A DNA stretch of 64,000 nt from Hydrogenimonas thermophila (GCF_900115615.1 NZ_FOXB01000003.1:1-64000); one strand, 5' to 3'. Shown: positions 1-64,000, counted from the first letter of the stretch. Notes: generated by a model not told the origin, from the sequence alone. A program made the numbers and translations.

Positions 1-279
1 ATGGGTTTGATGTTTTTTTACTAACTGGGGTTCAAAGGTTCCATTTCTATCTCTTGGAACTTCTAACTCAAACTCTCCTACGGAGCTTTTCATCTTTTTT
101 GAAGATTTACCGTTTTTACGATTTTTTATCTCTTTGGATAAGTGTGATTCAAGCTCTGCTTCTAAAGCAGCTTCTGTAAGTTGTTTTATAAGTGGAGCAA
201 GCACTCCATCTTTTCCATCTATTTTTGCACCTCTTTTTATCTGCTCAAGTGCTTCATTTAAATCAAATGTCTCTTTCAT
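1..279 (-). CDS. IS256-family (Mutator-type) transposase, N-terminal 93 residues, cut by window edge
   Basis: The reading frame starts at ATG 279 and stays open to the window edge. The protein begins MKETFDLNEALEQIKRG and continues with a region matching the usual N-terminus of IS256-type DDE transposases: LIKQLTEAALEAELESHL, a lysine-rich linker, then VPRDRNGTFEPQLVKK. The catalytic DDE residues would lie beyond the window. An AAAGGA ribosome binding site precedes the ATG. Whether the full gene is intact cannot be judged here. The family call rests on the conserved amphipathic N-terminal block and the RDRNGTFEPQLV motif. Confidence 0.85.
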   Translation of the reverse strand, partial: MKETFDLNEALEQIKRGAKIDGKDGVLAPLIKQLTEAALEAELESHLSKEIKNRKNGKSSKKMKSSVGEFELEVPRDRNGTFEPQLVKKHQTH

Positions 280-338
280 GTGTCTTTCCTTTAGAATATG
301 TTATTCTATCGGATTGACACAAAATTTCTAACACTCCC
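1..338 (-). mobile_element. IS256-family insertion sequence, 5' end only
   Basis: The window opens inside an insertion sequence read on the minus strand. The transposase start lies about 60 bases inside the outer end. Read outward, that end is GGGAGTGTTAGAAATTTTGT followed by GTC, which has the look of IS256-family terminal inverted repeats. The boundary near 338 is inferred from this end sequence; the other end and the target duplication lie outside the window, so it could not be confirmed. Confidence 0.7.
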
Positions 339-516
339 TAGATTTATAGAGACATATAAAAACAATTTATTTGTAGTTAAATTTTACCATTATAACAGAT
401 GTGCTCTTGATAAAAGTTATAAGTTAATTCAAAAAATTTATAACATCATTAAAATTAAACAAATTTAACCTAAATTAATGTTATATCCAAGCTTCATTAA
501 TACTTCAAAACTACTA

Positions 517-1725
517 TTATATTAATTTTTTATACTTTTCATACATCCTTCTGGCTGCTTCTTTATCATCTAATCGTAAATAATAAATTACTAATTCAGA
601 ATATTCCCATTCATAAATCGAATTATCTTCTATTAATTTACAAACTTTCATAGCCAATTCATTATCTTCTAAATTTGTCATAATACTGTTAAAAAGTCGT
701 CCACCTAAAGAAAATCTACTGTTTCTATGGAAATAATCTGGTTGTTTTTTTAGAAGTTTTTCTATAAAATACAAAATATTTACCTCTTTGACAAATTCAT
801 TGTCACCCAATTCTATAATATCATCTAACAATCTACCTATTTCAAACAAATCATCAGTTTTAAAACCTTTATTTTTAATAGATTTTAAAGCTTTTTTAAA
901 TAATTCTTTAGCCAAATATTTATCTTTTGAAACATCTATGGATTTTAATGCATATTCTCTTAAAAGTGCAATGTTGTTAATTTTTTTTGTTAATATTTTA
1001 TCTAATAATTCAATATCACTTGTCCCAAAATATGTAGCAATATTTAACAAAAGCTCTAATCTATCCTTATCTATTCTCGCAAGCTCTATAGCTTTTTCAT
1101 ATACCTTTTTTAGTAATTTTTTATTTTCTGAAAAATATTTTATATCAAAGCTTAAAACCTCTTCAATATCTTTATATGTTTTTAAAGATTCTAAATATTT
1201 TTTAAATAATTTATCACATAAATTCTCATCTATTTTTTCAATATCTTTAAAAAGTAAAAAATAGTCATCTTTATTTTTAGCATACTTTTCTGTTTTTTTA
1301 TACAACTGTTTTGCCCATTTTTCATCTTCTAAAACAAATAAGATGTCGTTTGCTAATTTATAATATGATTTAAAATCCCCATCAACAATTTCTTCTGCTT
1401 CTTTGTAAAGCTTTTTTGCCATTTCTTTATCGTTAAGCTGTTGTATAAATCGTTTAGCAATAGCAATTTTTTCACTACTATTTTTAGACAATTTAATTGA
1501 TTTTTCAAGAAGTCTTCTAGTCCATTCTTCATCTTTTAAAGTAGAAAAAATACGATCGCTTAAATATAAAACACTTGCACAACTATTAACTATACTCTCT
1601 TTATCTCTAAAAATTTCTCTAACAAAATCTATATCATTACTGTAAAATAAAACTTTTTCAGGCAATCTTTCTACTCTTCTAACACCAATAAGTGTTCCTT
1701 TCACAGGATGGGTAATGTGTGGCAT
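517..1725 (-). CDS. Helical-repeat (TPR/Sel1-like) protein of unknown function
   Basis: The 402-residue protein has no signal peptide and is built of at least eight degenerate repeats of about 35 residues. The recurring core is D-E/K-x-x-A-K-x-L-Y/F-K-K-A followed by a short second helix, for example DKEMAKKLYKEAEE, DEKWAKQLYKKTEK and DKYLAKELFKKALK. This is the pattern of an alpha-solenoid. Such folds usually act as protein-binding scaffolds, but nothing indicates the partner. AAGGAG stands about 8 bases before the ATG, supporting the start. It stands alone between an insertion sequence and a frameshifted gene, in a stretch that looks like accessory DNA. The 177 bases between it and the insertion sequence hold nothing I recognise. 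Confidence 0.7.
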   Translation of the reverse strand: MPHITHPVKGTLIGVRRVERLPEKVLFYSNDIDFVREIFRDKESIVNSCASVLYLSDRIFSTLKDEEWTRRLLEKSIKLSKNSSEKIAIAKRFIQQLNDKEMAKKLYKEAEEIVDGDFKSYYKLANDILFVLEDEKWAKQLYKKTEKYAKNKDDYFLLFKDIEKIDENLCDKLFKKYLESLKTYKDIEEVLSFDIKYFSENKKLLKKVYEKAIELARIDKDRLELLLNIATYFGTSDIELLDKILTKKINNIALLREYALKSIDVSKDKYLAKELFKKALKSIKNKGFKTDDLFEIGRLLDDIIELGDNEFVKEVNILYFIEKLLKKQPDYFHRNSRFSLGGRLFNSIMTNLEDNELAMKVCKLIEDNSIYEWEYSELVIYYLRLDDKEAARRMYEKYKKLI

Positions 1726-1851
1726 ATCTTTCTCCTTGTATTTTTTTTCAATAATTTTACAGTTTTAAGTGGATAGATTATGTCTGCTTGTAAAACAGAC
1801 ATAATCTAACTATAATTTTAATTATAATCTCAAAAAAAACAAAGGATTAGA

Positions 1852-2095
1852 ATGTATTTTAAATCTAATATATTCAACGACATTAGTTTTATAGATATAG
1901 ATCCAAAATCTCTTTTTATTATTTGGCTGTTTAAAACTCTTGATATGAATTATATACATCACAATAGATATATAGCTGAGTTTGCTAAATATTTATTATA
2001 GATTAAAAAGATTAGATAGTAGAAAAATATTCATAGATAGGGTTAAATTTTTTGAAATAGTTGAGGAATTTTTGATTAAAGTAAGGTATATGTAA
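1852..2095 (+). pseudogene. Small gene of unknown function, apparently frameshifted
   Basis: ATG 1852 follows AAAGGA and opens a frame of 49 codons that ends at TAG 1999-2001 after ...EFAKYLL. The +1 frame then continues without a break as RLKRLDSRKIFIDRVKFFEIVEEFL... to TAA 2093-2095. The joined product, about 80 residues, would read smoothly across the junction. This suggests a single-base indel near 1993-2000, or less likely a programmed frameshift. The TAA overlaps the ATG of the next gene (TAATG), so the two were translationally coupled. I do not recognise the family. Two separate tiny genes remain possible. Confidence 0.5.
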
Positions 2096-2430
2096 TGGTT
2101 GGAGTTTTTTGGATTTACAAAGATAAAATTTACTCTAAAAAACAATCAATAAAGTTTTTATCACCATTAAATGGATTTATAGATAGTAATTTTTCACATT
2201 ACGAAGTCTGGGAAGAGTTTAAACAGAAATTTAAAGAGTTTTATTTATATGAATATGAAGAGATTAACAGGGGAAGAGTTGTTTATAATCAAAATAAAAA
2301 TGAATTTGTAGTTTATTCGAACAGTTATGTAATTAAAAATCATAAAGATTTAATCATAAAAGATTTTAAACTAAGACAAGAAAAAGTTATATTTGAAGTT
2401 GATGAACATTATTTATTAACATGCATATAA
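2095..2430 (+). CDS. Uncharacterised 111-residue protein
   Basis: The frame begins at ATG 2095, overlapping the stop of the preceding small frame (TAATG). The protein is soluble and mixed alpha/beta, with a hydrophobic N-terminus (MVGVFWIYKDKIYSKK), a central HYEVWEEF segment, GRVVYNQNKNEFVVY, and a C-terminus ending HYLLTCI. I vaguely associate the pattern of an N-terminal GVFWxYK, then H-x-x-x-WE, then GRVxY with a small widespread bacterial family of unknown function. No catalytic motif is evident. It is probably the second gene of a two-gene unit with the broken gene upstream. Confidence 0.65.
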   Translation: MVGVFWIYKDKIYSKKQSIKFLSPLNGFIDSNFSHYEVWEEFKQKFKEFYLYEYEEINRGRVVYNQNKNEFVVYSNSYVIKNHKDLIIKDFKLRQEKVIFEVDEHYLLTCI

Positions 2431-2466
2431 GTATAGATAGAGTCATATTCTGCTATGCTCCACCAC

Positions 2467-3072
2467 TTATTTATGCGGTAATATTTTATTACTTTTATTA
2501 ATTGATTCTAAAAGAAGTTTTTGTTGCTCTTCACTGAGTTTTCCTTCACTCATAGCATCAATCATCTTTTCAACAACTCGTACTTGCAACTCTTTCTCTT
2601 TTAACTCTTTTTCTGCTTCTAATTTCTCTCTATGTATTTTTAGTTTTGTAGCTTGGTGATGTTTAAATAGCTTATATATAAGCCAAACAATTGTAATAAA
2701 AGCAAAGATAGTTATTAAAATTATCCACTTATTAAATATTTTAGAATCTTCTATCTTGCTTTTTTGCAACTCTAATTGCTTTAATGATATCTCTTTTTCA
2801 CTAAGTGTTTTTGCTTTCAATGCTTCTGTTTTTAACTTTTCAATTGCAATAGCTTTTTGCATCTCAATTTTTGCAATCTCTTTTTTAGATTCAAGTTCAA
2901 GTCTTTTTTCATCAGAGATTTTTGGTTTAGAGCTGCTTCCAAGAATTGTTTGAGCATAGCCTATTTTACTGTTTTCTTGATCTATAAGTCTGGGCTTTTG
3001 ACCACTATCTTGGCAGCCTGTAATTGACAATATAATTGCAATAGATAAAACAATTCTACGCAAAAAATACAT
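2467..3072 (-). CDS. Lipoprotein with coiled coil and internal membrane helix
   Basis: This 201-residue protein starts with a lipoprotein signal (positively charged MYFLRR, hydrophobic core, lipobox SITGC with Cys at about 20). Residues 50-115 form a charged Lys/Glu-rich coiled coil. A single strongly hydrophobic helix follows (about 117-138, WIILITIFAFITIVWLIYKLF), then a second charged coiled coil to the C-terminus. A lipid-anchored N-terminus plus an internal membrane span is an unusual combination: it would tether one coil in the periplasm and place the other in the cytoplasm. No enzyme motif is visible. The function is unknown. Confidence 0.65.
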   Translation of the reverse strand: MYFLRRIVLSIAIILSITGCQDSGQKPRLIDQENSKIGYAQTILGSSSKPKISDEKRLELESKKEIAKIEMQKAIAIEKLKTEALKAKTLSEKEISLKQLELQKSKIEDSKIFNKWIILITIFAFITIVWLIYKLFKHHQATKLKIHREKLEAEKELKEKELQVRVVEKMIDAMSEGKLSEEQQKLLLESINKSNKILPHK

Positions 3073-3099
3073 TTATTATTCCTAAATCATCGGTACTCA

Positions 3100-3134
3100 G
3101 AGTTTTTGGATGCAAGTGTGCATACCAAAAACTC
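3100..3134 (-). other. Inverted repeat between queF and the lipoprotein gene
   Basis: A 10-base arm GAGTTTTTGG (3100-3109) pairs with CCAAAAACTC (3125-3134), with an inner TGCA/TGCA pairing. Neither side carries a proper T-run, so it may be a weak terminator, an RNA processing site or a protein-binding dyad. Its role is undetermined. Confidence 0.4.
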
Positions 3135-3144
3135 GTAAAATGTT

Positions 3145-3170
3145 ATGAAAGTGAAGCAGTTCACTTTCAT
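3145..3170 (-). terminator. Hairpin overlapping the queF stop codon
   Basis: An 11-base perfect stem, ATGAAAGTGAA (3145-3155) with TTCACTTTCAT (3160-3170), closes a GCAG loop and includes the queF stop codon. Read on the minus strand it is followed by ATAACATTTTAC, a poor T-tract. It is probably the end of the dnaA-dnaN-gyrB-queF transcript, but termination efficiency is uncertain. Confidence 0.45.
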
Positions 3171-3568
3171 TTAACACATTTTACCTCTTTTTTTATCAGA
3201 TCACTGTCTATTTCTATTAGAGTATGAACATTCCCTCTTGGATTAAAATCAGCTGTCAGTTTCATCCATCTTGGCTTGAGTTTTTCATATAGTACATCAT
3301 ATATCTCATTTGCACTTTCTTCGTGACTTATATGTCTGTTTCTAAAAGAGTTTATATATAGCTTGATAGCTTTAAGCTCTATTACCCACTGATCTGGAAT
3401 ATACTCAAGTTTGAAAGTAGCATAGTCTGGGTAACCGCTTCTTGGGCATAAACAGCTAAATTCTGGCAGAGTAATTGTAATTTTATAGTTTTTTTGAAAT
3501 TTGTTTGGCCAAATTTCTAAATCTTTATCGATATTAAAGTTCTCAATAATCTCTTCACCGTATTTCAC
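3167..3568 (-). CDS. queF: NADPH-dependent 7-cyano-7-deazaguanine reductase (QueF)
   Basis: The enzyme reduces preQ0 to preQ1 in the cytoplasmic pathway to the tRNA nucleoside queuosine. At 133 residues this is the short, unimodular form. It carries the family active site F-S-C-L-C-P-R-S-G-Y-P-D: Cys41 is the expected thioimide-forming nucleophile and Asp48 the general acid. The NADPH-binding E-L-K-A-I-K-L-Y-x-N-S-F-R motif and the following HEE also match. It lies 23 bases after gyrB on the same strand, and the order dnaA-dnaN-gyrB-queF is familiar from marine Campylobacterota. Its stop codon is embedded in a hairpin that may end the transcript. Confidence 0.95.
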   Translation of the reverse strand: MKYGEEIIENFNIDKDLEIWPNKFQKNYKITITLPEFSCLCPRSGYPDYATFKLEYIPDQWVIELKAIKLYINSFRNRHISHEESANEIYDVLYEKLKPRWMKLTADFNPRGNVHTLIEIDSDLIKKEVKCVK

Positions 3569-3591
3569 CGCTACTCCTGTTTTGTTTATGT

Positions 3592-5913
<2,322 letters not shown>

Positions 5914-5939
5914 CTATATTTCCTTATGTTTGTTATAAC

Positions 5940-7007
5940 TTATATGATAATTGGCATAATAACGGTATAGAAGTTGCCACTTTGAACAATAAATGGTAAG
6001 TTTGGTTCATTTAATCCCATATTGAACTCTTCATTGTCTATTTGACCAAGAAAATCAAGTAAATATTTGCTATTTACTGCCAATACGAATTCTTCATTGA
6101 ATCCTGTGTTAAACTCCATCTCTGTTTCAGCTTCAGAGTTTTCTTCTCCTAAGCTTTTAAATATTATAGAGTTGTTTTTAAAAGTCATTTTTATCTCTTG
6201 AGAGATAGTTGTAATTTGTTTAATTGATTCAATAATTTTACTTTTTGGCAATATAATTGAATGCTTAAGACTTTTTGGAACTATTCTTTCGTAATCTGGG
6301 TATTTTCCATTGATTAAATGTGTATAGAAGTAGTAATTAGGTGTTTTTATTATTAAGTTTGTTTCATTGTAGAATATCTCTATTTGATCGAAAAATAGTT
6401 TTTGTATTTCTATAATTGCTTTTTTTGGAATTATCATAGAGAGTGTTTTGTCATTGCTGTTTTCTATTTTTCCTATTGCAAGACGACGAGTATCTGTACC
6501 TACAATATCTATTTCATTCTCTTTAATATTTAGGAGTGCTCCATTTAGTTCATATTTTGGATTGTTTGTATCAATAGCTGGTGAAACTTTTTTAAACATT
6601 TGAATGAGTTCCATTGAGTTTAGCTCGATGGATGGTAGATCGTCTAAGTCTGGGAACTCTGGAAACTCTTCTGCATTAAACATTGGTAGTTTGAACTTAG
6701 AATTTCCTTGAGTAATATGGAGAGTCTCTTCTATTGTTTCAAGTATGATGTCATCTTCTTTCAGAATTCTTACAATGTCAAGTAGTTTTTTCCCATTTGC
6801 TGTTGCTTTGCCGTTTATATGAATATCTACATGTTCGGTAGTAGCTTGTAGTCCGATCTCCTGATCTGTAGCTTTTGCAACCATTTTATTTTCATTTGCT
6901 ATTAGTAACACATGGGAAGTTATCTGTGATGTGTCTTTTTTTTCGAGAAATGGCTGAAGGTTTATCAGCAGAGATTCAAGCGTGCTTTTAGCTACAGCAA
7001 GTCTCAT
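5940..7007 (-). CDS. dnaN: DNA polymerase III sliding clamp, beta subunit
   Basis: The beta clamp encircles DNA and tethers the replicative polymerase. The 355-residue length fits three clamp subdomains. The N-terminus MRLAVAKSTLESLLINLQPFLEKK and the block TDTRRLAIGK in the second domain are family features, and the end (IVQSGNFYTVIMPI followed by II) occupies the usual hydrophobic C-terminal position. It lies downstream of dnaA on the same strand, separated by 193 bases that appear to hold part of the origin. Confidence 0.97.
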   Translation of the reverse strand: MRLAVAKSTLESLLINLQPFLEKKDTSQITSHVLLIANENKMVAKATDQEIGLQATTEHVDIHINGKATANGKKLLDIVRILKEDDIILETIEETLHITQGNSKFKLPMFNAEEFPEFPDLDDLPSIELNSMELIQMFKKVSPAIDTNNPKYELNGALLNIKENEIDIVGTDTRRLAIGKIENSNDKTLSMIIPKKAIIEIQKLFFDQIEIFYNETNLIIKTPNYYFYTHLINGKYPDYERIVPKSLKHSIILPKSKIIESIKQITTISQEIKMTFKNNSIIFKSLGEENSEAETEMEFNTGFNEEFVLAVNSKYLLDFLGQIDNEEFNMGLNEPNLPFIVQSGNFYTVIMPIII

Positions 7008-7200
7008 CGGAACTCCTTTATATTTTTAATATTCTTAGTAGCAGTAGTCGTTTGCCGTGTTTATGTGAAAAATGCTGCTTGTCGACCAAATAGAGGGATT
7101 TCTTTCAATATATTCAAAAGCAAGATTTTTCACTTTTATTCACTTCTATTTATTATATCTTTTTTTTACCTCAAAAAGAATAGAATGCCTGTTTAATGCG
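7008..7200. other. dnaA-dnaN intergenic region, probable oriC2 with unwinding element
   Basis: One exact Helicobacter-type DnaA box, TTATTCACT, lies at 7136-7144. A one-mismatch copy, TTTTTCACT, is at 7126-7134. They are followed directly by an almost pure A/T stretch (7145-7167) including TATTTATTATATC, which is a candidate DNA unwinding element. In Helicobacter pylori the origin is bipartite with the unwound part downstream of dnaA, and this arrangement matches. The interval also must contain the dnaN promoter. The assignment is by analogy. Confidence 0.65.
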
Positions 7201-8538
7201 CTATTCTACTGTTGCAGATGTAATTTTGTGGCTCAATTCTTCTATTTTTGCCTTGAAATTTTCATCTTTATCTATCATTTCATTTATCTTTTTCATTGCG
7301 TGACTTACAGCAGTATGGTCTTTCATTCCAAAGTATTGAGCAAGGCTTGGCATAGAGTTTGGTGTTAGTGATCTTGCCAAATATATAACAATACGTCTTG
7401 CTTCAACAATTTTACGACTTCTGCTTTTACTTTTTATTTCACTTGGTTTTACATTAAGCTCACGTGAAGCTACTTTTACAATGTCATCTATTGTGATATT
7501 TTCAGAACGCTCTTTAATTTGGTTTTTAACTACATTTTTGGCGAATTCTAATGTAATACTTTGGTTCATCATATTTGCAAATGCATTTAATTGTATGATT
7601 ATACCTTCAATTTCACGGATATTATTTCCCATATTTGCGGCTATATAGTTGACAATTTCATTATCAATATGAATACCGTTAAGTTCGCATTTTTTCTTTA
7701 TGATTGCAATTTTTGTTTCTAGTTCAGGCGGTTGAATATCTACTATAAGTCCCCATTCAAAGCGGCTTCTAAGTCTCTCTTCAAGTCCTGCAATCTTTTT
7801 TGGGTGTTGGTCAGATGTCATGACTATCTGTTTTCCATTTCCGTGAAGTTCGTTAAATGTATGGAATAGCTCTTTTTGTGTCTCCTCTTTTCGGCTTAGA
7901 AACTGTATGTCATCAAGTAGCAGAATATCGCAGCTTCGGTATTTGTCACGAAAACGATCCATTGTACCGTTTCTAAGATGGTGGGTAAATTGGTTCATAA
8001 ACTGCTCTAATGATGTGAAAATTACTTGTTTGTTGCGTGCAAGGTTGAAATTTCCTATAGCATGCAACAGGTGTGTTTTTCCCAAACCTGCTCCACCATA
8101 AATAAATAGAGGATTATACTGAACCCCTGGCTTTTCTGCTACACGAAGAGCAGCTGTATAGGCAAACTGGTTTGAACTTCCTACAACAAAGCTTTCAAAT
8201 GTATATGATGGGTTTAGAATAGTACTCTTTGAAGAGTTTTTTGATACTCCTGTATCTGTACTGTTTTCACTGGTTTGTTGAACTGGTACTCTTTTTTTAC
8301 TATTTTTCACCTCAACAACTATTTGAGGTTTAATCCCAGTTTTAAGTTCAAATAGGTGAGATAGTTTATCACCATATCTGGTTTTTACCCATCTTGCTAC
8401 TAGTGGATTTGGTGCATAAAATATAGCAATATCCGATCTTGAAGCCTCTTCATCGTAAGAGAGCTGTTTTATGTAACGCTCAAATTCTATTTGAGGAATT
8501 TCCTGTTTTAAAAGGTCTAAAATTTTATCAACTAGCAT
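7201..8538 (-). CDS. dnaA: Chromosomal replication initiator protein DnaA
   Basis: DnaA binds origin boxes and opens the DNA strands. The 445-residue protein has an N-terminal DnaB-interaction domain (about 1-75), a short variable linker, then the AAA+ ATPase. That domain shows Walker A GGAGLGKTHLLHA, Walker B LLLDDIQFL, sensor and arginine-finger segments (SDQHPKKIAGLEERLRSRFEWGL). The C-terminal helix-turn-helix carries the signature KDHTAVSHA. The ATG at 8538 gives MLVDKILDLLKQEIPQIEFERYI, typical for the family. DnaA boxes sit on both sides of the gene, so it probably acts at its own locus and may repress its own promoter. Confidence 0.98.
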   Translation of the reverse strand: MLVDKILDLLKQEIPQIEFERYIKQLSYDEEASRSDIAIFYAPNPLVARWVKTRYGDKLSHLFELKTGIKPQIVVEVKNSKKRVPVQQTSENSTDTGVSKNSSKSTILNPSYTFESFVVGSSNQFAYTAALRVAEKPGVQYNPLFIYGGAGLGKTHLLHAIGNFNLARNKQVIFTSLEQFMNQFTHHLRNGTMDRFRDKYRSCDILLLDDIQFLSRKEETQKELFHTFNELHGNGKQIVMTSDQHPKKIAGLEERLRSRFEWGLIVDIQPPELETKIAIIKKKCELNGIHIDNEIVNYIAANMGNNIREIEGIIIQLNAFANMMNQSITLEFAKNVVKNQIKERSENITIDDIVKVASRELNVKPSEIKSKSRSRKIVEARRIVIYLARSLTPNSMPSLAQYFGMKDHTAVSHAMKKINEMIDKDENFKAKIEELSHKITSATVE

Positions 8539-8567
8539 AATCTACCCATTTATTTGATATTTCACTA

Positions 8568-8687
8568 TGTGAATAAAGTATGTGAAAAGTTGAGAATATT
8601 TTATCTCATTTTCGCTAAAATGCGGTTGTAAGAGTGTGAAAATAGAGTTATTCACAGTGTGAATAAAAAGGTGAATAGTGTGAATAT
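8568..8687. other. DnaA-box cluster upstream of dnaA, probable oriC1
   Basis: Exact boxes occur at 8568-8576 (TGTGAATAA, minus orientation), 8648-8656 (TTATTCACA) and 8658-8666 (TGTGAATAA). The last two form a nearly contiguous palindrome. Related copies follow at 8670-8678 (GGTGAATAG) and 8679-8687 (TGTGAATAT). The cluster occupies the dnaA promoter region and runs into the first codons of ruvC. Together with the boxes downstream of dnaA it suggests a bipartite chromosomal origin of the Helicobacter type. Confidence 0.75.
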
Positions 8688-9147
8688 TTTAGGAATAGAT
8701 CCTGGAAGCAGAAATTGTGGTTATGCGATAATAAAAAAAGATGGTCGATCTTTACATCTTGTAGAAGCAGGTTTAATAAAGATACGTGAACGTGAACTTC
8801 AGCATCAAATTGTTGAACTTGTTGAAGGGTTGGATTTGATTTTAAAAGGCAATATTGTTGATGAGGTTGCAATAGAAGATATATTTTTTGCATTCAATCC
8901 AAAAACAGTTTTGAAACTTGCTCAATTTAGGGGTGCTTTAAGTCTAAAAATTTTGCAAGAGATAGGAAATTTTGCTGAATATACACCTCTGCAGGTGAAA
9001 AAAGCATTGACAGGAAATGGAAAAGCAGCCAAAGAACAGGTTGCTTTTATGGTAAAAAAGATATTAAAAATTAATAAAGAGATTAAACCGCTCGATATTA
9101 CAGATGCAATGGCTGTGGCTATTACACATGCTCATAGAGTGAACTAA
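8680..9147 (+). CDS. ruvC: Crossover junction endodeoxyribonuclease RuvC
   Basis: RuvC resolves Holliday junctions together with RuvAB. I place the start at GTG 8680, giving [17 protein letters not shown]. In-frame GTG codons at 8659 and 8671 would add seven residues that belong to the DnaA-box array, whereas AAAAAGGTG just upstream is a good ribosome binding site for 8680. Catalytic acids are visible in GIDPGS (first Asp), AIEDIFF (Glu) and [14 protein letters not shown] (Asp pair). [19 protein letters not shown] is the conserved DNA-binding segment. The 155-residue length is normal. The gene diverges from dnaA and its stop overlaps the convergent thyX by four bases. Confidence 0.93.
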
Positions 9148-9803
9148 TATGTTTTTACTGTAAAAAGATATTTATGATCATTAGGTAGTGTATTGTATAT
9201 CTCATATGCCAAATCTCTAATTTCCCAAAGAGCTGATTTGTCACTTCTTAACTCTAAAAAGTTTTGAAGGCTTCTTGCATTTATTGTCCAGGTTAGTTCA
9301 GTTTTATAGCATTCAGGCAAAGCATATTTGGCTTTATCGTTTGGAATACCAGCTACTAAAAGTTGACGTAGATTTTCAAGAGCCATAACGCTGTATTTGT
9401 TTACTTCATCATTATCTGTTAAGACTATATACTTACTAGCTCTTTTTAGATCAGGTGCTAAAATAAAAAATTCTCCTACATTTTCATTTGATCTTTTCTC
9501 TCTACTTAAAAATGTATCTTCATTTTTTAACTCTTTTAAAGTATATCTTGTACTTTTTACACTAAGACTAGCTATTCTGTGTCTAGCAAGCTCTTGAAGA
9601 ACTGCACGACTGATACCTTGAATATAAAATGTATATATAAGATGTTCAAGAGTACTTGCATGTTTAAACTTATTTCCTACTCGATCAATTAATTCCTTAT
9701 CTTTTTCTCCTCCTGAATCACTTTTATCAAAACTTTGCCAACATGTTCTTATGGCATGTGCACACACTTCCAAAGGTGTATGTTGTAATAGAGTAATTTT
9801 CAT
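9144..9803 (-). CDS. thyX: FAD-dependent thymidylate synthase ThyX
   Basis: ThyX makes dTMP from dUMP using methylene-tetrahydrofolate and FAD, replacing ThyA. The signature R-H-R-x7-S is present ([20 protein letters not shown]), as are the FAD/dUMP-binding [14 protein letters not shown] and the C-terminal block [25 protein letters not shown]. An upstream ATG at 9836 exists, but I prefer ATG 9803: it gives [13 protein letters not shown], the usual N-terminus, and has AAAAGGAGA nine bases before it. The product is 219 residues. It converges on ruvC with a four-base overlap. Confidence 0.95.
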
Positions 9804-9922
9804 ATTTAAAATCTCCTTTTGACAATAGACAAACAAAATATTGCTATTATATCAAAGGCTAGTTGTATACTTTGTTTTATTACTGATTTAGAAGGAGTGA
9901 AAGTGAATGTTAAAATATTTAT

Positions 9923-9945
9923 CAAGTACCGAATTACGGTACTTG
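9923..9945 (-). terminator. Hairpin downstream of flgE
   Basis: A nine-base stem, CAAGTACCG (9923-9931) with CGGTACTTG (9937-9945), has a five-base loop just past the flgE stop. On the minus strand it is followed by ATAAATATTTT, a T-containing tail. It is a likely terminator of the hook transcript. Confidence 0.6.
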
Positions 9946-9952
9946 AATAGAT

Positions 9953-12238
9953 TTATTGTTTAAGCTGTAATAGTGTTTGTAGCATTTGATCAGAAGTTGA
10001 AATAGTTTTTGAGTTTGCTTGGAAGCCACGTTGCACAATAATCATCTGTGTTAGAGAACGGCTAAGATCCACGTTACTCATTTCAAGAGAGCTTGCTTGT
10101 ATGAAACCTCTTTTACCAGTTGCAGCTGCACCTATAATAGGGTCTCCTGAGTTTGAAGTCTGTATAAATGTATTTCCTCCTTCACTCTCTAAACCTTCAT
10201 TATTTGCAAAGTTTGCCATAGCTACTTGAGCTAGTCCAAAACTTCTACCATTAGTAAAACTTCCAATAATTGTTCCTGTCTCATCAATACGAATTCCATT
10301 TAAGTCTCCACCAGGATAACCATCTTGACTTATTCCTGATGTTGTAGATGGATTATCAAAACTTGTCATACCATTGAAAGCACCAAAGTCTCCAAGATTT
10401 ATATTAATATTTTGATTAGGAGTAGAACCATTGTTTGCTGTAAAGGTTACACTTGTTGGTGAATAGTTTTGCAGTGATCCATCAGAATTAAATTTTACAT
10501 ATCCCATTGCAATATTTTTTGGTTCTATACCTCCATTAATATCGCCAGGTTTTGGTACAGATATTTTCATTTGCCACTCTGTACCACCATCTTCTGTATA
10601 TCCTACTTTAACAAATTCAAATCTTACAGTATGTTTTGTTCCTAATGAATCGAATATATCAATACTTGCAGCATGTGAAGCAGCAGTAATTTGTTGAGAA
10701 GTTCTAAAACCTGTTCCGCTTGGAAGGTTTCCTTGAAGTGCTGCAAAAGCATCAGTAAATTTAGTATTACTTGAAATATTTTCTGTTGCATTTGTTAATG
10801 ATGTAATTGAAATTGCTAAATCCCAATCGTTAGCATTAGTATCTGCTTGGTTTGTATCATTGCCATCACCATCACTATCTACTCCATCAGCTACAACTTC
10901 ATCACCATCATCAGCATTGAATGCATCCCCTGTTGGGTTTGCTATTTGGAATTTTCCCTCTTCATTAATTGTAACTTCAACTCCATCATTTTTATCAGTA
11001 GCATCTATCGTACCATCTCCAGAGTAGTCAGTATGAAGTCTGAAGTTGGTTTGTATAGCATGTCTTAAATCTTCAGTTGTATTAAAAAATTGTTTAGTAC
11101 TATCATTACTTGGTGGAGAGTAACTTGCAGGTGTTTTTTGATAAACATATTGATAAGCTGTATATACAGATACACTGCTTATAGCACTATCATCATCTGC
11201 TTGTACTTCAAGTTTAATATTTTTAGAGTCTGCTTCTGTTCCAGTTTTATTGTCATTAAGTAAATTTAATGTTGTTCCACTTGCTGATGCTCTTATACCT
11301 GTAGTATTTGAATACTCATTTATAGCATTTACTATTTGGGACATCTTTTCATCATCAGTACCGTTTAAGTCAACGTTTATTTCAACTCCATTAAGTTTTA
11401 CATGAAATTTAGTTGCAGCAGCGGCATTTATATTTTGACTATTTGTTGCATCTGCTGCACTGATCCAGATACCTTGACCTTCCTGTAATGCAAAAGCTTC
11501 TCCATTTGCATTAAATAGTGAACCAAAGTCTTGTCCTTGCTCATAAATATTTTCATCTAAATCAAATATAGTATCACCTATATCATTTTCATCATGAATT
11601 TCATCACTCGTTTGTATTCCGTCACCATTTTTATCAACCCAATTTCTATTTGAGTCAAGTTGATAAATAGGGCTTTTATTTACTATTGTATCACCAGAGT
11701 TAAGGTTCGCTTTTAATGTTACAACTGAGGAAGCCCTAGCAGGAGTAGTTAACCCTGGTGGAATTTGTATATTTTGTATTGGTGCAGTAGAGTCAATAAT
11801 TCCTGTTACAGGATCTCTTACCCAACCTTGAGCAACATATCCATTAGAATCTACAAAATTTCCATCTGCATCAAATACAAAATCACCATTTCTTGTATAT
11901 TTGTATGTAGCCCCTCCATCTGGACTTACAACAAAAAAGCCATCTCCTTGGATTGCCATATCAGTATTTTTATCTGTGGTTTGAATAGAACCTTGTTTAA
12001 AAATTTTTGTAATTGATCCAACTTGTGAGCCAAGTCCTACTTGCATTGGGTTTTTACCACCAAGTTCTCCTTGTGGTGCTGTAGCAATTTTTGTTGTTTG
12101 GCTTAAGAGGTCTGAAAAGTTTACCCTACTGTATTTAAATCCTGTTGTATTGACATTTGCAATGTTGTTACCTTCAACATCCATTGCTATTTGGTGTGCT
12201 TGCAGTCCTGAGACTCCTGCCCAAAGTGATCGCATCAT
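9953..12238 (-). CDS. flgE: Flagellar hook protein FlgE, long Campylobacterota form
   Basis: FlgE polymerises into the curved hook joining rod and filament. The N-terminus (MRSLWAGVSGLQAHQIAMDVEGNNIANVNTTGFK) and the C-terminus (NVDLSRSLTQMIIVQRGFQANSKTISTSDQMLQTLL) are the conserved D0 helices of hook and rod proteins. The 761 residues far exceed the roughly 400 of enteric FlgE and match the large surface domains usual in Campylobacterota. The middle contains several Asp-rich loops such as DKNGDGIQ, DYSGDGTIDATD and DSDGDGND that resemble calcium-binding dockerin or EF loops. Export is by the flagellar type III system, without a signal peptide. Its own sigma-54 promoter lies about 45 bases upstream. 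ATG codons at 12238 and 12235 are both possible starts. Confidence 0.95.
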   Translation of the reverse strand: MMRSLWAGVSGLQAHQIAMDVEGNNIANVNTTGFKYSRVNFSDLLSQTTKIATAPQGELGGKNPMQVGLGSQVGSITKIFKQGSIQTTDKNTDMAIQGDGFFVVSPDGGATYKYTRNGDFVFDADGNFVDSNGYVAQGWVRDPVTGIIDSTAPIQNIQIPPGLTTPARASSVVTLKANLNSGDTIVNKSPIYQLDSNRNWVDKNGDGIQTSDEIHDENDIGDTIFDLDENIYEQGQDFGSLFNANGEAFALQEGQGIWISAADATNSQNINAAAATKFHVKLNGVEINVDLNGTDDEKMSQIVNAINEYSNTTGIRASASGTTLNLLNDNKTGTEADSKNIKLEVQADDDSAISSVSVYTAYQYVYQKTPASYSPPSNDSTKQFFNTTEDLRHAIQTNFRLHTDYSGDGTIDATDKNDGVEVTINEEGKFQIANPTGDAFNADDGDEVVADGVDSDGDGNDTNQADTNANDWDLAISITSLTNATENISSNTKFTDAFAALQGNLPSGTGFRTSQQITAASHAASIDIFDSLGTKHTVRFEFVKVGYTEDGGTEWQMKISVPKPGDINGGIEPKNIAMGYVKFNSDGSLQNYSPTSVTFTANNGSTPNQNININLGDFGAFNGMTSFDNPSTTSGISQDGYPGGDLNGIRIDETGTIIGSFTNGRSFGLAQVAMANFANNEGLESEGGNTFIQTSNSGDPIIGAAATGKRGFIQASSLEMSNVDLSRSLTQMIIVQRGFQANSKTISTSDQMLQTLLQLKQ

Positions 12239-12279
12239 GAGGCTATCCTTTGATATTGATTTTTACTCTTTATATCAGT

Positions 12280-12295
12280 AAGCATTTTTCGTTCC
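12280..12295 (-). promoter_or_regulatory. Sigma-54 promoter for flgE
   Basis: On the minus strand the sequence AGGAACGAAAAATGCTT has GG and GC dinucleotides exactly ten bases apart (plus-strand CC at 12294-12295, GC at 12282-12283). This matches the RpoN -24/-12 pattern known for hook genes of Campylobacter and Helicobacter. It overlaps the stop codon of the upstream hook paralogue. Confidence 0.75.
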
Positions 12296-13881
12296 TATTT
12301 TTTCATATTTATTGCTTGTTGAATCATTTGATCGCTTGTTGTAATACTTTTTGCATTTGCATCAAATGCTTTTTGCATAACTATTAGCTCTGTTAAAGCT
12401 TGACTGAGGTCTACATTGCTATTTTCTAATTTGTTAGAGTAAATAGTTTTTATAGCTTCACCATTTTCATCTGTATAAAGAAAAGCTTTTCCACTATTAG
12501 GAGTATATTGAAAGTAGTTACTGCCAATTTTTTCAAGTCCTTGATCATTTTGAAAATGGTAAACTGGAATATTTGCTATTGGAGATGATTTACCATTATC
12601 AAATATGGCATAAACAATACCATTATTTTCTATTACATACTCTTTTAATTCACCCGCAAAGTAGCCATCATGTTCTTCTTCATATAGAGAAGAAGAACTT
12701 ACAAGTGATACAACACCATCAAACCCACTATATTCAATATTTTCATTGTATGGTGTTCCAAGAATAACATCAATAGTTCCACCATCTGCTCGTTGTAAAG
12801 GTGCAAAACTATTTGAAATTAATGCACCATTGCTATCAAATGTCAAAGTTCCATCTTTTGAATCTATCACGTTTCCATTACTATCAAGAATTTTCATAGT
12901 ACCATTCCAAATAACTCCACTTTCACTTTGCGGTACTACTTTTGTAAAATTCATATCTAAAACACCTTTTTCTCCTGTTTCTAAAATTAAAGGAGTTGCA
13001 AAGTGTGCTTCGTTAGGTACTTCTTGATAAGTATTTATCTCAATTTTCTCAACAGTAATTGGAGATTTATTTATTGGATCCAACTCCGAAATATCAGCAT
13101 CATTAATAGACCAATTAAGATCTTTATCAAGTTGGGTTTGAAGTACTATCTCTTTTCCATCACTATTTGTCAATGTAACAAATATAGTATCACCTTCTTT
13201 AGGATCTAACACTATGTTATCAGCTGTTACACTTCCATTTATTGAGAATTTTGTATCATTTATACTCTCATTATATTGTGGATTGTTTAATTCAACTGTT
13301 ACAAAATTGAAATTTTTTGAACTATCTAAATTTCCATTTATTTTTACATAAGTTGTTGGTTCAGCAGGCATAGATAATTCAGTAGGCATAAATATTTTTT
13401 TTAGCTCAACGGTAGAAGTAAGTGGAATACTATCTACTGTATTAATAGTATATTTTCCATCGTTAGTTTTTATTATATTATCTGCAGTTGCACCAAGAAG
13501 GTAACCTCCATTATTGTCTGATAAATATTCTGTTTGGTCTAAAGAAAATCCACCATTTCTTGTATATAGTGTTTCACCATTATAATCTATTGCAAACCAG
13601 CCATCACCACCTATTGCAAGGTCAAATGGTCTGTCAGTATTTTGTAAAGAACCTTGTGACATATCTAAAGCTGTTGCATTTATTCTGCTTCCTAAACCAA
13701 TTTGGTTTGTAGTTGGAAGTGTCTCTGATTGGCTTAACATTTTTGAAAATAGAGATGAAAATTCAGCTTCACTACTTTTATACCCAACAGTATTTATATT
13801 TGCTATATTATTACTAATTACATCTATACTATATTGGTGTGAAATAGTCCCCGATATGCCATTATAAAATGATGTATTCAT
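12295..13881 (-). CDS. Second FlgE-type hook/basal-body protein
   Basis: This 528-residue protein has the same terminal helices as hook proteins: MNTSFYNGISGTISHQYSIDVISNNIANINTVGYK at the N-terminus and NVDLSQALTELIVMQKAFDANAKSITTSDQMIQQA at the C-terminus. The FlaE/FlgE middle is present with GGDGWFAI near residue 90. It is distinct from the 761-residue FlgE next to it. In Campylobacter jejuni two FlgE-type genes also exist and the symbols flgE and flgE2 have been used inconsistently, so I give no symbol. It lies six bases downstream of flgD and is probably co-transcribed with fliK and flgD. A minor hook or rod-hook junction role is likely but inferred. Confidence 0.88.
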   Translation of the reverse strand: MNTSFYNGISGTISHQYSIDVISNNIANINTVGYKSSEAEFSSLFSKMLSQSETLPTTNQIGLGSRINATALDMSQGSLQNTDRPFDLAIGGDGWFAIDYNGETLYTRNGGFSLDQTEYLSDNNGGYLLGATADNIIKTNDGKYTINTVDSIPLTSTVELKKIFMPTELSMPAEPTTYVKINGNLDSSKNFNFVTVELNNPQYNESINDTKFSINGSVTADNIVLDPKEGDTIFVTLTNSDGKEIVLQTQLDKDLNWSINDADISELDPINKSPITVEKIEINTYQEVPNEAHFATPLILETGEKGVLDMNFTKVVPQSESGVIWNGTMKILDSNGNVIDSKDGTLTFDSNGALISNSFAPLQRADGGTIDVILGTPYNENIEYSGFDGVVSLVSSSSLYEEEHDGYFAGELKEYVIENNGIVYAIFDNGKSSPIANIPVYHFQNDQGLEKIGSNYFQYTPNSGKAFLYTDENGEAIKTIYSNKLENSNVDLSQALTELIVMQKAFDANAKSITTSDQMIQQAINMKK

Positions 13882-13886
13882 TTTAT

Positions 13887-14558
13887 TTATCCTTGATAAA
13901 TTTCAACTACTTGGTCTAATGGAAAATATGATGAACCCATTTTTAAGTATGTAGTATTGTTATCAAAACGTACTGATTCAATTGGGTAAACACCAAATGC
14001 TGTTGTTTTTTCCTCTCCTGTTGGAGTAGTAAATGATGATTCAATAGAATAACCTCCTGGCTCTAAACGTTCTCCTGTATCACTAGTTCCATCCCAAGTA
14101 AAGTAGTTCACTCCTGCAGGTAGATCAGATATTTCAAATGTTTTAACAATATTGTCATATTTGTCTTTGATTGTTACTGTTCCAGCTGCAACATCATCTG
14201 GATAGTAAATTTCAAACTCTGGATCACCAGTTTCTTCTAGTAATATAGAGTTTGTTCCAAGTGATCCCATTTTTCCAATTGCTGAAACAGTAGAGAGTTG
14301 AGAAGTGTAAGAGAGAGTTTTGCTTAACTCTTCAAGAGCTTTATTTGTATTATCAGATGCTTCCAGTGCTGCAAGTTGAGATGTCTGTGTTAATATCTTT
14401 TCAGTATCTGTAGGATCTGTAGGATCTTGATACTCTAACTCTACTAATAGTAGTTTTAGGAAATCATCTTTACCTAAAACTGAGTCAGGATTGGTTGCAA
14501 TGTCGCTAGTTGTACTGCCTAATGAACTTGTTGTGTTATATGTACTGGTAACATCCAT
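13887..14558 (-). CDS. flgD: Flagellar hook capping protein FlgD
   Basis: FlgD is the scaffold that caps the growing hook and guides FlgE assembly. The 223-residue protein has the conserved N-terminal export and cap region: LGKDDFLKLLLVELEYQDPTDPTDTEKILTQTSQLAALE. It is followed by the Ig/FN3-like domain with the FlgD signature TWDGTSDTGERLEPGGYSI. There is no signal peptide, as expected for type III export. It lies between fliK and the smaller hook paralogue with gaps of nine and five bases, indicating one operon. Confidence 0.95.
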   Translation of the reverse strand: MDVTSTYNTTSSLGSTTSDIATNPDSVLGKDDFLKLLLVELEYQDPTDPTDTEKILTQTSQLAALEASDNTNKALEELSKTLSYTSQLSTVSAIGKMGSLGTNSILLEETGDPEFEIYYPDDVAAGTVTIKDKYDNIVKTFEISDLPAGVNYFTWDGTSDTGERLEPGGYSIESSFTTPTGEEKTTAFGVYPIESVRFDNNTTYLKMGSSYFPLDQVVEIYQG

Positions 14559-14567
14559 AATTTCTCC

Positions 14568-16346
14568 TTATACGTATTGTGGGATGATTATCTCTAGTGA
14601 TTCATAATTTTCTGGTATTTCATCAATATCTATATATTCATTTGATGAATACATTTGTCTTCTGTTATTTTGCTGCTGCTGTTGCTGCTGTTGCTGGTTC
14701 ATATTGAATTGCATTTGTACATCTGTAAATCCCATAGAGGTAAGTTGGTTTCTAAGTTCATTTCCTTGTATAGCCATTACTCCAATAGCAGTTGGATTTG
14801 AATTGACTTGAATATGCAGATTATTACCTCTACTAATTAGTGTTACTTCAACTTTCCCTAAATCTTTTGGATCTAAAGATAGTTGCATACGTGTAAATGG
14901 CGGTTTATAGTTTTCAACCTGTTCTTGCAGTGTTTGAGCAAAATGACGTACTGTCTGTTTGGCATCTATAATTCTTTGACTAATTTGTTCACTACTTTTA
15001 TTGATGCTATCATTGTGGACCATTTCATTTAAATCTACTTTTGTGAATGTTTTTTCTGTTTTAGTGTTTGTTATACTCTTTTTTTCTATCTCTTTTAATT
15101 TAGATGTAAATATATTTTCTTTTGAATTAGGCTTTGAACTATTTTGTTGTAGTTGGCTAAGCATTTTAGCTAAGCTGTTTTCTTGTTCTGTATTTGAAGA
15201 TTTTGTAACTGAGTTTTGTGATATATTTTCTGTTTTATCTGTATTGCTTTTTTGTAATAACTCTTGCAAAGAGATAGATGTCTTTTTATCTAAGTTTTTT
15301 TTACTTTCATCAACTTCAAGATTTAAAGCAGCTACATGTTGTGAAATATGAGGATGAGAATTTAATATAGCTTTAGCTGATGTTATAGATGTTTGAGACT
15401 GTAAATTTTGTTTATTTGTAGATTTATCTTGTTTTTTTGTTTCTATCTCTATTTTTTGAGGGTTTAAGTTATGCTTTTTTGCTGTATTGATAATTTCATT
15501 AAGCGTTTTGGATTGTTTGATTTCATGTTCATTTTTTACTATATTTTCTGTTTTTGATAGAAATGTGCGTGAAGTATAGTTTTGATATTTTAACTCTTTT
15601 TCTTTATTTTCTAAATTTGATTTTTCTATTTTGTTTTCATTTGATTCAAAATTATTATTAAGAAGTGTTGATAGTTTAAGATTTGAGATTGAACTTTCTT
15701 TATTTTTTTCTTTATCATCTTGTCTATCAGTATTATCATCATTAGAGGGTGAGTTTATTTGTTCTATATTTAATTCATTATTTGTTTTAATAGTGTTACT
15801 GATATTAGATAGAAAGTTTTCATTTTCTAATGGTGTTTTACTATTAGATTGATTTTTACTAGTAGGTAAATTGGTTTTTTCATTTTGTAATTCTCTATTT
15901 TCAAATATAACTTTTTCTATATTGTTAATTGGTTTATTTTCGATATCAAGATTTTCTATAGTTTCAGTTAATGTATTTATATTTTTTGACGATAAATTTT
16001 TTACAAAAGTCTCATTATTGTTTTTAGTGTCAGCTATTTTTTTATTTAGTAATTCAATAGATTCATTTTCAATATCAGAAGTTTCAGCTAATGTGTCTGT
16101 CTCTTCTGATGAAAGTTTTTTTAAAATATTAAATTTATCACTGTTTTTACTATCTTGGTTATCAGTTTCTTGTAATTTAGTAAGTTTATTTAGCAGTTCA
16201 GTATCATCATTTTCGTTATTATCTTTTATACTTAGTAAAATTTTTTCAAAAGAGGACTCATTGCTTTCGTCTTTAGCTGATTTTACTTTATCACTATTTT
16301 TTGACAGATTACTATTTTGAATAGCTTCTAATGTTTGTGTTACCAT
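14568..16346 (-). CDS. fliK: Flagellar hook-length control protein FliK
   Basis: FliK measures hook length and switches the export apparatus from hook to filament substrates. Residues 1 to about 470 are a low-complexity, Asn/Ser/Lys/Glu-rich, probably unfolded stretch, the molecular ruler part. The C-terminal domain (about 475-570) has the typical QLSLDPKDLGKVEVTLISRGNNLHIQV and ELRNQLTSMGF. A run of nine glutamines follows, encoded by CAG/CAA repeats, then NNRRQMYSS. The whole protein is 592 residues, longer than enteric FliK. It is the first gene of the hook operon, about 38 bases after a sigma-54 promoter. Confidence 0.9.
   Translation of the reverse strand: MVTQTLEAIQNSNLSKNSDKVKSAKDESNESSFEKILLSIKDNNENDDTELLNKLTKLQETDNQDSKNSDKFNILKKLSSEETDTLAETSDIENESIELLNKKIADTKNNNETFVKNLSSKNINTLTETIENLDIENKPINNIEKVIFENRELQNEKTNLPTSKNQSNSKTPLENENFLSNISNTIKTNNELNIEQINSPSNDDNTDRQDDKEKNKESSISNLKLSTLLNNNFESNENKIEKSNLENKEKELKYQNYTSRTFLSKTENIVKNEHEIKQSKTLNEIINTAKKHNLNPQKIEIETKKQDKSTNKQNLQSQTSITSAKAILNSHPHISQHVAALNLEVDESKKNLDKKTSISLQELLQKSNTDKTENISQNSVTKSSNTEQENSLAKMLSQLQQNSSKPNSKENIFTSKLKEIEKKSITNTKTEKTFTKVDLNEMVHNDSINKSSEQISQRIIDAKQTVRHFAQTLQEQVENYKPPFTRMQLSLDPKDLGKVEVTLISRGNNLHIQVNSNPTAIGVMAIQGNELRNQLTSMGFTDVQMQFNMNQQQQQQQQQNNRRQMYSSNEYIDIDEIPENYESLEIIIPQYV
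14670..14696 (-). repeat. CAG/CAA trinucleotide repeat coding nine glutamines in fliK
   Basis: Nine consecutive Gln codons (six CAG, three CAA) lie near the 3' end of fliK, after the FliK C-terminal domain. Because the unit is three bases, slippage would change the length of the glutamine run and not the frame. The mixture of codons suggests it is fairly stable. Confidence 0.85.
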
Positions 16347-16383
16347 ACTTTCTGCCTTATTTATCTAGATATTAAACTAACAA

Positions 16384-16398
16384 GCAAAAAGTATTCCA
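16384..16398 (-). promoter_or_regulatory. Sigma-54 promoter for fliK-flgD-hook operon
   Basis: The minus strand reads TGGAATACTTTTTGCTT, with GG and GC exactly ten bases apart (plus-strand CC 16396-16397 and GC 16384-16385). It is very close to the consensus TGGCAC-N5-TTGCT and stands about 38 bases before the fliK ATG. Confidence 0.8.
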
Positions 16399-16465
16399 TT
16401 TCAATATAAAAATATATTTATTCTATTTTTCAACATACTGTTTTCATTTTCTTCTCTCTTTTAGA

Positions 16466-16471
16466 TATAAT
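16466..16471 (+). promoter_or_regulatory. -10 element of the typA promoter
   Basis: A perfect TATAAT lies 35 bases before the typA ATG. No good -35 box is visible, as is usual in Campylobacterota where a T-rich region takes its place; the preceding 30 bases are T-rich. Confidence 0.55.
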
Positions 16472-16506
16472 GCGCAAAATAACTACTTTCACAGGACTAC
16501 ACTACA

Positions 16507-18315
16507 ATGCAAAATATTCGTAATATTGCCGTTATTGCACACGTTGACCACGGTAAGACAACATTGGTTGACGGTTTGCTTCAACAATCAGGAACTTTTG
16601 AAGCTCATAAAGAGATTGCTGAGCGTGTTATGGACAGCAATGACATAGAAAAAGAGCGTGGAATTACAATTCTTTCCAAAAATACAGCAATTCGTTACAA
16701 CGACTACAAAATTAACATTATCGATACTCCGGGTCACGCTGACTTTGGTGGCGAAGTTGAGCGTGTTTTGAAGATGGTAGATGGTGTTCTTCTTTTGGTT
16801 GATGCTCAAGAAGGCGTTATGCCTCAAACTAAATTTGTTTTGAAAAAAGCTATTGAGTTGGGAATTCGCCCTATTGTTGTTGTCAACAAAATTGACAAAC
16901 CGGCTGCTGAGCCTGATCGTGTTGTTGATGAAGTATTTGACTTGTTGGTTGCTCTTGATGCTAATGAAACACAGCTTGATTTCCCTGTTCTTTATGCTGC
17001 AGCTCGTGATGGGTATGCAAAATGGAATATGGATGATGAAAACAAAGATTTAACACCGCTATTTGATGCAATTTTAGAGCATGTTCCAGCTCCTGATGGA
17101 AGCCCTGACAATACTCTTCAAACACAAATTTTTACTTTGGATTATGATAACTATGTAGGACGTATTGGCGTTGCACGTATTTTTAATGGTCGTATTAAAG
17201 CCGGTGAGCAGGTTTTACTAGCAAAATCTGATGGTGAAAAAGTTAAAGGACGCATCAGTAAGCTTATTGGATTTTTAGGACTTGAACGCATAGAGATAGA
17301 TGAAGCTGAAGCAGGTGATATTGTTGCTATTGCTGGCTTTAATGAGATTGATGTTGGTGATACTATTACTGATCCTAACGATCCGCAACCTCTTGATCCT
17401 CTTCACATTGAAGAGCCAACTCTTTCAGTAATTTTCAGCGTAAATGATGGTCCATTTGCAGGTCGTGAAGGAAAGTTTGTTACTGCAAACAAACTTAAAG
17501 AGCGACTTGAAAAAGAGATGGAAACCAACATTGCAATGCGCCTTGAACAGCTTGGAGAAGGAAGTTTTAAAGTCTCTGGACGTGGAGAGCTTCAAATCTC
17601 TATTTTGGCAGAAAATATGCGTCGTGAAGGGTTTGAGTTTTTGATCTCTCGTCCGGAAGTTGTCATAAAAGAAGAGAATGGTGTACGTCTTGAACCATAT
17701 GAACATCTTGTTATTGATGTACCTGAAGAGTTTAGTGGTTCTGTTATTGAAAAACTTGGACGCCGCAAAGCTGAGATGACAACTATGAACCCTATGCCAG
17801 ATGGTACGACCCGCATTGAGTTTGAGATTCCTGCACGAGGACTAATTGGATTTAGAACACAATTTTTGACCGATACAAAAGGTGAAGGCATTATGAACCA
17901 TTCATTCCTTGAGTATCGTGCATTTGTAGGACAGGTTGAGCATCGTGCTAATGGTGCACTTATCTCTATGGAGAATGGTAAAGCTCTTGGTTACTCTTTA
18001 TATAACTTGCAAGATAGAGGAGTACTTTTCATTAAACCTCAAACAGAAGTTTATGTAGGAATGATTATAGGTGAACATTCTCGTCCTAATGACTTGGAAG
18101 TTAACCCGATTAAAGGTAAAAAACTATCAAATGTACGCTCTTCAGGAGCAGATGATGCTATTGTTCTTGTCCCACCTCGTGAAATGACTCTAGAACGTGC
18201 TATGGAGTGGATTGAAGATGATGAGCTTGTTGAAGTGACACCTGAAAATATTCGTGTACGAAAAAGATATCTTGATCCACATGTTCGTAAACGTATGGAA
18301 AAACAGAAAAAGTAA
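16507..18315 (+). CDS. typA: Ribosome-associated GTPase TypA/BipA
   Basis: TypA is a translational GTPase of the EF-G/LepA group that assists 50S assembly and stress adaptation. Motifs: P-loop [10 protein letters not shown] (about 10-19), switch I ERGITI, G3 [15 protein letters not shown], and G4 NKIDKP. EF-G-like domains III and V follow and the family-specific C-terminal domain ends with [27 protein letters not shown]. The length of 602 residues is standard. It is transcribed divergently from fliK, with a TATAAT box just upstream. Confidence 0.97.
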
Positions 18316-18325
18316 GTAGGTAGTG

Positions 18326-18955
18326 ATGATTAGTTCTGATAACTTTTTAGATGCAATGCAAAGAAGGCATGCATGCAAGCTTTTTGATGAAACAAAAAGA
18401 ATCTCTAAAGAGAAGTTGGAGCTGATTTTAGAGTATGGTCGTTTAAGTCCTTCATCATTTGGTATGGAGCCTTGGCGTTTTCTTGTAGTTCAAAGCCAGG
18501 AGATGAAAGAGAAGCTGCGATCTTTTTGTTGGGATCAGCCGCAAATTACGACGTGCAGTGATCTTGTACTGATTAAAACAGTTATCTCTCCACTTGCTCC
18601 AGGTAGCAAATATAGTCGCGATATGCTTTCACGCCGTGATTTACCAAAAGATAGAATAGAAGCCTATTTTGATATCTATGACAAGTTTGCAACGGCTAAA
18701 ATGGCTGGTGAAGGCATCTTTTCCTGGAGTAGCAGACAATGCTATATTGCAGCTGCAAATATGATGACAGGAGCAGCTGCAATGGGTATTGACAGTTGTC
18801 CAATAGAAGGCTTTGAAAAAGAGAAAATAGAAAGTTTACTCAATATGGACCCGACAAAGGAAGAGTTAGCACTCATTATTGCCTTTGGTTACCGGGTAAA
18901 TGAAGTTACTAAGAAGGTTAGACTATCACTCGACAAAATTGTCGAGTATATTTAA
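18326..18955 (+). CDS. NAD(P)H-dependent nitroreductase-family flavoprotein
   Basis: The protein (209 residues from ATG 18326; a GTG directly before it is a less well spaced start) belongs to the FMN-binding nitroreductase family. It has the N-terminal FMN-binding RRHACKLFD, the LSPSSFGMEPWRFLVV block, AAANMMTGAAAMGIDSCPIEGF and the C-terminal IIAFGYR. It resembles the NfsB/RdxA type oxygen-insensitive nitroreductases. The physiological substrate is not evident; quinones, nitroaromatics or flavins are the usual candidates. It starts ten bases after typA and may be co-transcribed. Its 3' end contains a perfect inverted repeat (ACTCGACAA/TTGTCGAGT, 18928-18947), possibly a terminator shared with the convergent gene. 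Confidence 0.88.
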   Translation: MISSDNFLDAMQRRHACKLFDETKRISKEKLELILEYGRLSPSSFGMEPWRFLVVQSQEMKEKLRSFCWDQPQITTCSDLVLIKTVISPLAPGSKYSRDMLSRRDLPKDRIEAYFDIYDKFATAKMAGEGIFSWSSRQCYIAAANMMTGAAAMGIDSCPIEGFEKEKIESLLNMDPTKEELALIIAFGYRVNEVTKKVRLSLDKIVEYI

Positions 18956-19719
18956 AAATCCCAGACAGCACCGATAAAGAATCCTTCTATATCTATGTCG
19001 CTGCTGGTATTATCTATATCATCAAACTTATATTTTTGAGCTCTGTATCCTGCTTCAACTCCAAGCCCCATAAAAAATTCATATCTGACATCAGCTTGCA
19101 AGTCATATATAATACTGCCATCATAAGTTATGTAATTTCCTTCTGCTCCTATTGAAAGATTATCTAAAAAAGGTAAAGGTACTCGTACATTTGCATAAAT
19201 CATAGGAAATAGTACTTGAGTATCAATTCTTTGATTTAAATTATTATTTATTGCATATATCTCTGTATATCCGTCAATATATCGAAATGTTATACCAAGA
19301 TCGGCATCAAAACCAATGTCAATTATTTCGTAATATAGTGAAGTATCAAAACTATTAAGTTGAATATCAGTTTTAATAGTTGAACCTACTGTGAATGTTT
19401 TATTACCGAAATTAAAAGTTTTTGTTAAATCAGCAGTATTTCCATTGCTGTTTACTTGTGTATATGCAACTCTGATGTTTGGGAAAAGTGGTATTGGATG
19501 TTCTATTTTAGCACGAATATAAACTTCGCTTTTTGTGTTTAAGTTTAAGTCTTTATCTAGATCAACTTTGTTTGTATCTGAAGTATTTGCTGGATTTTGA
19601 ATCCATCCGCTTGGATCGTGATTCCATAAACCAATAGCTACTTCTCCTCCAATGTTATCTGCCATTGCAGAGGTTGTAAGTGCTATAACAGCAGAAGTAA
19701 TAAGTGAAACTTTTTTCAT
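18952..19719 (-). CDS. Outer membrane beta-barrel protein (TIGR04219-like)
   Basis: A Sec signal peptide (MKKVSLITSAVIALTTSAMA, cleavage after residue 20) precedes a mature protein of about 235 residues of alternating hydrophobic strands. The C-terminal residue is Phe (GAVWDF), the outer membrane insertion signal. The start GGEVAIGLWNHDPSGWIQ fits the small family of Campylobacterota barrels I know as TIGR04219. A pore or adhesin role is possible, but no substrate can be inferred. It converges with the nitroreductase gene with a four-base overlap. Confidence 0.8.
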   Translation of the reverse strand: MKKVSLITSAVIALTTSAMADNIGGEVAIGLWNHDPSGWIQNPANTSDTNKVDLDKDLNLNTKSEVYIRAKIEHPIPLFPNIRVAYTQVNSNGNTADLTKTFNFGNKTFTVGSTIKTDIQLNSFDTSLYYEIIDIGFDADLGITFRYIDGYTEIYAINNNLNQRIDTQVLFPMIYANVRVPLPFLDNLSIGAEGNYITYDGSIIYDLQADVRYEFFMGLGVEAGYRAQKYKFDDIDNTSSDIDIEGFFIGAVWDF

Positions 19720-19773
19720 TGTAGTCCTTTTTTTAATTTGTATTTATTCATATCGACAAAATTGACTCTATAG

Positions 19774-20862
19774 TTATCTCTCTTTTTGTATTTTTAGAAC
19801 TAAAAATGCAGTTGTAGCAATTAATGCTTCAACAAGAAAAAGGTACTCACCATACGCCTGTCCTGCAATAATTGCTCCAATAAATCCACCTAAACCATAA
19901 GAGATACCAAGGAAAAACTGCTGTGCTAGAGCTTTTTGATGGTAAAGAGTGTGAAGAAGTGTAATTGAAGCAGTGTGATAAAGAGCAAATCCAAATGCGT
20001 GTAGACTTTGGGCTGCAAAAGTAATTGTCAAGTCATCAGGAAATAGCCATAGAAGCAGCCATCTTAATATTGTAAGAACAATGGTAACCTGTATAATAGT
20101 AAATAGATTTTTGTTAAGAAGCGGTCCTTGAAAATAGAGCATTATAATTTCACATATAACACCGAAACTCCAAAGCCAGCTAGTCATTTCAAGGCTGATT
20201 CCGTGACTTGTTTCATATATTGTGAAAAAGTTGTAAAATCCTCCAAAGCTAACCTGCATCAAAAAGAAACTTAGCCAAAGAGGCCAGTAACCAATAATAG
20301 AAAAGTTAGCTTTCCCCTCCTCTTTTTTCTCCTTAGGTACGCTTTGTTTTATACCGTATACAATTGCAAGTCCACTTAGTGTTGTAAAGAGTGTTGTACC
20401 AAGAAGATAGTTAATTGCATCTATTGGAGTATCAAGAACTTTACCAAGCCACAGTGCAATAAGCATAAAGCCTATAGAGCCAAAAAGTCTTGACTTACCA
20501 TAAGTTGACCTGTTAAGTACATCTAATGCACGAGCTTCAACATATGGAAGAGATATGCTAATAGATGCTCCAAATAGGAGATTAACGATCAAAAGTGCTT
20601 CAAAACTATTTAATGCCGGATAAAAAAGAGTTACAGAAATTGATAAAATAAGAAGAGAAAGTGTATAGCTTTTTCTATCTAGTTCTACATGTTTTAAAAA
20701 GAAAAATGGCATTATAAAACGCATTAGAGGTGCAGCTGAAAGTAATATGCCAATTTGAGCGCTTGAGTAGCCAACCATTTGCAATGCTTTTGGAAAAAAG
20801 ATTACATAAACACCGATAATTGCAAAATAGAAAAAGTAGAAAGCTGAAAGACGCCAGAACAT
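19774..20862 (-). CDS. MFS transporter, HcaT/nucleoside-symporter-like
   Basis: The 362-residue protein is almost entirely hydrophobic with about twelve predicted membrane helices. It begins MFWRLSAFYFFYFAIIGVYVIFFPKALQ. Sequence features such as LSAAPLMRFIMPFFF and YGKSRLFGSIGFMLIALWLG after helix 4 are those of the MFS_1-like subfamily containing 3-phenylpropionate and nucleoside symporters. It is a cytoplasmic membrane transporter whose substrate is unknown. It lies 13 bases after the RDD gene on the same strand, at the distal end of a putative secG-frr-pyrE transcript. Confidence 0.82.
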   Translation of the reverse strand: MFWRLSAFYFFYFAIIGVYVIFFPKALQMVGYSSAQIGILLSAAPLMRFIMPFFFLKHVELDRKSYTLSLLILSISVTLFYPALNSFEALLIVNLLFGASISISLPYVEARALDVLNRSTYGKSRLFGSIGFMLIALWLGKVLDTPIDAINYLLGTTLFTTLSGLAIVYGIKQSVPKEKKEEGKANFSIIGYWPLWLSFFLMQVSFGGFYNFFTIYETSHGISLEMTSWLWSFGVICEIIMLYFQGPLLNKNLFTIIQVTIVLTILRWLLLWLFPDDLTITFAAQSLHAFGFALYHTASITLLHTLYHQKALAQQFFLGISYGLGGFIGAIIAGQAYGEYLFLVEALIATTAFLVLKIQKER

Positions 20863-20875
20863 TCAGGGTCCTCTG

Positions 20876-21364
20876 TTAAGGTTTATAGACGATACAAGTA
20901 CCAGAAACGAGGTCGTGTAACCCCTTTTTATCTTTCATTATAAATGGTAATAAGATACCAAAAAATGAGAGAATGGAAGTTTGTAGCATTATATAACGCA
21001 AGACTAATTTTACAATGCCAGGTTTTTCATCTGTTTGTGGGTCTATAAGATATAGGTCATATGCTTTCATACCAGGAGTTTGAGCCTTTAATTTCCAAAA
21101 TGCAAGGGTAATTATCATATGAACTGTTAAAATTATTAACCACCCTTGCCCCATATGCTCTTTAAATCCTTCTCTGTCACCCATAACAAGATATATGACA
21201 ATGTATAAAACAGGCATTGTAATCATAAAGGTATCTGTCAACAGTGCTTTAAGACGCAGTGTAACAGGAGCGCATTGTAAAGATTTAACAGATTCTAAAA
21301 TCTCTTCTTTCTCTTTTTTAATAGACTCAATCTTACCTTGTTTTACTTTACGCCAGCGCCCCAT
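20876..21364 (-). CDS. RDD-family membrane protein
   Basis: The 162-residue protein has a charged N-terminal 40 residues, then two close hydrophobic helices (about 45-63 and 75-93) and a third near 130. The RDD signature residues appear in VTLRLKALLTDTFMI (Arg and Asp) and in AQTPGMKAYDLYL. RY in LVLRYIMLQ also fits. RDD proteins are of mostly unknown function; some are linked to ion or small-molecule movement. The gene directly follows pyrE, as in Campylobacter. Confidence 0.85.
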   Translation of the reverse strand: MGRWRKVKQGKIESIKKEKEEILESVKSLQCAPVTLRLKALLTDTFMITMPVLYIVIYLVMGDREGFKEHMGQGWLIILTVHMIITLAFWKLKAQTPGMKAYDLYLIDPQTDEKPGIVKLVLRYIMLQTSILSFFGILLPFIMKDKKGLHDLVSGTCIVYKP

Positions 21365-21373
21365 TCTCTCCCC

Positions 21374-21982
21374 TTAATTACCGCGGCTACCTGGTTTTAT
21401 TGCTTCACTTCCCTCTTTACACATTGGACACTCCTCTGGTGCATACATAGGAAAATCGAAGTCTGCCAGTGCAAAGAAAGGCTTATCTTTAGGAAGTTTA
21501 CAGTTAGGTTTGTCAGCTAAATCACTGCCTACACGTTTACAGAATCCTCTATTTGCCAGTGCTGCAAAACCGACAATATCTGCTCCAAGTCGTTCAATTT
21601 CTGCAGCTGCTTCCATTGCAGAACCACCTGTAGTGATGATATCTTCACAAATTAGTATCTTTTCACCCTTTTTTACTTTAAAACCTCTACGCAATGTCAT
21701 TGTGCCATTGACACGTTCTGTAAAGATGTAACGACAGTCAAGTGCAGTTGCCAATGCAAAGCCTGCGATAAGTCCACCGATTGCAGGTGAACAGATTGTG
21801 TCAATTTCAAGACCATACTCTTTAATCTGCTCAGCCAATGACTCAGCAAGAAGTTTAGCTGTTTTTGGGTCTTCAAGAACTTTGGCTGACTGCAAATAGT
21901 ACTCTGAATGGTTACCTGAACTTAGCTTAAAGTGACCGTGTAATAGTGCCTCTGCATCCATATAGATCTGTTTGATATCCAC
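21374..21982 (-). CDS. pyrE: Orotate phosphoribosyltransferase
   Basis: PyrE converts orotate and PRPP to OMP in UMP synthesis. The PRPP-binding loop is [17 protein letters not shown] (about 110-126), with the preceding [14 protein letters not shown] supplying catalytic lysine/arginine side chains. The N-terminal [23 protein letters not shown] is the expected orotate-binding part. The length is 202 residues. The C-terminus carries a CPMC pair, CKLPKD upstream and FCKR, possible metal-binding cysteines seen in many epsilonproteobacterial PyrE proteins. It follows frr after three bases, so translation is probably coupled. Confidence 0.96.
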
Positions 21983-21985
21983 AGC

Positions 21986-22549
21986 TTAAACCTTTAGGAC
22001 TTCTGCTTCTTTAGCTTTTACAAGTTCATCAACTTTTTTAATGTAGTCATCAGTAATTTTTTGAACTTGATCAAGCCCTCTTTTCTCTTCATCTTCAGTA
22101 ATAACTTTATCTTTAGCAAGTTTTTTTACTTTGTCATTTGCATCACGACGAATATTTCTAATAGCAATTTTTGCTTTTTCACCCATTCCTTTTGCTTGTT
22201 TTGCACTCTCTTGTCTCTGCTCTACAGTCATAGGAGGGAAGAATAGTTTGATTGTTTCACCATCATTGTTAGGATTGACACCAATATTTGCCTGCTGAAT
22301 AGCATGTTCAATATCTGGTAAAAGGTTTTTCTCCCAAGGACTGATAGTAATAGTCTGTGCATCTGTAGCTATAACACTGCCAACCTGATTTAGAGGAGTT
22401 GGAGTTCCGTAGTAGTCAACTTTTATGTTGTCAACAATATGTGTAGAGACACGACCTGTACGGATTGTAGTGAAATCTTTTTTTAAGACTTCTAAACTCT
22501 TTTCCATATGCTCTTTGGCATAATCATAAACACTATTTAGCTCTTCCAT
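21986..22549 (-). CDS. frr: Ribosome recycling factor
   Basis: The factor splits post-termination ribosomes with EF-G. The 187 residues include the N-terminal helix [21 protein letters not shown], the beta domain [13 protein letters not shown]...[17 protein letters not shown], and [28 protein letters not shown] typical of domain I. The order secG-(deacetylase)-frr-pyrE-RDD on one strand is close to that in Campylobacter. Confidence 0.97.
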
Positions 22550-22578
22550 TGTTTTGCTCCTTTTTTTAATCGGTAATA

Positions 22579-23529
22579 TTATGGTTTTACCAAAATTTTT
22601 GTACTTATTTTATCGTTATCAAGCTTTAAAATTAGACGGCTTCTACGATTTTTAAGCGGTTTATCCAGTTTGACTTTTACTCTATTGTTTTTTATAGTTA
22701 CCAACTGCCATCCATAACCTGTAATATAAAGTTGTGCTTTTTTTGTTTTTACAGGTGTATCTATTTTTATGTGAATAGTTTTTACTATACCATCTTTTGG
22801 ATAGTTTTTAGGCTCTATCCAAGTTGCTGGTAAGAATTTTATTTTTAATTTACTTTTTAGATTTGTACTACCTGTTAGTGCTATGCGGTCAATATCAAAA
22901 ATATCAGAAAATTTTGAAACAGCACCTACATTTTGGTTCAGAATTGCTTCAAAATTATACTCTTTTGCTATCTTCTTTACACGATCATCATATTCACCAT
23001 AAGGATAAGCGAAATATTTTGGTTTTACTCCTATTCGTTTTTGCATTAGTTCAATACCGGTAGCAAAATCTTTTTTTAGATCTTTACTACTCTTTGAAAC
23101 CATATGTGGATGTGTATGTGAATGAAACCCCAACTCTCCATATTTTTTGGCTTCATTTATCTGTTTCCAAGTCATAAAATCACCATAACCCGCTTCAGTT
23201 GCTTTAGTATAAACAAATAGTGTGAATGGATACCCATATTTTTTAAAAACAGGCAATCCATTTTTATAGAAACTTTTATAGCTGTCATCTATGGTCAAAA
23301 CTACCCAGTTATCTGGAATAGTTTTACCATCTTTTATAGCTTTTACAAGTTTGGATAAAGTAATAACTTTATATCCATTTTCTTTAAAATATTCAAACTC
23401 TTTTTTTAAAACTTCAATAGATGTATTTGTAGACTGATGTTTTATATCTCCAAAACGGTGATAAACGAAGATGTGGGCATCTGCCCACAGGCTCAGGCAA
23501 ATGCAACTGAGCCAAAACCATAGGCGCAT
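22579..23529 (-). CDS. Exported polysaccharide deacetylase (NodB-type)
   Basis: A signal peptide (about residues 1-18, [18 protein letters not shown]) precedes a carbohydrate esterase 4 domain. Motif 1 is TIDDSY (the Asp-Asp pair is catalytic base and metal ligand) and motif 2 HSHTHPH gives the metal histidines. [12 protein letters not shown] is motif 3. After about residue 230 there is a separate beta-rich domain ending [17 protein letters not shown]. It probably acts in the periplasm on peptidoglycan or an exopolysaccharide. The last base of secG overlaps the first base of this gene, indicating one transcript; the gene looks inserted between secG and frr compared with Campylobacter. Confidence 0.88.
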
Positions 23530-23867
23530 TATTTTTCTGTTGGAGCTTCAGGAGCTGATGGTACAGCAGGTGCTACAGGTACAGCAGGAGGTGTTGGTAC
23601 ACTGCTTTGTGATGGCAAATTATCTACAACAGATTGGTTGTAGTTTTTATTATAAATATAGCCTAATGCTATTGTATTTAAAATAAAGATGAGTCCAATG
23701 GTAAAAGTAGCTTTAACCAAAAATCCAGCAGGACCCTTTGCACCAAACACTGACTCATTAGATCCGCTATATGCACCAAGACCAATAGATGAACTTTTTT
23801 GAAGCAGAACAAGAATAGTCAATATGACAGCCAGTACGATTTGAAATACAAATAAAACGGTAATCAT
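23529..23867 (-). CDS. secG: Preprotein translocase subunit SecG
   Basis: SecG is a small two-helix component of the SecYEG channel. Helix 1 is about residues 3-22 (TVLFVFQIVLAVILTILVLLQ), followed by the conserved cytoplasmic loop SSSIGLGAYSGSNESVFGAKGPAGFL and helix 2 (about 52-70). The 112-residue protein ends in a Pro/Ala/Val-rich tail, usual for the Campylobacterota form. It is the first gene of a minus-strand series secG-deacetylase-frr-pyrE-RDD-MFS. Confidence 0.93.
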   Translation of the reverse strand: MITVLFVFQIVLAVILTILVLLQKSSSIGLGAYSGSNESVFGAKGPAGFLVKATFTIGLIFILNTIALGYIYNKNYNQSVVDNLPSQSSVPTPPAVPVAPAVPSAPEAPTEK

Positions 23868-23896
23868 TGTAGAAATTGCCTTTGTAAAAAGTAGTG

Positions 23897-23902
23897 TATA
23901 AT
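23897..23902 (+). promoter_or_regulatory. -10 element upstream of the BioC-like gene
   Basis: TATAAT in TGTATAATTAG lies 39 bases before the ATG at 23942, in the divergent interval with secG. No clear -35 is present. Confidence 0.45.
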
Positions 23903-23941
23903 TAGCGCGCTATTATATCCTAAACATTATAGAAAGTAAAT

Positions 23942-24628
23942 ATGACTTCACATAAAGAGTTTCAAAGATTTGCTAAAACATACAGTCGTTATAGTCTAAT
24001 TCAAGCGCGTGTAGCAGAAGCACTTGCAAGTAAAATTTCCGGTAGTTTTTCTCATATTGTAGATCTTGGGTGTGGTAGTGGTGGTTTTTTTAATGCCTAT
24101 AAAAAACCGTTTATGAGTTATTTGGCAATAGACATTGCACCTGAAATGACGGCAATTCATCCAACTGCAAATGGTGTTGAAACAATGGTTGGTGACTTTA
24201 ATGATCCAAAACTGTTTGAAGTATTGAAAAAAAGAGAGTTTGATCTAATAGTCTCTTCTTCTGCTCTTCAATGGAGTCAAAATCTTGATTGGACACTATC
24301 TCAAATAGCATCTTTTAAAAAGCCTGTTGCATTATCGCTCTTTACATCAGGTACATTTAAAACACTCCATAAAATTGCCGGTATATCTTCACCCATAAGA
24401 TCAAAAGATGAGACAGTAAGATTACTGCAAAAGCATTTTGATGTGAAAATCGATACTCTTGAGTTTAGGCTATATTTTAGCGATAGACTCTCTATGTTGC
24501 GCTATATTAAACAAAGTGGTGTAAGTGGTGGTAAACGTAAACTTAGTATTACACAAACAAGAAAGATTTTAAGAAATTATCCTCTCTCTTATTTGCAATT
24601 TGAAGTTGTTCTTGCTGTTGGAAGATAA
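23942..24628 (+). CDS. bioC: BioC-like SAM-dependent methyltransferase
   Basis: BioC methylates malonyl-ACP so the fatty-acid machinery can build the pimeloyl moiety of biotin. The 228-residue protein has the class I fold with SAM motif I HIVDLGCGSGGFF (about 38-50) and the acidic YLAIDIAPEM. The segment LIVSSSALQWSQNLD matches the SNxxLQW motif typical of BioC. The N-terminus FQRFAKTYSRYSLIQARVAEAL also resembles BioC. No other biotin genes are nearby, so another small-molecule methyltransferase is possible. Its last 40 bases overlap the convergent lipoprotein gene. Confidence 0.7.
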   Translation: MTSHKEFQRFAKTYSRYSLIQARVAEALASKISGSFSHIVDLGCGSGGFFNAYKKPFMSYLAIDIAPEMTAIHPTANGVETMVGDFNDPKLFEVLKKREFDLIVSSSALQWSQNLDWTLSQIASFKKPVALSLFTSGTFKTLHKIAGISSPIRSKDETVRLLQKHFDVKIDTLEFRLYFSDRLSMLRYIKQSGVSGGKRKLSITQTRKILRNYPLSYLQFEVVLAVGR

Positions 24629-25206
24629 CGTATATAAACTTTAGCATTTTGTATGACAGGATTTTTTTGATAAGGTTCTTTTAGATTTAAACGATAATAC
24701 CTACCTCTCTCCCAATGTTCAGGCAGATATACAGCAGCATCAAAATCATCCAAGTCTTGATCATCATCAATAGTTATGCCTTGATGATCATACCTTACCC
24801 ACAACTCAAGACTGCTATAGTTCATAATAAGTTTAGTATGTTTAGTTTCACCTCTTACTAAAAGAAGTGAAATTGGACGGTATGGTTCACAATTTTTAAA
24901 TATATGTATGCATCCGCCAGATATATTAACTCTTACTATATCTCCATATTTTGCAAGTTTTAAAATTCTGTTTAGTCTTGCTTCTCTTTTTGCTGCTATT
25001 TCAAGCTCTTTCATTCTCTCTTGATGACGAAGTTTCTCTTCTAACTCTCTTTGTCTAGCTCTTTGATCAGCTTCTTTTTGAAGTAATTCTGCTTTAGTTT
25101 TTGGAGGGAGCTTTTTCCAAGTATCTTCATCCACTCCCATTGGGTATTTTGAAGAACATCCGGTAACAAAAAGTAGTATAACAATTGAATAAATAATGCT
25201 TTTCAT
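24589..25206 (-). CDS. Lipoprotein of unknown function
   Basis: A lipoprotein signal ends in lipobox LFVTGC (Cys at about 17). A strongly charged helical segment follows (about 30-85, rich in Arg, Glu and Lys, likely coiled coil). The rest is a beta-rich domain of about 110 residues with two cysteines close together (GGCIHIFKNCEPYRP) and the ITIDDDQDLDDFD acidic loop. The family is not recognised. It converges on bioC with a 40-base overlap; the frame and lipobox make this a genuine gene. Confidence 0.7.
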   Translation of the reverse strand: MKSIIYSIVILLFVTGCSSKYPMGVDEDTWKKLPPKTKAELLQKEADQRARQRELEEKLRHQERMKELEIAAKREARLNRILKLAKYGDIVRVNISGGCIHIFKNCEPYRPISLLLVRGETKHTKLIMNYSSLELWVRYDHQGITIDDDQDLDDFDAAVYLPEHWERGRYYRLNLKEPYQKNPVIQNAKVYIRYLPTARTTSNCK

Positions 25207-25267
25207 ACTTTAAATTATAACAATTTTTATGCTATTATCTACTTAAATTATTTTTTGGACATATGAT

Positions 25268-26383
25268 GTGAAAAAAAGATGGAAAAAAGATTTAAAAGAG
25301 GTTATTTGTATTAATTCATACACAGCTAATAAAAAAGGCGTAGATAATACAGGTAATCTTTTTAGAAAGTGGTTAGAAGAGATAGGCTTTAAAACAGAAG
25401 TTTATCAGCGTGAATTGATTGGTGATCATCTCCATTTTCTCTCCAAAAAAAGTGATAAACGAGAAAAAATTTTACTTCTTGGACATTTAGATACAGTTTT
25501 CCCGCCCGGTACTTTTGAAGGATTTACTGAAGATGAAAATTGGGTTTATGGACCTGGTGTTTGTGATATGAAGGGTGGAAATATTGTAGCTATTGAGGCA
25601 CTTAGAACAATATATAAAAAACTTGGCTATATTGAAGATATTGACTTTCTTTTAGTCAGTGATGAAGAGACAGGAAGTGATGATTCTAAACAATTGACAA
25701 AAGAGATTGCAAAGTCGTATGACAAATGTTTTGTATTTGAAGCGGCCGGTAAAGATATGGATGTTGTAATCGGTCGTAAAGGAATTGGAACATTTGAGAT
25801 TACTATTGACGGTAAAGCTGCTCACGCGGGTACAAGTTATGAAAAAGGGTATGACGCAAACCTTGAAGCTGCAATAAAACTTCAAAAACTTGTCTCATTA
25901 ACTGATTTACAAAAAGGTTCAACGGTCAATGTGGGAAAAATTGAAGGTGGTATAGGCGCAAATACAATTAGTCCCTACTCAAAACTACTTCTAGAACTCC
26001 GTTATGCTGATTATAGTGAGAAAAAACGCTTGATCAATGCATTAGATGAAATAGTCAAGACAAGTTTTGTTAAAGGAACAAATGCAAGATTAAGTGGATC
26101 AATACAACGTGATGTTATGGAGCCAAATAGTAGTCAAATCAAACTTGTTAAAGCAATGGAACATATTTCAGGACAAACTTTACCAACCGAAAAACGTGGA
26201 GGAGTAAGTGATGCCAATATTGTTGCATCGTGTGGGGTTGTAACTATTGATGGTTTAGGTCCTTTTGGTGATGGAGATCATACTCCAAAAGAGAGGGCTT
26301 TGAAAAGTAGTTTTGATGAACGAATAGAGTTAATGACAAAGGTATTAATATATCACCAACGAAAGGGGCGAATCTGTGAGTAA
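25268..26383 (+). CDS. M20-family zinc peptidase (ArgE/CPG2-like)
   Basis: The 371-residue protein starts at GTG (GTGAAAAAAAGATGG). It shows the M20 metal sites: LLLGHLDTVFP (His-x-Asp), GPGVCDMKGGNIVA (bridging Asp), SDEETGSDDS (catalytic and metal Glu), FEAAG (Glu), and DGDHTPKE near the C-terminus (His). The dimerisation insert includes KAAHAGTSYEKGYDAN. Members remove C-terminal glutamate or acyl groups from amino acids and short peptides. No signal peptide is present, so it acts in the cytoplasm. It is the first gene of a four-gene operon and overlaps the following ATP-grasp gene by eight bases, which suggests hydrolysis or trimming of a product made by the ligases. Confidence 0.88.
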   Translation: MKKRWKKDLKEVICINSYTANKKGVDNTGNLFRKWLEEIGFKTEVYQRELIGDHLHFLSKKSDKREKILLLGHLDTVFPPGTFEGFTEDENWVYGPGVCDMKGGNIVAIEALRTIYKKLGYIEDIDFLLVSDEETGSDDSKQLTKEIAKSYDKCFVFEAAGKDMDVVIGRKGIGTFEITIDGKAAHAGTSYEKGYDANLEAAIKLQKLVSLTDLQKGSTVNVGKIEGGIGANTISPYSKLLLELRYADYSEKKRLINALDEIVKTSFVKGTNARLSGSIQRDVMEPNSSQIKLVKAMEHISGQTLPTEKRGGVSDANIVASCGVVTIDGLGPFGDGDHTPKERALKSSFDERIELMTKVLIYHQRKGRICE

Positions 26384-27287
26384 GAAGAGACGAGTTGGAA
26401 TATGGATGTATCAAAATGGCGGTGGTGACAAGATTGAAAAAAAGATAGTCAAAAAGCTGAAAGAGAGAAATATAGAAGCTATAACAGGATTAAATCTGCG
26501 TGATGCTTATGTTAAAGGTGAGCATATTAAATGTAATGGTGTAAATATGGATGAGCTTGATCTGTTCTTCAGCTATAATGCAGGAGAGCAGACACAGTAT
26601 CAGATGTATCTATACAAAGCATTGAACAACATAATCCCTTGCATCAATAATTTTGATTCTTTTGAGCTTACAGAAGATAAATTTCAAACAAACTATCTAT
26701 TAAGAAACAGTGGAATAAAAACACCAGATTTTAGACTATGTCACAGAGATGACTCAAAACATCTTAAGAAGTTTATTAAAAAGTGGAGACAGATGGTTTA
26801 CAAACCTACAGATGGCTGGGGTGGTGTTGGATTAACAAAGATTGATAATGAAGCAACACTAGATACTCTTCTTCCATTTTTAAATCAGATGGATTTACGC
26901 TTTTTCTATGTAGAAAAGTTTATAGACTATGATAAGACAGATTTTCGCATAGACATTGTTGATGGAGAGTTTGTCGGATGTTATGGACGAAAGGCAAATG
27001 GATCAGATTGGCGTACCAATGTTACAAGTGGAGGCAGTGTATTTTTGCGAGAGGCAAATGAAGAGGTTGTAGATTTGGCAAAACGTGCTGCAAAAATTAC
27101 GGGACTTGAGATTGCAGGTGTTGACATTATATATGATAAAAAGAAAAAGGAGTATTTAGTTCTTGAAGTAAATGGTATTCCAGCTTTTGCTACTCCTGAG
27201 CAGGAGAAGATGGGACTAGATTTTAATAATAAAAAGATTGACAAAATAGTTGATCTGATTGATAAAAAAACTACAGTGAAAAAATAG
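26376..27287 (+). CDS. RimK-like ATP-grasp ligase
   Basis: The 303-residue protein has an ATP-grasp fold of the RimK/LysX type. There is an N-terminal pre-ATP-grasp domain, EDKFQTNYLLRNSGIKTPDF at about 110-130, the ATP-binding MVYKPTDGWGGVGLTKI with its glycine-rich loop, FYVEKFIDYDKTDFRIDIVDGEFVGCYGRKA, and the metal-binding ending IAGVDIIYDKKKKEYLVLEVNGIPAF (Asp and Glu-x-Asn). Such enzymes form amide bonds from an acyl phosphate, often adding amino acids to a carrier or peptide. The start overlaps the M20 gene. It is likely a peptide or amino-acid ligase acting with the next gene; the substrate is unknown. Confidence 0.85.
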   Translation: MSKKRRVGIWMYQNGGGDKIEKKIVKKLKERNIEAITGLNLRDAYVKGEHIKCNGVNMDELDLFFSYNAGEQTQYQMYLYKALNNIIPCINNFDSFELTEDKFQTNYLLRNSGIKTPDFRLCHRDDSKHLKKFIKKWRQMVYKPTDGWGGVGLTKIDNEATLDTLLPFLNQMDLRFFYVEKFIDYDKTDFRIDIVDGEFVGCYGRKANGSDWRTNVTSGGSVFLREANEEVVDLAKRAAKITGLEIAGVDIIYDKKKKEYLVLEVNGIPAFATPEQEKMGLDFNNKKIDKIVDLIDKKTTVKK

Positions 27288-27302
27288 TTAAAAGGAAAAA
27301 AG

Positions 27303-28823
27303 ATGGCAAAAAGAAAAAAGCTTCCAAAACTTGGGCTTCTATATTTAGATTATGTTCTACGATTTTTTGATAGATCAAACTTTAAAGGCTGGCCAGACAA
27401 AATTGAGCAGGTAGTTTACCATTGGGGAAATGATAAAGATCGTTTTATAGAAGAGGTAAAACGTAAAAAAATAGATATTCTTATAGGAAATATTCCGGCA
27501 ACAGCATATGAAACATTTAGAGAGATTGCAAAAGAGTTGCCACATGTGAGATTTGTTCCTTCATTAGAGACACAATTTGCCAATAAATCAAAAGAGAATG
27601 TTACTCTATTTTGTGAAAAACATAATCTTTCTCATCCTAAAACAAAAATCTTTTATAACAAAGAAAAAGGATATAAGTATCTTGAAGAGTGTGAATATCC
27701 TATTATTGTAAAACGCTCTTACGGTCCTTCTAATTATGGTGGTTACTATGTTCACAAAGTGAAGTCAAAAGAGGAAGCAAAAAAACTTTTTGATGAGAAG
27801 AAGTATATGCCTATGTATATTCAAGAGTGCATACCTCTTCGTGCAGATATTCGTGTTATGTTAATTGGTCACAAACCTGCTTGTGCTTTTTGGCGTGTTG
27901 CAGGTGAAGATATGGAGATTACCAATACTTCTCAAGGTGGATATATGACTTATGATGGTGTTCCTATGGGTGCACTTGAGTTAGCAGTAGAAGCATCAAA
28001 AGCTGCAAAAGCTGAGTATTGGGCCTGTGATATTGCTGAATATGATGGAAAGTATTATATTTTGGAGTGTGCTACTGCATTTGCAGCTTTCCCATATTTT
28101 CGTGATTGGATAGGACAGTATCTTATGTGGGATTTTAGCAATGGATACTTCAAAAAACCACATATTCCACTCTATAGCTGGGAAGAGCTTGGAAAAATCA
28201 ACTCATCTTTACTTCGCACTATGCGTCATATTGAGTTTAGCAAATATATTCCATCTGCTGACGGAGCATATTATCTTAACGACAAAGATGGAAAGTGGGA
28301 TATAGAGTTGACAGAAGAGAGTAAGCCGGAAGACATACCTGACAATAGTCATCTTTTGGAAAATATTAAAGATGAAGCAGACCTTCCTGATGTTGTTAAA
28401 GATGAAGCAAAACGTGGAGAGAAAAAGCATAGCACTCTTGATAATAATGAAATGTCACTTGAAAGCGTGACATTGACAGAGTTAATGACACTTCATGGAA
28501 TGGAAGAGGAGATTGCAGTTGAAGTTATAAAATATATTCAGAGCCATGATATGAAAAGCATTGATGAATTGCTTGAAGTTGAAGGTATTGATAAACAAAC
28601 ACTAAAAGTGTGGGCAGAAGATTTACACAGTAAGGCAGATGTAAATAGAGCTAGTGTAAAAGTATTGAGTAAGATAAAAGCAATTGGTAAAAAGTTAGCT
28701 GAAAAAATTGTAGAGTTTAGAGAAAAACATGGTCCTTTTGAGACATTGGAAGATATGTTGAAAATAAAAGGTCTTGGTAAAAAGAAACTTGATAAAATTC
28801 GTAACCATATTGCTATAAAATAG
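27303..28823 (+). CDS. ATP-grasp ligase fused to tandem helix-hairpin-helix domains
   Basis: Residues 1 to about 330 form an ATP-grasp enzyme: IIVKRSYGPSNYGGYYV is the ATP-binding loop, YIQECIPLRADIRVMLIGH a central strand pair, and ACDIAEYDGKYYILECATAF holds the metal-binding acids. A charged linker (about 335-384) follows. Residues 385-443 and 444-506 are two helix-hairpin-helix units; the second is an unmistakable ComEA-type repeat (NRASVKVLSKIKAIGKKLAE, then HGPFETLEDMLKIKGLGKKK). These repeats normally bind DNA backbone, so a ligase carrying them is unusual. The gene lies 16 bases after the first ATP-grasp gene. Confidence 0.85.
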   Translation: MAKRKKLPKLGLLYLDYVLRFFDRSNFKGWPDKIEQVVYHWGNDKDRFIEEVKRKKIDILIGNIPATAYETFREIAKELPHVRFVPSLETQFANKSKENVTLFCEKHNLSHPKTKIFYNKEKGYKYLEECEYPIIVKRSYGPSNYGGYYVHKVKSKEEAKKLFDEKKYMPMYIQECIPLRADIRVMLIGHKPACAFWRVAGEDMEITNTSQGGYMTYDGVPMGALELAVEASKAAKAEYWACDIAEYDGKYYILECATAFAAFPYFRDWIGQYLMWDFSNGYFKKPHIPLYSWEELGKINSSLLRTMRHIEFSKYIPSADGAYYLNDKDGKWDIELTEESKPEDIPDNSHLLENIKDEADLPDVVKDEAKRGEKKHSTLDNNEMSLESVTLTELMTLHGMEEEIAVEVIKYIQSHDMKSIDELLEVEGIDKQTLKVWAEDLHSKADVNRASVKVLSKIKAIGKKLAEKIVEFREKHGPFETLEDMLKIKGLGKKKLDKIRNHIAIK

Positions 28824-28833
28824 AGGATATCGA

Positions 28834-31437
28834 TTGAAACAACTTTACCACTCTTATGATGAAGCGGTAGCACTATTTAAAGAGTTAGAGTCTAGAAGAC
28901 CAGATCTTTTTCGTACTGAAGTAATAGGTCAAACTTGGGAAAAACGTGAAATTATAGCTGTTACTATCACTCAAAATATTGAAATTGCTGATACAAAACC
29001 GGCACTATTTTTTACAGGTACTATTCACGCTAGAGAGTGGATCGGTTTGGAATTAGCTATAGGGTTTGCACAATATGTTGATCGTAATATAGCTTATGAT
29101 CATATAGTGCAGGAAGCATTGGAAAACTCAACTATTTATATGGTTCCATGCGCCAATCCTGATGGATTTGAGTATTCTAGAAATCATTTCTCATTTTGGC
29201 GTAAAAATCGTCGACAAAATGCAGATGGCAGTTATGGAGTTGATCTTAACAGAAACTTTCCAGTAGGTTTTGTTAAAAGTAATAATCCGTCATCAAATGT
29301 TTATGGAGGTCCTGCACCTTTTAGCGAACCTGAAACAAGAGCTATTCGTGACTTTGTAGAGAGTCATAAAAATATTGCAATTGCACTCGATTATCATTCA
29401 CAAGGAAATGTATTTTTCCCTGCTCACGATTTTAGGCATGAAGATACAATAGATACGACAGATATGAATGTACTTTGTGCCAATATGGCTGAAGAGATTA
29501 GAAAGATAAGTGACAGAGAGTATGGCATACATCAAGGCAAACCACCGACAAAGCTTATTAGTGGTAGTGGACGTGAATTTTACTACTCAAAAGGTATAAT
29601 AGCTTCTGTTGTAGAAGTAGGAACAAGAAATATCTCTGACTATCTTGATGATATGATAGAGCATATAAGAGAGCATATACCGGCACTCTTGACTTGCCTT
29701 AAAGAGGTTCCAAACTATGCAATAGAGACTGTTATGCCAAGACCAGAAAACTTTCGTGCCACATATGTCGGTATTGACAATGTAACTCTTGAGTGGGAGC
29801 CATACTCTTGTTGTAAAGAGAGTGATGAAATCTATTTTGAGATTTACAGAAGCAGACGTGAAAAGTCATATTGTCGCCCTTTTAACCTAATAGGACTTAC
29901 ACAAGCAAACCGTTTTTCAGATAGTAACTTGCAAAGTGATTCACCATACTTTTATCATATTCGAGCTGTAAATAAAAAGAGTGGACAAAAGTCACCATTT
30001 GCTCCTGTATTGGCAATACGTACACATGTAGATGATGATGAATTTCACCGTACCTATTTTCCTACTCCAGATAAAACCGGTTATGTTGCACAAAAGTCAA
30101 AAGATAATGCATCACATTTTGGAGTAAATTCACTTTTTGTAGGTATAAATGAGACTAAAGGTATAAGTTACTCTGTTATTACAATTCCTCTTAAAACAAT
30201 TCCAAAAAATGCTGTTATAAAACGGGCTCGTTTGCGTCTTTACCCTATGAATCGTGTAGGTGTAACTGTAGAGAAGTTTGGAGAGTGGGATATTGGCATT
30301 GTAGATCCTGAGAGTATTAAAGATTTAACCTCTTTTAAAGATGTTGAATCAATGAAAATTCGTTCATATGTCGGTCGCCCTACTCTCTCAAATCATTTGA
30401 CACAAGGAATTTGGCGAAGTTGGGAATTTAGCGAGGTTGAGTGCAAAGCACTGCAGGAGCAGATTACCAATGAACAGGTTGTCTTTAGAATTGAAGGTCC
30501 TAAAACATTAAGTATAGGCCGTACTTCTCAAATGATGCAGTGGGATATAGGATATGGAAAGTTTGGTGGAGGATTAGCTTTTAGACCTCATCTTGAAATT
30601 ACCTATACGCTTGAACCAAATAGAATGGAACTTTTTCCAAAACAAAGTTTTACAGTATGTGCAGATGGCATTGAAGATGGAAAAATCTTAAGTGGTTTTG
30701 ACAGCAATGGTAAAAAGATTTATGCTACATTTGATTTTGAATTAGGTTCTCTTCCAGACTGGGAGTTTATGCAGATTACTCGTGCTTATGTAGTTTTAAA
30801 CCCAATAAAAGTGTATGCCAAAGATAACATACGTTTTCATTTGGAGATGATAGATGCAGATGCAGAACGAGATTATGAAGCTATTAAAGCACGTCGCATA
30901 ATAGAAAATATAGGTTATGATGTCAGTGTGAGTGAATTAAAAAATCAAGAGCAGGTTTTTGTTTTTGATACATATGCAATTCAAGAGTTTGGCAATAGGT
31001 TAAGAGATAAAAAATCTATTGCATTTTTACTTCGACCAAGTAGTGCACAAAAACTGACGAGAAACTCTGTTATAGAGTGGCATAGTTCTCATCCTGAGTT
31101 TACTCCAAAATTGGTAATAGAGTATCTTCATAAACGAAGACGACCTGTATCACCTGTAACAAACCTTAGCTTTAAAATTGAAAATGGAAAAGTGCGTTTA
31201 AGTTGGAAAAATCCAAAAGATAAAGACTTCAAAGGGGTTTTTGTTATAAAAAATAGATTTAGAAAGCCAATATCTCCTTATGATGGAGATAAACTATATG
31301 GTGGTCCTGATGAATGGACATATGATGATTTTGGAGCTTTAGATGTGAAAAAGTACTATGCAGTTTTTACTTATGATGATGTACCAAATTTCAGTGAGCC
31401 AGTTATTTTAGAGTATCAGCCCAAAAACAGTGGTTGA
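28834..31437 (+). CDS. M14 zinc carboxypeptidase with FN3 and DNRLRE-like domains, no signal peptide
   Basis: The start is TTG 28834 with AGAGGA upstream. Residues 1 to about 295 are a carboxypeptidase A-type domain: zinc ligands His65 and Glu68 (TIHAREW) and His188 (LDYHSQG), substrate-binding Asn139-Arg140 in DLNRNFP, and catalytic Glu261 in VVEVGTR. Residues about 303-395 look like a fibronectin III domain, followed by two DNRLRE-like beta domains (about 400-770; note KRARLRLYPMNRVG) and another FN3-like end. The protein is 867 residues and lacks any secretion signal although such accessory domains are usually extracellular. As last gene of the M20/ATP-grasp operon it probably trims or releases the ligase product. 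Confidence 0.85.
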   Translation: MKQLYHSYDEAVALFKELESRRPDLFRTEVIGQTWEKREIIAVTITQNIEIADTKPALFFTGTIHAREWIGLELAIGFAQYVDRNIAYDHIVQEALENSTIYMVPCANPDGFEYSRNHFSFWRKNRRQNADGSYGVDLNRNFPVGFVKSNNPSSNVYGGPAPFSEPETRAIRDFVESHKNIAIALDYHSQGNVFFPAHDFRHEDTIDTTDMNVLCANMAEEIRKISDREYGIHQGKPPTKLISGSGREFYYSKGIIASVVEVGTRNISDYLDDMIEHIREHIPALLTCLKEVPNYAIETVMPRPENFRATYVGIDNVTLEWEPYSCCKESDEIYFEIYRSRREKSYCRPFNLIGLTQANRFSDSNLQSDSPYFYHIRAVNKKSGQKSPFAPVLAIRTHVDDDEFHRTYFPTPDKTGYVAQKSKDNASHFGVNSLFVGINETKGISYSVITIPLKTIPKNAVIKRARLRLYPMNRVGVTVEKFGEWDIGIVDPESIKDLTSFKDVESMKIRSYVGRPTLSNHLTQGIWRSWEFSEVECKALQEQITNEQVVFRIEGPKTLSIGRTSQMMQWDIGYGKFGGGLAFRPHLEITYTLEPNRMELFPKQSFTVCADGIEDGKILSGFDSNGKKIYATFDFELGSLPDWEFMQITRAYVVLNPIKVYAKDNIRFHLEMIDADAERDYEAIKARRIIENIGYDVSVSELKNQEQVFVFDTYAIQEFGNRLRDKKSIAFLLRPSSAQKLTRNSVIEWHSSHPEFTPKLVIEYLHKRRRPVSPVTNLSFKIENGKVRLSWKNPKDKDFKGVFVIKNRFRKPISPYDGDKLYGGPDEWTYDDFGALDVKKYYAVFTYDDVPNFSEPVILEYQPKNSG

Positions 31438-31442
31438 TAATC

Positions 31443-34400
31443 TTATTTAATTGGCAATATTTTAATAGAAAATATAAAAAATAGAGGCATTACATAGAGA
31501 TTGACAATAATTGCAAAGAAGAGTCCACCCATAATGGCTATGGCTAAATTTTGTATCACCTCTGTACCGCTACCAATAGCCAAAGCGATCGGTAGCATTG
31601 CAAAGGCATTAGAGAGCATTGTCATTAAAATAGGACGTACTCTTACTCCAATGGCATCAATGAGGCGTTTCATTTCATCATTATCCTTATCAGTATGCAT
31701 TTTGTAAAAATCATAAATTAGTACATTATTGTTAATGACGATACTAAGTACAATAAGCATACCCATAAAAGCAGTAATATCAAGTGGTTTGCCTGTTAAT
31801 TTAAGTGCTAAGAATATACCACTGAGTGTTAAAAGCATAGCTGTCAAAATATTGAAAGCTATGCGAATATCACTAAAGTGGAGCAGTAAACCTGTAAAAA
31901 TAATGAGAATCGCAAAAATAATGACATAGGTCATCTCTTTAAATGACTTTTGCTGCTCTTTGTAAAAACCGCTAATATCAGTTGTAATATTGGAAGGTAA
32001 ATTTGCTTGTGCTAAAACTTGTTGGATAGAATGGACAATACTGGACATATTATTACCCATAAAACGGATACCCAAAATGCAGACAGGTGATAGGTTAAAA
32101 TGGGTGACTTCAGCAACTCTGTTTTGATAGCTTATATCAGCGACTTTAAAAAGTGGAATACTCTTTTTAAGCAAAGGAGAGTAGATAAACAGCTCTTTTT
32201 GCAAATAGTCAATCGGGTCTCTATCGGTACGACTCATTAATACTCTTATATTGATTAGCTTTTCGCCTTGAGCTACAGAAGCAACACTTTTACCATAGTA
32301 GAGGCTTCTAATCTGTGTAGCAACACTCTTTTCATCAATGCCATAGATAGCTTTGGAATCTGGTTTAAGACGGATATTGATAGATGGTGAAGCGTAAGAT
32401 GTAAGAATATTAACCTCTTCAACACCTTTTAGAGGTTTTAAAAGTTCTTTTAGCCGATAGCCTTGTTGCATCAATTCATCTGGATCGGAGCTAAAAAGCA
32501 TTACAGCAATGGGAGCATCAGCTCCCATAATATCTCCAAGGCGATCTTCGAGAACTTGAGAGAGTCCAAGCTCTTCAAGATTTGGTACTTCAGCTTCGAT
32601 CTGTTTACGTAAATCTTCAATTATTTCAAATGAACTTCGCTCTCGATTTTTTTTGAGTGTGACTAAAAAGTCTCCTTCATTTGATTGTGTGGATATTTGT
32701 CCGAGTGATGTGCCTATGCGCATTGTCCACTGATCAACTTCTGGTATGTTTTCAATAATATTGCTGATGGCTGTAAACTCTTTTTGACTTTGTGTCAGTG
32801 ATGTTCCTGGTGGCAATACAATATCTACAACAATATTTCCCTCGTCCCATTTTGGAAGAAATGTTGAAGGTGTTGTTTTGTACAGATAAAAGCTCAATCC
32901 AAATCCTGACAAAATCATAGGAATTGAGATCCAAGCATAATGTACTGAACGATTTAAAAAGGTTTTATATTTCAGAACCATTGCATCCATTATATTTGTC
33001 TTTTCATCTTTTTTGTCCGGCAGTGCTATGAATGCAATGATTGGTGTAAGAAAGACAGCAATAAGTTGAGATATGATATATGTTACAACCAGTACAAATG
33101 CTAATTGTTTGAAAAAGAGTCCTACAATTCCACTAACAAGCAGTAGTGGTAGAAAAATAAGTATTGCCAAAAGTGTAGCGACAGTCATAATGGGTAAAAT
33201 CTCTTTTGAGCCTTCTATGACAGCATCTTTTTTTGAAACTCCTTGCTTGAAGTGTCGCTCTATATTCTCTATGACAATAATCATATGATCAATCAAACTT
33301 CCAAGTGCTGCCGCCATTCCTCCTAATGAAAAGATATTGAAATCGATCCCTGCAAGCTTCATACCAATCATTGTAATGAGAAATGTGATAGGAATAATCA
33401 ATAAAGAGACTAAAGAGAGTGTTACTTTTCTAAGGAAAAAGAAGACAATGAGTACAGCAATGATTCCACCTAAAATAATAGCATCTCGAACACTATGAAT
33501 GGCTTCTTTAATAAAGTCTGTGCCATCATATGTAGATCTTATTTCTATTCCCTCTTTTTTCAGTTTTGGAGCAAGCTCTTTTAGTTTTGCATTAAAGGCA
33601 TTGACAACATCAATAGCATTTGCATTTGGTTGACGCAGAAGATTAAATACAACACTGTTTTTAAATCCTGTTGTGGCACTAAAAGCTTTTATAGGAGCTG
33701 TACGCTCTACAAGAAGTGATATATCACTTAGCTTAATAGCATGTCCATTTGGTAAAGCAATATCAAGATTGAGGAGCTTTGAAGCATCATCACTCTTTTG
33801 ATAGAGTGATAACACATATTGGCGATGATAATCTTCTATCAATCCTAAAAACTCTATGATGTTTTGTGCTTTTAGTTGATCGATAACTGTTTGCACGTCA
33901 AGGTTGTATCCGTGCATTTTTTTGGTATCTAATAGAAGTTTATATTCACTCCATTCAGGTGCTTTCATCTCTATATCATAAATACCTGGAATAGATAGAA
34001 AAACAGGTTTTAGTTCATAATATAGTTTTTCACTCAACTTTGCACGTGAGATACTGTTTGAGCCAATAGCATAAATGGCAACCGGATATATACTTGGTGT
34101 AGCCTGCCGTATGGTAATCTTAGCATTAGAAGGAATTCGGTTTTTAATATCTGCCACCCTTGCCTGTACCAACTGATAGGCTAAATATGGGTCAATATTC
34201 CAATTAAAATATATGCTTATATTAGTCGAGCCAATAGATGTTGAAGATACTATTTTTTCAACATCCTGTATTGTTTTAAGCGCCTCTTCGCTTGGTTTTG
34301 TAACAGAAAAGAGCATTTGTTGAATTGGTGTATATCCATTGTCAATACTAACTTCAATACGGGGGAAAAATAGGTTTGGAAAAACGCCTTTTGGAATAGA

Positions 34401-34514
34401 GTATGAGAGTCTGTAACCGACACCTGCCAATAAGAAGATAATCAGCAAAATAGCTAGTTTGTTTTTAAGAATATATAGAAAAAATTCTCTACCTTTGGTA
34501 TTGTACTTGCTCAT
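31443..34514 (-). CDS. RND-family efflux pump, inner membrane transporter
   Basis: The 1023-residue protein has the RND plan. There is one helix near the N-terminus (about 18-36), a large periplasmic domain, six clustered helices from about 340 to 510, a second periplasmic domain, and a last group of helices from about 845 to 1015. The block GGMAAALGSLIDHMIIVIENIERH with its Asp is the proton-relay helix 4 region, and SNAFAMLPIALAIGSGTEVIQNLAIAIMGG is the usual end motif. It is closest to the HAE1/hydrophobe or CzcA type; substrate specificity is not readable. It overlaps the adaptor gene by four bases, forming a three-gene pump operon. Confidence 0.92.
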   Translation of the reverse strand: MSKYNTKGREFFLYILKNKLAILLIIFLLAGVGYRLSYSIPKGVFPNLFFPRIEVSIDNGYTPIQQMLFSVTKPSEEALKTIQDVEKIVSSTSIGSTNISIYFNWNIDPYLAYQLVQARVADIKNRIPSNAKITIRQATPSIYPVAIYAIGSNSISRAKLSEKLYYELKPVFLSIPGIYDIEMKAPEWSEYKLLLDTKKMHGYNLDVQTVIDQLKAQNIIEFLGLIEDYHRQYVLSLYQKSDDASKLLNLDIALPNGHAIKLSDISLLVERTAPIKAFSATTGFKNSVVFNLLRQPNANAIDVVNAFNAKLKELAPKLKKEGIEIRSTYDGTDFIKEAIHSVRDAIILGGIIAVLIVFFFLRKVTLSLVSLLIIPITFLITMIGMKLAGIDFNIFSLGGMAAALGSLIDHMIIVIENIERHFKQGVSKKDAVIEGSKEILPIMTVATLLAILIFLPLLLVSGIVGLFFKQLAFVLVVTYIISQLIAVFLTPIIAFIALPDKKDEKTNIMDAMVLKYKTFLNRSVHYAWISIPMILSGFGLSFYLYKTTPSTFLPKWDEGNIVVDIVLPPGTSLTQSQKEFTAISNIIENIPEVDQWTMRIGTSLGQISTQSNEGDFLVTLKKNRERSSFEIIEDLRKQIEAEVPNLEELGLSQVLEDRLGDIMGADAPIAVMLFSSDPDELMQQGYRLKELLKPLKGVEEVNILTSYASPSINIRLKPDSKAIYGIDEKSVATQIRSLYYGKSVASVAQGEKLINIRVLMSRTDRDPIDYLQKELFIYSPLLKKSIPLFKVADISYQNRVAEVTHFNLSPVCILGIRFMGNNMSSIVHSIQQVLAQANLPSNITTDISGFYKEQQKSFKEMTYVIIFAILIIFTGLLLHFSDIRIAFNILTAMLLTLSGIFLALKLTGKPLDITAFMGMLIVLSIVINNNVLIYDFYKMHTDKDNDEMKRLIDAIGVRVRPILMTMLSNAFAMLPIALAIGSGTEVIQNLAIAIMGGLFFAIIVNLYVMPLFFIFSIKILPIK

Positions 34515-35524
34515 TTAACAATCTCCACAGCAATACCGTCATGAAGCATATAAGCATTTTTAAGTACGATTTTATCGGATGGTGATAGTCTATCGCTTAC
34601 AAGCACTCTACTTACCATATCTTTTTGAATAGTTATAAAGTGGAGTTTGGCAATACCTTGTTTTATTATAAAAATTGCCGGTCTGTTTTCTATTAGAACT
34701 ATAGATTGCTTTGGAATAATCCATCCGCTAATTTTTTTAGTCATAATATCTGCTTCAATATTTAAGTTGGCAGGTAACGGTTTGTTTGGTTTTGCAATAA
34801 CATTGACAAGGTTGTCAGTTGTTTTTGGAAGGATTTCAACTATCTTAGCTTTTATGGTTTGATCATCAACTTTTAAAGAGACTGTTTCACCTGTGTACAG
34901 TTTTTTAGCAAATAGATGAGGTACAAAGAGTCTTACTTGCATATTTTGGCTTTGAATTTTACAAACATAACCTCCATATCCAATATAGCTACCATCTGCT
35001 TTTAATTCAGTTACAAAGCCTGAAAATGGTGCTTTTATAACAAGTTGTTTATATTGTATAGTCATCTTTTCAAGTTTGTTTTTAGCTTTTGTCAACTCCA
35101 ATTTTTTACTATTTAGTCTGTTTTGTTGAGATAAGTAGTCATTATTGCTGATAATGCCAAGATCTAGCATCTCTTTTGCACTTTTTAGTTTTTTATTTTC
35201 AATATTAATGGCATTTTGTATTAATTCGATCTGCTCTTTTAAACGACCGATACTCTTTTTTAACTGAGGGTTTTCTAGTATTGCAATAACATTACCTTTC
35301 TCTACTTGCTGTGCATTTATGACATGGTTATGTAAAATACCTTCAGCTTGTGTATTGACACCATATGCCATTTCAGCCTCTACAATGCCTCTTACCTTTA
35401 CTTCTATTGGCAGTTCAGCTTTTTTAGGTTCAACAACACTTACTTTTACATGATGTGACGATAGTGCAAAAAGCGTGTTGCAAAATGTAAGAATTAAAAT
35501 GAGAATATATTGAGGATTATTCAT
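34511..35524 (-). CDS. RND efflux periplasmic adaptor (membrane fusion protein)
   Basis: The 337-residue protein begins with a signal peptide (about residues 1-20, ILILILTFCNTLFA). It has the barrel-sandwich lipoyl halves (VNTQAEGILHNHVINAQQVEKGNVIAIL and QLVIKAPFSGFVTELKADGSYIG) enclosing an alpha-helical hairpin (about 95-155). A beta-barrel domain (QVRLFVPHLFAKKLYTGETVSLKVD) follows. It links the RND pump to the outer membrane channel. It overlaps the neighbours on both sides (four bases with the pump, eight with the channel gene). Confidence 0.9.
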   Translation of the reverse strand: MNNPQYILILILTFCNTLFALSSHHVKVSVVEPKKAELPIEVKVRGIVEAEMAYGVNTQAEGILHNHVINAQQVEKGNVIAILENPQLKKSIGRLKEQIELIQNAINIENKKLKSAKEMLDLGIISNNDYLSQQNRLNSKKLELTKAKNKLEKMTIQYKQLVIKAPFSGFVTELKADGSYIGYGGYVCKIQSQNMQVRLFVPHLFAKKLYTGETVSLKVDDQTIKAKIVEILPKTTDNLVNVIAKPNKPLPANLNIEADIMTKKISGWIIPKQSIVLIENRPAIFIIKQGIAKLHFITIQKDMVSRVLVSDRLSPSDKIVLKNAYMLHDGIAVEIVK

Positions 35525-36722
35525 ATATTTTTCCTGTGCTTAGGGTATTTAGAATGACAATATTTTTTTGCTTTGTAATGAGAGCATCTATCTCTTCTTC
35601 TTGAATTGAGAGTAGTGATTGAAGTGTTTGAAGGTAACTGTTAAAGTCAATATAGTGTTTCAAATATGCTGTTTTAACTCTTTGCATTGTCAATAATGCA
35701 CGTTGTAGTGCTGGTTTAAGTATCTTCTCTTTACGTTTAGCTGCTTGAATTTTTCCAAGATAATCTAAATAACGCTCTTGTTCTTTAATTTTTAGAGAAA
35801 TTTCTTCACTTTTTACTCTTAAAGCCTGTACTTTTGCAGCTTCAGCCTCTTTTTTTAATCCACTGTCAAAGTTCATGTGAATACCGGTAAAAAATGAGTA
35901 ATTGTTACCATTTGCAGTGGGATCACTGTTTTGTTGGTAAGCCGCACCTATTACAGCATCAGGCAACCAGCTTTTTTTAATAAACTCTGCCTCTTTGTTT
36001 GCAATTTTGCTTTCAATTTTTTTATACCTAAGAAGTGGATTTTGTTTAATGAAGTTTGAAATATCGGTATGAATAGATACTTCTTCAAAATTTGGAATTG
36101 GTTGATCAGGGACATAAAGATTCAATCGTTGGCTAAGGTTTTTAACAAGCTCTTCTTCTTGAACGATACGTCCATGAAAAAGTGTAAGAGCATTGGCAAA
36201 TCTTTCACTCTCAATTTTAGGTATTGCACCTGCTTTATATGCTTCTGTAAGCTTTGTCAATATCTCTTTTTGTTCATTATAAAATCGTTGATGCAGTGTT
36301 AACAACTTATGTATGCGATGATAAGCAGCAATCATATTAACAAGTGATAAAAAGAGTTGCTCTTTTCTCTGCCAAATAAGATATTTTGACTTTTCTGATT
36401 CAAGATACAATTTTTCTATAATCAGACTATTTTTATTAAATATGTCAATGTTGTCACTTAATGAATAATCTATTGTATGAAAATAATTAGGCAGGAGTTG
36501 ATCTTTTGTTTGTGTATATTGGATATCTACTGAAAAATTGGCAAAACTCTGAAGTTTTTTAGCTGATATTCTAAGATTTTTTTCTTTGTTGATCATTTGA
36601 ATTTGATCTTCTAATGACAATCTTTTTTGTGCAGTTTTTACATACTCAACAATAGAATTTGAAGCCAATAGAGCAGAAGGTATGATGATAAATAGAGCAA
36701 AACTTTTTACTATTTTTGTCAA
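35517..36722 (-). CDS. TolC-family outer membrane efflux channel
   Basis: A signal peptide of about 20 residues (MTKIVKSFALFIIIPSALLA) precedes a helical protein of 401 residues. It has the two-fold repeated pattern of long coiled-coil helices and short strands typical of outer membrane efflux proteins, for example WLPDAVIGAAYQQNSDPTANG in the second strand region and EAEAAKVQALRVKSEEISLKIKEQE. It is the first gene of the operon, followed by the adaptor and pump. The upstream 200 bases, up to the tRNA fragment, should hold the promoter; I see no distinct operator there. Confidence 0.85.
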   Translation of the reverse strand: MTKIVKSFALFIIIPSALLASNSIVEYVKTAQKRLSLEDQIQMINKEKNLRISAKKLQSFANFSVDIQYTQTKDQLLPNYFHTIDYSLSDNIDIFNKNSLIIEKLYLESEKSKYLIWQRKEQLFLSLVNMIAAYHRIHKLLTLHQRFYNEQKEILTKLTEAYKAGAIPKIESERFANALTLFHGRIVQEEELVKNLSQRLNLYVPDQPIPNFEEVSIHTDISNFIKQNPLLRYKKIESKIANKEAEFIKKSWLPDAVIGAAYQQNSDPTANGNNYSFFTGIHMNFDSGLKKEAEAAKVQALRVKSEEISLKIKEQERYLDYLGKIQAAKRKEKILKPALQRALLTMQRVKTAYLKHYIDFNSYLQTLQSLLSIQEEEIDALITKQKNIVILNTLSTGKIYE

Positions 36723-36924
36723 TTTTGAGTATCCTTCAATTAATATTTGGCAAGGAGCAAAAATGGAGTAGGAATAGCTCTCTTACCACTATGATTATGA
36801 AATAGAAAGATTATTTGAATATGAAAGAAATATGAAAATTTTTTAATCTTATAAAAATGGTCAAGTTTTAATTTGTATAAATATAAGAAGTAGTAAATTT
36901 GCATGGATTTAAAGTAGATGAAGA

Positions 36925-36952
36925 AATGGTCGGAGTGGCGGGATTTGAACCC
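36925..36952. repeat. Left attachment repeat (displaced 3' end of tRNA-Pro)
   Basis: These 28 bases are identical to 46648-46675 and comprise the CCA end, acceptor 3' strand and part of the T arm of the tRNA. Identity stops at 36953, where the sequence becomes element DNA. It is the host tRNA 3' end displaced by integration. Confidence 0.92.
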
Positions 36953-37080
36953 TAAAGGAATGATATTCTAAAGTTTCTTAATGTTATCTATTTATTTGTA
37001 ATAATCCCTAAAATAAGGCATTTAGTTAACCTTGCTATTATATAAAGTTTTCTATACTTTTAGCAAGTAATTTATATTTT

Positions 37081-37101
37081 GGGTAGCAATAGGGTAGCAA
37101 A
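37081..37101 (+). repeat. Left arm-type integrase site
   Basis: The 21-base sequence made of two GGGTAGCAA units (spaced by T and A) is repeated perfectly at 46559-46579, in the same orientation, near the other end of the element. Placement inside both ends, next to the attachment repeats, is that of integrase arm-binding sites. It lies 33 bases before the integrase start, so integrase may also regulate itself here. Confidence 0.7.
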
Positions 37102-37133
37102 ATATAAAGCACTCAAAGGCTAAAGGGGATAAT

Positions 37134-38234
37134 ATGGCAAGGGTAAAAAGCAAGAAGTATCAGGGAGTATATCTTAACAAGTTAGCAAATGGAGATGTTA
37201 GCTATTCATTCACTTACAAAGATGAAGGGGGTAAAAAAGTATGGGTAACAGTTGGCAAAAAATCAGCAGGTATTACTGAAATATACACTTACAATAAAAG
37301 GAATGAGTATATTAATAAAATTAGATTAGGTGAAGACCCACTAGAAGCAAAAAAGATACGTAAAAGTAAGGTTTTGGATGATGCATATCAACTCTATATA
37401 AAAGATAGAGAGCTACACAATAGAGCATTACACGATGAAATAGCCAGATATGAGAATCATATTAAACCAACATTTGGAGCTATTCCAATAGCCTCTATAA
37501 CTCCAGAGGCAATACAAAAACTACAAAAACAAAAAATAGATGAGGGATACAGTCTAAAAACTGTAAATCATATAATCAACTTACTATCAACTATCATTAA
37601 TGTAGCTATAGAGAAAGAGCTATTTAAAGGTAACAACCCAGCTAAAAAAGTTAAACGCCTTAAAGTGGACAATGCAAGAGAACGCTTTTTGAATGTTGAT
37701 GAGGTTAAATTATTGCTTGATACAGTTAAAGACAATCCAATGATTTATCTTTTTTGTAATCTTGCATTATCAACAGGTGGACGACTTGAAACAATACTTG
37801 CAATCCAAAAAAAAGATATTGATCTAAACAGTGGGACAATAAAGCTAAAAGACTTTAAAAACAATAGTACCTATACAGGATTTATAAATAATAATCTTCA
37901 CTCTTTATTAGGTGACTTACTACCAAAACTAAAAGCAAATGATTATATTTTAAGTGGCAATAGTGAACCACTAACAGCACGACAGATACAAGTACCATTA
38001 AAACGAATATTGGATAATCTCTTTAATAAAGGATTGAAGCCAAACGACCGTAAAAACAGAGTAGTTATACACACGCTAAGACATACATTTGCAAGTCATT
38101 TAGCTATTAATGGAACTCCAATATACACAATTCAAAGGCTTATGAATCATAAAGATATAAATATGACGTTGAGGTATGCAAAGTTAGCACCAGATAGCGG
38201 ACGGGAAGCGGTTAAAGGTTTATTTTTTTCTTAA
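37134..38234 (+). CDS. int: Tyrosine recombinase (integrase) of the element
   Basis: The 366-residue integrase has an N-terminal arm-binding domain (about 1-65), a SAM-like core-binding domain (LDDAYQLYIKDRELHNRALHDEIARY..., about 85-170) and a catalytic domain. The catalytic residues are Arg in STGGRLETILAI, His-x-x-Arg in IHTLRHTFASHLA, His in LMNHKDINMTLRYAKL and the nucleophilic Tyr of that same block. It carries out site-specific integration and excision at the tRNA-Pro repeat. AAAGGGGA lies just before the ATG. It reads into the element from the left end. Confidence 0.95.
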   Translation: MARVKSKKYQGVYLNKLANGDVSYSFTYKDEGGKKVWVTVGKKSAGITEIYTYNKRNEYINKIRLGEDPLEAKKIRKSKVLDDAYQLYIKDRELHNRALHDEIARYENHIKPTFGAIPIASITPEAIQKLQKQKIDEGYSLKTVNHIINLLSTIINVAIEKELFKGNNPAKKVKRLKVDNARERFLNVDEVKLLLDTVKDNPMIYLFCNLALSTGGRLETILAIQKKDIDLNSGTIKLKDFKNNSTYTGFINNNLHSLLGDLLPKLKANDYILSGNSEPLTARQIQVPLKRILDNLFNKGLKPNDRKNRVVIHTLRHTFASHLAINGTPIYTIQRLMNHKDINMTLRYAKLAPDSGREAVKGLFFS

Positions 38235-38320
38235 AAGTTAACATTTTAAAATATTCATTCTATAAAAGTTAAAGTAATATTGTGTAATATCGTGTAAAGT
38301 CTTTTATACGAGGTAATATA

Positions 38321-38941
38321 ATGAAGACGGTTTTAGGTTTTGAATTGACAGATGAACAGTTTGAAGAGTTAGCAGAATATATAAATTTAGATGAACTAAA
38401 AAGACAGATAAAAGAAGACTTTAAATATCCAGAGGACTATATAAACACAATATTTTTTGAAGATTTTTATATTGAAGATTTTGGAGAAGTTAATAATACA
38501 GTTAACAAAATATTGATAAACATCTACAAAATAATAAGAAAATATTACAATATTGAAAAAGATACTTTTATTAATAAAATCATTGAATGGAATTGTGATT
38601 ATATTAGTGATAAAGTAAAAAATGATTTTTTTGATTATTTAGCCGATTATGTACAGAATGAACCAGAAATATTGAGAAAAATAGTTGGTAGTTATGTTAT
38701 AGGTTTTGAAATAAAAGAATTAGATAATAAGATTATATTTGAATGTTATGAATCAGATGGAGATATAGACGGAGATATGATAGTAATTACAATTGAGAAA
38801 GAATTAGATGAAATCATCAAAATCATTAAAGATGATGTAATAGAAACAGTGTATAGAGTCTTATCAGAATATCTAAAAGACTACAAAGACGCAGGAACTC
38901 ACGATAATCTATCGTTAGATCAGAAAAAGGACGGACTTTAA
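38321..38941 (+). CDS. Very acidic protein of unknown function (element cargo)
   Basis: The 206-residue protein is strikingly rich in Asp, Glu and Ile, with segments such as FFEDFYIEDFGEV and YESDGDIDGDM, and has no signal peptide or membrane span. Its DNA is richer in A and T than the replication genes that follow. No family is recognised. It lies between integrase and the AlpA-like gene, a usual cargo position in satellites. A net negative surface could mimic DNA, as in anti-restriction proteins, but this is speculation from composition alone. The upstream 86 bases hold the ribosome binding site region CGAGGTAAT. Confidence 0.6.
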   Translation: MKTVLGFELTDEQFEELAEYINLDELKRQIKEDFKYPEDYINTIFFEDFYIEDFGEVNNTVNKILINIYKIIRKYYNIEKDTFINKIIEWNCDYISDKVKNDFFDYLADYVQNEPEILRKIVGSYVIGFEIKELDNKIIFECYESDGDIDGDMIVITIEKELDEIIKIIKDDVIETVYRVLSEYLKDYKDAGTHDNLSLDQKKDGL

Positions 38942-39014
38942 CCACACGATAAAGATAATCAAATCAATTATTGAATCACTTGATAACAGCCCTATAAAAG
39001 ACAAGGCTACAGAT

Positions 39015-39530
39015 TTGCTTGATACCTTAGACAAAAAGATAAACAGCACCAAAGACGGAGCATATAAACCACTCAAAGAGCTTTTAAAATGGATAGATAA
39101 CGCTAATGTAGGGTACATAATGCAAGATGAAAAAACGGGTAAAATCTTTTATCCAGTAATTGCAGATATGCTTTATTTTGAGCTTAAAACTATTGCATAC
39201 ATCAAAGAGCCATTTATAGAGGCTTTATGGAGTAGATATTATGAGATTTTAAACAGTGAAAAATCTAAAGAGATATTTAATCGATTAGATGAAACAGATA
39301 AAAGAGCGGTTATCTATTTAGTTAACTGTAAAACCATAGGAAAACAAAGGCATTATTTAGCCTCTTTATTTAGTAGGGAATTGAAGATTGAATACAAGCA
39401 TATTAAAAAGCTAATAGAACATCTATTTTATCCAGTTCCTAAAAATGCAAAATTACCAAATGAACCAATGAAAGAACCACCAGAGCCAATAATTAATCCT
39501 CTTAGATACTCTTTTAAAATAGCCTCTTAA
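39015..39530 (+). CDS. Uncharacterised helical protein (element cargo)
   Basis: The frame is open from 38919 to 39530 but has no ATG or GTG before the first internal Met. TTG 39015, preceded by AAGG, is the best candidate start and gives 171 residues; an ATT/ATA start further upstream cannot be excluded. The protein is mostly helical and Lys/Glu-rich, with KIFYPVIADMLYFELKTIAYIKEPFIEALW and a Pro-rich end (NAKLPNEPMKEPPEPI). There is no recognisable domain. Close spacing with the preceding acidic gene suggests a two-gene cargo unit. Confidence 0.5.
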   Translation: MLDTLDKKINSTKDGAYKPLKELLKWIDNANVGYIMQDEKTGKIFYPVIADMLYFELKTIAYIKEPFIEALWSRYYEILNSEKSKEIFNRLDETDKRAVIYLVNCKTIGKQRHYLASLFSRELKIEYKHIKKLIEHLFYPVPKNAKLPNEPMKEPPEPIINPLRYSFKIAS

Positions 39531-39559
39531 CTCTATAAAATCTTAAAAATAACCTCATC

Positions 39560-39581
39560 AAATCCCTACTTTATGGGATTT
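39560..39581 (+). terminator. Hairpin before the alpA-primase operon
   Basis: AAATCCC (39560-39566) and GGGATTT (39575-39581) form a seven-base stem with an eight-base loop, followed by TATC. It is placed right after the cargo gene and could end its transcript; the T-tract is short. Confidence 0.4.
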
Positions 39582-39677
39582 TATCACCGTTCGGAAACTT
39601 TTACTTTTATTTCCGTACCCAGAGACCCCTAAACATTCCATAATTTCACCAAACAAACACAAAACGGAGGTGAGATT

Positions 39678-39917
39678 ATGGAAACCACAGCAAAGTTAAT
39701 CTATGAAGATTTAAGAAGCCGTTACAACAGAGCGGTTATAGGTAAAAAAGATTTAGCTAAAGAATTAGGCGTATCTCTTTCTACTATCGATAACTACATT
39801 CACAGAGGTTTTGGAATCCCACCATATAAAAAGCTAGGTACAGCACATAATGCGAGAGTGGTATTTAATCTTGTAGATGTAGCAAACTTTTTAGCACAGA
39901 CTATCAAGACAGCATAA
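39678..39917 (+). CDS. AlpA-like helix-turn-helix regulator / excisionase
   Basis: The 79-residue protein has a MerR/AlpA-type winged helix: VIGKKDLAKELGVSLSTIDNYIHRGFGIPPYKKLG..., then a basic strand and VDVANFLAQ. AlpA proteins regulate integrase or act as recombination directionality factors in prophages and satellites. ACGGAGGTGAG eight bases before the ATG is an almost ideal ribosome binding site. It is the first gene of a set with primase and helicase. A directionality-factor role is inferred from size, fold and element context. Confidence 0.72.
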   Translation: METTAKLIYEDLRSRYNRAVIGKKDLAKELGVSLSTIDNYIHRGFGIPPYKKLGTAHNARVVFNLVDVANFLAQTIKTA

Positions 39918-39926
39918 GGTAGCTTA

Positions 39927-40967
39927 ATGCAGGACATCAAAGAGCTAAAAGCTTACCTTGATAAACAGGTAGTACGGGATATTTTAGAATCATTAGGCTA
40001 TGAGTTTAACCGTGTAGGACAATTCAGGCTAAGAGATGAACGCACCCCGTCAGCCAGTATCAGGCGTGATGGACTTATCAAAGATTTTGGCAGTGATTGG
40101 AGCGGTGATATTTTTGCATTACTCCAGGAGTATCACTCTATGACATTTAAAGAAGCGGTTAATTATGTAGCTAACTATTTAGGTTTATCAAGTGTAGATG
40201 TTGAGGTTAAAAAAGCCCCCAGATTTACCCCTAAACCAAAGGAAGAGCCAAAGCCAAAGTATGACATTACCAAGATGTATGAACGCCTTAAAAGCCAAAA
40301 AGAGAGTTTAGGAGTAAAGATTTTGGATCAATTCTATAATGACTTAATTCCGAAGTCAATATTAGCCGAGACAGAACACACCAGTTTAAAAAAGATGATC
40401 GGCTATGACAAACGCAACGAAAGCTTTACCATCTCTTTACTTAAAGGTGATGAGGTTAAAGCGGTAACTATCCAAAGAACCAAAGACGGTACTAAATGGA
40501 AGACATACGGCAAAAAGTCCTATATCCCTTACAGGGTAACTCTAAAGCCTTATGTTTTTGTAGTTTTTGGAATGAAAGAGATACTAATAATGGAGAGTTG
40601 GAAAGAGCCTTATATCGGCTTTCAAAGTGATTCAGTGGCTAAAGGAATAGCAAACAGCCCACAGGGAGCAGAAATTAAAGAAGCGGTAGCAGATAGAACG
40701 CTCATATTGTTACTTGATAATGATACATCCTGCTTTGAAACTATAGAGCCGATAAGTGCATATTTTAGCAATAGTGCAGTAATAGTGATCGACTTTCAAA
40801 AACTACTCTTTGATCAAGAGTTACCAAAGGGTTATGACTTTTACGATTTTGTAATGTGGTGCGAGAGCCTAAAGGTAGCCGAGTTAATGCTGAATGATTT
40901 TATAACGGGCTACCCTTTTTATGATGTTAGTGCAGATGTAATACCAGTTTTAGCGGAGGTAGCATAA
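39927..40967 (+). CDS. Primase-like protein with cysteine-less CHC2-type and degenerate TOPRIM domains
   Basis: The 346-residue protein resembles phage and plasmid primases. The N-terminal 90 residues have the shape of a DnaG CHC2 domain (QFRLRDERTPSASIRRDGLIKDFGS, then GDIFALLQEYHSMTFKEAVNYVANYLGL), but the zinc-binding cysteines are absent. A Pro/Lys linker follows. The TOPRIM-like half shows ILIMESWKEPYIGFQ (Glu) and TLILLLDNDTS (Asp-x-Asp type). It should prime or assist DNA synthesis of the element together with the RepA-like helicase whose start overlaps its stop (ATGA). Confidence 0.72.
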   Translation: MQDIKELKAYLDKQVVRDILESLGYEFNRVGQFRLRDERTPSASIRRDGLIKDFGSDWSGDIFALLQEYHSMTFKEAVNYVANYLGLSSVDVEVKKAPRFTPKPKEEPKPKYDITKMYERLKSQKESLGVKILDQFYNDLIPKSILAETEHTSLKKMIGYDKRNESFTISLLKGDEVKAVTIQRTKDGTKWKTYGKKSYIPYRVTLKPYVFVVFGMKEILIMESWKEPYIGFQSDSVAKGIANSPQGAEIKEAVADRTLILLLDNDTSCFETIEPISAYFSNSAVIVIDFQKLLFDQELPKGYDFYDFVMWCESLKVAELMLNDFITGYPFYDVSADVIPVLAEVA

Positions 40968-42190
40968 TGAGCGACCTTATAGAGAAAGCCATAAATACAA
41001 GGCTAAACCAAAGCCAAAACACAGATAAACCAATTAATGCAATTGTACCACAAAAAGAGACACAGCCAAAGCCATTTTTACAGCCATTTACGGCATTGAT
41101 AAAAGACTATCAACCCCCTAAATGGTTAGTAAAAGGAATCATACCAAATCAAGGACTTATAGAGTTTTTTGGGGCGAGTGGAAGCTTTAAAAGTTTTATT
41201 GTGCTTGATATTGGATACTGCATATCAACGGGCATAAGTTGGCACGGACACGAAGTAAAACAGGGTAATGTGGTTTATTTTGCAGGGGAAGGACATCACG
41301 GGCTTATATCACGGGTAAATGCACTCCAAAGACATTATGGAAAACCTCCAGATGGTTTTTATAGATCAGAAAAACCTATAAATTTGAGTGATGAAAAAGA
41401 GTTGCAAGAAATTAGCGAGTACTTAAAGCAAATAGGAAATATTCAGCTTGTAATCATTGATACACTGCATAGAAATAGCGGGGAGTCAGACGAAGACAGT
41501 GCAAAAGATTTTGCAAAGGTACTAAAGAATATTGATAAATATTTAGCACCTTATGCAAAGGTAATAATGTGGGTACACCATACAGGACACGGTACAAAAG
41601 AGAGAAGCAGGGGAACATCTGCACGTTACGCCTCATTGGACGCTTGTTACCTCATCAAAAGAGATGATGACAGCAATATTATAGAGATGAAGTGTACCAA
41701 GATGAAAGACGCTGAAGAGCCAAAGCCTATGATGTTTGAGATGGAATCTATAGAGACTGAACTAATCAACCCAGATACAAACGAGCAGATCAGATCATTA
41801 GTACCAGTCAAAACAGATAAAACAGGAAGCACCACCAAGGATAAGCCACTTACAAAGCGTCAAAAAGATGTTTTATCAGCTTTGAGACTTGCAATCAAAA
41901 ACGATGGGCGGGAACTACCAGCCGAGATAAAAGAGCGTGAGGGTTTTATAGAGGGTAGAGGTGTTAAGTTGGAGCAGTGGAGAGATGAAGCCTATAAAGT
42001 GATAGATGTTGATTCAGATGATGAAAAATCAAAAATGGAAGCTAAGAAAAAAGCATTTCAAAGAGTACGAAAAGAGTTAAAAGAGCGGGACAAAGTGGTT
42101 ATTTATGATGAGTGGTGTTATGTTCCGTCAGACTGTAAGCGTAAATATCAAAGGGACAAGCAAGGACAAAAACCTATAAAAGGCGAGTAA
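40967..42190 (+). CDS. RepA-like hexameric helicase (AAA_25 family)
   Basis: The 407-residue protein carries a RecA-fold ATPase: Walker A FFGASGSFKSFI (about 65-76), NVVYFAGEGHHGLISRVNAL, Walker B LVIIDTLHRNSG, and KVIMWVHHTGHGTKERSRGTSA as motif 3/4. This is the pattern of RSF1010 RepA-like replicative helicases of plasmids and phages. The N-terminal 50 and the C-terminal 130 residues are charged and probably flexible or bind partners. The gene overlaps the primase-like gene by one codon and is followed by the GGGAC repeat cluster, consistent with a replication unit. Confidence 0.85.
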   Translation: MSDLIEKAINTRLNQSQNTDKPINAIVPQKETQPKPFLQPFTALIKDYQPPKWLVKGIIPNQGLIEFFGASGSFKSFIVLDIGYCISTGISWHGHEVKQGNVVYFAGEGHHGLISRVNALQRHYGKPPDGFYRSEKPINLSDEKELQEISEYLKQIGNIQLVIIDTLHRNSGESDEDSAKDFAKVLKNIDKYLAPYAKVIMWVHHTGHGTKERSRGTSARYASLDACYLIKRDDDSNIIEMKCTKMKDAEEPKPMMFEMESIETELINPDTNEQIRSLVPVKTDKTGSTTKDKPLTKRQKDVLSALRLAIKNDGRELPAEIKEREGFIEGRGVKLEQWRDEAYKVIDVDSDDEKSKMEAKKKAFQRVRKELKERDKVVIYDEWCYVPSDCKRKYQRDKQGQKPIKGE

Positions 42191-42211
42191 GTCCACAATT
42201 TAGGGATTTAA

Positions 42212-42330
42212 AAGCATACGGGACATACGGGACAAAGCGGGACATTTAGAAATTTTGTCCCGCTGAACAAAACACATCAAGCGGGACGGGACGGGACACA
42301 CCCCTATAAGGGGTGTCCCCGTGTCCCGTT
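42212..42330. repeat. GGGAC repeat cluster, candidate replication origin of the element
   Basis: Within 119 bases there are nine GGGAC or GTCCC copies: plus at 42220, 42229, 42239, 42283, 42288 and 42293; minus at 42257, 42315 and 42323. Three at 42220-42243 are spaced nine to ten bases apart and three more are tandem with a five-base period. Two dyads lie inside: AGCGGGACA/TGTCCCGCT (42236-42264) and ACACCCCT/AGGGGTGT (42298-42316). The position directly after the helicase gene is typical of iteron origins. A strong RNA hairpin ending the transcript is the alternative. Confidence 0.6.
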
Positions 42331-42378
42331 GGTGATGTTGGCAATTTAAAGACTATCTTTTTAAAGGGGAAAAATACA

Positions 42379-43605
42379 ATGCAACTTATGCAACATCAAC
42401 AGCGTGGAAGCAAAGAGATCCAACACCTCATCAAAGATAAGATGATGGCAATCGTACAAGCTCCAGAGAGAAGCGGTAAAACTCTTATGACTATAGACGC
42501 TATAGCAAACCTACCTTTTAGCAGGGTATTAGTCATCACTAAGAAAAAAGCGATTGATGGTTGGAAAGATGATCTTAAACTCTATAACGATAACTTTCAA
42601 TCTATTAAACGAATTGAAATAGAAGTTATCAATTACGAAAGTTTGCATAAAGTAGCTATCAAGCCAGAGTTAATCATTATCGATGAATTTCACTACTCTA
42701 TATCTTCATTTCCAAAAACGCCCGCTAAAGCAAAGCTAATAAGAGATAATTGGTTAGACGTGCCAAAGATTTACATATCAGCCACACCAGCACCAGAGAG
42801 TGCTAGTCAATGGTTCCATCCTATGTGGCTAAGTAGTCATCATCCATTTAGCCAGTTTAAAAACTTCTATGAGTGGGCTAATAAGTTTGTAAATATCGAG
42901 TTAAAGAGTTACGGACACGGTACAGTCAAAGATTATAGCAATGCTAAAACAGATCAGATCATGCAGTACATCAGACCCCACCTCATCCAAATAAAAAGAG
43001 AAGAGACGGGCATTAAATTTCAGCCATCCATAGTACCCGTATATATAGACTTAGACCCCCGCACAATAGCACTAATTGAGAAGCTGAAAAGAGATCGAGT
43101 ATTAGGGCGTACATTCATAGCAGATACGCCCGTAAAGTTGATAAATGGAATGTACCAGTTAGAATGCGGGGCTTTACTTGTAGATGGCATTTATCACGAT
43201 ATGGGAAACCGTGAGCATATCAACTTTATTAAGTCTAATTTTGGAGATACTAAAGATGTAGCGATTATGACCCGTTGGGTTGGAGAGCGTCAGATAATGG
43301 AGAGAGAATTTAAAAACGCATTGATTCTAAGCAGTCATAGCCACGCAGAGGGGGTAGAATTAAGCCACGTTGAACATCTCATAATATCAAGCCTTGATTA
43401 CTCAACAGCACGATACCAGCAACGCAATGCACGTCAAGCCAGTGTCAAGCGAAAGACCCCTATTAAAGTACACGTTTTAATGAGTAAGGACCAGGTAAGC
43501 GAAGCAGTTTATAAAATCGTAGCACTTAAACACCAGGACTTTAAAGCCAGAATGTTTATGTCAAAAGTGAACACACCTTATAAACCGTTCACTTATGCAA
43601 GATAA
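42379..43605 (+). CDS. Phage-type SF2 (SNF2-like) helicase
   Basis: I choose ATG 42379 (AAAGGGGA upstream); the frame opens earlier but would run through the repeat cluster. The 408-residue protein has Walker A APERSGKTLMTI (about 28-40), motif Ia VLVITKKKAIDGW, the DEAH-like box LIIIDEFHY and motif III YISATPAP. A C-terminal helicase half has motif V-like LSSHSHAEGVELSHVEHLI and motif VI YSTARYQQRNARQ. It resembles SNF2-like helicases of phage replication modules and directly precedes a VRR-NUC nuclease gene, a familiar phage pairing. Confidence 0.82.
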   Translation: MQLMQHQQRGSKEIQHLIKDKMMAIVQAPERSGKTLMTIDAIANLPFSRVLVITKKKAIDGWKDDLKLYNDNFQSIKRIEIEVINYESLHKVAIKPELIIIDEFHYSISSFPKTPAKAKLIRDNWLDVPKIYISATPAPESASQWFHPMWLSSHHPFSQFKNFYEWANKFVNIELKSYGHGTVKDYSNAKTDQIMQYIRPHLIQIKREETGIKFQPSIVPVYIDLDPRTIALIEKLKRDRVLGRTFIADTPVKLINGMYQLECGALLVDGIYHDMGNREHINFIKSNFGDTKDVAIMTRWVGERQIMEREFKNALILSSHSHAEGVELSHVEHLIISSLDYSTARYQQRNARQASVKRKTPIKVHVLMSKDQVSEAVYKIVALKHQDFKARMFMSKVNTPYKPFTYAR

Positions 43606-43651
43606 AGCCCTAATTATCGTTATTTTAGCGTTCACTTACAAAGGTTAAACA

Positions 43652-43924
43652 ATGACAGAACAGCAGATACAAAAAGAGATCATCAAATATCTTGAATCTA
43701 TAGGAGCGTATACCATCAAGACCATTAGGACCAACAGAGCAGGAACGCCCGATATAATTGCTTGTTTAGATGGTAAATTTATCGCTATTGAAGTTAAACG
43801 CAAGGGTAACAAGCCCACGCCCCTACAATTAGCCAAAATAGAGCAGATAAGAGCGTCAGGCGGTATAGCATTTATAGCGTATAGTAAGGATGATGTAGTT
43901 AAGTGTTTAAGCGGGTCCTTCTAA
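43652..43924 (+). CDS. VRR-NUC domain nuclease
   Basis: The 90-residue protein is a stand-alone VRR-NUC domain of the PD-(D/E)xK superfamily. It has the N-terminal helix EQQIQKEIIKYLESIGAY, catalytic Asp in NRAGTPDIIA, the Glu-x-Lys pair in FIAIEVKRKGNKPTPLQ, and QLAKIEQIRASGGIAFIAYS after it. Such nucleases cleave flaps or Holliday junctions and are common in phages beside helicases. It follows the SF2 helicase by 46 bases. Confidence 0.88.
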   Translation: MTEQQIQKEIIKYLESIGAYTIKTIRTNRAGTPDIIACLDGKFIAIEVKRKGNKPTPLQLAKIEQIRASGGIAFIAYSKDDVVKCLSGSF

Positions 43925-44330
43925 GGCTAAAAGCTTATGCGGGTGCTCGTGACCGCAGAAAACGTACACAAAAACATTTTTTTTCTTTGTCTCATATTCT
44001 CAAAATAATGAAGACACCTTTAATGTTTGTTGATTTTGGGACAAAAGGGTAAATTATAAAAGGTGGAGATTGCAGTGATAGTTGAAAGTTGACCAAAATT
44101 AACCAGTTAGTCAACTCTTGGTTAATCTCTTTTAAGTACCATAAAATCGGTATTTACTCAAAACTTAAGTTATAAAGTTGACTAAGTTGACCAACCTTTT
44201 AAACCTTGTAGCTAAAAAGATATTGGGTATCCCACTACCCCCAAAACCGAACCTTTTACAAGGACCCAGATTTTTAAAGCTTTGATAATTATGCACTCTA
44301 TCATTAGCTATCTCTTTTTAAAGGGTAGCT
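43925..44330. other. Gene-free stretch with four GTTGAC(C/T)AA repeats
   Basis: No coding frame of note is present. The nine-base motif GTTGACCAA/GTTGACTAA occurs at 44088-44096 (plus), 44107-44115 (minus) and as a tandem pair at 44177-44185 and 44186-44194 (plus). The cluster is upstream of the Mor-like gene, so it may be a regulator binding array or secondary iterons. The rest of the interval is A/T-rich with a run of eight T near 43978. Confidence 0.5.
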
Positions 44331-44600
44331 ATGACACTACTAACCCCCGAACATTTACTTACTATCCTACCACCCGAAACAGTAAAGCAGATATGGGAGT
44401 TTTGCAATGGTAATTTAGTCTATTTTCCATCAAAGCCTTTAGAGTATAAAGAGATTAAAGACCAGTACAAAGAGTTGATGGAAGCTAAGATAATGAAGCA
44501 TAGTGAAGCAGTGAAGATACTATCAAAGAGATTCAATAAAAGCTATAAAACCATTGATAAAATTGTAAAGAGTAGAAAGAAAGATAAAATCTTAGATTAG
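44331..44600 (+). CDS. Mor-like transcription activator
   Basis: The 89-residue protein fits the Mor/C family of phage middle/late activators. A short dimerisation helix (LLTILPPETVKQIWEFCNG) is followed by the beta-strand signature NLVYFPSKP, then a helix-turn-helix (HSEAVKILSKRFNKSYKTIDKIVKSRKK). A family member would bind the target promoter as a dimer. AAAGGG and an ATG eight bases on support the start. It may activate a host, helper phage or element promoter. Confidence 0.6.
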   Translation: MTLLTPEHLLTILPPETVKQIWEFCNGNLVYFPSKPLEYKEIKDQYKELMEAKIMKHSEAVKILSKRFNKSYKTIDKIVKSRKKDKILD

Positions 44601-44930
44601 TTTATTAATTTAAGTTTAGATACCACAATAGACGATTAAACACCAAACCTTAAATAAAATCAGCATATATCTAAGATAGAGTTAAGATAATCACTCATTT
44701 AAGGTTACTATTCCTTAAAGTCGTATCAAGTGGTATAAAGTGATATAAAATAGTAGTAAAAAAGTATTGAAAATCAGGATTTTCAAATAGTTAAATTTTT
44801 CATAAGATTTTAATTCTTAAATGGATTTGCTTTTTAAGACAGCGTAACCAAAAGAATGATGAGGTTACGCAGTGGAGAGCTTAGAACTTATCAGCCAATT
44901 TATCAAAGATCAATTCATTCATTTTCAACC
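44601..44930. other. Gene-free stretch with one hairpin
   Basis: Apart from A/T-rich DNA the only structures are GCGTAACC (44842-44849) pairing with GGTTACGC (44863-44870), and GAAAATC/GATTTTC near 44770. The first could end the convergent transcripts of the Mor-like and repressor genes, although neither side has a T-run. No promoter-like box is convincing. Confidence 0.4.
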
Positions 44931-45149
44931 CTACTCATCACCCGCCTTTTTATCGGTACAGATAACATCTTTAACACTATCAAGCGTTTTAGCTTTGATG
45001 TAGTTGTTAAGCCAAGATTCGAGCCAGTAAGGATACCCTCTTGCAGTCCAATTATTAACCGTTTGATGATGAGTTCCAAGCAGTTCAGCCAATTTTTTAT
45101 TGGTAAGATTAGCTTTTTTAAGTAGTGCTTTATAAGTCTCTTTATCCAT
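44931..45149 (-). CDS. Cro/CI-like helix-turn-helix repressor of the element
   Basis: I start at ATG 45149 (AAAGG upstream), giving 72 residues: MDKETYKALLKKANLTNKKLAELLGTHHQTVNNWTARGYP and on. The helix-turn-helix is LTNKKLAELLGTHHQTVNNW. The upstream in-frame ATG at 45203 lies in the operator region and is unlikely. It is the only element gene on the minus strand and diverges from the small early operon across a promoter overlaid by palindromes, the plan of a lysogeny switch. Confidence 0.75.
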   Translation of the reverse strand: MDKETYKALLKKANLTNKKLAELLGTHHQTVNNWTARGYPYWLESWLNNYIKAKTLDSVKDVICTDKKAGDE

Positions 45150-45194
45150 AGACAAACCTTTACTTACTATTTTATCAATAAAATTGTAGCATTT

Positions 45195-45280
45195 TTTATA
45201 CATATGAGTAATTTTTTTATTGACATTAAATTACAAATATGATTATAATAATAGCCAATTTATTACACATATGAGTAATA
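45195..45280 (+). promoter_or_regulatory. Switch region: rightward promoter and three operator palindromes
   Basis: A near-perfect sigma-70 promoter has TTGACA at 45220-45225 and TATAAT at 45244-45249 (spacing 18). Three related 20-base dyads lie around it: O1 45194-45213, O2 45229-45248 and O3 45261-45280. O3 is nearly a perfect palindrome, TATTACACATATGAGTAATA. Their centres are about 35 and 32 bases apart, close to three helical turns. O2 sits over the spacer and -10, so binding would block RNA polymerase. The likely ligand is the adjacent repressor. Confidence 0.72.
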
Positions 45281-45308
45281 AGCAAAAACCATTCCAAAGG
45301 GGCAGAAG

Positions 45309-45524
45309 ATGAAAACTAACCCAGTAAAAGAGATCCGTTTAACTGATTTTGAAAATGACATTAACCGTATCAAGGGAGTGGCAAACACTCTTTACTTTTT
45401 ATCACTGGATGTAGAGGAGATGTTAGAGGACTCTTTAATACTCTTACATCAAGACCTACTAAAGATAGTTGAGAATGCTGAAAAGGTACATGAACTTATA
45501 AAACAGACTATAAAGGCTAACTAA
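45309..45524 (+). CDS. Small helical protein, element early operon
   Basis: The 71-residue acidic helical protein (IRLTDFENDINRIKGVANTLYFLSL, then EEMLEDSLILLHQDLLKIVENAEKV) shows no motif. It is the first gene of the operon controlled by the switch promoter, with AAAGGGGCAG before its ATG. Its stop overlaps the next start (TAATG). Confidence 0.65.
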   Translation: MKTNPVKEIRLTDFENDINRIKGVANTLYFLSLDVEEMLEDSLILLHQDLLKIVENAEKVHELIKQTIKAN

Positions 45525-45730
45525 TGGATGTAGCAGAGTTATTTATCACGGCAATAAGAGCCAGAGAGGAAAAGGCTAAAGAGGTGATTATCTCTATGAC
45601 TTCAGATAACTTCTTTAAATTTGCAGAGGCTATCTATGATGGGAGTTTTACGGAGTGTAATCCAATGGCATTTTTTAAAGATATCAAAGTTCAAATTCAA
45701 ATCAAAGGGGTAATAGATGAAAAAGTATGA
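45524..45730 (+). CDS. Small protein, element early operon
   Basis: The 68-residue protein MDVAELFITAIRAREEKAKEVIISMTSDNFFKFAEA... has no recognised domain. Its ATG overlaps the stop of the preceding gene and its last codons overlap the next gene by 14 bases, so the three are translationally coupled. Confidence 0.6.
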   Translation: MDVAELFITAIRAREEKAKEVIISMTSDNFFKFAEAIYDGSFTECNPMAFFKDIKVQIQIKGVIDEKV

Positions 45731-45938
45731 TCCAATAGATTATGAGTTAGCAATCCACGATCTAGCAGGTATAGCGGTATTAGTTGAGAGCGTAGGACAT
45801 AGAATCAATACAGTTGGAACAAGTCAAAGTGATGAGAACGCTTTTAGCCAGATAACAGACTTACTTCACACTAAGCAGGAAATATTCCAGGCACTCTTTG
45901 ATGAGTATCACGAATTAATGCGTGAATCAAAAAAATAA
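45717..45938 (+). CDS. Small helical protein, element early operon
   Basis: The 73-residue protein has a long amphipathic N-terminal half (YELAIHDLAGIAVLVESVGHRI) and a second helix ending EYHELMRESKK. It could be a small regulator or replication accessory. AAAGGGG about eleven bases before the ATG serves as its ribosome binding site. It is the last gene of the early operon. Confidence 0.6.
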   Translation: MKKYDPIDYELAIHDLAGIAVLVESVGHRINTVGTSQSDENAFSQITDLLHTKQEIFQALFDEYHELMRESKK

Positions 45939-46000
45939 TAGATCAATAGCGGGGCATATGTACCCGCCTACTAAGCATAATTTTCAGCCCAGTAAAAGAG

Positions 46001-46016
46001 AGCGTAATTTTACGCT
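46001..46016 (+). terminator. Hairpin after the early operon
   Basis: AGCGTAA (46001-46007) pairs with TTACGCT (46010-46016), extended by outer GAG/TTC pairs, and is followed by TTCAG. It lies about 60 bases after the last small gene; a plausible terminator with a weak T-tail. Confidence 0.45.
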
Positions 46017-46084
46017 TTCAGAGATGGTGACTTATGGTGACTTTTATATGTTTAGTTTTAAAAGTTGACATCCAATAGCTTGTA

Positions 46085-46173
46085 AACTTTTGTTAACTTT
46101 CTAAAAGTGGGAACTTTTAAGTGGTAACTTTTGGAAACTTTGCAACTTTATCTTTGAAACTTTTTGCAACTTA
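46085..46173 (+). repeat. AACTTT direct-repeat cluster near right end
   Basis: Eight AACTTT-like units stand in the same direction at 46085, 46095, 46112, 46126, 46136, 46144, 46158 and 46168 (the last AACTTA), often preceded by G-N or T-N and spaced 8-17 bases. Two further GTGACTT units lie at 46027 and 46037. The 710 bases from 45939 to 46649 contain no gene, only this cluster, two dyads and arm-type repeats. It may be iterons, a directionality-factor array or a packaging-type signal. Confidence 0.55.
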
Positions 46174-46383
46174 TACCACTCAATCGTTAAATATTGTTAG
46201 TAGAATTTAAAAGCTTAAATTTTAGCTTTTATTACTCCAGCCATACCAAACTATACCCAGACCATTTAAAACGCTTTTACAGCTAAAAGAAAGGCATTAA
46301 TACCCATAGTAGAAAGCACAATACCCTTAGTAAGTAGATAAACGACCTAAGCAAAACTTAGAGCGTCCACTAAAAGCAGATAG

Positions 46384-46411
46384 AACGTGAGCATAAAATT
46401 ATGCTGACGTT
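46384..46411. other. 28-base near-perfect dyad
   Basis: AACGT-G-AGCATAA-AA-TTATGCT-G-ACGTT forms 12 paired positions broken by one G/G mismatch. The site is not next to a gene. It could bind a dimeric protein during excision. Confidence 0.5.
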
Positions 46412-46529
46412 ACCACAAAATTATGGAGAGTTAACCGGCTCAAAATTACGCCCGTTAAATGATAATGCTACATTGTAACAGTATGAGAGATACCCGCTTA
46501 ACCTCATCAGGATATTATCTATCTTTACA

Positions 46530-46579
46530 GGGTAGCAAAAAGGTAGCTTTTTAAAAATGGGTAGCAATAGGGTAGCAAA
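46530..46579 (+). repeat. Right arm-type integrase sites
   Basis: GGGTAGCAAA at 46530-46539 and AGGTAGC at 46541-46547 precede the full 21-base double GGGTAGCAA repeat at 46559-46579, which is identical to 37081-37101. It ends 68 bases before the right attachment repeat. Arm-site clusters flanking the core are typical for tyrosine integrases. Confidence 0.7.
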
Positions 46580-46647
46580 GCTATTTTATCTGTTTTCTTA
46601 AAAGGCTATGCAAAGTCCAGTATTTAGGGGTTTTTAGAGAGTTTATT

Positions 46648-46675
46648 AATGGTCGGAGTGGCGGGATTTGAACCC
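46648..46675. repeat. Right attachment repeat within tRNA-Pro 3' end
   Basis: Identical to 36925-36952. It contains the 3' part of the intact tRNA, so the element restored the tRNA when it integrated. Confidence 0.92.
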
Positions 46676-46727
46676 GCGACCTCTACCACCCCAAGGTAGC
46701 ACGCTAACCAGGCTGCGCCACACCCCG
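46650..46727 (-). tRNA. tRNA-Pro (anticodon GGG)
   Basis: The 78 bases on the minus strand fold into a cloverleaf: acceptor CGGGGTG with CACTCCG and discriminator A, D arm GCGC/GCGT, anticodon stem CTACC/GGTAG with loop TTGGGGT (anticodon GGG), T arm GCGGG/CCCGC with loop TTCAAAT, and an encoded CCA end. It reads CCC and CCU codons. The 3' part is also the integration site of the 9.75-kb element. Confidence 0.95.
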
Positions 46728-46757
46728 AAAGTTTAAGAGGAGCAATTATATCAAAAA

Positions 46758-47447
46758 TTATTCTAGTATATCTTCATAAAAATCGTAACAAGATATGAAG
46801 TATATACCATTTTGTTTTTTAATTCGTTTATCCCCTCTTTTATATGCTTTTTTGAAACGTTTTACTACCTGTTTTGCTTTATTGTAGTTGTACTGTTGTC
46901 TTTGAATCAAGTCTCCTAGAGGAATCCAGCACTCTTCAGTATCATGATCATTTTTTGTCTCTGTTTTAATTTCTGAATTGTCTTTTTTGATTGATTTTTC
47001 TGTTGATTCTTCTTCAGTTTCTATGTCAATAGTAGTTTCTGTTTCTGTCTGATGAGTAATTTGATAATTTGTCAAATAGATAGCACGCATTTCATGAAAT
47101 GCTTGTTTTAGTAAAGCAATCTCTTCTTGAAGAGTCTTTGTTATCTGTTTATTTGCCTCTTTAAGATCTTCTATTGAACTTTTGAGTACAGCTATCGTTT
47201 CATCTTTAGCTTTGATAATTTCTCTATACTCATCAATCAATGAAACATGCTCAATCTTCTCTTCTTCATTAACTGTTTTTTCTTTAGGCTCATCAATCTC
47301 TGATTCTATATTTGTAGCAACAATTACATAATAACGCCCATCAATCTTTCTAGCAGGCAGAGTACCTCTTTTAATCTTAGCATAGACACTTTGACGTGAA
47401 AGTCCATGCATTTGAGCATATTCAGAAGGTTTGATAAGTTGTTGCAT
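46758..47447 (-). CDS. HTH DNA-binding protein with coiled coil
   Basis: The 229-residue protein begins with a MerR/Excisionase-type helix-turn-helix (LIKPSEYAQMHGLSRQSVYAKIKRGTLPARKIDGRYYVI). A coiled coil (about 70-115), an acidic Thr/Glu-rich linker, and a C-terminal basic helical domain (QYNYNKAKQVVKRFKKAYKRGDKRIKKQNGIYFIS) follow. The layout recalls DUF3972-type proteins found near pcm in Campylobacterota; this is from memory. It may be a nucleoid or regulatory protein. It lies just outside the integrated element. Confidence 0.65.
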   Translation of the reverse strand: MQQLIKPSEYAQMHGLSRQSVYAKIKRGTLPARKIDGRYYVIVATNIESEIDEPKEKTVNEEEKIEHVSLIDEYREIIKAKDETIAVLKSSIEDLKEANKQITKTLQEEIALLKQAFHEMRAIYLTNYQITHQTETETTIDIETEEESTEKSIKKDNSEIKTETKNDHDTEECWIPLGDLIQRQQYNYNKAKQVVKRFKKAYKRGDKRIKKQNGIYFISCYDFYEDILE

Positions 47448-47508
47448 ATATTAACCCTGTTATTGACTATTTATCTCCATTATACCAAAAAGTGTCAACT
47501 AATTATGT

Positions 47509-48144
47509 CTATTCAATACCATTTTTTACAGGTACAAAAAGGCAGCTCTCTTTAGGAATCTCTGTAATATCTGTACCTTTTTTTATAAATTGGGTAATTA
47601 TCTGCTCATTCCCTTTTTCAATTGGTGCAACAAGAATTCCTCCATCTGCAAGTTGACTAAAAATTGTATCAGGAATTTTCTTTGTTGAAGCAGAAAAAAG
47701 TATTCTGTCAAATGGAGCATACTGTCTCCATCCACGTTGACCATCATCTAAGCGTGTATGAATATTGTCAATCTCTAAAGCTTTGAAACGCTCTTTAGCC
47801 TCTTTTAAAAGGGCTTCTATACGTTCTATTGTAAATACACGTCTAAACAGTTTACTGAGTATTGCAGCCTGATAACCACTACCACAACCAATTTCCAATA
47901 CGTTGTCAGCTCCTTCAGGTTCCAAGTAGACTGTCATTTTAGCTACAGTAATTGGAGAGCTTATCCATTGATTGGCTTTAATAGGAAGTGCATCAAGTTT
48001 GTAAGCCCAATGTCTGAAACCTTGTGGGACAAATATTTCACGTTCTATAGATGAAAAAGCTTTATATATGCCAAGTGTTAGATCAACTTCAGTAGCAATT
48101 TCATCAGCAAAACGCTGAAGCTTGATCTGTTTTGCTTTATCCAT
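47509..48144 (-). CDS. pcm: Protein-L-isoaspartate O-methyltransferase
   Basis: Pcm methylates damaged isoaspartyl residues using SAM to begin their repair. The 211-residue protein has the family substrate loop NQWISSPITVAKMTVYLEP, SAM motif I VLEIGCGSGYQAAIL (about 82-96), FTIERIEAL as the acidic site, and RLDDGQRGW followed by APFDRILFSAS. It overlaps the nitrilase-family gene by eight bases, and the pcm-nitrilase-nrdB association is seen in other Campylobacterota. Confidence 0.95.
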   Translation of the reverse strand: MDKAKQIKLQRFADEIATEVDLTLGIYKAFSSIEREIFVPQGFRHWAYKLDALPIKANQWISSPITVAKMTVYLEPEGADNVLEIGCGSGYQAAILSKLFRRVFTIERIEALLKEAKERFKALEIDNIHTRLDDGQRGWRQYAPFDRILFSASTKKIPDTIFSQLADGGILVAPIEKGNEQIITQFIKKGTDITEIPKESCLFVPVKNGIE

Positions 48145-48880
48145 GAAAAATATCCATATCTATATATCGTCGTATACGTTTAATCTCTCTTGGATCGAAT
48201 GTGCCTTCTATAATTTCCGTATAATCATCGCTAATTGCTTTGCCATTAGGATCAATAATAGCGCTACTTCTAGCCATATCCTGATTTGCACTGTCAGCAG
48301 CAATTACATAGCATTGGTTTGTTATAGCAAGTGCTCTTGTCAAAATTTCATAGTGCTGTTTACGTGGTTTACCCCAAAGAGATGGATTAAGAATGATATC
48401 GGCACCACGCAATTTAAGCCAAAGTTCTGTAAATCTAAGTTCAAAACAGACAATGATCCCAATTTTAATGCCATCAATCTCGAAAATTTTAATCTCTTCT
48501 TCATTACCTGCTTTAAAGTGATGGTGTTCATTGCCAAGAGGAAATAGTTTGACTTTATGCTGTGTATGAACAATTTCGCCATTATATATTACATCTGTGC
48601 GATTGACAAAGTCTTCACCATCTTTGGAAATTGTTGTCAATGTTATGATTTTGTCATCACTAATCTTTTTTATCTGCTCACGCGCATAAAGACTGGCTTC
48701 ATGCGCTTCATTCATTCTATCGTAAGCGAAACCTGTAAGACATACTTCAGGTGTTACGATTATTGAGTGTTTGGGAAGATTGGCAATAGTCTCTAAAAGA
48801 TGAGCAATATTTTCATCAAAGTTTTCACTGGTTGCCATTTGAATGGCAAAGGTTTTCCATTTTGTATTAGAAGTCATCAA
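48137..48880 (-). CDS. Carbon-nitrogen hydrolase (nitrilase superfamily)
   Basis: The 247-residue protein has the complete Glu-Lys-Cys triad: Glu in VTPEVCLTGF (about 44), Lys in HKVKLFPLG, and Cys in IIVCFELRFTELW. NPSLWGKPRKQHYEILTRALAITNQCYVIAADS is the usual C-terminal block. It is a cytoplasmic amidase of the omega-amidase/deaminated-glutathione-amidase type; the substrate cannot be fixed. It overlaps nrdB by 14 bases and pcm by eight. Confidence 0.88.
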   Translation of the reverse strand: MMTSNTKWKTFAIQMATSENFDENIAHLLETIANLPKHSIIVTPEVCLTGFAYDRMNEAHEASLYAREQIKKISDDKIITLTTISKDGEDFVNRTDVIYNGEIVHTQHKVKLFPLGNEHHHFKAGNEEEIKIFEIDGIKIGIIVCFELRFTELWLKLRGADIILNPSLWGKPRKQHYEILTRALAITNQCYVIAADSANQDMARSSAIIDPNGKAISDDYTEIIEGTFDPREIKRIRRYIDMDIFHG

Positions 48881-49889
48881 AGCTTATACTTCCTTTCGAA
48901 TAGTTTGTAACATTGCCTTCAAAGAAGTTGGTTTTTTGATCATTAAAAGTTGAAAAGCTGTCAACCCATTTTATAGGATTTTGCGCTCCAAACATAGGTT
49001 CTAAACCAATTGCTTTGAGTCTTTTGTCTGTCAAGTACTGTACATACTGATCAATGATTTGTTGATTAAGACCTAAAATCTGATCTTCAGTTACATACCA
49101 TCCCCAGTTACGCTCAAGCTCATATGCTTGTCTGTACATCTCTCTTATATTTTTGACAATGCGCTCATTGAAAAGATGAGGATACTCTTTTTTAATCTCT
49201 TTAATAATATTGCTGTAAAGTGTTAAATGTGTTACTTCATCTCGTTGAATAAAACGAATCATTTGTGCAGAGCCAAGCATTTTACCACTGCGAGCCAATG
49301 CATACATAGCAGAGAAACCACTGTAGAAGTAGATGCCTTCTAAACATTGATTTGCAACCAGCATATAGAGTTTTGCTTCATCATCATCTTGTGCTTTTTC
49401 ACCAAACTTTTCGTAAACATCTCCAATGAAAGAGTTTTTTCTTAGTAGTTCAGTATCACTCTTCCACATATCGTAAATTTCATCTGTATTAATAGAAATA
49501 CTGTCAACCATAACAGCATAGCTTTGTGAATGCAAAGCCTCTTCAAATGCTTGACGTACAAGACACATATTTACTTCTGGTGCAGTAATCCATGTATTGA
49601 CATTATCAACTGTGTTGTTTGTTTGTATAGAGTCCATAAAGATTAATTGGGCTAAGACTTTGTCATACATTCGTCGCTCTGCTGGTAATAAATGCTTGTA
49701 ATCTCTTGCATCTTCTGTCAAGTCAACTTCTTTTGGGAACCAGGTATTTGCCATCATAACTTCCCACAGATTATAAGCCCACGGATAAGCACAACGATTA
49801 AGGTTGATAATACCAGCTGTACAGCCATTGATGATAGAGGTAGTTGAACGTGTAGTGTCACATTCTGTGCTGTAGAGTTTCTTTTTCAT
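48867..49889 (-). CDS. nrdB: Ribonucleotide reductase class I, beta subunit
   Basis: NrdB houses the diiron-tyrosyl radical cofactor for deoxyribonucleotide synthesis. Metal ligands appear in IFMDSIQ (Asp), QAFEEALHSQSYA (Glu and His), CLEGIYFYSGF (Glu) and RDEVTHL (Glu, His). Tyr in HSQSY is at the spacing of the radical tyrosine. The C-terminal tail KGSISFDDF binds the alpha subunit. The length is 340 residues. It is separated from nrdA by a terminator, so it likely has its own promoter in the 138-base gap. Confidence 0.95.
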   Translation of the reverse strand: MKKKLYSTECDTTRSTTSIINGCTAGIINLNRCAYPWAYNLWEVMMANTWFPKEVDLTEDARDYKHLLPAERRMYDKVLAQLIFMDSIQTNNTVDNVNTWITAPEVNMCLVRQAFEEALHSQSYAVMVDSISINTDEIYDMWKSDTELLRKNSFIGDVYEKFGEKAQDDDEAKLYMLVANQCLEGIYFYSGFSAMYALARSGKMLGSAQMIRFIQRDEVTHLTLYSNIIKEIKKEYPHLFNERIVKNIREMYRQAYELERNWGWYVTEDQILGLNQQIIDQYVQYLTDKRLKAIGLEPMFGAQNPIKWVDSFSTFNDQKTNFFEGNVTNYSKGSISFDDF

Positions 49890-49993
49890 TGTTTTGTATT
49901 ACCTCTTTGATAAAAAAGTTTTTTAATTAGGGTTGATTTTAACCTATAATTGTTTAATGAAAGGTGAAGCAATAATGTGGTTTTTTTAAATAA

Positions 49994-50019
49994 AAGAAGG
50001 GTATCTATTTACCCTTCTT
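49994..50019 (-). terminator. Rho-independent terminator of nrdA
   Basis: A ten-base stem (AAGAAGGGTA 49994-50003 with TACCCTTCTT 50010-50019) lies nine bases after the nrdA stop. On the minus strand it is followed by TTATTTAAAAAA, with the T-run beginning in the stem. It separates nrdA from nrdB. Confidence 0.75.
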
Positions 50020-50027
50020 GTTAACTC

Positions 50028-52406
50028 TTATTGACAACCTAAACACTCCATACTGCGGTCTGCGACATCTTCTACCATCTCAGGAGACTGACTTCTTAGA
50101 TAATAAGTAGATTTAATACCAAGTTTCCAAGCTTCTGTATATATTTCGTGTAAATATCGTCCACTAGCTTTGTCAAGTGACATAAAGATATTTAAACTCT
50201 GTCCCTGATCTATCCATTTTTGGCGTACAGCAGCAGCTCGTACAAGAATTTTTTGGTCTAGTTCGTACGCTGGTGTATAGTATTCCCATGTATCAGGACT
50301 TAAATTTGGTACAACAACAGGAATAAGCCCACTTAGGTTCTCTTCAAACCATTTTCTTTTGTAAACTGGCTCTATTGTTTGGGTAGTACCGACTAATATT
50401 GAGATGGAACTTGTTGGAGCAATAGCCATTAAGTAACCATTTCTCATACCATCTTCTTTGACTTTTTTGCGTAATGCATCCCAGTCATATATATAACCAA
50501 AGAGACCGCCACGGTCAGTCAATTTTTTGGCTTGTTCATTAGCATTGTCAATAGGAAGAATTCCCCTGCTCCACTTAGAGCCTTCATAATCAGGATATTT
50601 CCCTTTTTCTATAGCCAGGTTAGATGATGCTTTTATAGCATTGTAGCTGATCATCTCCATTACTTCATCTATTAGGTTAAGATGTTCACTGCTGCCCCAT
50701 TTAACCTGTTTCTCTGCTATCATTTGAGCTTCACCCATTACACCCAAACCAATTGCTCTTGAACGCTCATTGGTTTTCTTAACCTTTTCTAGAGGGTAGA
50801 AGTTTAAGTCTATAACATTGTCAAGCATTCTAATAGCAATAGGAATAACCCGCTCTATATCCTCTTTGGTGTTAATTTTAGAAAGGTTCACACTTGCAAG
50901 GTTACATACAGCAGTTTTACCAGCTTCTCCAACTTTCTCTACAATGTAAATATCTTTTCCGTCTATAGAGTCAAGAGCTGTAATCTTTTTAGCTTTTTTT
51001 GTTATACCGCTATCAACAGTTACATCATCCTCTTCATCAAAGTAAGCAACACTGCCATCAGTAAATTTTACTTGTACTTTGTAGTAGTTTGGATCTGTAT
51101 TTTGGAAAATTTCCGTACACAGATTAGAGCTTCTGATGATTCCACAATGATCATTAGGATTGACTCTGTTTGCAGTATCTTTAAAGCATAGGAAAGGGTT
51201 TCCTGTCTCAAAATAGCTCATTAATATCTTTTTCCAAAGCTCTTTTGCCTTGACATGCTCTTTTAATATATTTGGATCATTTTCATATTCGATATATCTT
51301 TTTTCAAACTCTTCACCGTAAAGGTTTGTCAAGTCACTTGTTTCAAATGGGTCAAACAGTGTCCATACACCATCTTCTAAAACTCTTTTCATAAACAAGT
51401 CATTGATCCAAATTGCAGGGAAAAGGTCATGAGCACGGCGACGCTCTTCACCAGAGTTTTTCTTTAAATCAATAAAATCCCAAATGTCAATATGCCATGG
51501 TTCTATGTAGACAGCAATTGCACCTTTTCGTGTTCCAAGCTGATCAACAGCAATGGCAATGTCATTTGTAATTTTCAAGAAAGGTACAATACCTCCAGCA
51601 GCATTTTTATGACCGTCAATGTAGCTTCCCATTCCACGGACTTTGCTCCAGTCCCAGCCAATACCTCCACCATATTTGCTTAACAGTGCCATCTCTTTGT
51701 AGGCATCAAAAATTCCTTCAATTTTGTCAGGAGTGCTTCCTATGTAACATGAGGAGAGTTGATGTCTTGGTGTTCTGGCATTTGAGAGAGTTGGTGTTGC
51801 AACCATGACTTCAAATTTGCTAATTACATCATAGAACTTTTTTGCCCACTCTTGACAGTTTAGTTCATTTTGTGCAAGAAACATTGCCACACCCATAAAG
51901 AGGTGTTGCGGTAATTCAATAGGATTATTGTTTCTGTCTTTTAGAAGATATCTGTCATAAAGAGTGCGAATTCCAAGATATGTAAATTGTAAATCTCGCT
52001 CAGGTTTAATATAGTCATTCAAATCATCAAGATCATACTTCTCTTTAAGACCTTGTACAATACGCCCTTCTGCTTCACCTTTTTCAAAGTATTCTCTTAA
52101 ATGTGTATAACCGGTGAATCCGTTAACTTTATGATATAGATCATAAAGAAAAAGACGAGCTGCTACGTAAGTCCAGTTTGGTCTGTCTATGTCGATTTTG
52201 TCAACGGCAGTCTTGATCAGTGTCTCTTGTATCTCTTCAGTTGTTATGCGATCTCTAAATTGAATTTTAGCATCAACTTCAAGTTCACTTTGGCTTACAC
52301 CGTCTAATCCTTTGACAGCTGCCGATGTATATTTTTGAATTTTTGTAATGTCAAGCGGTTCGGCTCTTCCATTTCGCTTAATTACTGTCAACACTCCCAA
52401 TGACAT
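50028..52406 (-). CDS. nrdA: Ribonucleotide reductase class I, alpha subunit
   Basis: The 792-residue catalytic subunit starts with an ATP-cone regulatory domain (TVIKRNGRAEPLDITKIQKYTSAAVKGL, about 5-95). The barrel has ATPTLSNARTPRHQLSSCYIG (first redox Cys), SSNLCTEIF (thiyl radical Cys and Glu) and CNLASVNLSKI (second redox Cys). The C-terminus ECLGCQ is the re-reducing Cys pair. Regulation by ATP/dATP is expected from the cone. It follows purB on the same strand, as in Campylobacter. Confidence 0.97.
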   Translation of the reverse strand: MSLGVLTVIKRNGRAEPLDITKIQKYTSAAVKGLDGVSQSELEVDAKIQFRDRITTEEIQETLIKTAVDKIDIDRPNWTYVAARLFLYDLYHKVNGFTGYTHLREYFEKGEAEGRIVQGLKEKYDLDDLNDYIKPERDLQFTYLGIRTLYDRYLLKDRNNNPIELPQHLFMGVAMFLAQNELNCQEWAKKFYDVISKFEVMVATPTLSNARTPRHQLSSCYIGSTPDKIEGIFDAYKEMALLSKYGGGIGWDWSKVRGMGSYIDGHKNAAGGIVPFLKITNDIAIAVDQLGTRKGAIAVYIEPWHIDIWDFIDLKKNSGEERRRAHDLFPAIWINDLFMKRVLEDGVWTLFDPFETSDLTNLYGEEFEKRYIEYENDPNILKEHVKAKELWKKILMSYFETGNPFLCFKDTANRVNPNDHCGIIRSSNLCTEIFQNTDPNYYKVQVKFTDGSVAYFDEEDDVTVDSGITKKAKKITALDSIDGKDIYIVEKVGEAGKTAVCNLASVNLSKINTKEDIERVIPIAIRMLDNVIDLNFYPLEKVKKTNERSRAIGLGVMGEAQMIAEKQVKWGSSEHLNLIDEVMEMISYNAIKASSNLAIEKGKYPDYEGSKWSRGILPIDNANEQAKKLTDRGGLFGYIYDWDALRKKVKEDGMRNGYLMAIAPTSSISILVGTTQTIEPVYKRKWFEENLSGLIPVVVPNLSPDTWEYYTPAYELDQKILVRAAAVRQKWIDQGQSLNIFMSLDKASGRYLHEIYTEAWKLGIKSTYYLRSQSPEMVEDVADRSMECLGCQ

Positions 52407-52462
52407 ACTCTCTCCCTATTTATCAAATATTAGTGCCAAAGAAGAAAATTATTTTTGGCAGT

Positions 52463-52491
52463 GCCAATACTAAATCAGATTTAGTATTGGC
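52463..52491 (-). terminator. Long hairpin after purB
   Basis: A 13-base perfect stem (52463-52475 with 52479-52491, arm GCCAATACTAAAT) has a three-base loop. A second, weaker GCCAAA/TTTGGC dyad lies at 52434-52460. The T-tail on the minus strand is poor, so the hairpin may act as a transcript stabiliser or a partial terminator between purB and nrdA. Confidence 0.5.
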
Positions 52492-52517
52492 CTAGTGTTT
52501 TGTTTTTGATTCTAAAA

Positions 52518-53846
52518 TTATGCAAAAACTCTTTCAAAAATTCTGTCAACATTTTTAGTATAGTATCCATAATCAAAACATTCACGAATCTCTTCTTCAC
52601 TTAGTTTGTTTCTAAGCTCTTCATCAGAAAGAAGATATTGCAAGTAAAGACTCTCACCTTTCTCATTTAAAGCAGGTTTTCCTTTTTGAAGATCTTCCCA
52701 AACTTTCATTGCATTACGCTGAACAATTTTGTAAGCATCTTCTCTAGTTACACCACGTTTTGGTAGTTCAAGAAGAACGCGTTGTGAGAAAACCAAACCA
52801 CCAGTTAGGTTTAGATTTTTCATCATGTTTTCCGGATAGACAACAAGTTTGTCAAGCAATCCGTTTAAACGCATCAACATAAAGTCTGCTGTAATGAAGC
52901 TGTCAGGCAAAATGAAACGTTCAACAGAACTGTGGCTAATGTCACGTTCATGCCAAAGAGCCACATTCTCCATAGCAGGTATGCAGTAGCTTCGAACCAT
53001 TCTTGCCAAACCTGTAATATTTTCACTAAGAACAGGGTTTCGTTTATGTGGCATTGCTGAACTTCCTTTTTGTCCTTTGTGGAAATACTCTTCGCATTCA
53101 TAAACTTCTGTTCTTTGAAAGTGTCTGATTGCCACTGCAATCTTTTCAACTGTAGATGCCATTAATGCAAGTGCACTCATCAATCTAGCATAACGATCAC
53201 GCTGTATGATTTGGTTAGAGACAGGTGCCGGTTTAAGTCCAAGCTCTTCACAAACATACTCTTCAAGTTCTATTGGAGCATGAGCAAAGTTACCCATAGC
53301 ACCACTTATTTTTCCTACATTGATTACTTCATATGTCTCTTCAAGGTTTTTTAGATGACGCTTCATCTCATCATACCAGATAGCAAGCACTAAACCAAAT
53401 GTAATAGGCTCACCATGAATACCATGACTTCGCCCTACCATTAGAGTAAGTTTGTGTTCCATTGCTCTTCGTTTGATTGTCTCCATGACAGTTTTTACAT
53501 CTTCAATGATGATTTTTAGACTGTCTCTCATTTGAAGAGCTACTGCTGTATCTATTGTGTCTGAGCTTGTCATTCCATAATGAACCCATCTACTCTCTTC
53601 ACCCAAACTTTCAGCAACAGAAGTTAAAAATGCAATGACATCATGTCTTGTCTCTTTTTCAATTTCATCAATTCTTTCAATATTAAATGATGCATTTTCT
53701 TCTATCTTCTTTGCATCTTCATCAGGAATCAAGCCAAGGCGGTTCCAAGCTTTTACTGCTGCAATCTCTACATCAAGCCATGCTTGATATTTAGCTTCCA
53801 TTGTCCATTTCGACTTCATCTCTTCTCTGGCATATCGTTCGACCAT
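52518..53846 (-). CDS. purB: Adenylosuccinate lyase
   Basis: PurB cleaves adenylosuccinate and SAICAR in purine synthesis. The 442 residues show EKETRHDVIAFLTSVAE, HYGMTSSDTIDTA, GRSHGIHGEPITFG (catalytic His region), and the superfamily signature GSSAMPHKRNP with its flexible catalytic Ser loop. The start MVERYAREEMKSKWTMEAKYQAWLDVE is standard. It is transcribed toward nrdA and diverges from the pseudouridine synthase gene. Confidence 0.97.
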   Translation of the reverse strand: MVERYAREEMKSKWTMEAKYQAWLDVEIAAVKAWNRLGLIPDEDAKKIEENASFNIERIDEIEKETRHDVIAFLTSVAESLGEESRWVHYGMTSSDTIDTAVALQMRDSLKIIIEDVKTVMETIKRRAMEHKLTLMVGRSHGIHGEPITFGLVLAIWYDEMKRHLKNLEETYEVINVGKISGAMGNFAHAPIELEEYVCEELGLKPAPVSNQIIQRDRYARLMSALALMASTVEKIAVAIRHFQRTEVYECEEYFHKGQKGSSAMPHKRNPVLSENITGLARMVRSYCIPAMENVALWHERDISHSSVERFILPDSFITADFMLMRLNGLLDKLVVYPENMMKNLNLTGGLVFSQRVLLELPKRGVTREDAYKIVQRNAMKVWEDLQKGKPALNEKGESLYLQYLLSDEELRNKLSEEEIRECFDYGYYTKNVDRIFERVFA

Positions 53847-54084
53847 GTTAATCCTTTTATTAGGGTAAAATTACTTTTGAACTTACGTATATATCGCATG
53901 TTCAGATTCGATTTTATTTTCAAATATAGGCAAAGTTGTCTAAAAACAGTCTAGTTTTTAGAAATACCGTAATGTTGATATCGAAGAATGTAACGACATA
54001 TGCGTAAGATCACTATTTTTTTAAGAGATATATTTTATAAAATAGTGCGTTAAAAAGAGGTAAAAAAATTATGGTATTAAAACT

Positions 54085-55020
54085 ATGGGATTTATAAAAA
54101 GATATTATTATGTAGAAGAGCCGATTCCTGCTTTCCTTTTTTTAATGAAGCAGTTAGGTGTGTCACAAGGTCAGTCACAAAGAATAATCACTACAGGCAG
54201 ACTTTTTGTAAATGGTAAAGTTTGGGAACGAAGTGGACATAAAATCCAAGGTCACGTAGAAGTAAAGATGTTTGTTCCTCAAAGTAAAGGAGTTGAACCT
54301 ATATTTACAACTCCTGACTTTGGTCTGTTTGATAAACCAAGTGGAGTACTTGTACATCCAAGAACCAGATTTACAAACTACTCTCTTTTAGATGATATTC
54401 GTCATGTTTATGGCAAAGATGCCAATGCAATACATCGTATTGATAAAGAGACAAGTGGTTTACTTTTAGTAAGTAGAAACAAAGAGTCTGAGCGAAGACT
54501 AAAACTTATGTTTGAAAGTCGAAATGTAAAAAAGAGCTATTTGGCATGGGTAAGAGGAAAAATAGATAAGCCTTTCAAAGTAAATGTACCACTAAAACGG
54601 AATGATGATTTTTCTACTATTAAGCTAAAAGTTCTTGTTGATCCAGATGGTAAAGATGCATTGACATATTTTGAACCTATTGAGTATGATGAAATTCATG
54701 ATGCAACTTTAATACAGGCTTTTCCACATACAGGAAGACAACATCAAATCAGAGTACACCTGTTTCACGTGAAACATCCGATAATTGGAGATCCAATCTA
54801 TGGAGTTCCTACAGAGATTGCTATTAAGTATCTGGACAAAGAGATTACAGAAGAAGAGAGATTGTACTACATGGGAGCCAAACGTTTACTGCTTCATGCT
54901 CAAACATTGACGTTTGACTACCAAGGAGTGTCATATAATTTTAATTCAAAATTCGACTTTGAAAGTTTAAAGAGCTTGATTGTAAAACCAAAAAACCGAT
55001 TTAGCTTTTGTTTGCCATAA
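54085..55020 (+). CDS. RluA-family pseudouridine synthase
   Basis: The 311-residue enzyme isomerises uridine to pseudouridine in rRNA or tRNA. The N-terminal S4-like domain (residues about 15-70, QSQRIITTGRLFVNGKVW) precedes the catalytic domain with FDKPSGVLVHP, the catalytic Asp in AIHRIDKETSGLLLV, and HTGRQHQIRVHLFHVKHPIIGDPIYG. The target position cannot be told. The divergent 238-base gap to purB contains a TATAAA box at 54036-54041 and a CTAAAAAC/GTTTTTAG hairpin at 53941-53962. Confidence 0.92.
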   Translation: MGFIKRYYYVEEPIPAFLFLMKQLGVSQGQSQRIITTGRLFVNGKVWERSGHKIQGHVEVKMFVPQSKGVEPIFTTPDFGLFDKPSGVLVHPRTRFTNYSLLDDIRHVYGKDANAIHRIDKETSGLLLVSRNKESERRLKLMFESRNVKKSYLAWVRGKIDKPFKVNVPLKRNDDFSTIKLKVLVDPDGKDALTYFEPIEYDEIHDATLIQAFPHTGRQHQIRVHLFHVKHPIIGDPIYGVPTEIAIKYLDKEITEEERLYYMGAKRLLLHAQTLTFDYQGVSYNFNSKFDFESLKSLIVKPKNRFSFCLP

Positions 55021-55090
55021 TAAAACCGCCTACGCCGGCGATTACAACTAGTACTAGAAAAAGTACCATTCCGTAATCTAAATAACTCAT
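55001..55090 (-). CDS. Small membrane protein (29 residues) coupled to rlmN
   Basis: The frame reads [20 protein letters not shown], then GGFIMANKS, stop. It is one hydrophobic helix (about residues 7-24) with a glycine-rich end. Its ATG overlaps the rlmN stop (ATGA), and AAAGGAAG stands seven bases upstream inside rlmN, so translation is probably coupled. Its 3' end overlaps the convergent pseudouridine synthase gene by 20 bases. I recall a small hydrophobic protein annotated next to rlmN in Campylobacter jejuni, which supports it being real. Confidence 0.72.
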
Positions 55091-56160
55091 GAGACTTCCT
55101 TTGATAATTCTTGCTCGCGCAGCTGTCCACAAGCTGCGCTGATGTCAAGACCTTTTGATTCACGTACTGTACAAAGAAGTCCTTTGCTTAGAAGATACTC
55201 TTGAAATTGCCTCATTCTTTCAGGCTCTGGACGTTTAAAATCAGATCCTGGGTAAGGGTTGAAATATATTAAGTTTACTTTTGCTTTTATGCCCTCTAGA
55301 AGCTTTATTAGCTTTTTTGCGCTTTTAATGTCATCATTGACATCTTTGATTACCAAGTATTCAAACATTACTCTTTTTCTTGTATTTACAGGAAATGCTT
55401 TGACAGCTTCTATGATTGATGCAATATTGTAAGCTTTATTCATTGGAATAAGCTCTTCTCTTAACTCATCATCAACAGCATGTAAACTTATTGCCAATTG
55501 TACACCAAGTTCCATTTCTCCCAGTTTTTTTATCTTTGTACTTATACCACTTGTTGATACTGTTTGACGTTTAGGTGAAATACTAAGACCATTTTCATTA
55601 CCAAATATCTGAATAGCTTTTGCAAGATTTTCTAGATTATCAAGTGGTTCACCCATTCCCATATAAACAATATTGACTCTTCTGTTACTTGCAATGTCAT
55701 TATCTTTTTTTATTTCAAGCACCTGTCCTACTATTTCACCTGCAGTCAAGTTTCGAATAAATCCTCCTTTTGCAGTAAGACAAAAAGAGCACCCTACTTT
55801 ACATCCTACTTGACTAGATACACAAACTGTATATTTTGCATGATGAATCAGTTCACCCTTTTCATCATACTCTGCATCTTTCATTTTTAAAAGTACAGAT
55901 TCAACAGTATGTCCATCTTGAAGTTCGAAAAGATATTTAATACTCCCATCACTGCTTTTCTGTTTTTGGACAATTTTCATAGGTGAAATTAGGAAATTAT
56001 TTTCTAACTCTTCACGAAGTTTTTTTGGAATATTTTGCATCTGTAAAAAAGAGTCAATATGGTGTTGATATACCCAATTGTAAATCTGTTTCACTCGAAA
56101 CTTTGGAGGAAATATCTTTTCAAGTTCAGTTTGTGTGTAATCAAGAATGGAAGGTTTCAA
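55087..56160 (-). CDS. rlmN: 23S rRNA/tRNA adenine C2-methyltransferase RlmN
   Basis: RlmN is a radical-SAM enzyme that methylates A2503 of 23S rRNA and A37 of some tRNAs. The cluster cysteines are in CKVGCSFC, with MGMGEPLDN and VSTSGI after it. The substrate cysteine that is methylated lies in DISAACGQL near the C-terminus. I prefer the TTG start at 56160 (AAAAAAGGA upstream), which gives [17 protein letters not shown] and a product of 357 residues. The ATG at 56190 would overlap the previous gene by 50 bases. Confidence 0.93.
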
Positions 56161-56728
56161 GGTTTGGTATCCTTTTTTTAAGATATTCAATTAGTTTTGT
56201 CATTGCTTCATTATGATTGGCTAGGAAGTCATTATGAGCATTTTCATTGCACATATTTGTAATGACAAATATTCCCCCGCAAGGAATATTGAAGTTTTGT
56301 GCAACCTGCATTACAGAGTAAAACTCCATATTTTCTAGCCCTATTCCCAAGCGGTTAAAATTTTGTGACAAATGAAAATCTGTAGAAATGTAATTGCTTG
56401 AGTTGACAATAATAGGTCTGCCTTCATTTGCAATTTTTGCAAGTGGAGTTTCACGTGAAACATTTTCATCTGAAACAATTACATTGTTTTCTAATGGAGT
56501 ATAACTCTTTTTTAGTAAAAAAGAGAGTTCTATTTGACTGGCTGCTTTTGATTCTACAATGTCAAAAATATTAAATTTTCCATAACTTCCTGCACTTCCT
56601 ACAAAAAGTAGAAACTCAGGTGGATTCATTAGAACCAACCTGGTCAGGTTTACTGCACTTTCACAAAGCCCCATGCCAATTGGAGTTGCAAAAGGAAATG
56701 TTTCATTGTTACCTGCGCAGATAATCAT
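56141..56728 (-). CDS. Nucleoside phosphorylase-family protein
   Basis: The 195-residue protein has the fold of purine nucleoside phosphorylases and MTA/SAH nucleosidases. Features are a short N-terminal strand ([19 protein letters not shown]), [22 protein letters not shown], and the substrate-binding [39 protein letters not shown] (Met-Glu pair). It is shorter than typical MTA nucleosidases. Its ATG overlaps the hisF stop by four bases, so it is co-translated. The exact substrate is not known. Confidence 0.75.
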
Positions 56729-57492
56729 AGTCTCACCGGAATATTGTTTTTATGTAAGTAATTTTTTAGATCCATAATGTCAATTTCACGGAAATGAAAA
56801 ATAGAAGCTGCAAGTGCAGCATCAGCTCCAGCTTCAAAAGCATCTTTTATATGCTCCATTGTCCCAGCTCCTCCACTGGCAATTACAGGAACATTTACAG
56901 ATTTACTTACAGCACTATTTAAAATATTGTCATATCCTGCTTTTGTTCCGTCAGCATCCATAGATGTTAACAGTATCTCCCCTGCTCCACGATCAACAAC
57001 CTCTTTTGCCCACTCTAAAACATCAATACCTGTGTCAATGCGTCCACCATTAATAAAAACATTCCACTTTTCAGGTCCAACACGTTTGGCATCTATAGCA
57101 ACTACAATACATTGCGAACCAAAACGTTTAGCTCCTTCATCAATAAAGTCAGGTCGTTTAATAGCTGCAGAGTTGATACTTACTTTGTCACATCCCACAT
57201 TTAAAAGTGCATAAATGTCATCCAGTTTACGAATACCACCACCAACTGTCAAAGGAATAAAAACCTCTTTTGCAACCTCTTTGACAATATGTACAATAGT
57301 GTCACGATTTTCATGGCTGGCAGTAATGTCAAGGAAGGTTACTTCATCTGCACCCTCTTCATTATATCTTTTTGCAACTTCTACCGGATCTCCGGCATCT
57401 TTTAGTCCAACAAAATTGACACCTTTAACTACACGCCCATCTTTAACATCCAAACAAGGGATTATACGTTTAGCAAATGTTTCCAAGGTCAT
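56725..57492 (-). CDS. hisF: Imidazole glycerol phosphate synthase subunit HisF
   Basis: HisF closes the imidazole ring in histidine synthesis, using ammonia from HisH. The 255-residue (beta/alpha)8 barrel starts [22 protein letters not shown] with catalytic Asp in [31 protein letters not shown] and [17 protein letters not shown] (second catalytic Asp) follow, then [14 protein letters not shown]. It diverges from rsmA. Confidence 0.97.
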
Positions 57493-57520
57493 CTCTTTTT
57501 TTGAAAGAATTTAAATTGTG

Positions 57521-57526
57521 TATAAT
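57521..57526 (+). promoter_or_regulatory. -10 element upstream of rsmA
   Basis: TGTATAATAAC contains a perfect extended-type TATAAT 65 bases before the rsmA ATG. T-rich sequence precedes it; no -35 is clear. Confidence 0.45.
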
Positions 57527-57590
57527 AACAATCGCATTATATCGCATCCTAGTATATAAATATAAATCTCTTTTTAAGAAAAGTTTCAGT

Positions 57591-58421
57591 ATGATAAACC
57601 GAAATGCTCATATAGACAGTGAAAAAATTGCCAAAAAGAAATTTGGCCAAAATTTTTTAAAAGATGAAACTGTTTTACATCAGATCATCGAATCGATGCC
57701 CAATGATGATAAACCTATTGTGGAGATTGGGCCTGGATTAGGTGATTTAACCAGATATCTGGTTGAGATTAAGGATGTCACCGCTTATGAGGTGGACAAA
57801 GACCTGTGTGAGCATTTGCGCAAGCGTTTTAAAGTAGCCATAGAAAATGGTAGGCTTACACTTCGTTGCACAGATGTTCTAATCCATTGGGATCAAGAGA
57901 GTTTAGGTGATCAGCCTTACCATATGGTTGCAAACCTACCCTATTACATTGCGACAAATATAATATTGCGTGCGCTGAAAGACCATAATTGTCAAAGTTT
58001 ACTGGTCATGGTGCAAAAAGAGGTTGCTGAAAAGTTTAGTGCTCAACCTGGGCAAAAATCTTTTTCAGCTCTTGCTGTATTGGCACAAAGTACGGGTGAG
58101 GTACAATTATGTTTTGATGTACCTCCTGAAGCTTTCGTACCTGCACCGAAAGTAGTGTCGTCAGTACTTCGAATTGTCAAGAAAAAGACATTTAGCGATC
58201 CGGCATTTGAAATCTTTTTAAAGACGGCTTTTGCTCAGCCTCGCAAGACACTTGCCAAAAATCTTTCGAGTGCGTTTTGCAAAAAAGATGTAGTAGCAGC
58301 TCTTGATTCTTTGGATTTGGGTTCTTCTGTTCGTCCACATGAAGTGGAAACATCCCTCTATCACCACCTATATAAAATTTTAAAAGGTGATATTGATGGA
58401 AGAGAAGAAAAATCAGGATAA
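57591..58421 (+). CDS. rsmA: 16S rRNA (A1518/A1519) dimethyltransferase RsmA/KsgA
   Basis: RsmA dimethylates two adjacent adenines in helix 45 of 16S rRNA. The start is placed at ATG 57591 (MINRNAHIDSEKIAKKKFGQNFL); the longer open frame upstream covers the promoter. Motifs: KKFGQNFLKD, SAM loop VEIGPGLGDLTRYL (about 42-55), TAYEVDKDL, NLPYYIAT (catalytic NLPY), and PPEAFVPAPKVVSSV. The 276-residue length is normal. It overlaps the RNase J start by 26 bases. Confidence 0.96.
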   Translation: MINRNAHIDSEKIAKKKFGQNFLKDETVLHQIIESMPNDDKPIVEIGPGLGDLTRYLVEIKDVTAYEVDKDLCEHLRKRFKVAIENGRLTLRCTDVLIHWDQESLGDQPYHMVANLPYYIATNIILRALKDHNCQSLLVMVQKEVAEKFSAQPGQKSFSALAVLAQSTGEVQLCFDVPPEAFVPAPKVVSSVLRIVKKKTFSDPAFEIFLKTAFAQPRKTLAKNLSSAFCKKDVVAALDSLDLGSSVRPHEVETSLYHHLYKILKGDIDGREEKSG

Positions 58422-60453
58422 TCAAACAAATAATAGCGATGACAAATCACAAAATAATTACAATAGACAAAATAGAAGACCAAGAAGACCAAGAAATAGT
58501 AACACCCAACAACAAAGCAGTGAAAAAAACAACTCTACCTCTGCACGTAATGATAATGCATCAAATAATGTAAATCGCACACGAAATACACAACGCAACA
58601 CATATCAAAAAGGGCGCAGTAATCAGCGCGGCAGACGAAGTAATGGGCGAAACCCTGAATCTCACTACAGAACTCCTTCAAATGTACAGCGTAGTAGTGA
58701 TGGTATTTACACCGATATAAATCAGGCAATTGCTGCAAATAAAGCTATGCACGAAGAGCGTCTTAACACAGCAGCAAAAATTGATATTAATAATAAAGCA
58801 CGTGTCCGTTTTACTCCTCTTGGAGGTTTGGGTGAAATTGGCGGCAACATGGCTGTACTTGAAACAGAAAATAGTGCTATTGTTATTGATGTGGGAATGA
58901 GCTTCCCGACAGAAGAGATGCATGGGGTTGATATTTTAGTTCCTGATTTCAGTTATCTTCATACAATTAAAGACAAAATAGACGGTATTGTTATTACCCA
59001 CGCACATGAAGACCATATTGGAGCTGTTCCTTATCTTTTTAAAGAGTTGAAGTTTCCTATATATGGTACACCTCTTCCTCTTGGAATGATTTCCAACAAA
59101 TTTGATGAGCATGGTTTGAAAAATGATAAAAAATATTTTCGCTTCATTGAGAAGAGAAGACCAATAAGAATAGGAGATTTTGAAGTTGAGTGGCTGCATA
59201 TGACACACTCTATTATTGATGCGTCATCTTTGGCTATCAGAACACCTGCAGGAGTTATAATTCATACAGGCGACTTTAAAATAGATCACACTCCAGTTGA
59301 CAACTACCCTGCTGATTTGCACAGATTGGCACAATATGGTGAAGAGGGAGTTTTATGTCTTCTTTCAGATAGTACCAATTCACATAAAGCAGGCATTACA
59401 CGAAGTGAAAAGACAGTTGGACCTACTTTTGATCACCTTTTCTCTAAAGCAAAGGGACGGGTCATTATGTCAACTTTCTCATCAAACATTCACCGTGTAT
59501 ATCAAGCCATAGAACACGGCATAAAATATAACCGAAAGGTTGCAGTTATTGGACGTTCTATGGAGCGAAACTTGGAAACAGCCAGACAACTGGGCTATAT
59601 AGATATACCTGAAGATATTTTTATTGATGCGCATGAAGTTGTTCGATACAATGATAACGAAGTGCTTATTGTTACAACAGGTAGTCAGGGTGAGTCTATG
59701 AGTGCTCTTTATCGTATGGCTACAGATGAGCATCGCCACATTAAAATCAAGCCAAGCGATACTGTTATTATTTCTGCTAAAGCTATTCCTGGAAATGAGG
59801 CAAGTGTCTCTCGTGTTATGAATCATTTAATGAGAGCTGGCGCTACTGTTGCTTACCAAGACTTTAGTGAAATTCATGTTTCAGGACATGCTGCTCAAGA
59901 AGAGCAAAAACTTATGTTAAGACTTACTCAACCAAAATTCTTTTTACCTGTTCACGGTGAATATAATCATATTGCACGTCATGCTAAAACTGCTGTAGAG
60001 TGTGGTGTTGATGAGCGTAATATTCTTTTAATGAGTGATGGTGATCAAATTGAGATAACACCAAAATATCTTAAAAAAGTAAGAACTGTAAAAACGGGAA
60101 AAACATATATTGACAATCAAGCAAATAGTGAAATAGAGAATGACATTGTTCTTGATCGTCAGAAACTGGCAACAGAGGGAATCATAATGATTGTTGCCCA
60201 AATAGATCAAAGAGAGCATAAATTGGTTGGTCACCCTCGTGTAAGCAGTTTTGGAATTGTAGCTGATAAAGATGACAAAAAATTTGCCAAAGAGATAGAA
60301 GCAATTATAGAGACATATATGACTCATAAAGAAGAGAGTGAAAATCTTGATACTAGAACAATAGAAAATGATATTCGACAAGCTGTCCGCAAACATGTTC
60401 TTCGTAAAATGAAACGCTATCCTCTAATTGTCCCAACAATTTATGTCATATAA
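58396..60453 (+). CDS. rnj: Ribonuclease J
   Basis: RNase J is a metallo-beta-lactamase nuclease with 5' exonuclease and endonuclease activity in RNA decay. ATG 58396 follows AAAGGTGAT and gives a 685-residue protein. Residues 1-130 are an unfolded Asn/Arg/Gln-rich extension, like that of Helicobacter RNase J. The nuclease core has VITHAHEDHIGAVPYL (His-x-His-x-Asp-His), VIIHTGDFKID, VTTGSQGESMSALYRMA, ISAKAIPGNE and VSGHAAQEEQKLML...VHGEYNH. Its start lies inside the end of rsmA. Confidence 0.95.
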   Translation: MEEKKNQDNQTNNSDDKSQNNYNRQNRRPRRPRNSNTQQQSSEKNNSTSARNDNASNNVNRTRNTQRNTYQKGRSNQRGRRSNGRNPESHYRTPSNVQRSSDGIYTDINQAIAANKAMHEERLNTAAKIDINNKARVRFTPLGGLGEIGGNMAVLETENSAIVIDVGMSFPTEEMHGVDILVPDFSYLHTIKDKIDGIVITHAHEDHIGAVPYLFKELKFPIYGTPLPLGMISNKFDEHGLKNDKKYFRFIEKRRPIRIGDFEVEWLHMTHSIIDASSLAIRTPAGVIIHTGDFKIDHTPVDNYPADLHRLAQYGEEGVLCLLSDSTNSHKAGITRSEKTVGPTFDHLFSKAKGRVIMSTFSSNIHRVYQAIEHGIKYNRKVAVIGRSMERNLETARQLGYIDIPEDIFIDAHEVVRYNDNEVLIVTTGSQGESMSALYRMATDEHRHIKIKPSDTVIISAKAIPGNEASVSRVMNHLMRAGATVAYQDFSEIHVSGHAAQEEQKLMLRLTQPKFFLPVHGEYNHIARHAKTAVECGVDERNILLMSDGDQIEITPKYLKKVRTVKTGKTYIDNQANSEIENDIVLDRQKLATEGIIMIVAQIDQREHKLVGHPRVSSFGIVADKDDKKFAKEIEAIIETYMTHKEESENLDTRTIENDIRQAVRKHVLRKMKRYPLIVPTIYVI

Positions 60454-60462
60454 AAGTTTTTT

Positions 60463-60481
60463 AGGATGCAGTTTGCATCCT
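60463..60481 (+). other. Small hairpin between RNase J and kdsD
   Basis: AGGATGCA (60463-60470) and TGCATCCT (60474-60481) form an eight-base stem with a GTT loop. Preceded and not followed by T-run on the plus strand, so it is unlikely to terminate; possibly an RNA stability or processing element. Confidence 0.4.
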
Positions 60482-60541
60482 GCTTCACTTATGATAGAAT
60501 TTAAAATATAGAATGAGAGTACAATCTCTTCAAGGAAAGAT

Positions 60542-61507
60542 ATGAATCCGCAGGATATTGCCAAAGAGGTACTGGAAACTGAGGCTAAAACTCTACTAGA
60601 TGCAGTAAAACTTATTGATGATGCATTTGATAAAGCAGTTGAAATTATGTATAACACAAAAGGCAAATGCATTATTACAGGAGTAGGAAAGTCTGGCCTC
60701 ATTGGTGCAAAGATTGCAGCAACATTGGCCAGTACAGGAACGCCAAGTTTTTTTATTCATCCTACTGAAGCACTTCATGGTGATTTGGGTATGATAGGAC
60801 CACAAGATTCGGTACTTGCAATCAGTTATAGCGGTGAAAGTGAAGAGTTGATCAAGATTTTACCGCATATCAAACGATTTGATATTCCATTGATTGCTAT
60901 GGCTGGCAAAGATGATTCAACCCTGGCTAAATATGGTGATGTCTTTTTATCTATTCAAGTAGAAAAAGAGGCATGTCCATTAGGTGCTGCTCCTACATCT
61001 TCTACAACATTGACTCTTGCATTGGGTGATGCATTGGCTGTGGCACTAATGAAAAAACGAAACTTTAAAGCTGAAGATTTTGCATCTTTTCATCCTGGTG
61101 GATCGCTTGGAAAGCGTCTTTTTGTCAAAATAGAAGATTTAATGAGAAAAGAGAATCTTCCAAAAATCAAACCAGATACACCTCTTAAAGAGGCAGTGGT
61201 TGTAATGAGTGAAGGACGGCTTGGGAATGTACTAATTGTGGATGAAAATGATACTCTAATAGGGGTACTTAGTGATGGTGATGTTAGACGTGCATTAATG
61301 CAAACAGACTTTTCAATTGACACCGAAGCAATCAAATACTCTAATCTTTCACCAAAAACATGCCAAAATGAGAGGATGCTTGCATCTGAGGCATTGGAAA
61401 TGATAGAAAATTATAAAATCCAGATGCTCCCAATTGTTGATGAATTGGGACATGTAAAAGGTGTATTACACCTGCACGATCTGGTAGAAGCAGGAATTAA
61501 ACGATGA
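60542..61507 (+). CDS. kdsD: Arabinose-5-phosphate isomerase (KpsF/KdsD)
   Basis: The enzyme interconverts ribulose-5-phosphate and arabinose-5-phosphate, the first step to Kdo for lipopolysaccharide. The 321 residues contain a SIS domain (about 35-165: IITGVGKSGLIGAKIAATLASTGTPSFFIHPTEALHGDLGM, AISYSGESEEL, ACPLGAAPTSSTT) and two CBS domains (about 205-320). AAGGAAAGAT precedes the ATG. Its stop overlaps the next gene by four bases. Confidence 0.93.
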   Translation: MNPQDIAKEVLETEAKTLLDAVKLIDDAFDKAVEIMYNTKGKCIITGVGKSGLIGAKIAATLASTGTPSFFIHPTEALHGDLGMIGPQDSVLAISYSGESEELIKILPHIKRFDIPLIAMAGKDDSTLAKYGDVFLSIQVEKEACPLGAAPTSSTTLTLALGDALAVALMKKRNFKAEDFASFHPGGSLGKRLFVKIEDLMRKENLPKIKPDTPLKEAVVVMSEGRLGNVLIVDENDTLIGVLSDGDVRRALMQTDFSIDTEAIKYSNLSPKTCQNERMLASEALEMIENYKIQMLPIVDELGHVKGVLHLHDLVEAGIKR

Positions 61508-62355
61508 GCCAATATAGCTCTAATACCAAAAATGAGGTGAGATTAAATAAATTTCTCTCTCACAATACCAAGTATTCACGTCGTGAAGCTGATAAATTGA
61601 TTGAAGCTGGACGTGTTGAAGTTAATGGGAAGGTTGTTACTGATTTTTCATATAAAGTAAAACCGGATGATAAAGTTAAATTAAATGGTAGATATATCAA
61701 GCCTAAATCTATGCATGAGATGACTGTGATTGTATATCACAAACCTAAAGGTGAGCTTGTAACAAAAAAAGATCCTAAAGGTCGCAAGACAATATATGAT
61801 ACATTGCCTAAAAAATTTGCACACTTTGTACCTATTGGTAGACTAGACTTTGCAAGTGAAGGTCTTTTGCTTTTAACAGACTCACCACGTGTTGCAGATA
61901 TTTTAATGAACAGCAATCTTGAACGTGTGTATAATCTTAAAATAAGAGGATCCATTACTCAAGCTATGGAAAAGGCGATGCAGGAGGGAATGAAAGTCCG
62001 CAGCAAAAAAGGGGCACACGAAAAGAGTAAGATTGAAGAGATGGAGTTTGCACCTTTCTTTGCTTATCAAATTATAAAAAATGAGTCTAATTACTCAAAA
62101 ATTCGTGTAGCAATAGGTGAAGGAAAAAACAGAGAACTACGCCGTTTCTTTGGATATTTCGATCGTGAAGTGCTAGATTTGCATCGTGTCAGTTTTGGCG
62201 GTATAAGTCTTAACAATCTGCCAAAAGGAAAAACCCGCTTTTTGAGCCAAAAAGAGTATGATGACTTGCATGCATTTATTAAAGCACAGCAGGAGAAAGA
62301 GTACTTTGCTAAAAAAGATGGGAAGCAAATTCGAGGAGATGAACTAAATGATTGA
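61504..62355 (+). CDS. RsuA/RluB-type pseudouridine synthase
   Basis: The 283-residue protein has an N-terminal S4 RNA-binding domain (RLNKFLSHNTKYSRREADKLIEAGRVEVNGKVV) and a catalytic domain with VYHKPKGELVTKKDPKGRKTIYD. The active Asp lies in IGRLDFASEGLLLLT, and GKNRELRRFFGYFDREVLDLHRV is the family end motif. It most resembles RluB, which modifies U2605 of 23S rRNA; RsuA or RluE type cannot be excluded. It overlaps kdsD by four and yjbQ by eight bases. Confidence 0.9.
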   Translation: MSQYSSNTKNEVRLNKFLSHNTKYSRREADKLIEAGRVEVNGKVVTDFSYKVKPDDKVKLNGRYIKPKSMHEMTVIVYHKPKGELVTKKDPKGRKTIYDTLPKKFAHFVPIGRLDFASEGLLLLTDSPRVADILMNSNLERVYNLKIRGSITQAMEKAMQEGMKVRSKKGAHEKSKIEEMEFAPFFAYQIIKNESNYSKIRVAIGEGKNRELRRFFGYFDREVLDLHRVSFGGISLNNLPKGKTRFLSQKEYDDLHAFIKAQQEKEYFAKKDGKQIRGDELND

Positions 62356-62743
62356 ACTTACTGTACAGACTAAACACACATCAGAGATGATAGATATTAC
62401 CGAAATGGTTCACGAAGCGGTAATTAAAAAAGGAATAAAAAGCGGTATAGTTACGGTATTTGTGCCACATACTACAGCTAGCATTATTCTTTTTGAAAAT
62501 ATTGATCCACAGCTTAGACGAGATTTTCTTGCTGCATTAGGACGTGTCGCACCGGCTGATATCAAGTATCACCATCAGGGAGAAAATGCTGCAGCTCACA
62601 TTAAATCAGCTCTTTGTGGTGCTAGAATTGTTGTTCCAATGGAGAATGCAAAACTTCAGCTTGGTGAATGGCAGGGAATCTTTCTATGTGAATTTGATGG
62701 TCCACGAGAACGCAAAGTAATTGTACAGGTTGTCAACGGCTAA
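62348..62743 (+). CDS. YjbQ-family protein (UPF0047)
   Basis: The 131-residue protein is a single YjbQ domain. FVPHTTASIILFENIDPQLRRDFL, HHQGENAAAHIKSALCGA and GEWQGIFLCEFDGPRERKV are the family motifs, with His and Glu clusters suited to metal or phosphate binding. Members show weak thiamine-phosphate synthase activity, but their true role is unresolved. It is co-transcribed with its neighbours. Confidence 0.9.
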   Translation: MIELTVQTKHTSEMIDITEMVHEAVIKKGIKSGIVTVFVPHTTASIILFENIDPQLRRDFLAALGRVAPADIKYHHQGENAAAHIKSALCGARIVVPMENAKLQLGEWQGIFLCEFDGPRERKVIVQVVNG

Positions 62744-62758
62744 AATGGGAATTGCTGT

Positions 62759-63955
62759 TTGAATCGAAACTTTGCCCTACTCTATCGACCAAAATCGTTA
62801 GATGATTTTATTGGTCAAGAGCATCTGCTTGGAAAGTCTGCTCCACTGCGTGCTCTTATGGAACAAGAGTCTTTGCAACATAGCTTTTTTTATGGGCCAC
62901 CAGGTGTAGGAAAAACTACCCTAGCCCGTATAATTGCCAATAAGCTTGATAGACCCTTTTATGAGTTAAATGCTACAACACTTAAAATTGATGAACTGAG
63001 ATCTATCTTCAAGCAATATAGTCAAGCACTTCAAAAGCCACTTATTTTTATAGATGAAGTACACAGGTTGACTAAAACGCAGCAAGAGGTTCTTTTACCT
63101 TTTATGGAGCGTTATGATGCACTTATTATTGGAGCATCGACTGAGAACCCCTACTTCTCACTAACTGCAGCTATGCGTTCACGATCTCTGCTTTTTGAGT
63201 TTAAACCTTTTACAACAGATCATTTAAAAATAATGCTAGAGAAAGTAACTTCAAATGAAGCGTTAACATTAAGTGAGGATGCAAAGCAGTATCTTCTTGA
63301 TTCAAGCGGTGGAGATATGCGTGCAATGTTAAATTTGCTTGATGCCGCAAGCTCTATAAATTCAACTATTGAAGTCGAAACTCTTAAACAACTGCGTCCT
63401 GTCTCTTTTCATGATAGCTCCAACAGTAGCGATACCCACTACAACCTAATTAGCGCTATGATTAAAAGTATGCGCGGAAGCGACATAGATGCAGCACTAT
63501 ATTATATGGCAAGACTCATAGTCGGAGGTGAGCCGCCTGAGTTTATTGCACGCCGTATGGTGATATTTGCCAGTGAAGATATTGGAAATGCCAATCCAAA
63601 TGCCTTAGGTATAGCTGTTGATACAATGACAGCTGTAAGTCGCATTGGTTACCCTGAAGCCCGTATTATTTTATCTCAATGCCTTGTTTATCTTACATCC
63701 TCTCCTAAATCCAATGCTGCTTATACAGCTATTAATAAAGCTATAAAATGTGTTGAACAAGGGGAGTTGTTACCAGTGCCTGAACACCTGCAAAGCCCTT
63801 TGCATAAAGGGTATCTATATCCGCACGATTTTGGCGGATGGGTAAAACAGGAATACCTGACAAAACCTTTGAATTTCTACAAATCCAAAGGTATGGCTTT
63901 TGAAAAACGGCTGGATGAGTGGATCGAAAAGATTACTAGAAGAGAACGCTCCTAA
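62759..63955 (+). CDS. rarA: Replication-associated recombination ATPase RarA (MgsA)
   Basis: RarA acts at stalled forks and is related to clamp-loader subunits. The start is TTG 62759. The AAA+ motor shows LLYRPKSLDDFIGQEHLLG, Walker A FFYGPPGVGKTTLARII (about 43-59), Walker B LIFIDEVHRLTKTQQ, sensor GASTENPYFSLTAAMRSRS and GGDMRAMLNLLD. The C-terminal MgsA part has HYNLISAMIKSMRGSDIDAALYYMARLI and FASEDIGNANPNAL. The length of 398 residues is slightly short of the 440-450 in enterics. The final 45 bases of the window hold nothing recognised. Confidence 0.95.
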   Translation: MNRNFALLYRPKSLDDFIGQEHLLGKSAPLRALMEQESLQHSFFYGPPGVGKTTLARIIANKLDRPFYELNATTLKIDELRSIFKQYSQALQKPLIFIDEVHRLTKTQQEVLLPFMERYDALIIGASTENPYFSLTAAMRSRSLLFEFKPFTTDHLKIMLEKVTSNEALTLSEDAKQYLLDSSGGDMRAMLNLLDAASSINSTIEVETLKQLRPVSFHDSSNSSDTHYNLISAMIKSMRGSDIDAALYYMARLIVGGEPPEFIARRMVIFASEDIGNANPNALGIAVDTMTAVSRIGYPEARIILSQCLVYLTSSPKSNAAYTAINKAIKCVEQGELLPVPEHLQSPLHKGYLYPHDFGGWVKQEYLTKPLNFYKSKGMAFEKRLDEWIEKITRRERS

Positions 63956-64000
63956 TAGAACTGATGAATCATAGTTATAACCTACAAAGTAGTCTTACTA

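Follow-up and report, generated by a model that had tools for sequence, protein, structure and literature searches.

A 9.72-kb element with 13 open reading frames (ORFs) is present in the window (the whole 64,000-nucleotide stretch of Hydrogenimonas thermophila DNA that was analyzed) and is bounded by an exact 28-bp direct repeat, with the left copy (attL) at 36925-36952 and the right copy (attR) at 46648-46675, a spacing of 9723 nucleotides. The repeat is the 3' end of an intact tRNA-Pro(GGG) gene (46650-46727, minus strand), the integration site in which attR is located; thus, the tRNA stays intact at the right end after integration. The sequence GGGTAGCAATAGGGTAGCAA occurs at both ends of the element (37081-37100, plus strand, at the left; 46559, with a variant at 46530, at the right), recurs in the sister element described below and is placed as arm-type integrase sites would be. 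The right-hand copies fall within a region (46388-46625) that is kept at 79-80% identity in the right ends of the sister and of a smaller cousin, L235. The integrase is of the tyrosine type (37134-38234, plus strand; PF00589, 1e-23; phrog_1, 3e-59), and its catalytic residues are conserved (R217, H313-R316, H339 and Y348).

Twelve of the 13 ORFs are read rightward, and an HTH repressor (44931-45203, minus strand; HTH_3, 6e-5; phrog_8898, 2e-14) alone is read leftward. After the integrase, the plus strand encodes ORF2 (38321-38941), which has no family and stands where the relatives have the gene that overlaps int, and ORF3 (39015-39530), a possible cargo gene with no significant family. These are followed on the same strand by an AlpA/excisionase-like regulator (39678-39917; HTH_17, 7e-6; phrog_66, 2e-6), a primase-like protein with a degenerate DnaG zinc ribbon (39927-40967; PF01807, 7e-5; TIGR01391, 2e-7), a RepA-like AAA_25 ATPase (40967-42190; PF13481, 2e-29; phrog_906, 4e-44), an SF2 helicase (42379-43605; ResIII, 7e-7; phrog_62, 2e-37; relatives 58-66% identical) and a VRR-NUC nuclease (43652-43924; PF08774, 5e-8). 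Further right are the plus-strand ORF9 (44331-44600) and, downstream of a switch promoter, three small plus-strand ORFs (45309-45524, 45524-45730 and 45717-45938), the second of which has a homologue in the sister element. The replication module has a GC content of about 40%, compared with 27-31% at the left end and about 30% to its right, which suggests a mosaic. Scans of the element ORFs against Pfam, PHROGs and NCBIfam gave no match to virion, terminase, relaxase, mobilisation or lysis families among the ORFs tested; the element carries no terminase, portal or capsid genes of the temperate phage type, no recognised TerS-like ORF and no defence cargo with a convincing PADLOC match. The preliminary description of this DNA had listed the direct repeat with an intact tRNA-Pro at one end, the integrase, AlpA-like protein, primase/RepA-like pair and SF2 helicase with VRR-NUC, and had noted the lack of virion, terminase and transfer genes; the exact repeat, a profile match to each of the proteins and the family scans bear this out.

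Several non-coding features accompany the genes. Directly 3' of repA, a candidate replication origin (42219-42330) is formed by two CGGGAC iteron clusters that flank an AT-richer spacer (37 nt, 65% AT, with a 12-nt core of 92% AT); CGGGAC occurs eight times in about 110 bp, whereas 500 Markov controls had 0.13 copies on average and never more than 2. A switch region (45200-45281) includes a sigma-70-type promoter (45220-45249, TTGACA-18-TATAAT) that lies between the repressor and the rightward operon, matches the sigma-70 consensus at 12 of 12 positions with 18-nt spacing and is set between identical 13-bp operator-like boxes, ACATATGAGTAAT, at 45200 and 45267. Promoter-like matches as a class are not in excess (3 found vs 4.7 expected). 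The repressor-controlled operon of the preliminary description is recovered in this arrangement of an HTH_3 repressor and a perfect promoter between operator-like boxes, while the arm-type sites at both ends, the ACATATGAGTAAT boxes around the promoter and the iteron cluster 3' of repA go beyond that description. A 34-nt intergenic motif (43939-43972, plus strand) is a candidate cis site for packaging or origin function and, with up to 3 mismatches, is found in 2 of 299 genomes, namely in the tRNA-Pro element and its cousin L235 only. As a shared cos or pac site, the motif is absent from IMG/VR and phage loci, and no cis packaging site common to the element and any phage was found. The non-coding conservation with L235 suggests selection on cis functions.

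ORF9 had been described as a Mor-like activator. A weak Mor similarity is indeed detected (E=0.0013, below the Pfam cut-off), but the label should be revised, as ORF9 appears by sequence to be a member of a conserved family encoded directly downstream of terL in Campylobacterota siphoviruses. Its well-scoring homologues among 299 genomes of the order (L198, L199, L201-L204 and L206) directly follow TerL and are directly followed by a head-morphogenesis gene, with the exception that an unmatched 449-aa ORF occupies the TerL position in L206. Similarly, the ORF9 homologue of phage NrS-2 (NrS2_46, 31% identity) lies between the large terminase (NrS2_45) and head-morphogenesis (NrS2_47) genes, and the family extends to NrS-3 and an NrS-1 prophage (L193). 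Since these homologues flank terL in phages, the element carries a relative of a phage packaging-cluster gene. ORF9 may act as a late regulator or packaging factor; its predicted fold is uninformative. More broadly, ORF9 draws attention to a gene that is conserved among Campylobacterota phages, within their packaging cluster, and is so far unstudied.

A DNA search of the same genome with the element identified matches on two further contigs. One (C22) has a copy of the tRNA-Met 3' end at the contig end, arm sites and an integrase that is 39% identical to that of the tRNA-Pro element. The other (C11) has the intact tRNA-Met, arm sites, two small ORFs (one homologous to 45524-45730), a CII-like protein, a small terminase subunit (TerS; PF05119, 5e-14; phrog_83, 7e-19), RecT, an ExoVIII-like nuclease, VRR-NUC, a lambda-O-like initiator, a helicase that is 66% identical to that of the tRNA-Pro element and AlpA, and then reaches the contig end. 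As the att sequence and arm sites are common to both contigs, C22 and C11 are inferred to form one sister element, the known parts of which total about 9.65 kb on either side of an unsequenced gap. The right-end DNA common to the sister and the tRNA-Pro element is 79.6% identical over 113 bp. The sequenced parts of the sister include no TerL, while homologues of its TerS in six other Campylobacterota genomes all adjoin a phrog_9 TerL (a fragment in L278), with portal and HK97 capsid confirmed at two of these six loci. Some PICIs are known to carry TerS but not TerL (PMC6092414), and no other feature points as strongly to helper dependence as the solitary TerS of the sister. The pair, one with and one without TerS in a single cell, provides a natural test of packaging-strategy exchange among satellites.

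Related elements, which the preliminary description had proposed to look for, are found in other genomes. A genome-collection scan and whole-genome searches place the helicase in a clade of 57-60% identity that is confined to few genomes. The members include an island of 8.87 kb that lies within an 81-kb contig, has a tRNA-Leu copy on either side and carries arm sites at both ends (L101), one of 8.2 kb at the tmRNA of a finished chromosome (L190), a tmRNA island for which the right att was sought and not found (L102) and a partial island beside tRNA-Leu that is ended by the contig end (L100). L101, L102 and L190 encode int, helicase, O, ExoVIII and RecT, and L100 the same set without int; structural genes are not recognised in any of the four. 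The sister, L101 and L102 each have a gene with a 4-nt overlap with int. The winged-helix protein of the four islands, considered as a possible Nu1-type TerS, is modelled as a confident winged helix with weak helices and has no significant Foldseek match. One tmRNA island (genome G025) is nearly 1 Mb from a TerL-bearing prophage, with which only a weak match (67% over 576 bp) was found when shared sites were sought.

The tRNA-Pro site of 18 genomes of the genus mostly has a single att copy and, thus, no element, in line with the empty sites that the preliminary description had proposed to look for. In one congener (G151), the same tRNA-Pro harbors L235, a 3.5-kb cousin with an integrase that is 86% identical, an AlpA homologue (2e-44), an O-like protein, altered arm sites (GGTAACCAATAGGTAACCAA) and about 296 bp of right-end DNA in common with the tRNA-Pro element (79%). 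Other small islands also use this site among the 18 genomes: a 1.65-kb island has no recognised integrase (G173), a different integrase adjoins an att copy close to the end of a contig (G040), and one of the islands, of undefined type, is near a contig end (L237). The RepA has no such close kin: among 399 genomes of the order, nothing is closer than local matches of 23-34%, and the relatives in IMG/VR (34-41% identity) have no neighbour that matches the rest of the element at 80 loci. Virome copies, sought via the helicase and integrase, are no closer than 38%.

The element is probably a PICI-like phage satellite, integrative, intact and under repressor control, that is packaged by an absent helper. 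This reading, raised in the preliminary description, remains the best one and is backed by the existence of related elements (L101, L102, L190, L235, the partial L100 and the sister) and by the sister TerS. The element is one of a group of Campylobacterota elements of this kind that had not been described before and is most likely a phage parasite; no phage satellite or PICI of Campylobacterota was found in the open-access literature searched (subscription journals not covered). If confirmed, satellites would extend to the Campylobacterota of vents and sediments.

The sequence of the element supports, as predicted functions, its integration into and excision from tRNA-Pro, replication of its own and control by a repressor switch, whereas AlpA-triggered, helper-dependent induction and packaging would follow from precedent and the sister TerS. 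The anatomy strongly implies that the integrase would recombine at the tRNA-Pro 3' end via the arm sites at both ends. In an uninfected cell, the minus-strand repressor likely holds down the strong rightward promoter, as its operator-like boxes suggest. By PICI and PICMI precedent, entry of a helper phage would act through AlpA and/or loss of repression to cause excision and rightward expression. The primase and RepA may then copy the excised circle, starting at the iterons 3' of repA, assisted in replication or processing by the helicase and VRR-NUC, and the helper large terminase would package the DNA into helper capsids. The sister presumably supplies its own TerS for packaging by the helper, and the tRNA-Pro element probably relies on a cis site, for which the 34-nt motif is a candidate, and/or on ORF9. 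A broader proposal, in which both elements and their relatives are a Campylobacterota satellite lineage that can swap its modules for replication and for packaging diversion, with ORF9 redirecting the helper in members without TerS, is rather unlikely; proteins of the ORF9 type, encoded next to TerL in phages, are not known to serve satellites as hijacking factors.

Some observations run against a satellite: RepA and the helicase have relatives in ordinary tailed phages outside the group, such that the pieces could be a prophage early region, no resident helper and no phage-shared cis packaging site were found, and the size is below that of typical PICIs. The genome (estimated 100% complete) has no TerL by two of the TerL profiles (phrog_2 and phrog_3717) and no HK97-type capsid by the PF05065 profile, while controls and the NrS-1 host genome gave matches in the same searches. 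By these profiles no larger prophage was found, and neither of the two refuting outcomes named in the preliminary description, a larger parent prophage or a lack of relatives, was borne out. A shrunken prophage, the left (early) half of a siphovirus that has been stripped of late genes and retained by chance, is improbable. It would account for the resemblance of the helicase, VRR-NUC and RepA to phage early proteins, for the best helicase matches being in Nitratiruptor phage NrS-1 (37%) and NrS-type prophages, and for the relatives of ORF9 in phage late clusters. However, both att sites and the arm sites are intact, as are the catalytic residues of the integrase and the main ORFs, and independent relatives of 8-10 kb have the same plan without late genes at other tRNA/tmRNA sites, one of them on a finished chromosome. 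As the same gene set recurs in independent relatives, parallel decay is unlikely.

Phage-free spread of an integrative replicon (an integrated plasmid or genomic island moved by rare transformation or by conjugation in trans) would be consistent with a complete replication module with an iteron-like origin and with the lack of a recognised packaging gene in the tRNA-Pro copy. This possibility is improbable, as the element ORFs matched neither a relaxase nor a mobilisation family, integrases of the plasmid collection reach less than 30% identity at best, and the sister TerS makes little sense outside of phage packaging. It is very improbable that the element descends from a satellite, has lost the function needed for packaging and now either does not move or depends on cross-mobilisation by the sister with its TerS. 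While the absence of a recognised TerS-like ORF here, the TerS of the sister in the same cell and the right-end DNA that the two have in common fit this scenario, many PICIs and PICMIs without terS still move (PMC6092414, PMC10803314), and the non-coding conservation with L235 suggests that cis functions are under selection.

The satellite proposed here has the plan of the PICIs of Gram-negative bacteria (EcCICFT073 and PmCI172; PMC6092414), which share the int-AlpA-primase-Rep-origin order, have nearly all genes rightward, use an integrase with a specific att site, and are without structural or lysis genes, with terS in only some members. The PICI origin lies directly 3' of the initiator and consists of an AT-rich region with an iteron set on either side (PMC6092414), a layout also seen in the candidate origin at 42219-42330. 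By contrast, the element is 9.72 kb rather than 12-15 kb (size being a typical, not absolute, criterion), its RepA, helicase and VRR-NUC are of phage type, and it has tRNA/tmRNA sites, a Campylobacterota host and the TerL-adjacent ORF9. The element would work like a PICI; formal membership, which takes in induction by a helper, packaging in helper capsids and PICI-exclusive orthologous genes, is not claimed for an element of a size below the typical range.

The PICMIs of Vibrionaceae (PMC10803314) are likewise small marine satellites with int, AlpA and primase and without a capsid-remodelling gene. Their iolg, which is needed for excision (PMC10803314), overlaps int by 4 nt, as is matched in the sister and relatives but not in the tRNA-Pro element. 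The latter differs further in its location at tRNA-Pro instead of beside fis, in the absence of a DUF3987/DUF5906 primase, and in its larger replication module and repressor switch. P4-like satellites share an integrase, an AlpA (Vis)-like regulator, a primase and a repressor; however, scans of the element with the Pfam, PHROGs and NCBIfam profiles gave no match to sid, psu, delta or the fused alpha primase-helicase. The Nitratiruptor phages NrS-1, NrS-2 and NrS-3 (PMC9723563) have a related helicase (NrS-1) and the ORF9 family and integrate into tRNA genes, but are full temperate siphoviruses of 37-40 kb with terminase, capsid and tail. They are a candidate helper type, not the same element, and, if the satellite reading is confirmed, the related cultured phages NrS-1 to NrS-3 provide a starting point for the helper.

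The tRNA-Pro that hosts the window element is also occupied by a 3.5-kb mini-element in another genome of the genus (L235:2456-6020; G151:C13), which encodes only an integrase, AlpA and an O-like protein. The integrases of the two elements are 86% identical, yet the arm-type sites near the element ends differ. At this tRNA-Pro in a further genome of the genus (L236:3802-5480; G173:C163), two copies of the tRNA-Pro att repeat flank a 1.65-kb segment that is possibly a passenger mobilised in trans. The segment has two ORFs, with no integrase recognised among its contents. The tRNA-Pro site is also used by another kind of island, at L237:11412-13876 (G040:C79), where an att copy is followed by a different integrase, close to a contig end.

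Near the right end of the window element, AAAAGTT/AACTTTT repeats cluster at 46060-46172 and may form a second binding array. The sole tandem array scoring at least 60 in the 64-kb window lies at 23549-23601 (18-bp unit, 2.9 copies).

The related islands in tRNA-Leu (L101) and tmRNA (L102 and L190) of other Campylobacterota share a conserved winged-helix protein near their right end (L101:15495-15998, L102:14367-14942 and L190:7322-7870), possibly a Nu1-like small terminase; all three proteins carry a DPSRD.QR.AN motif. The initiator gene (L007:12298-12930) of the sister element, in tRNA-Met of the same H. thermophila genome, has internal repeats (GVSKLNT units), a likeness to lambda, in which the origin lies within gene O.
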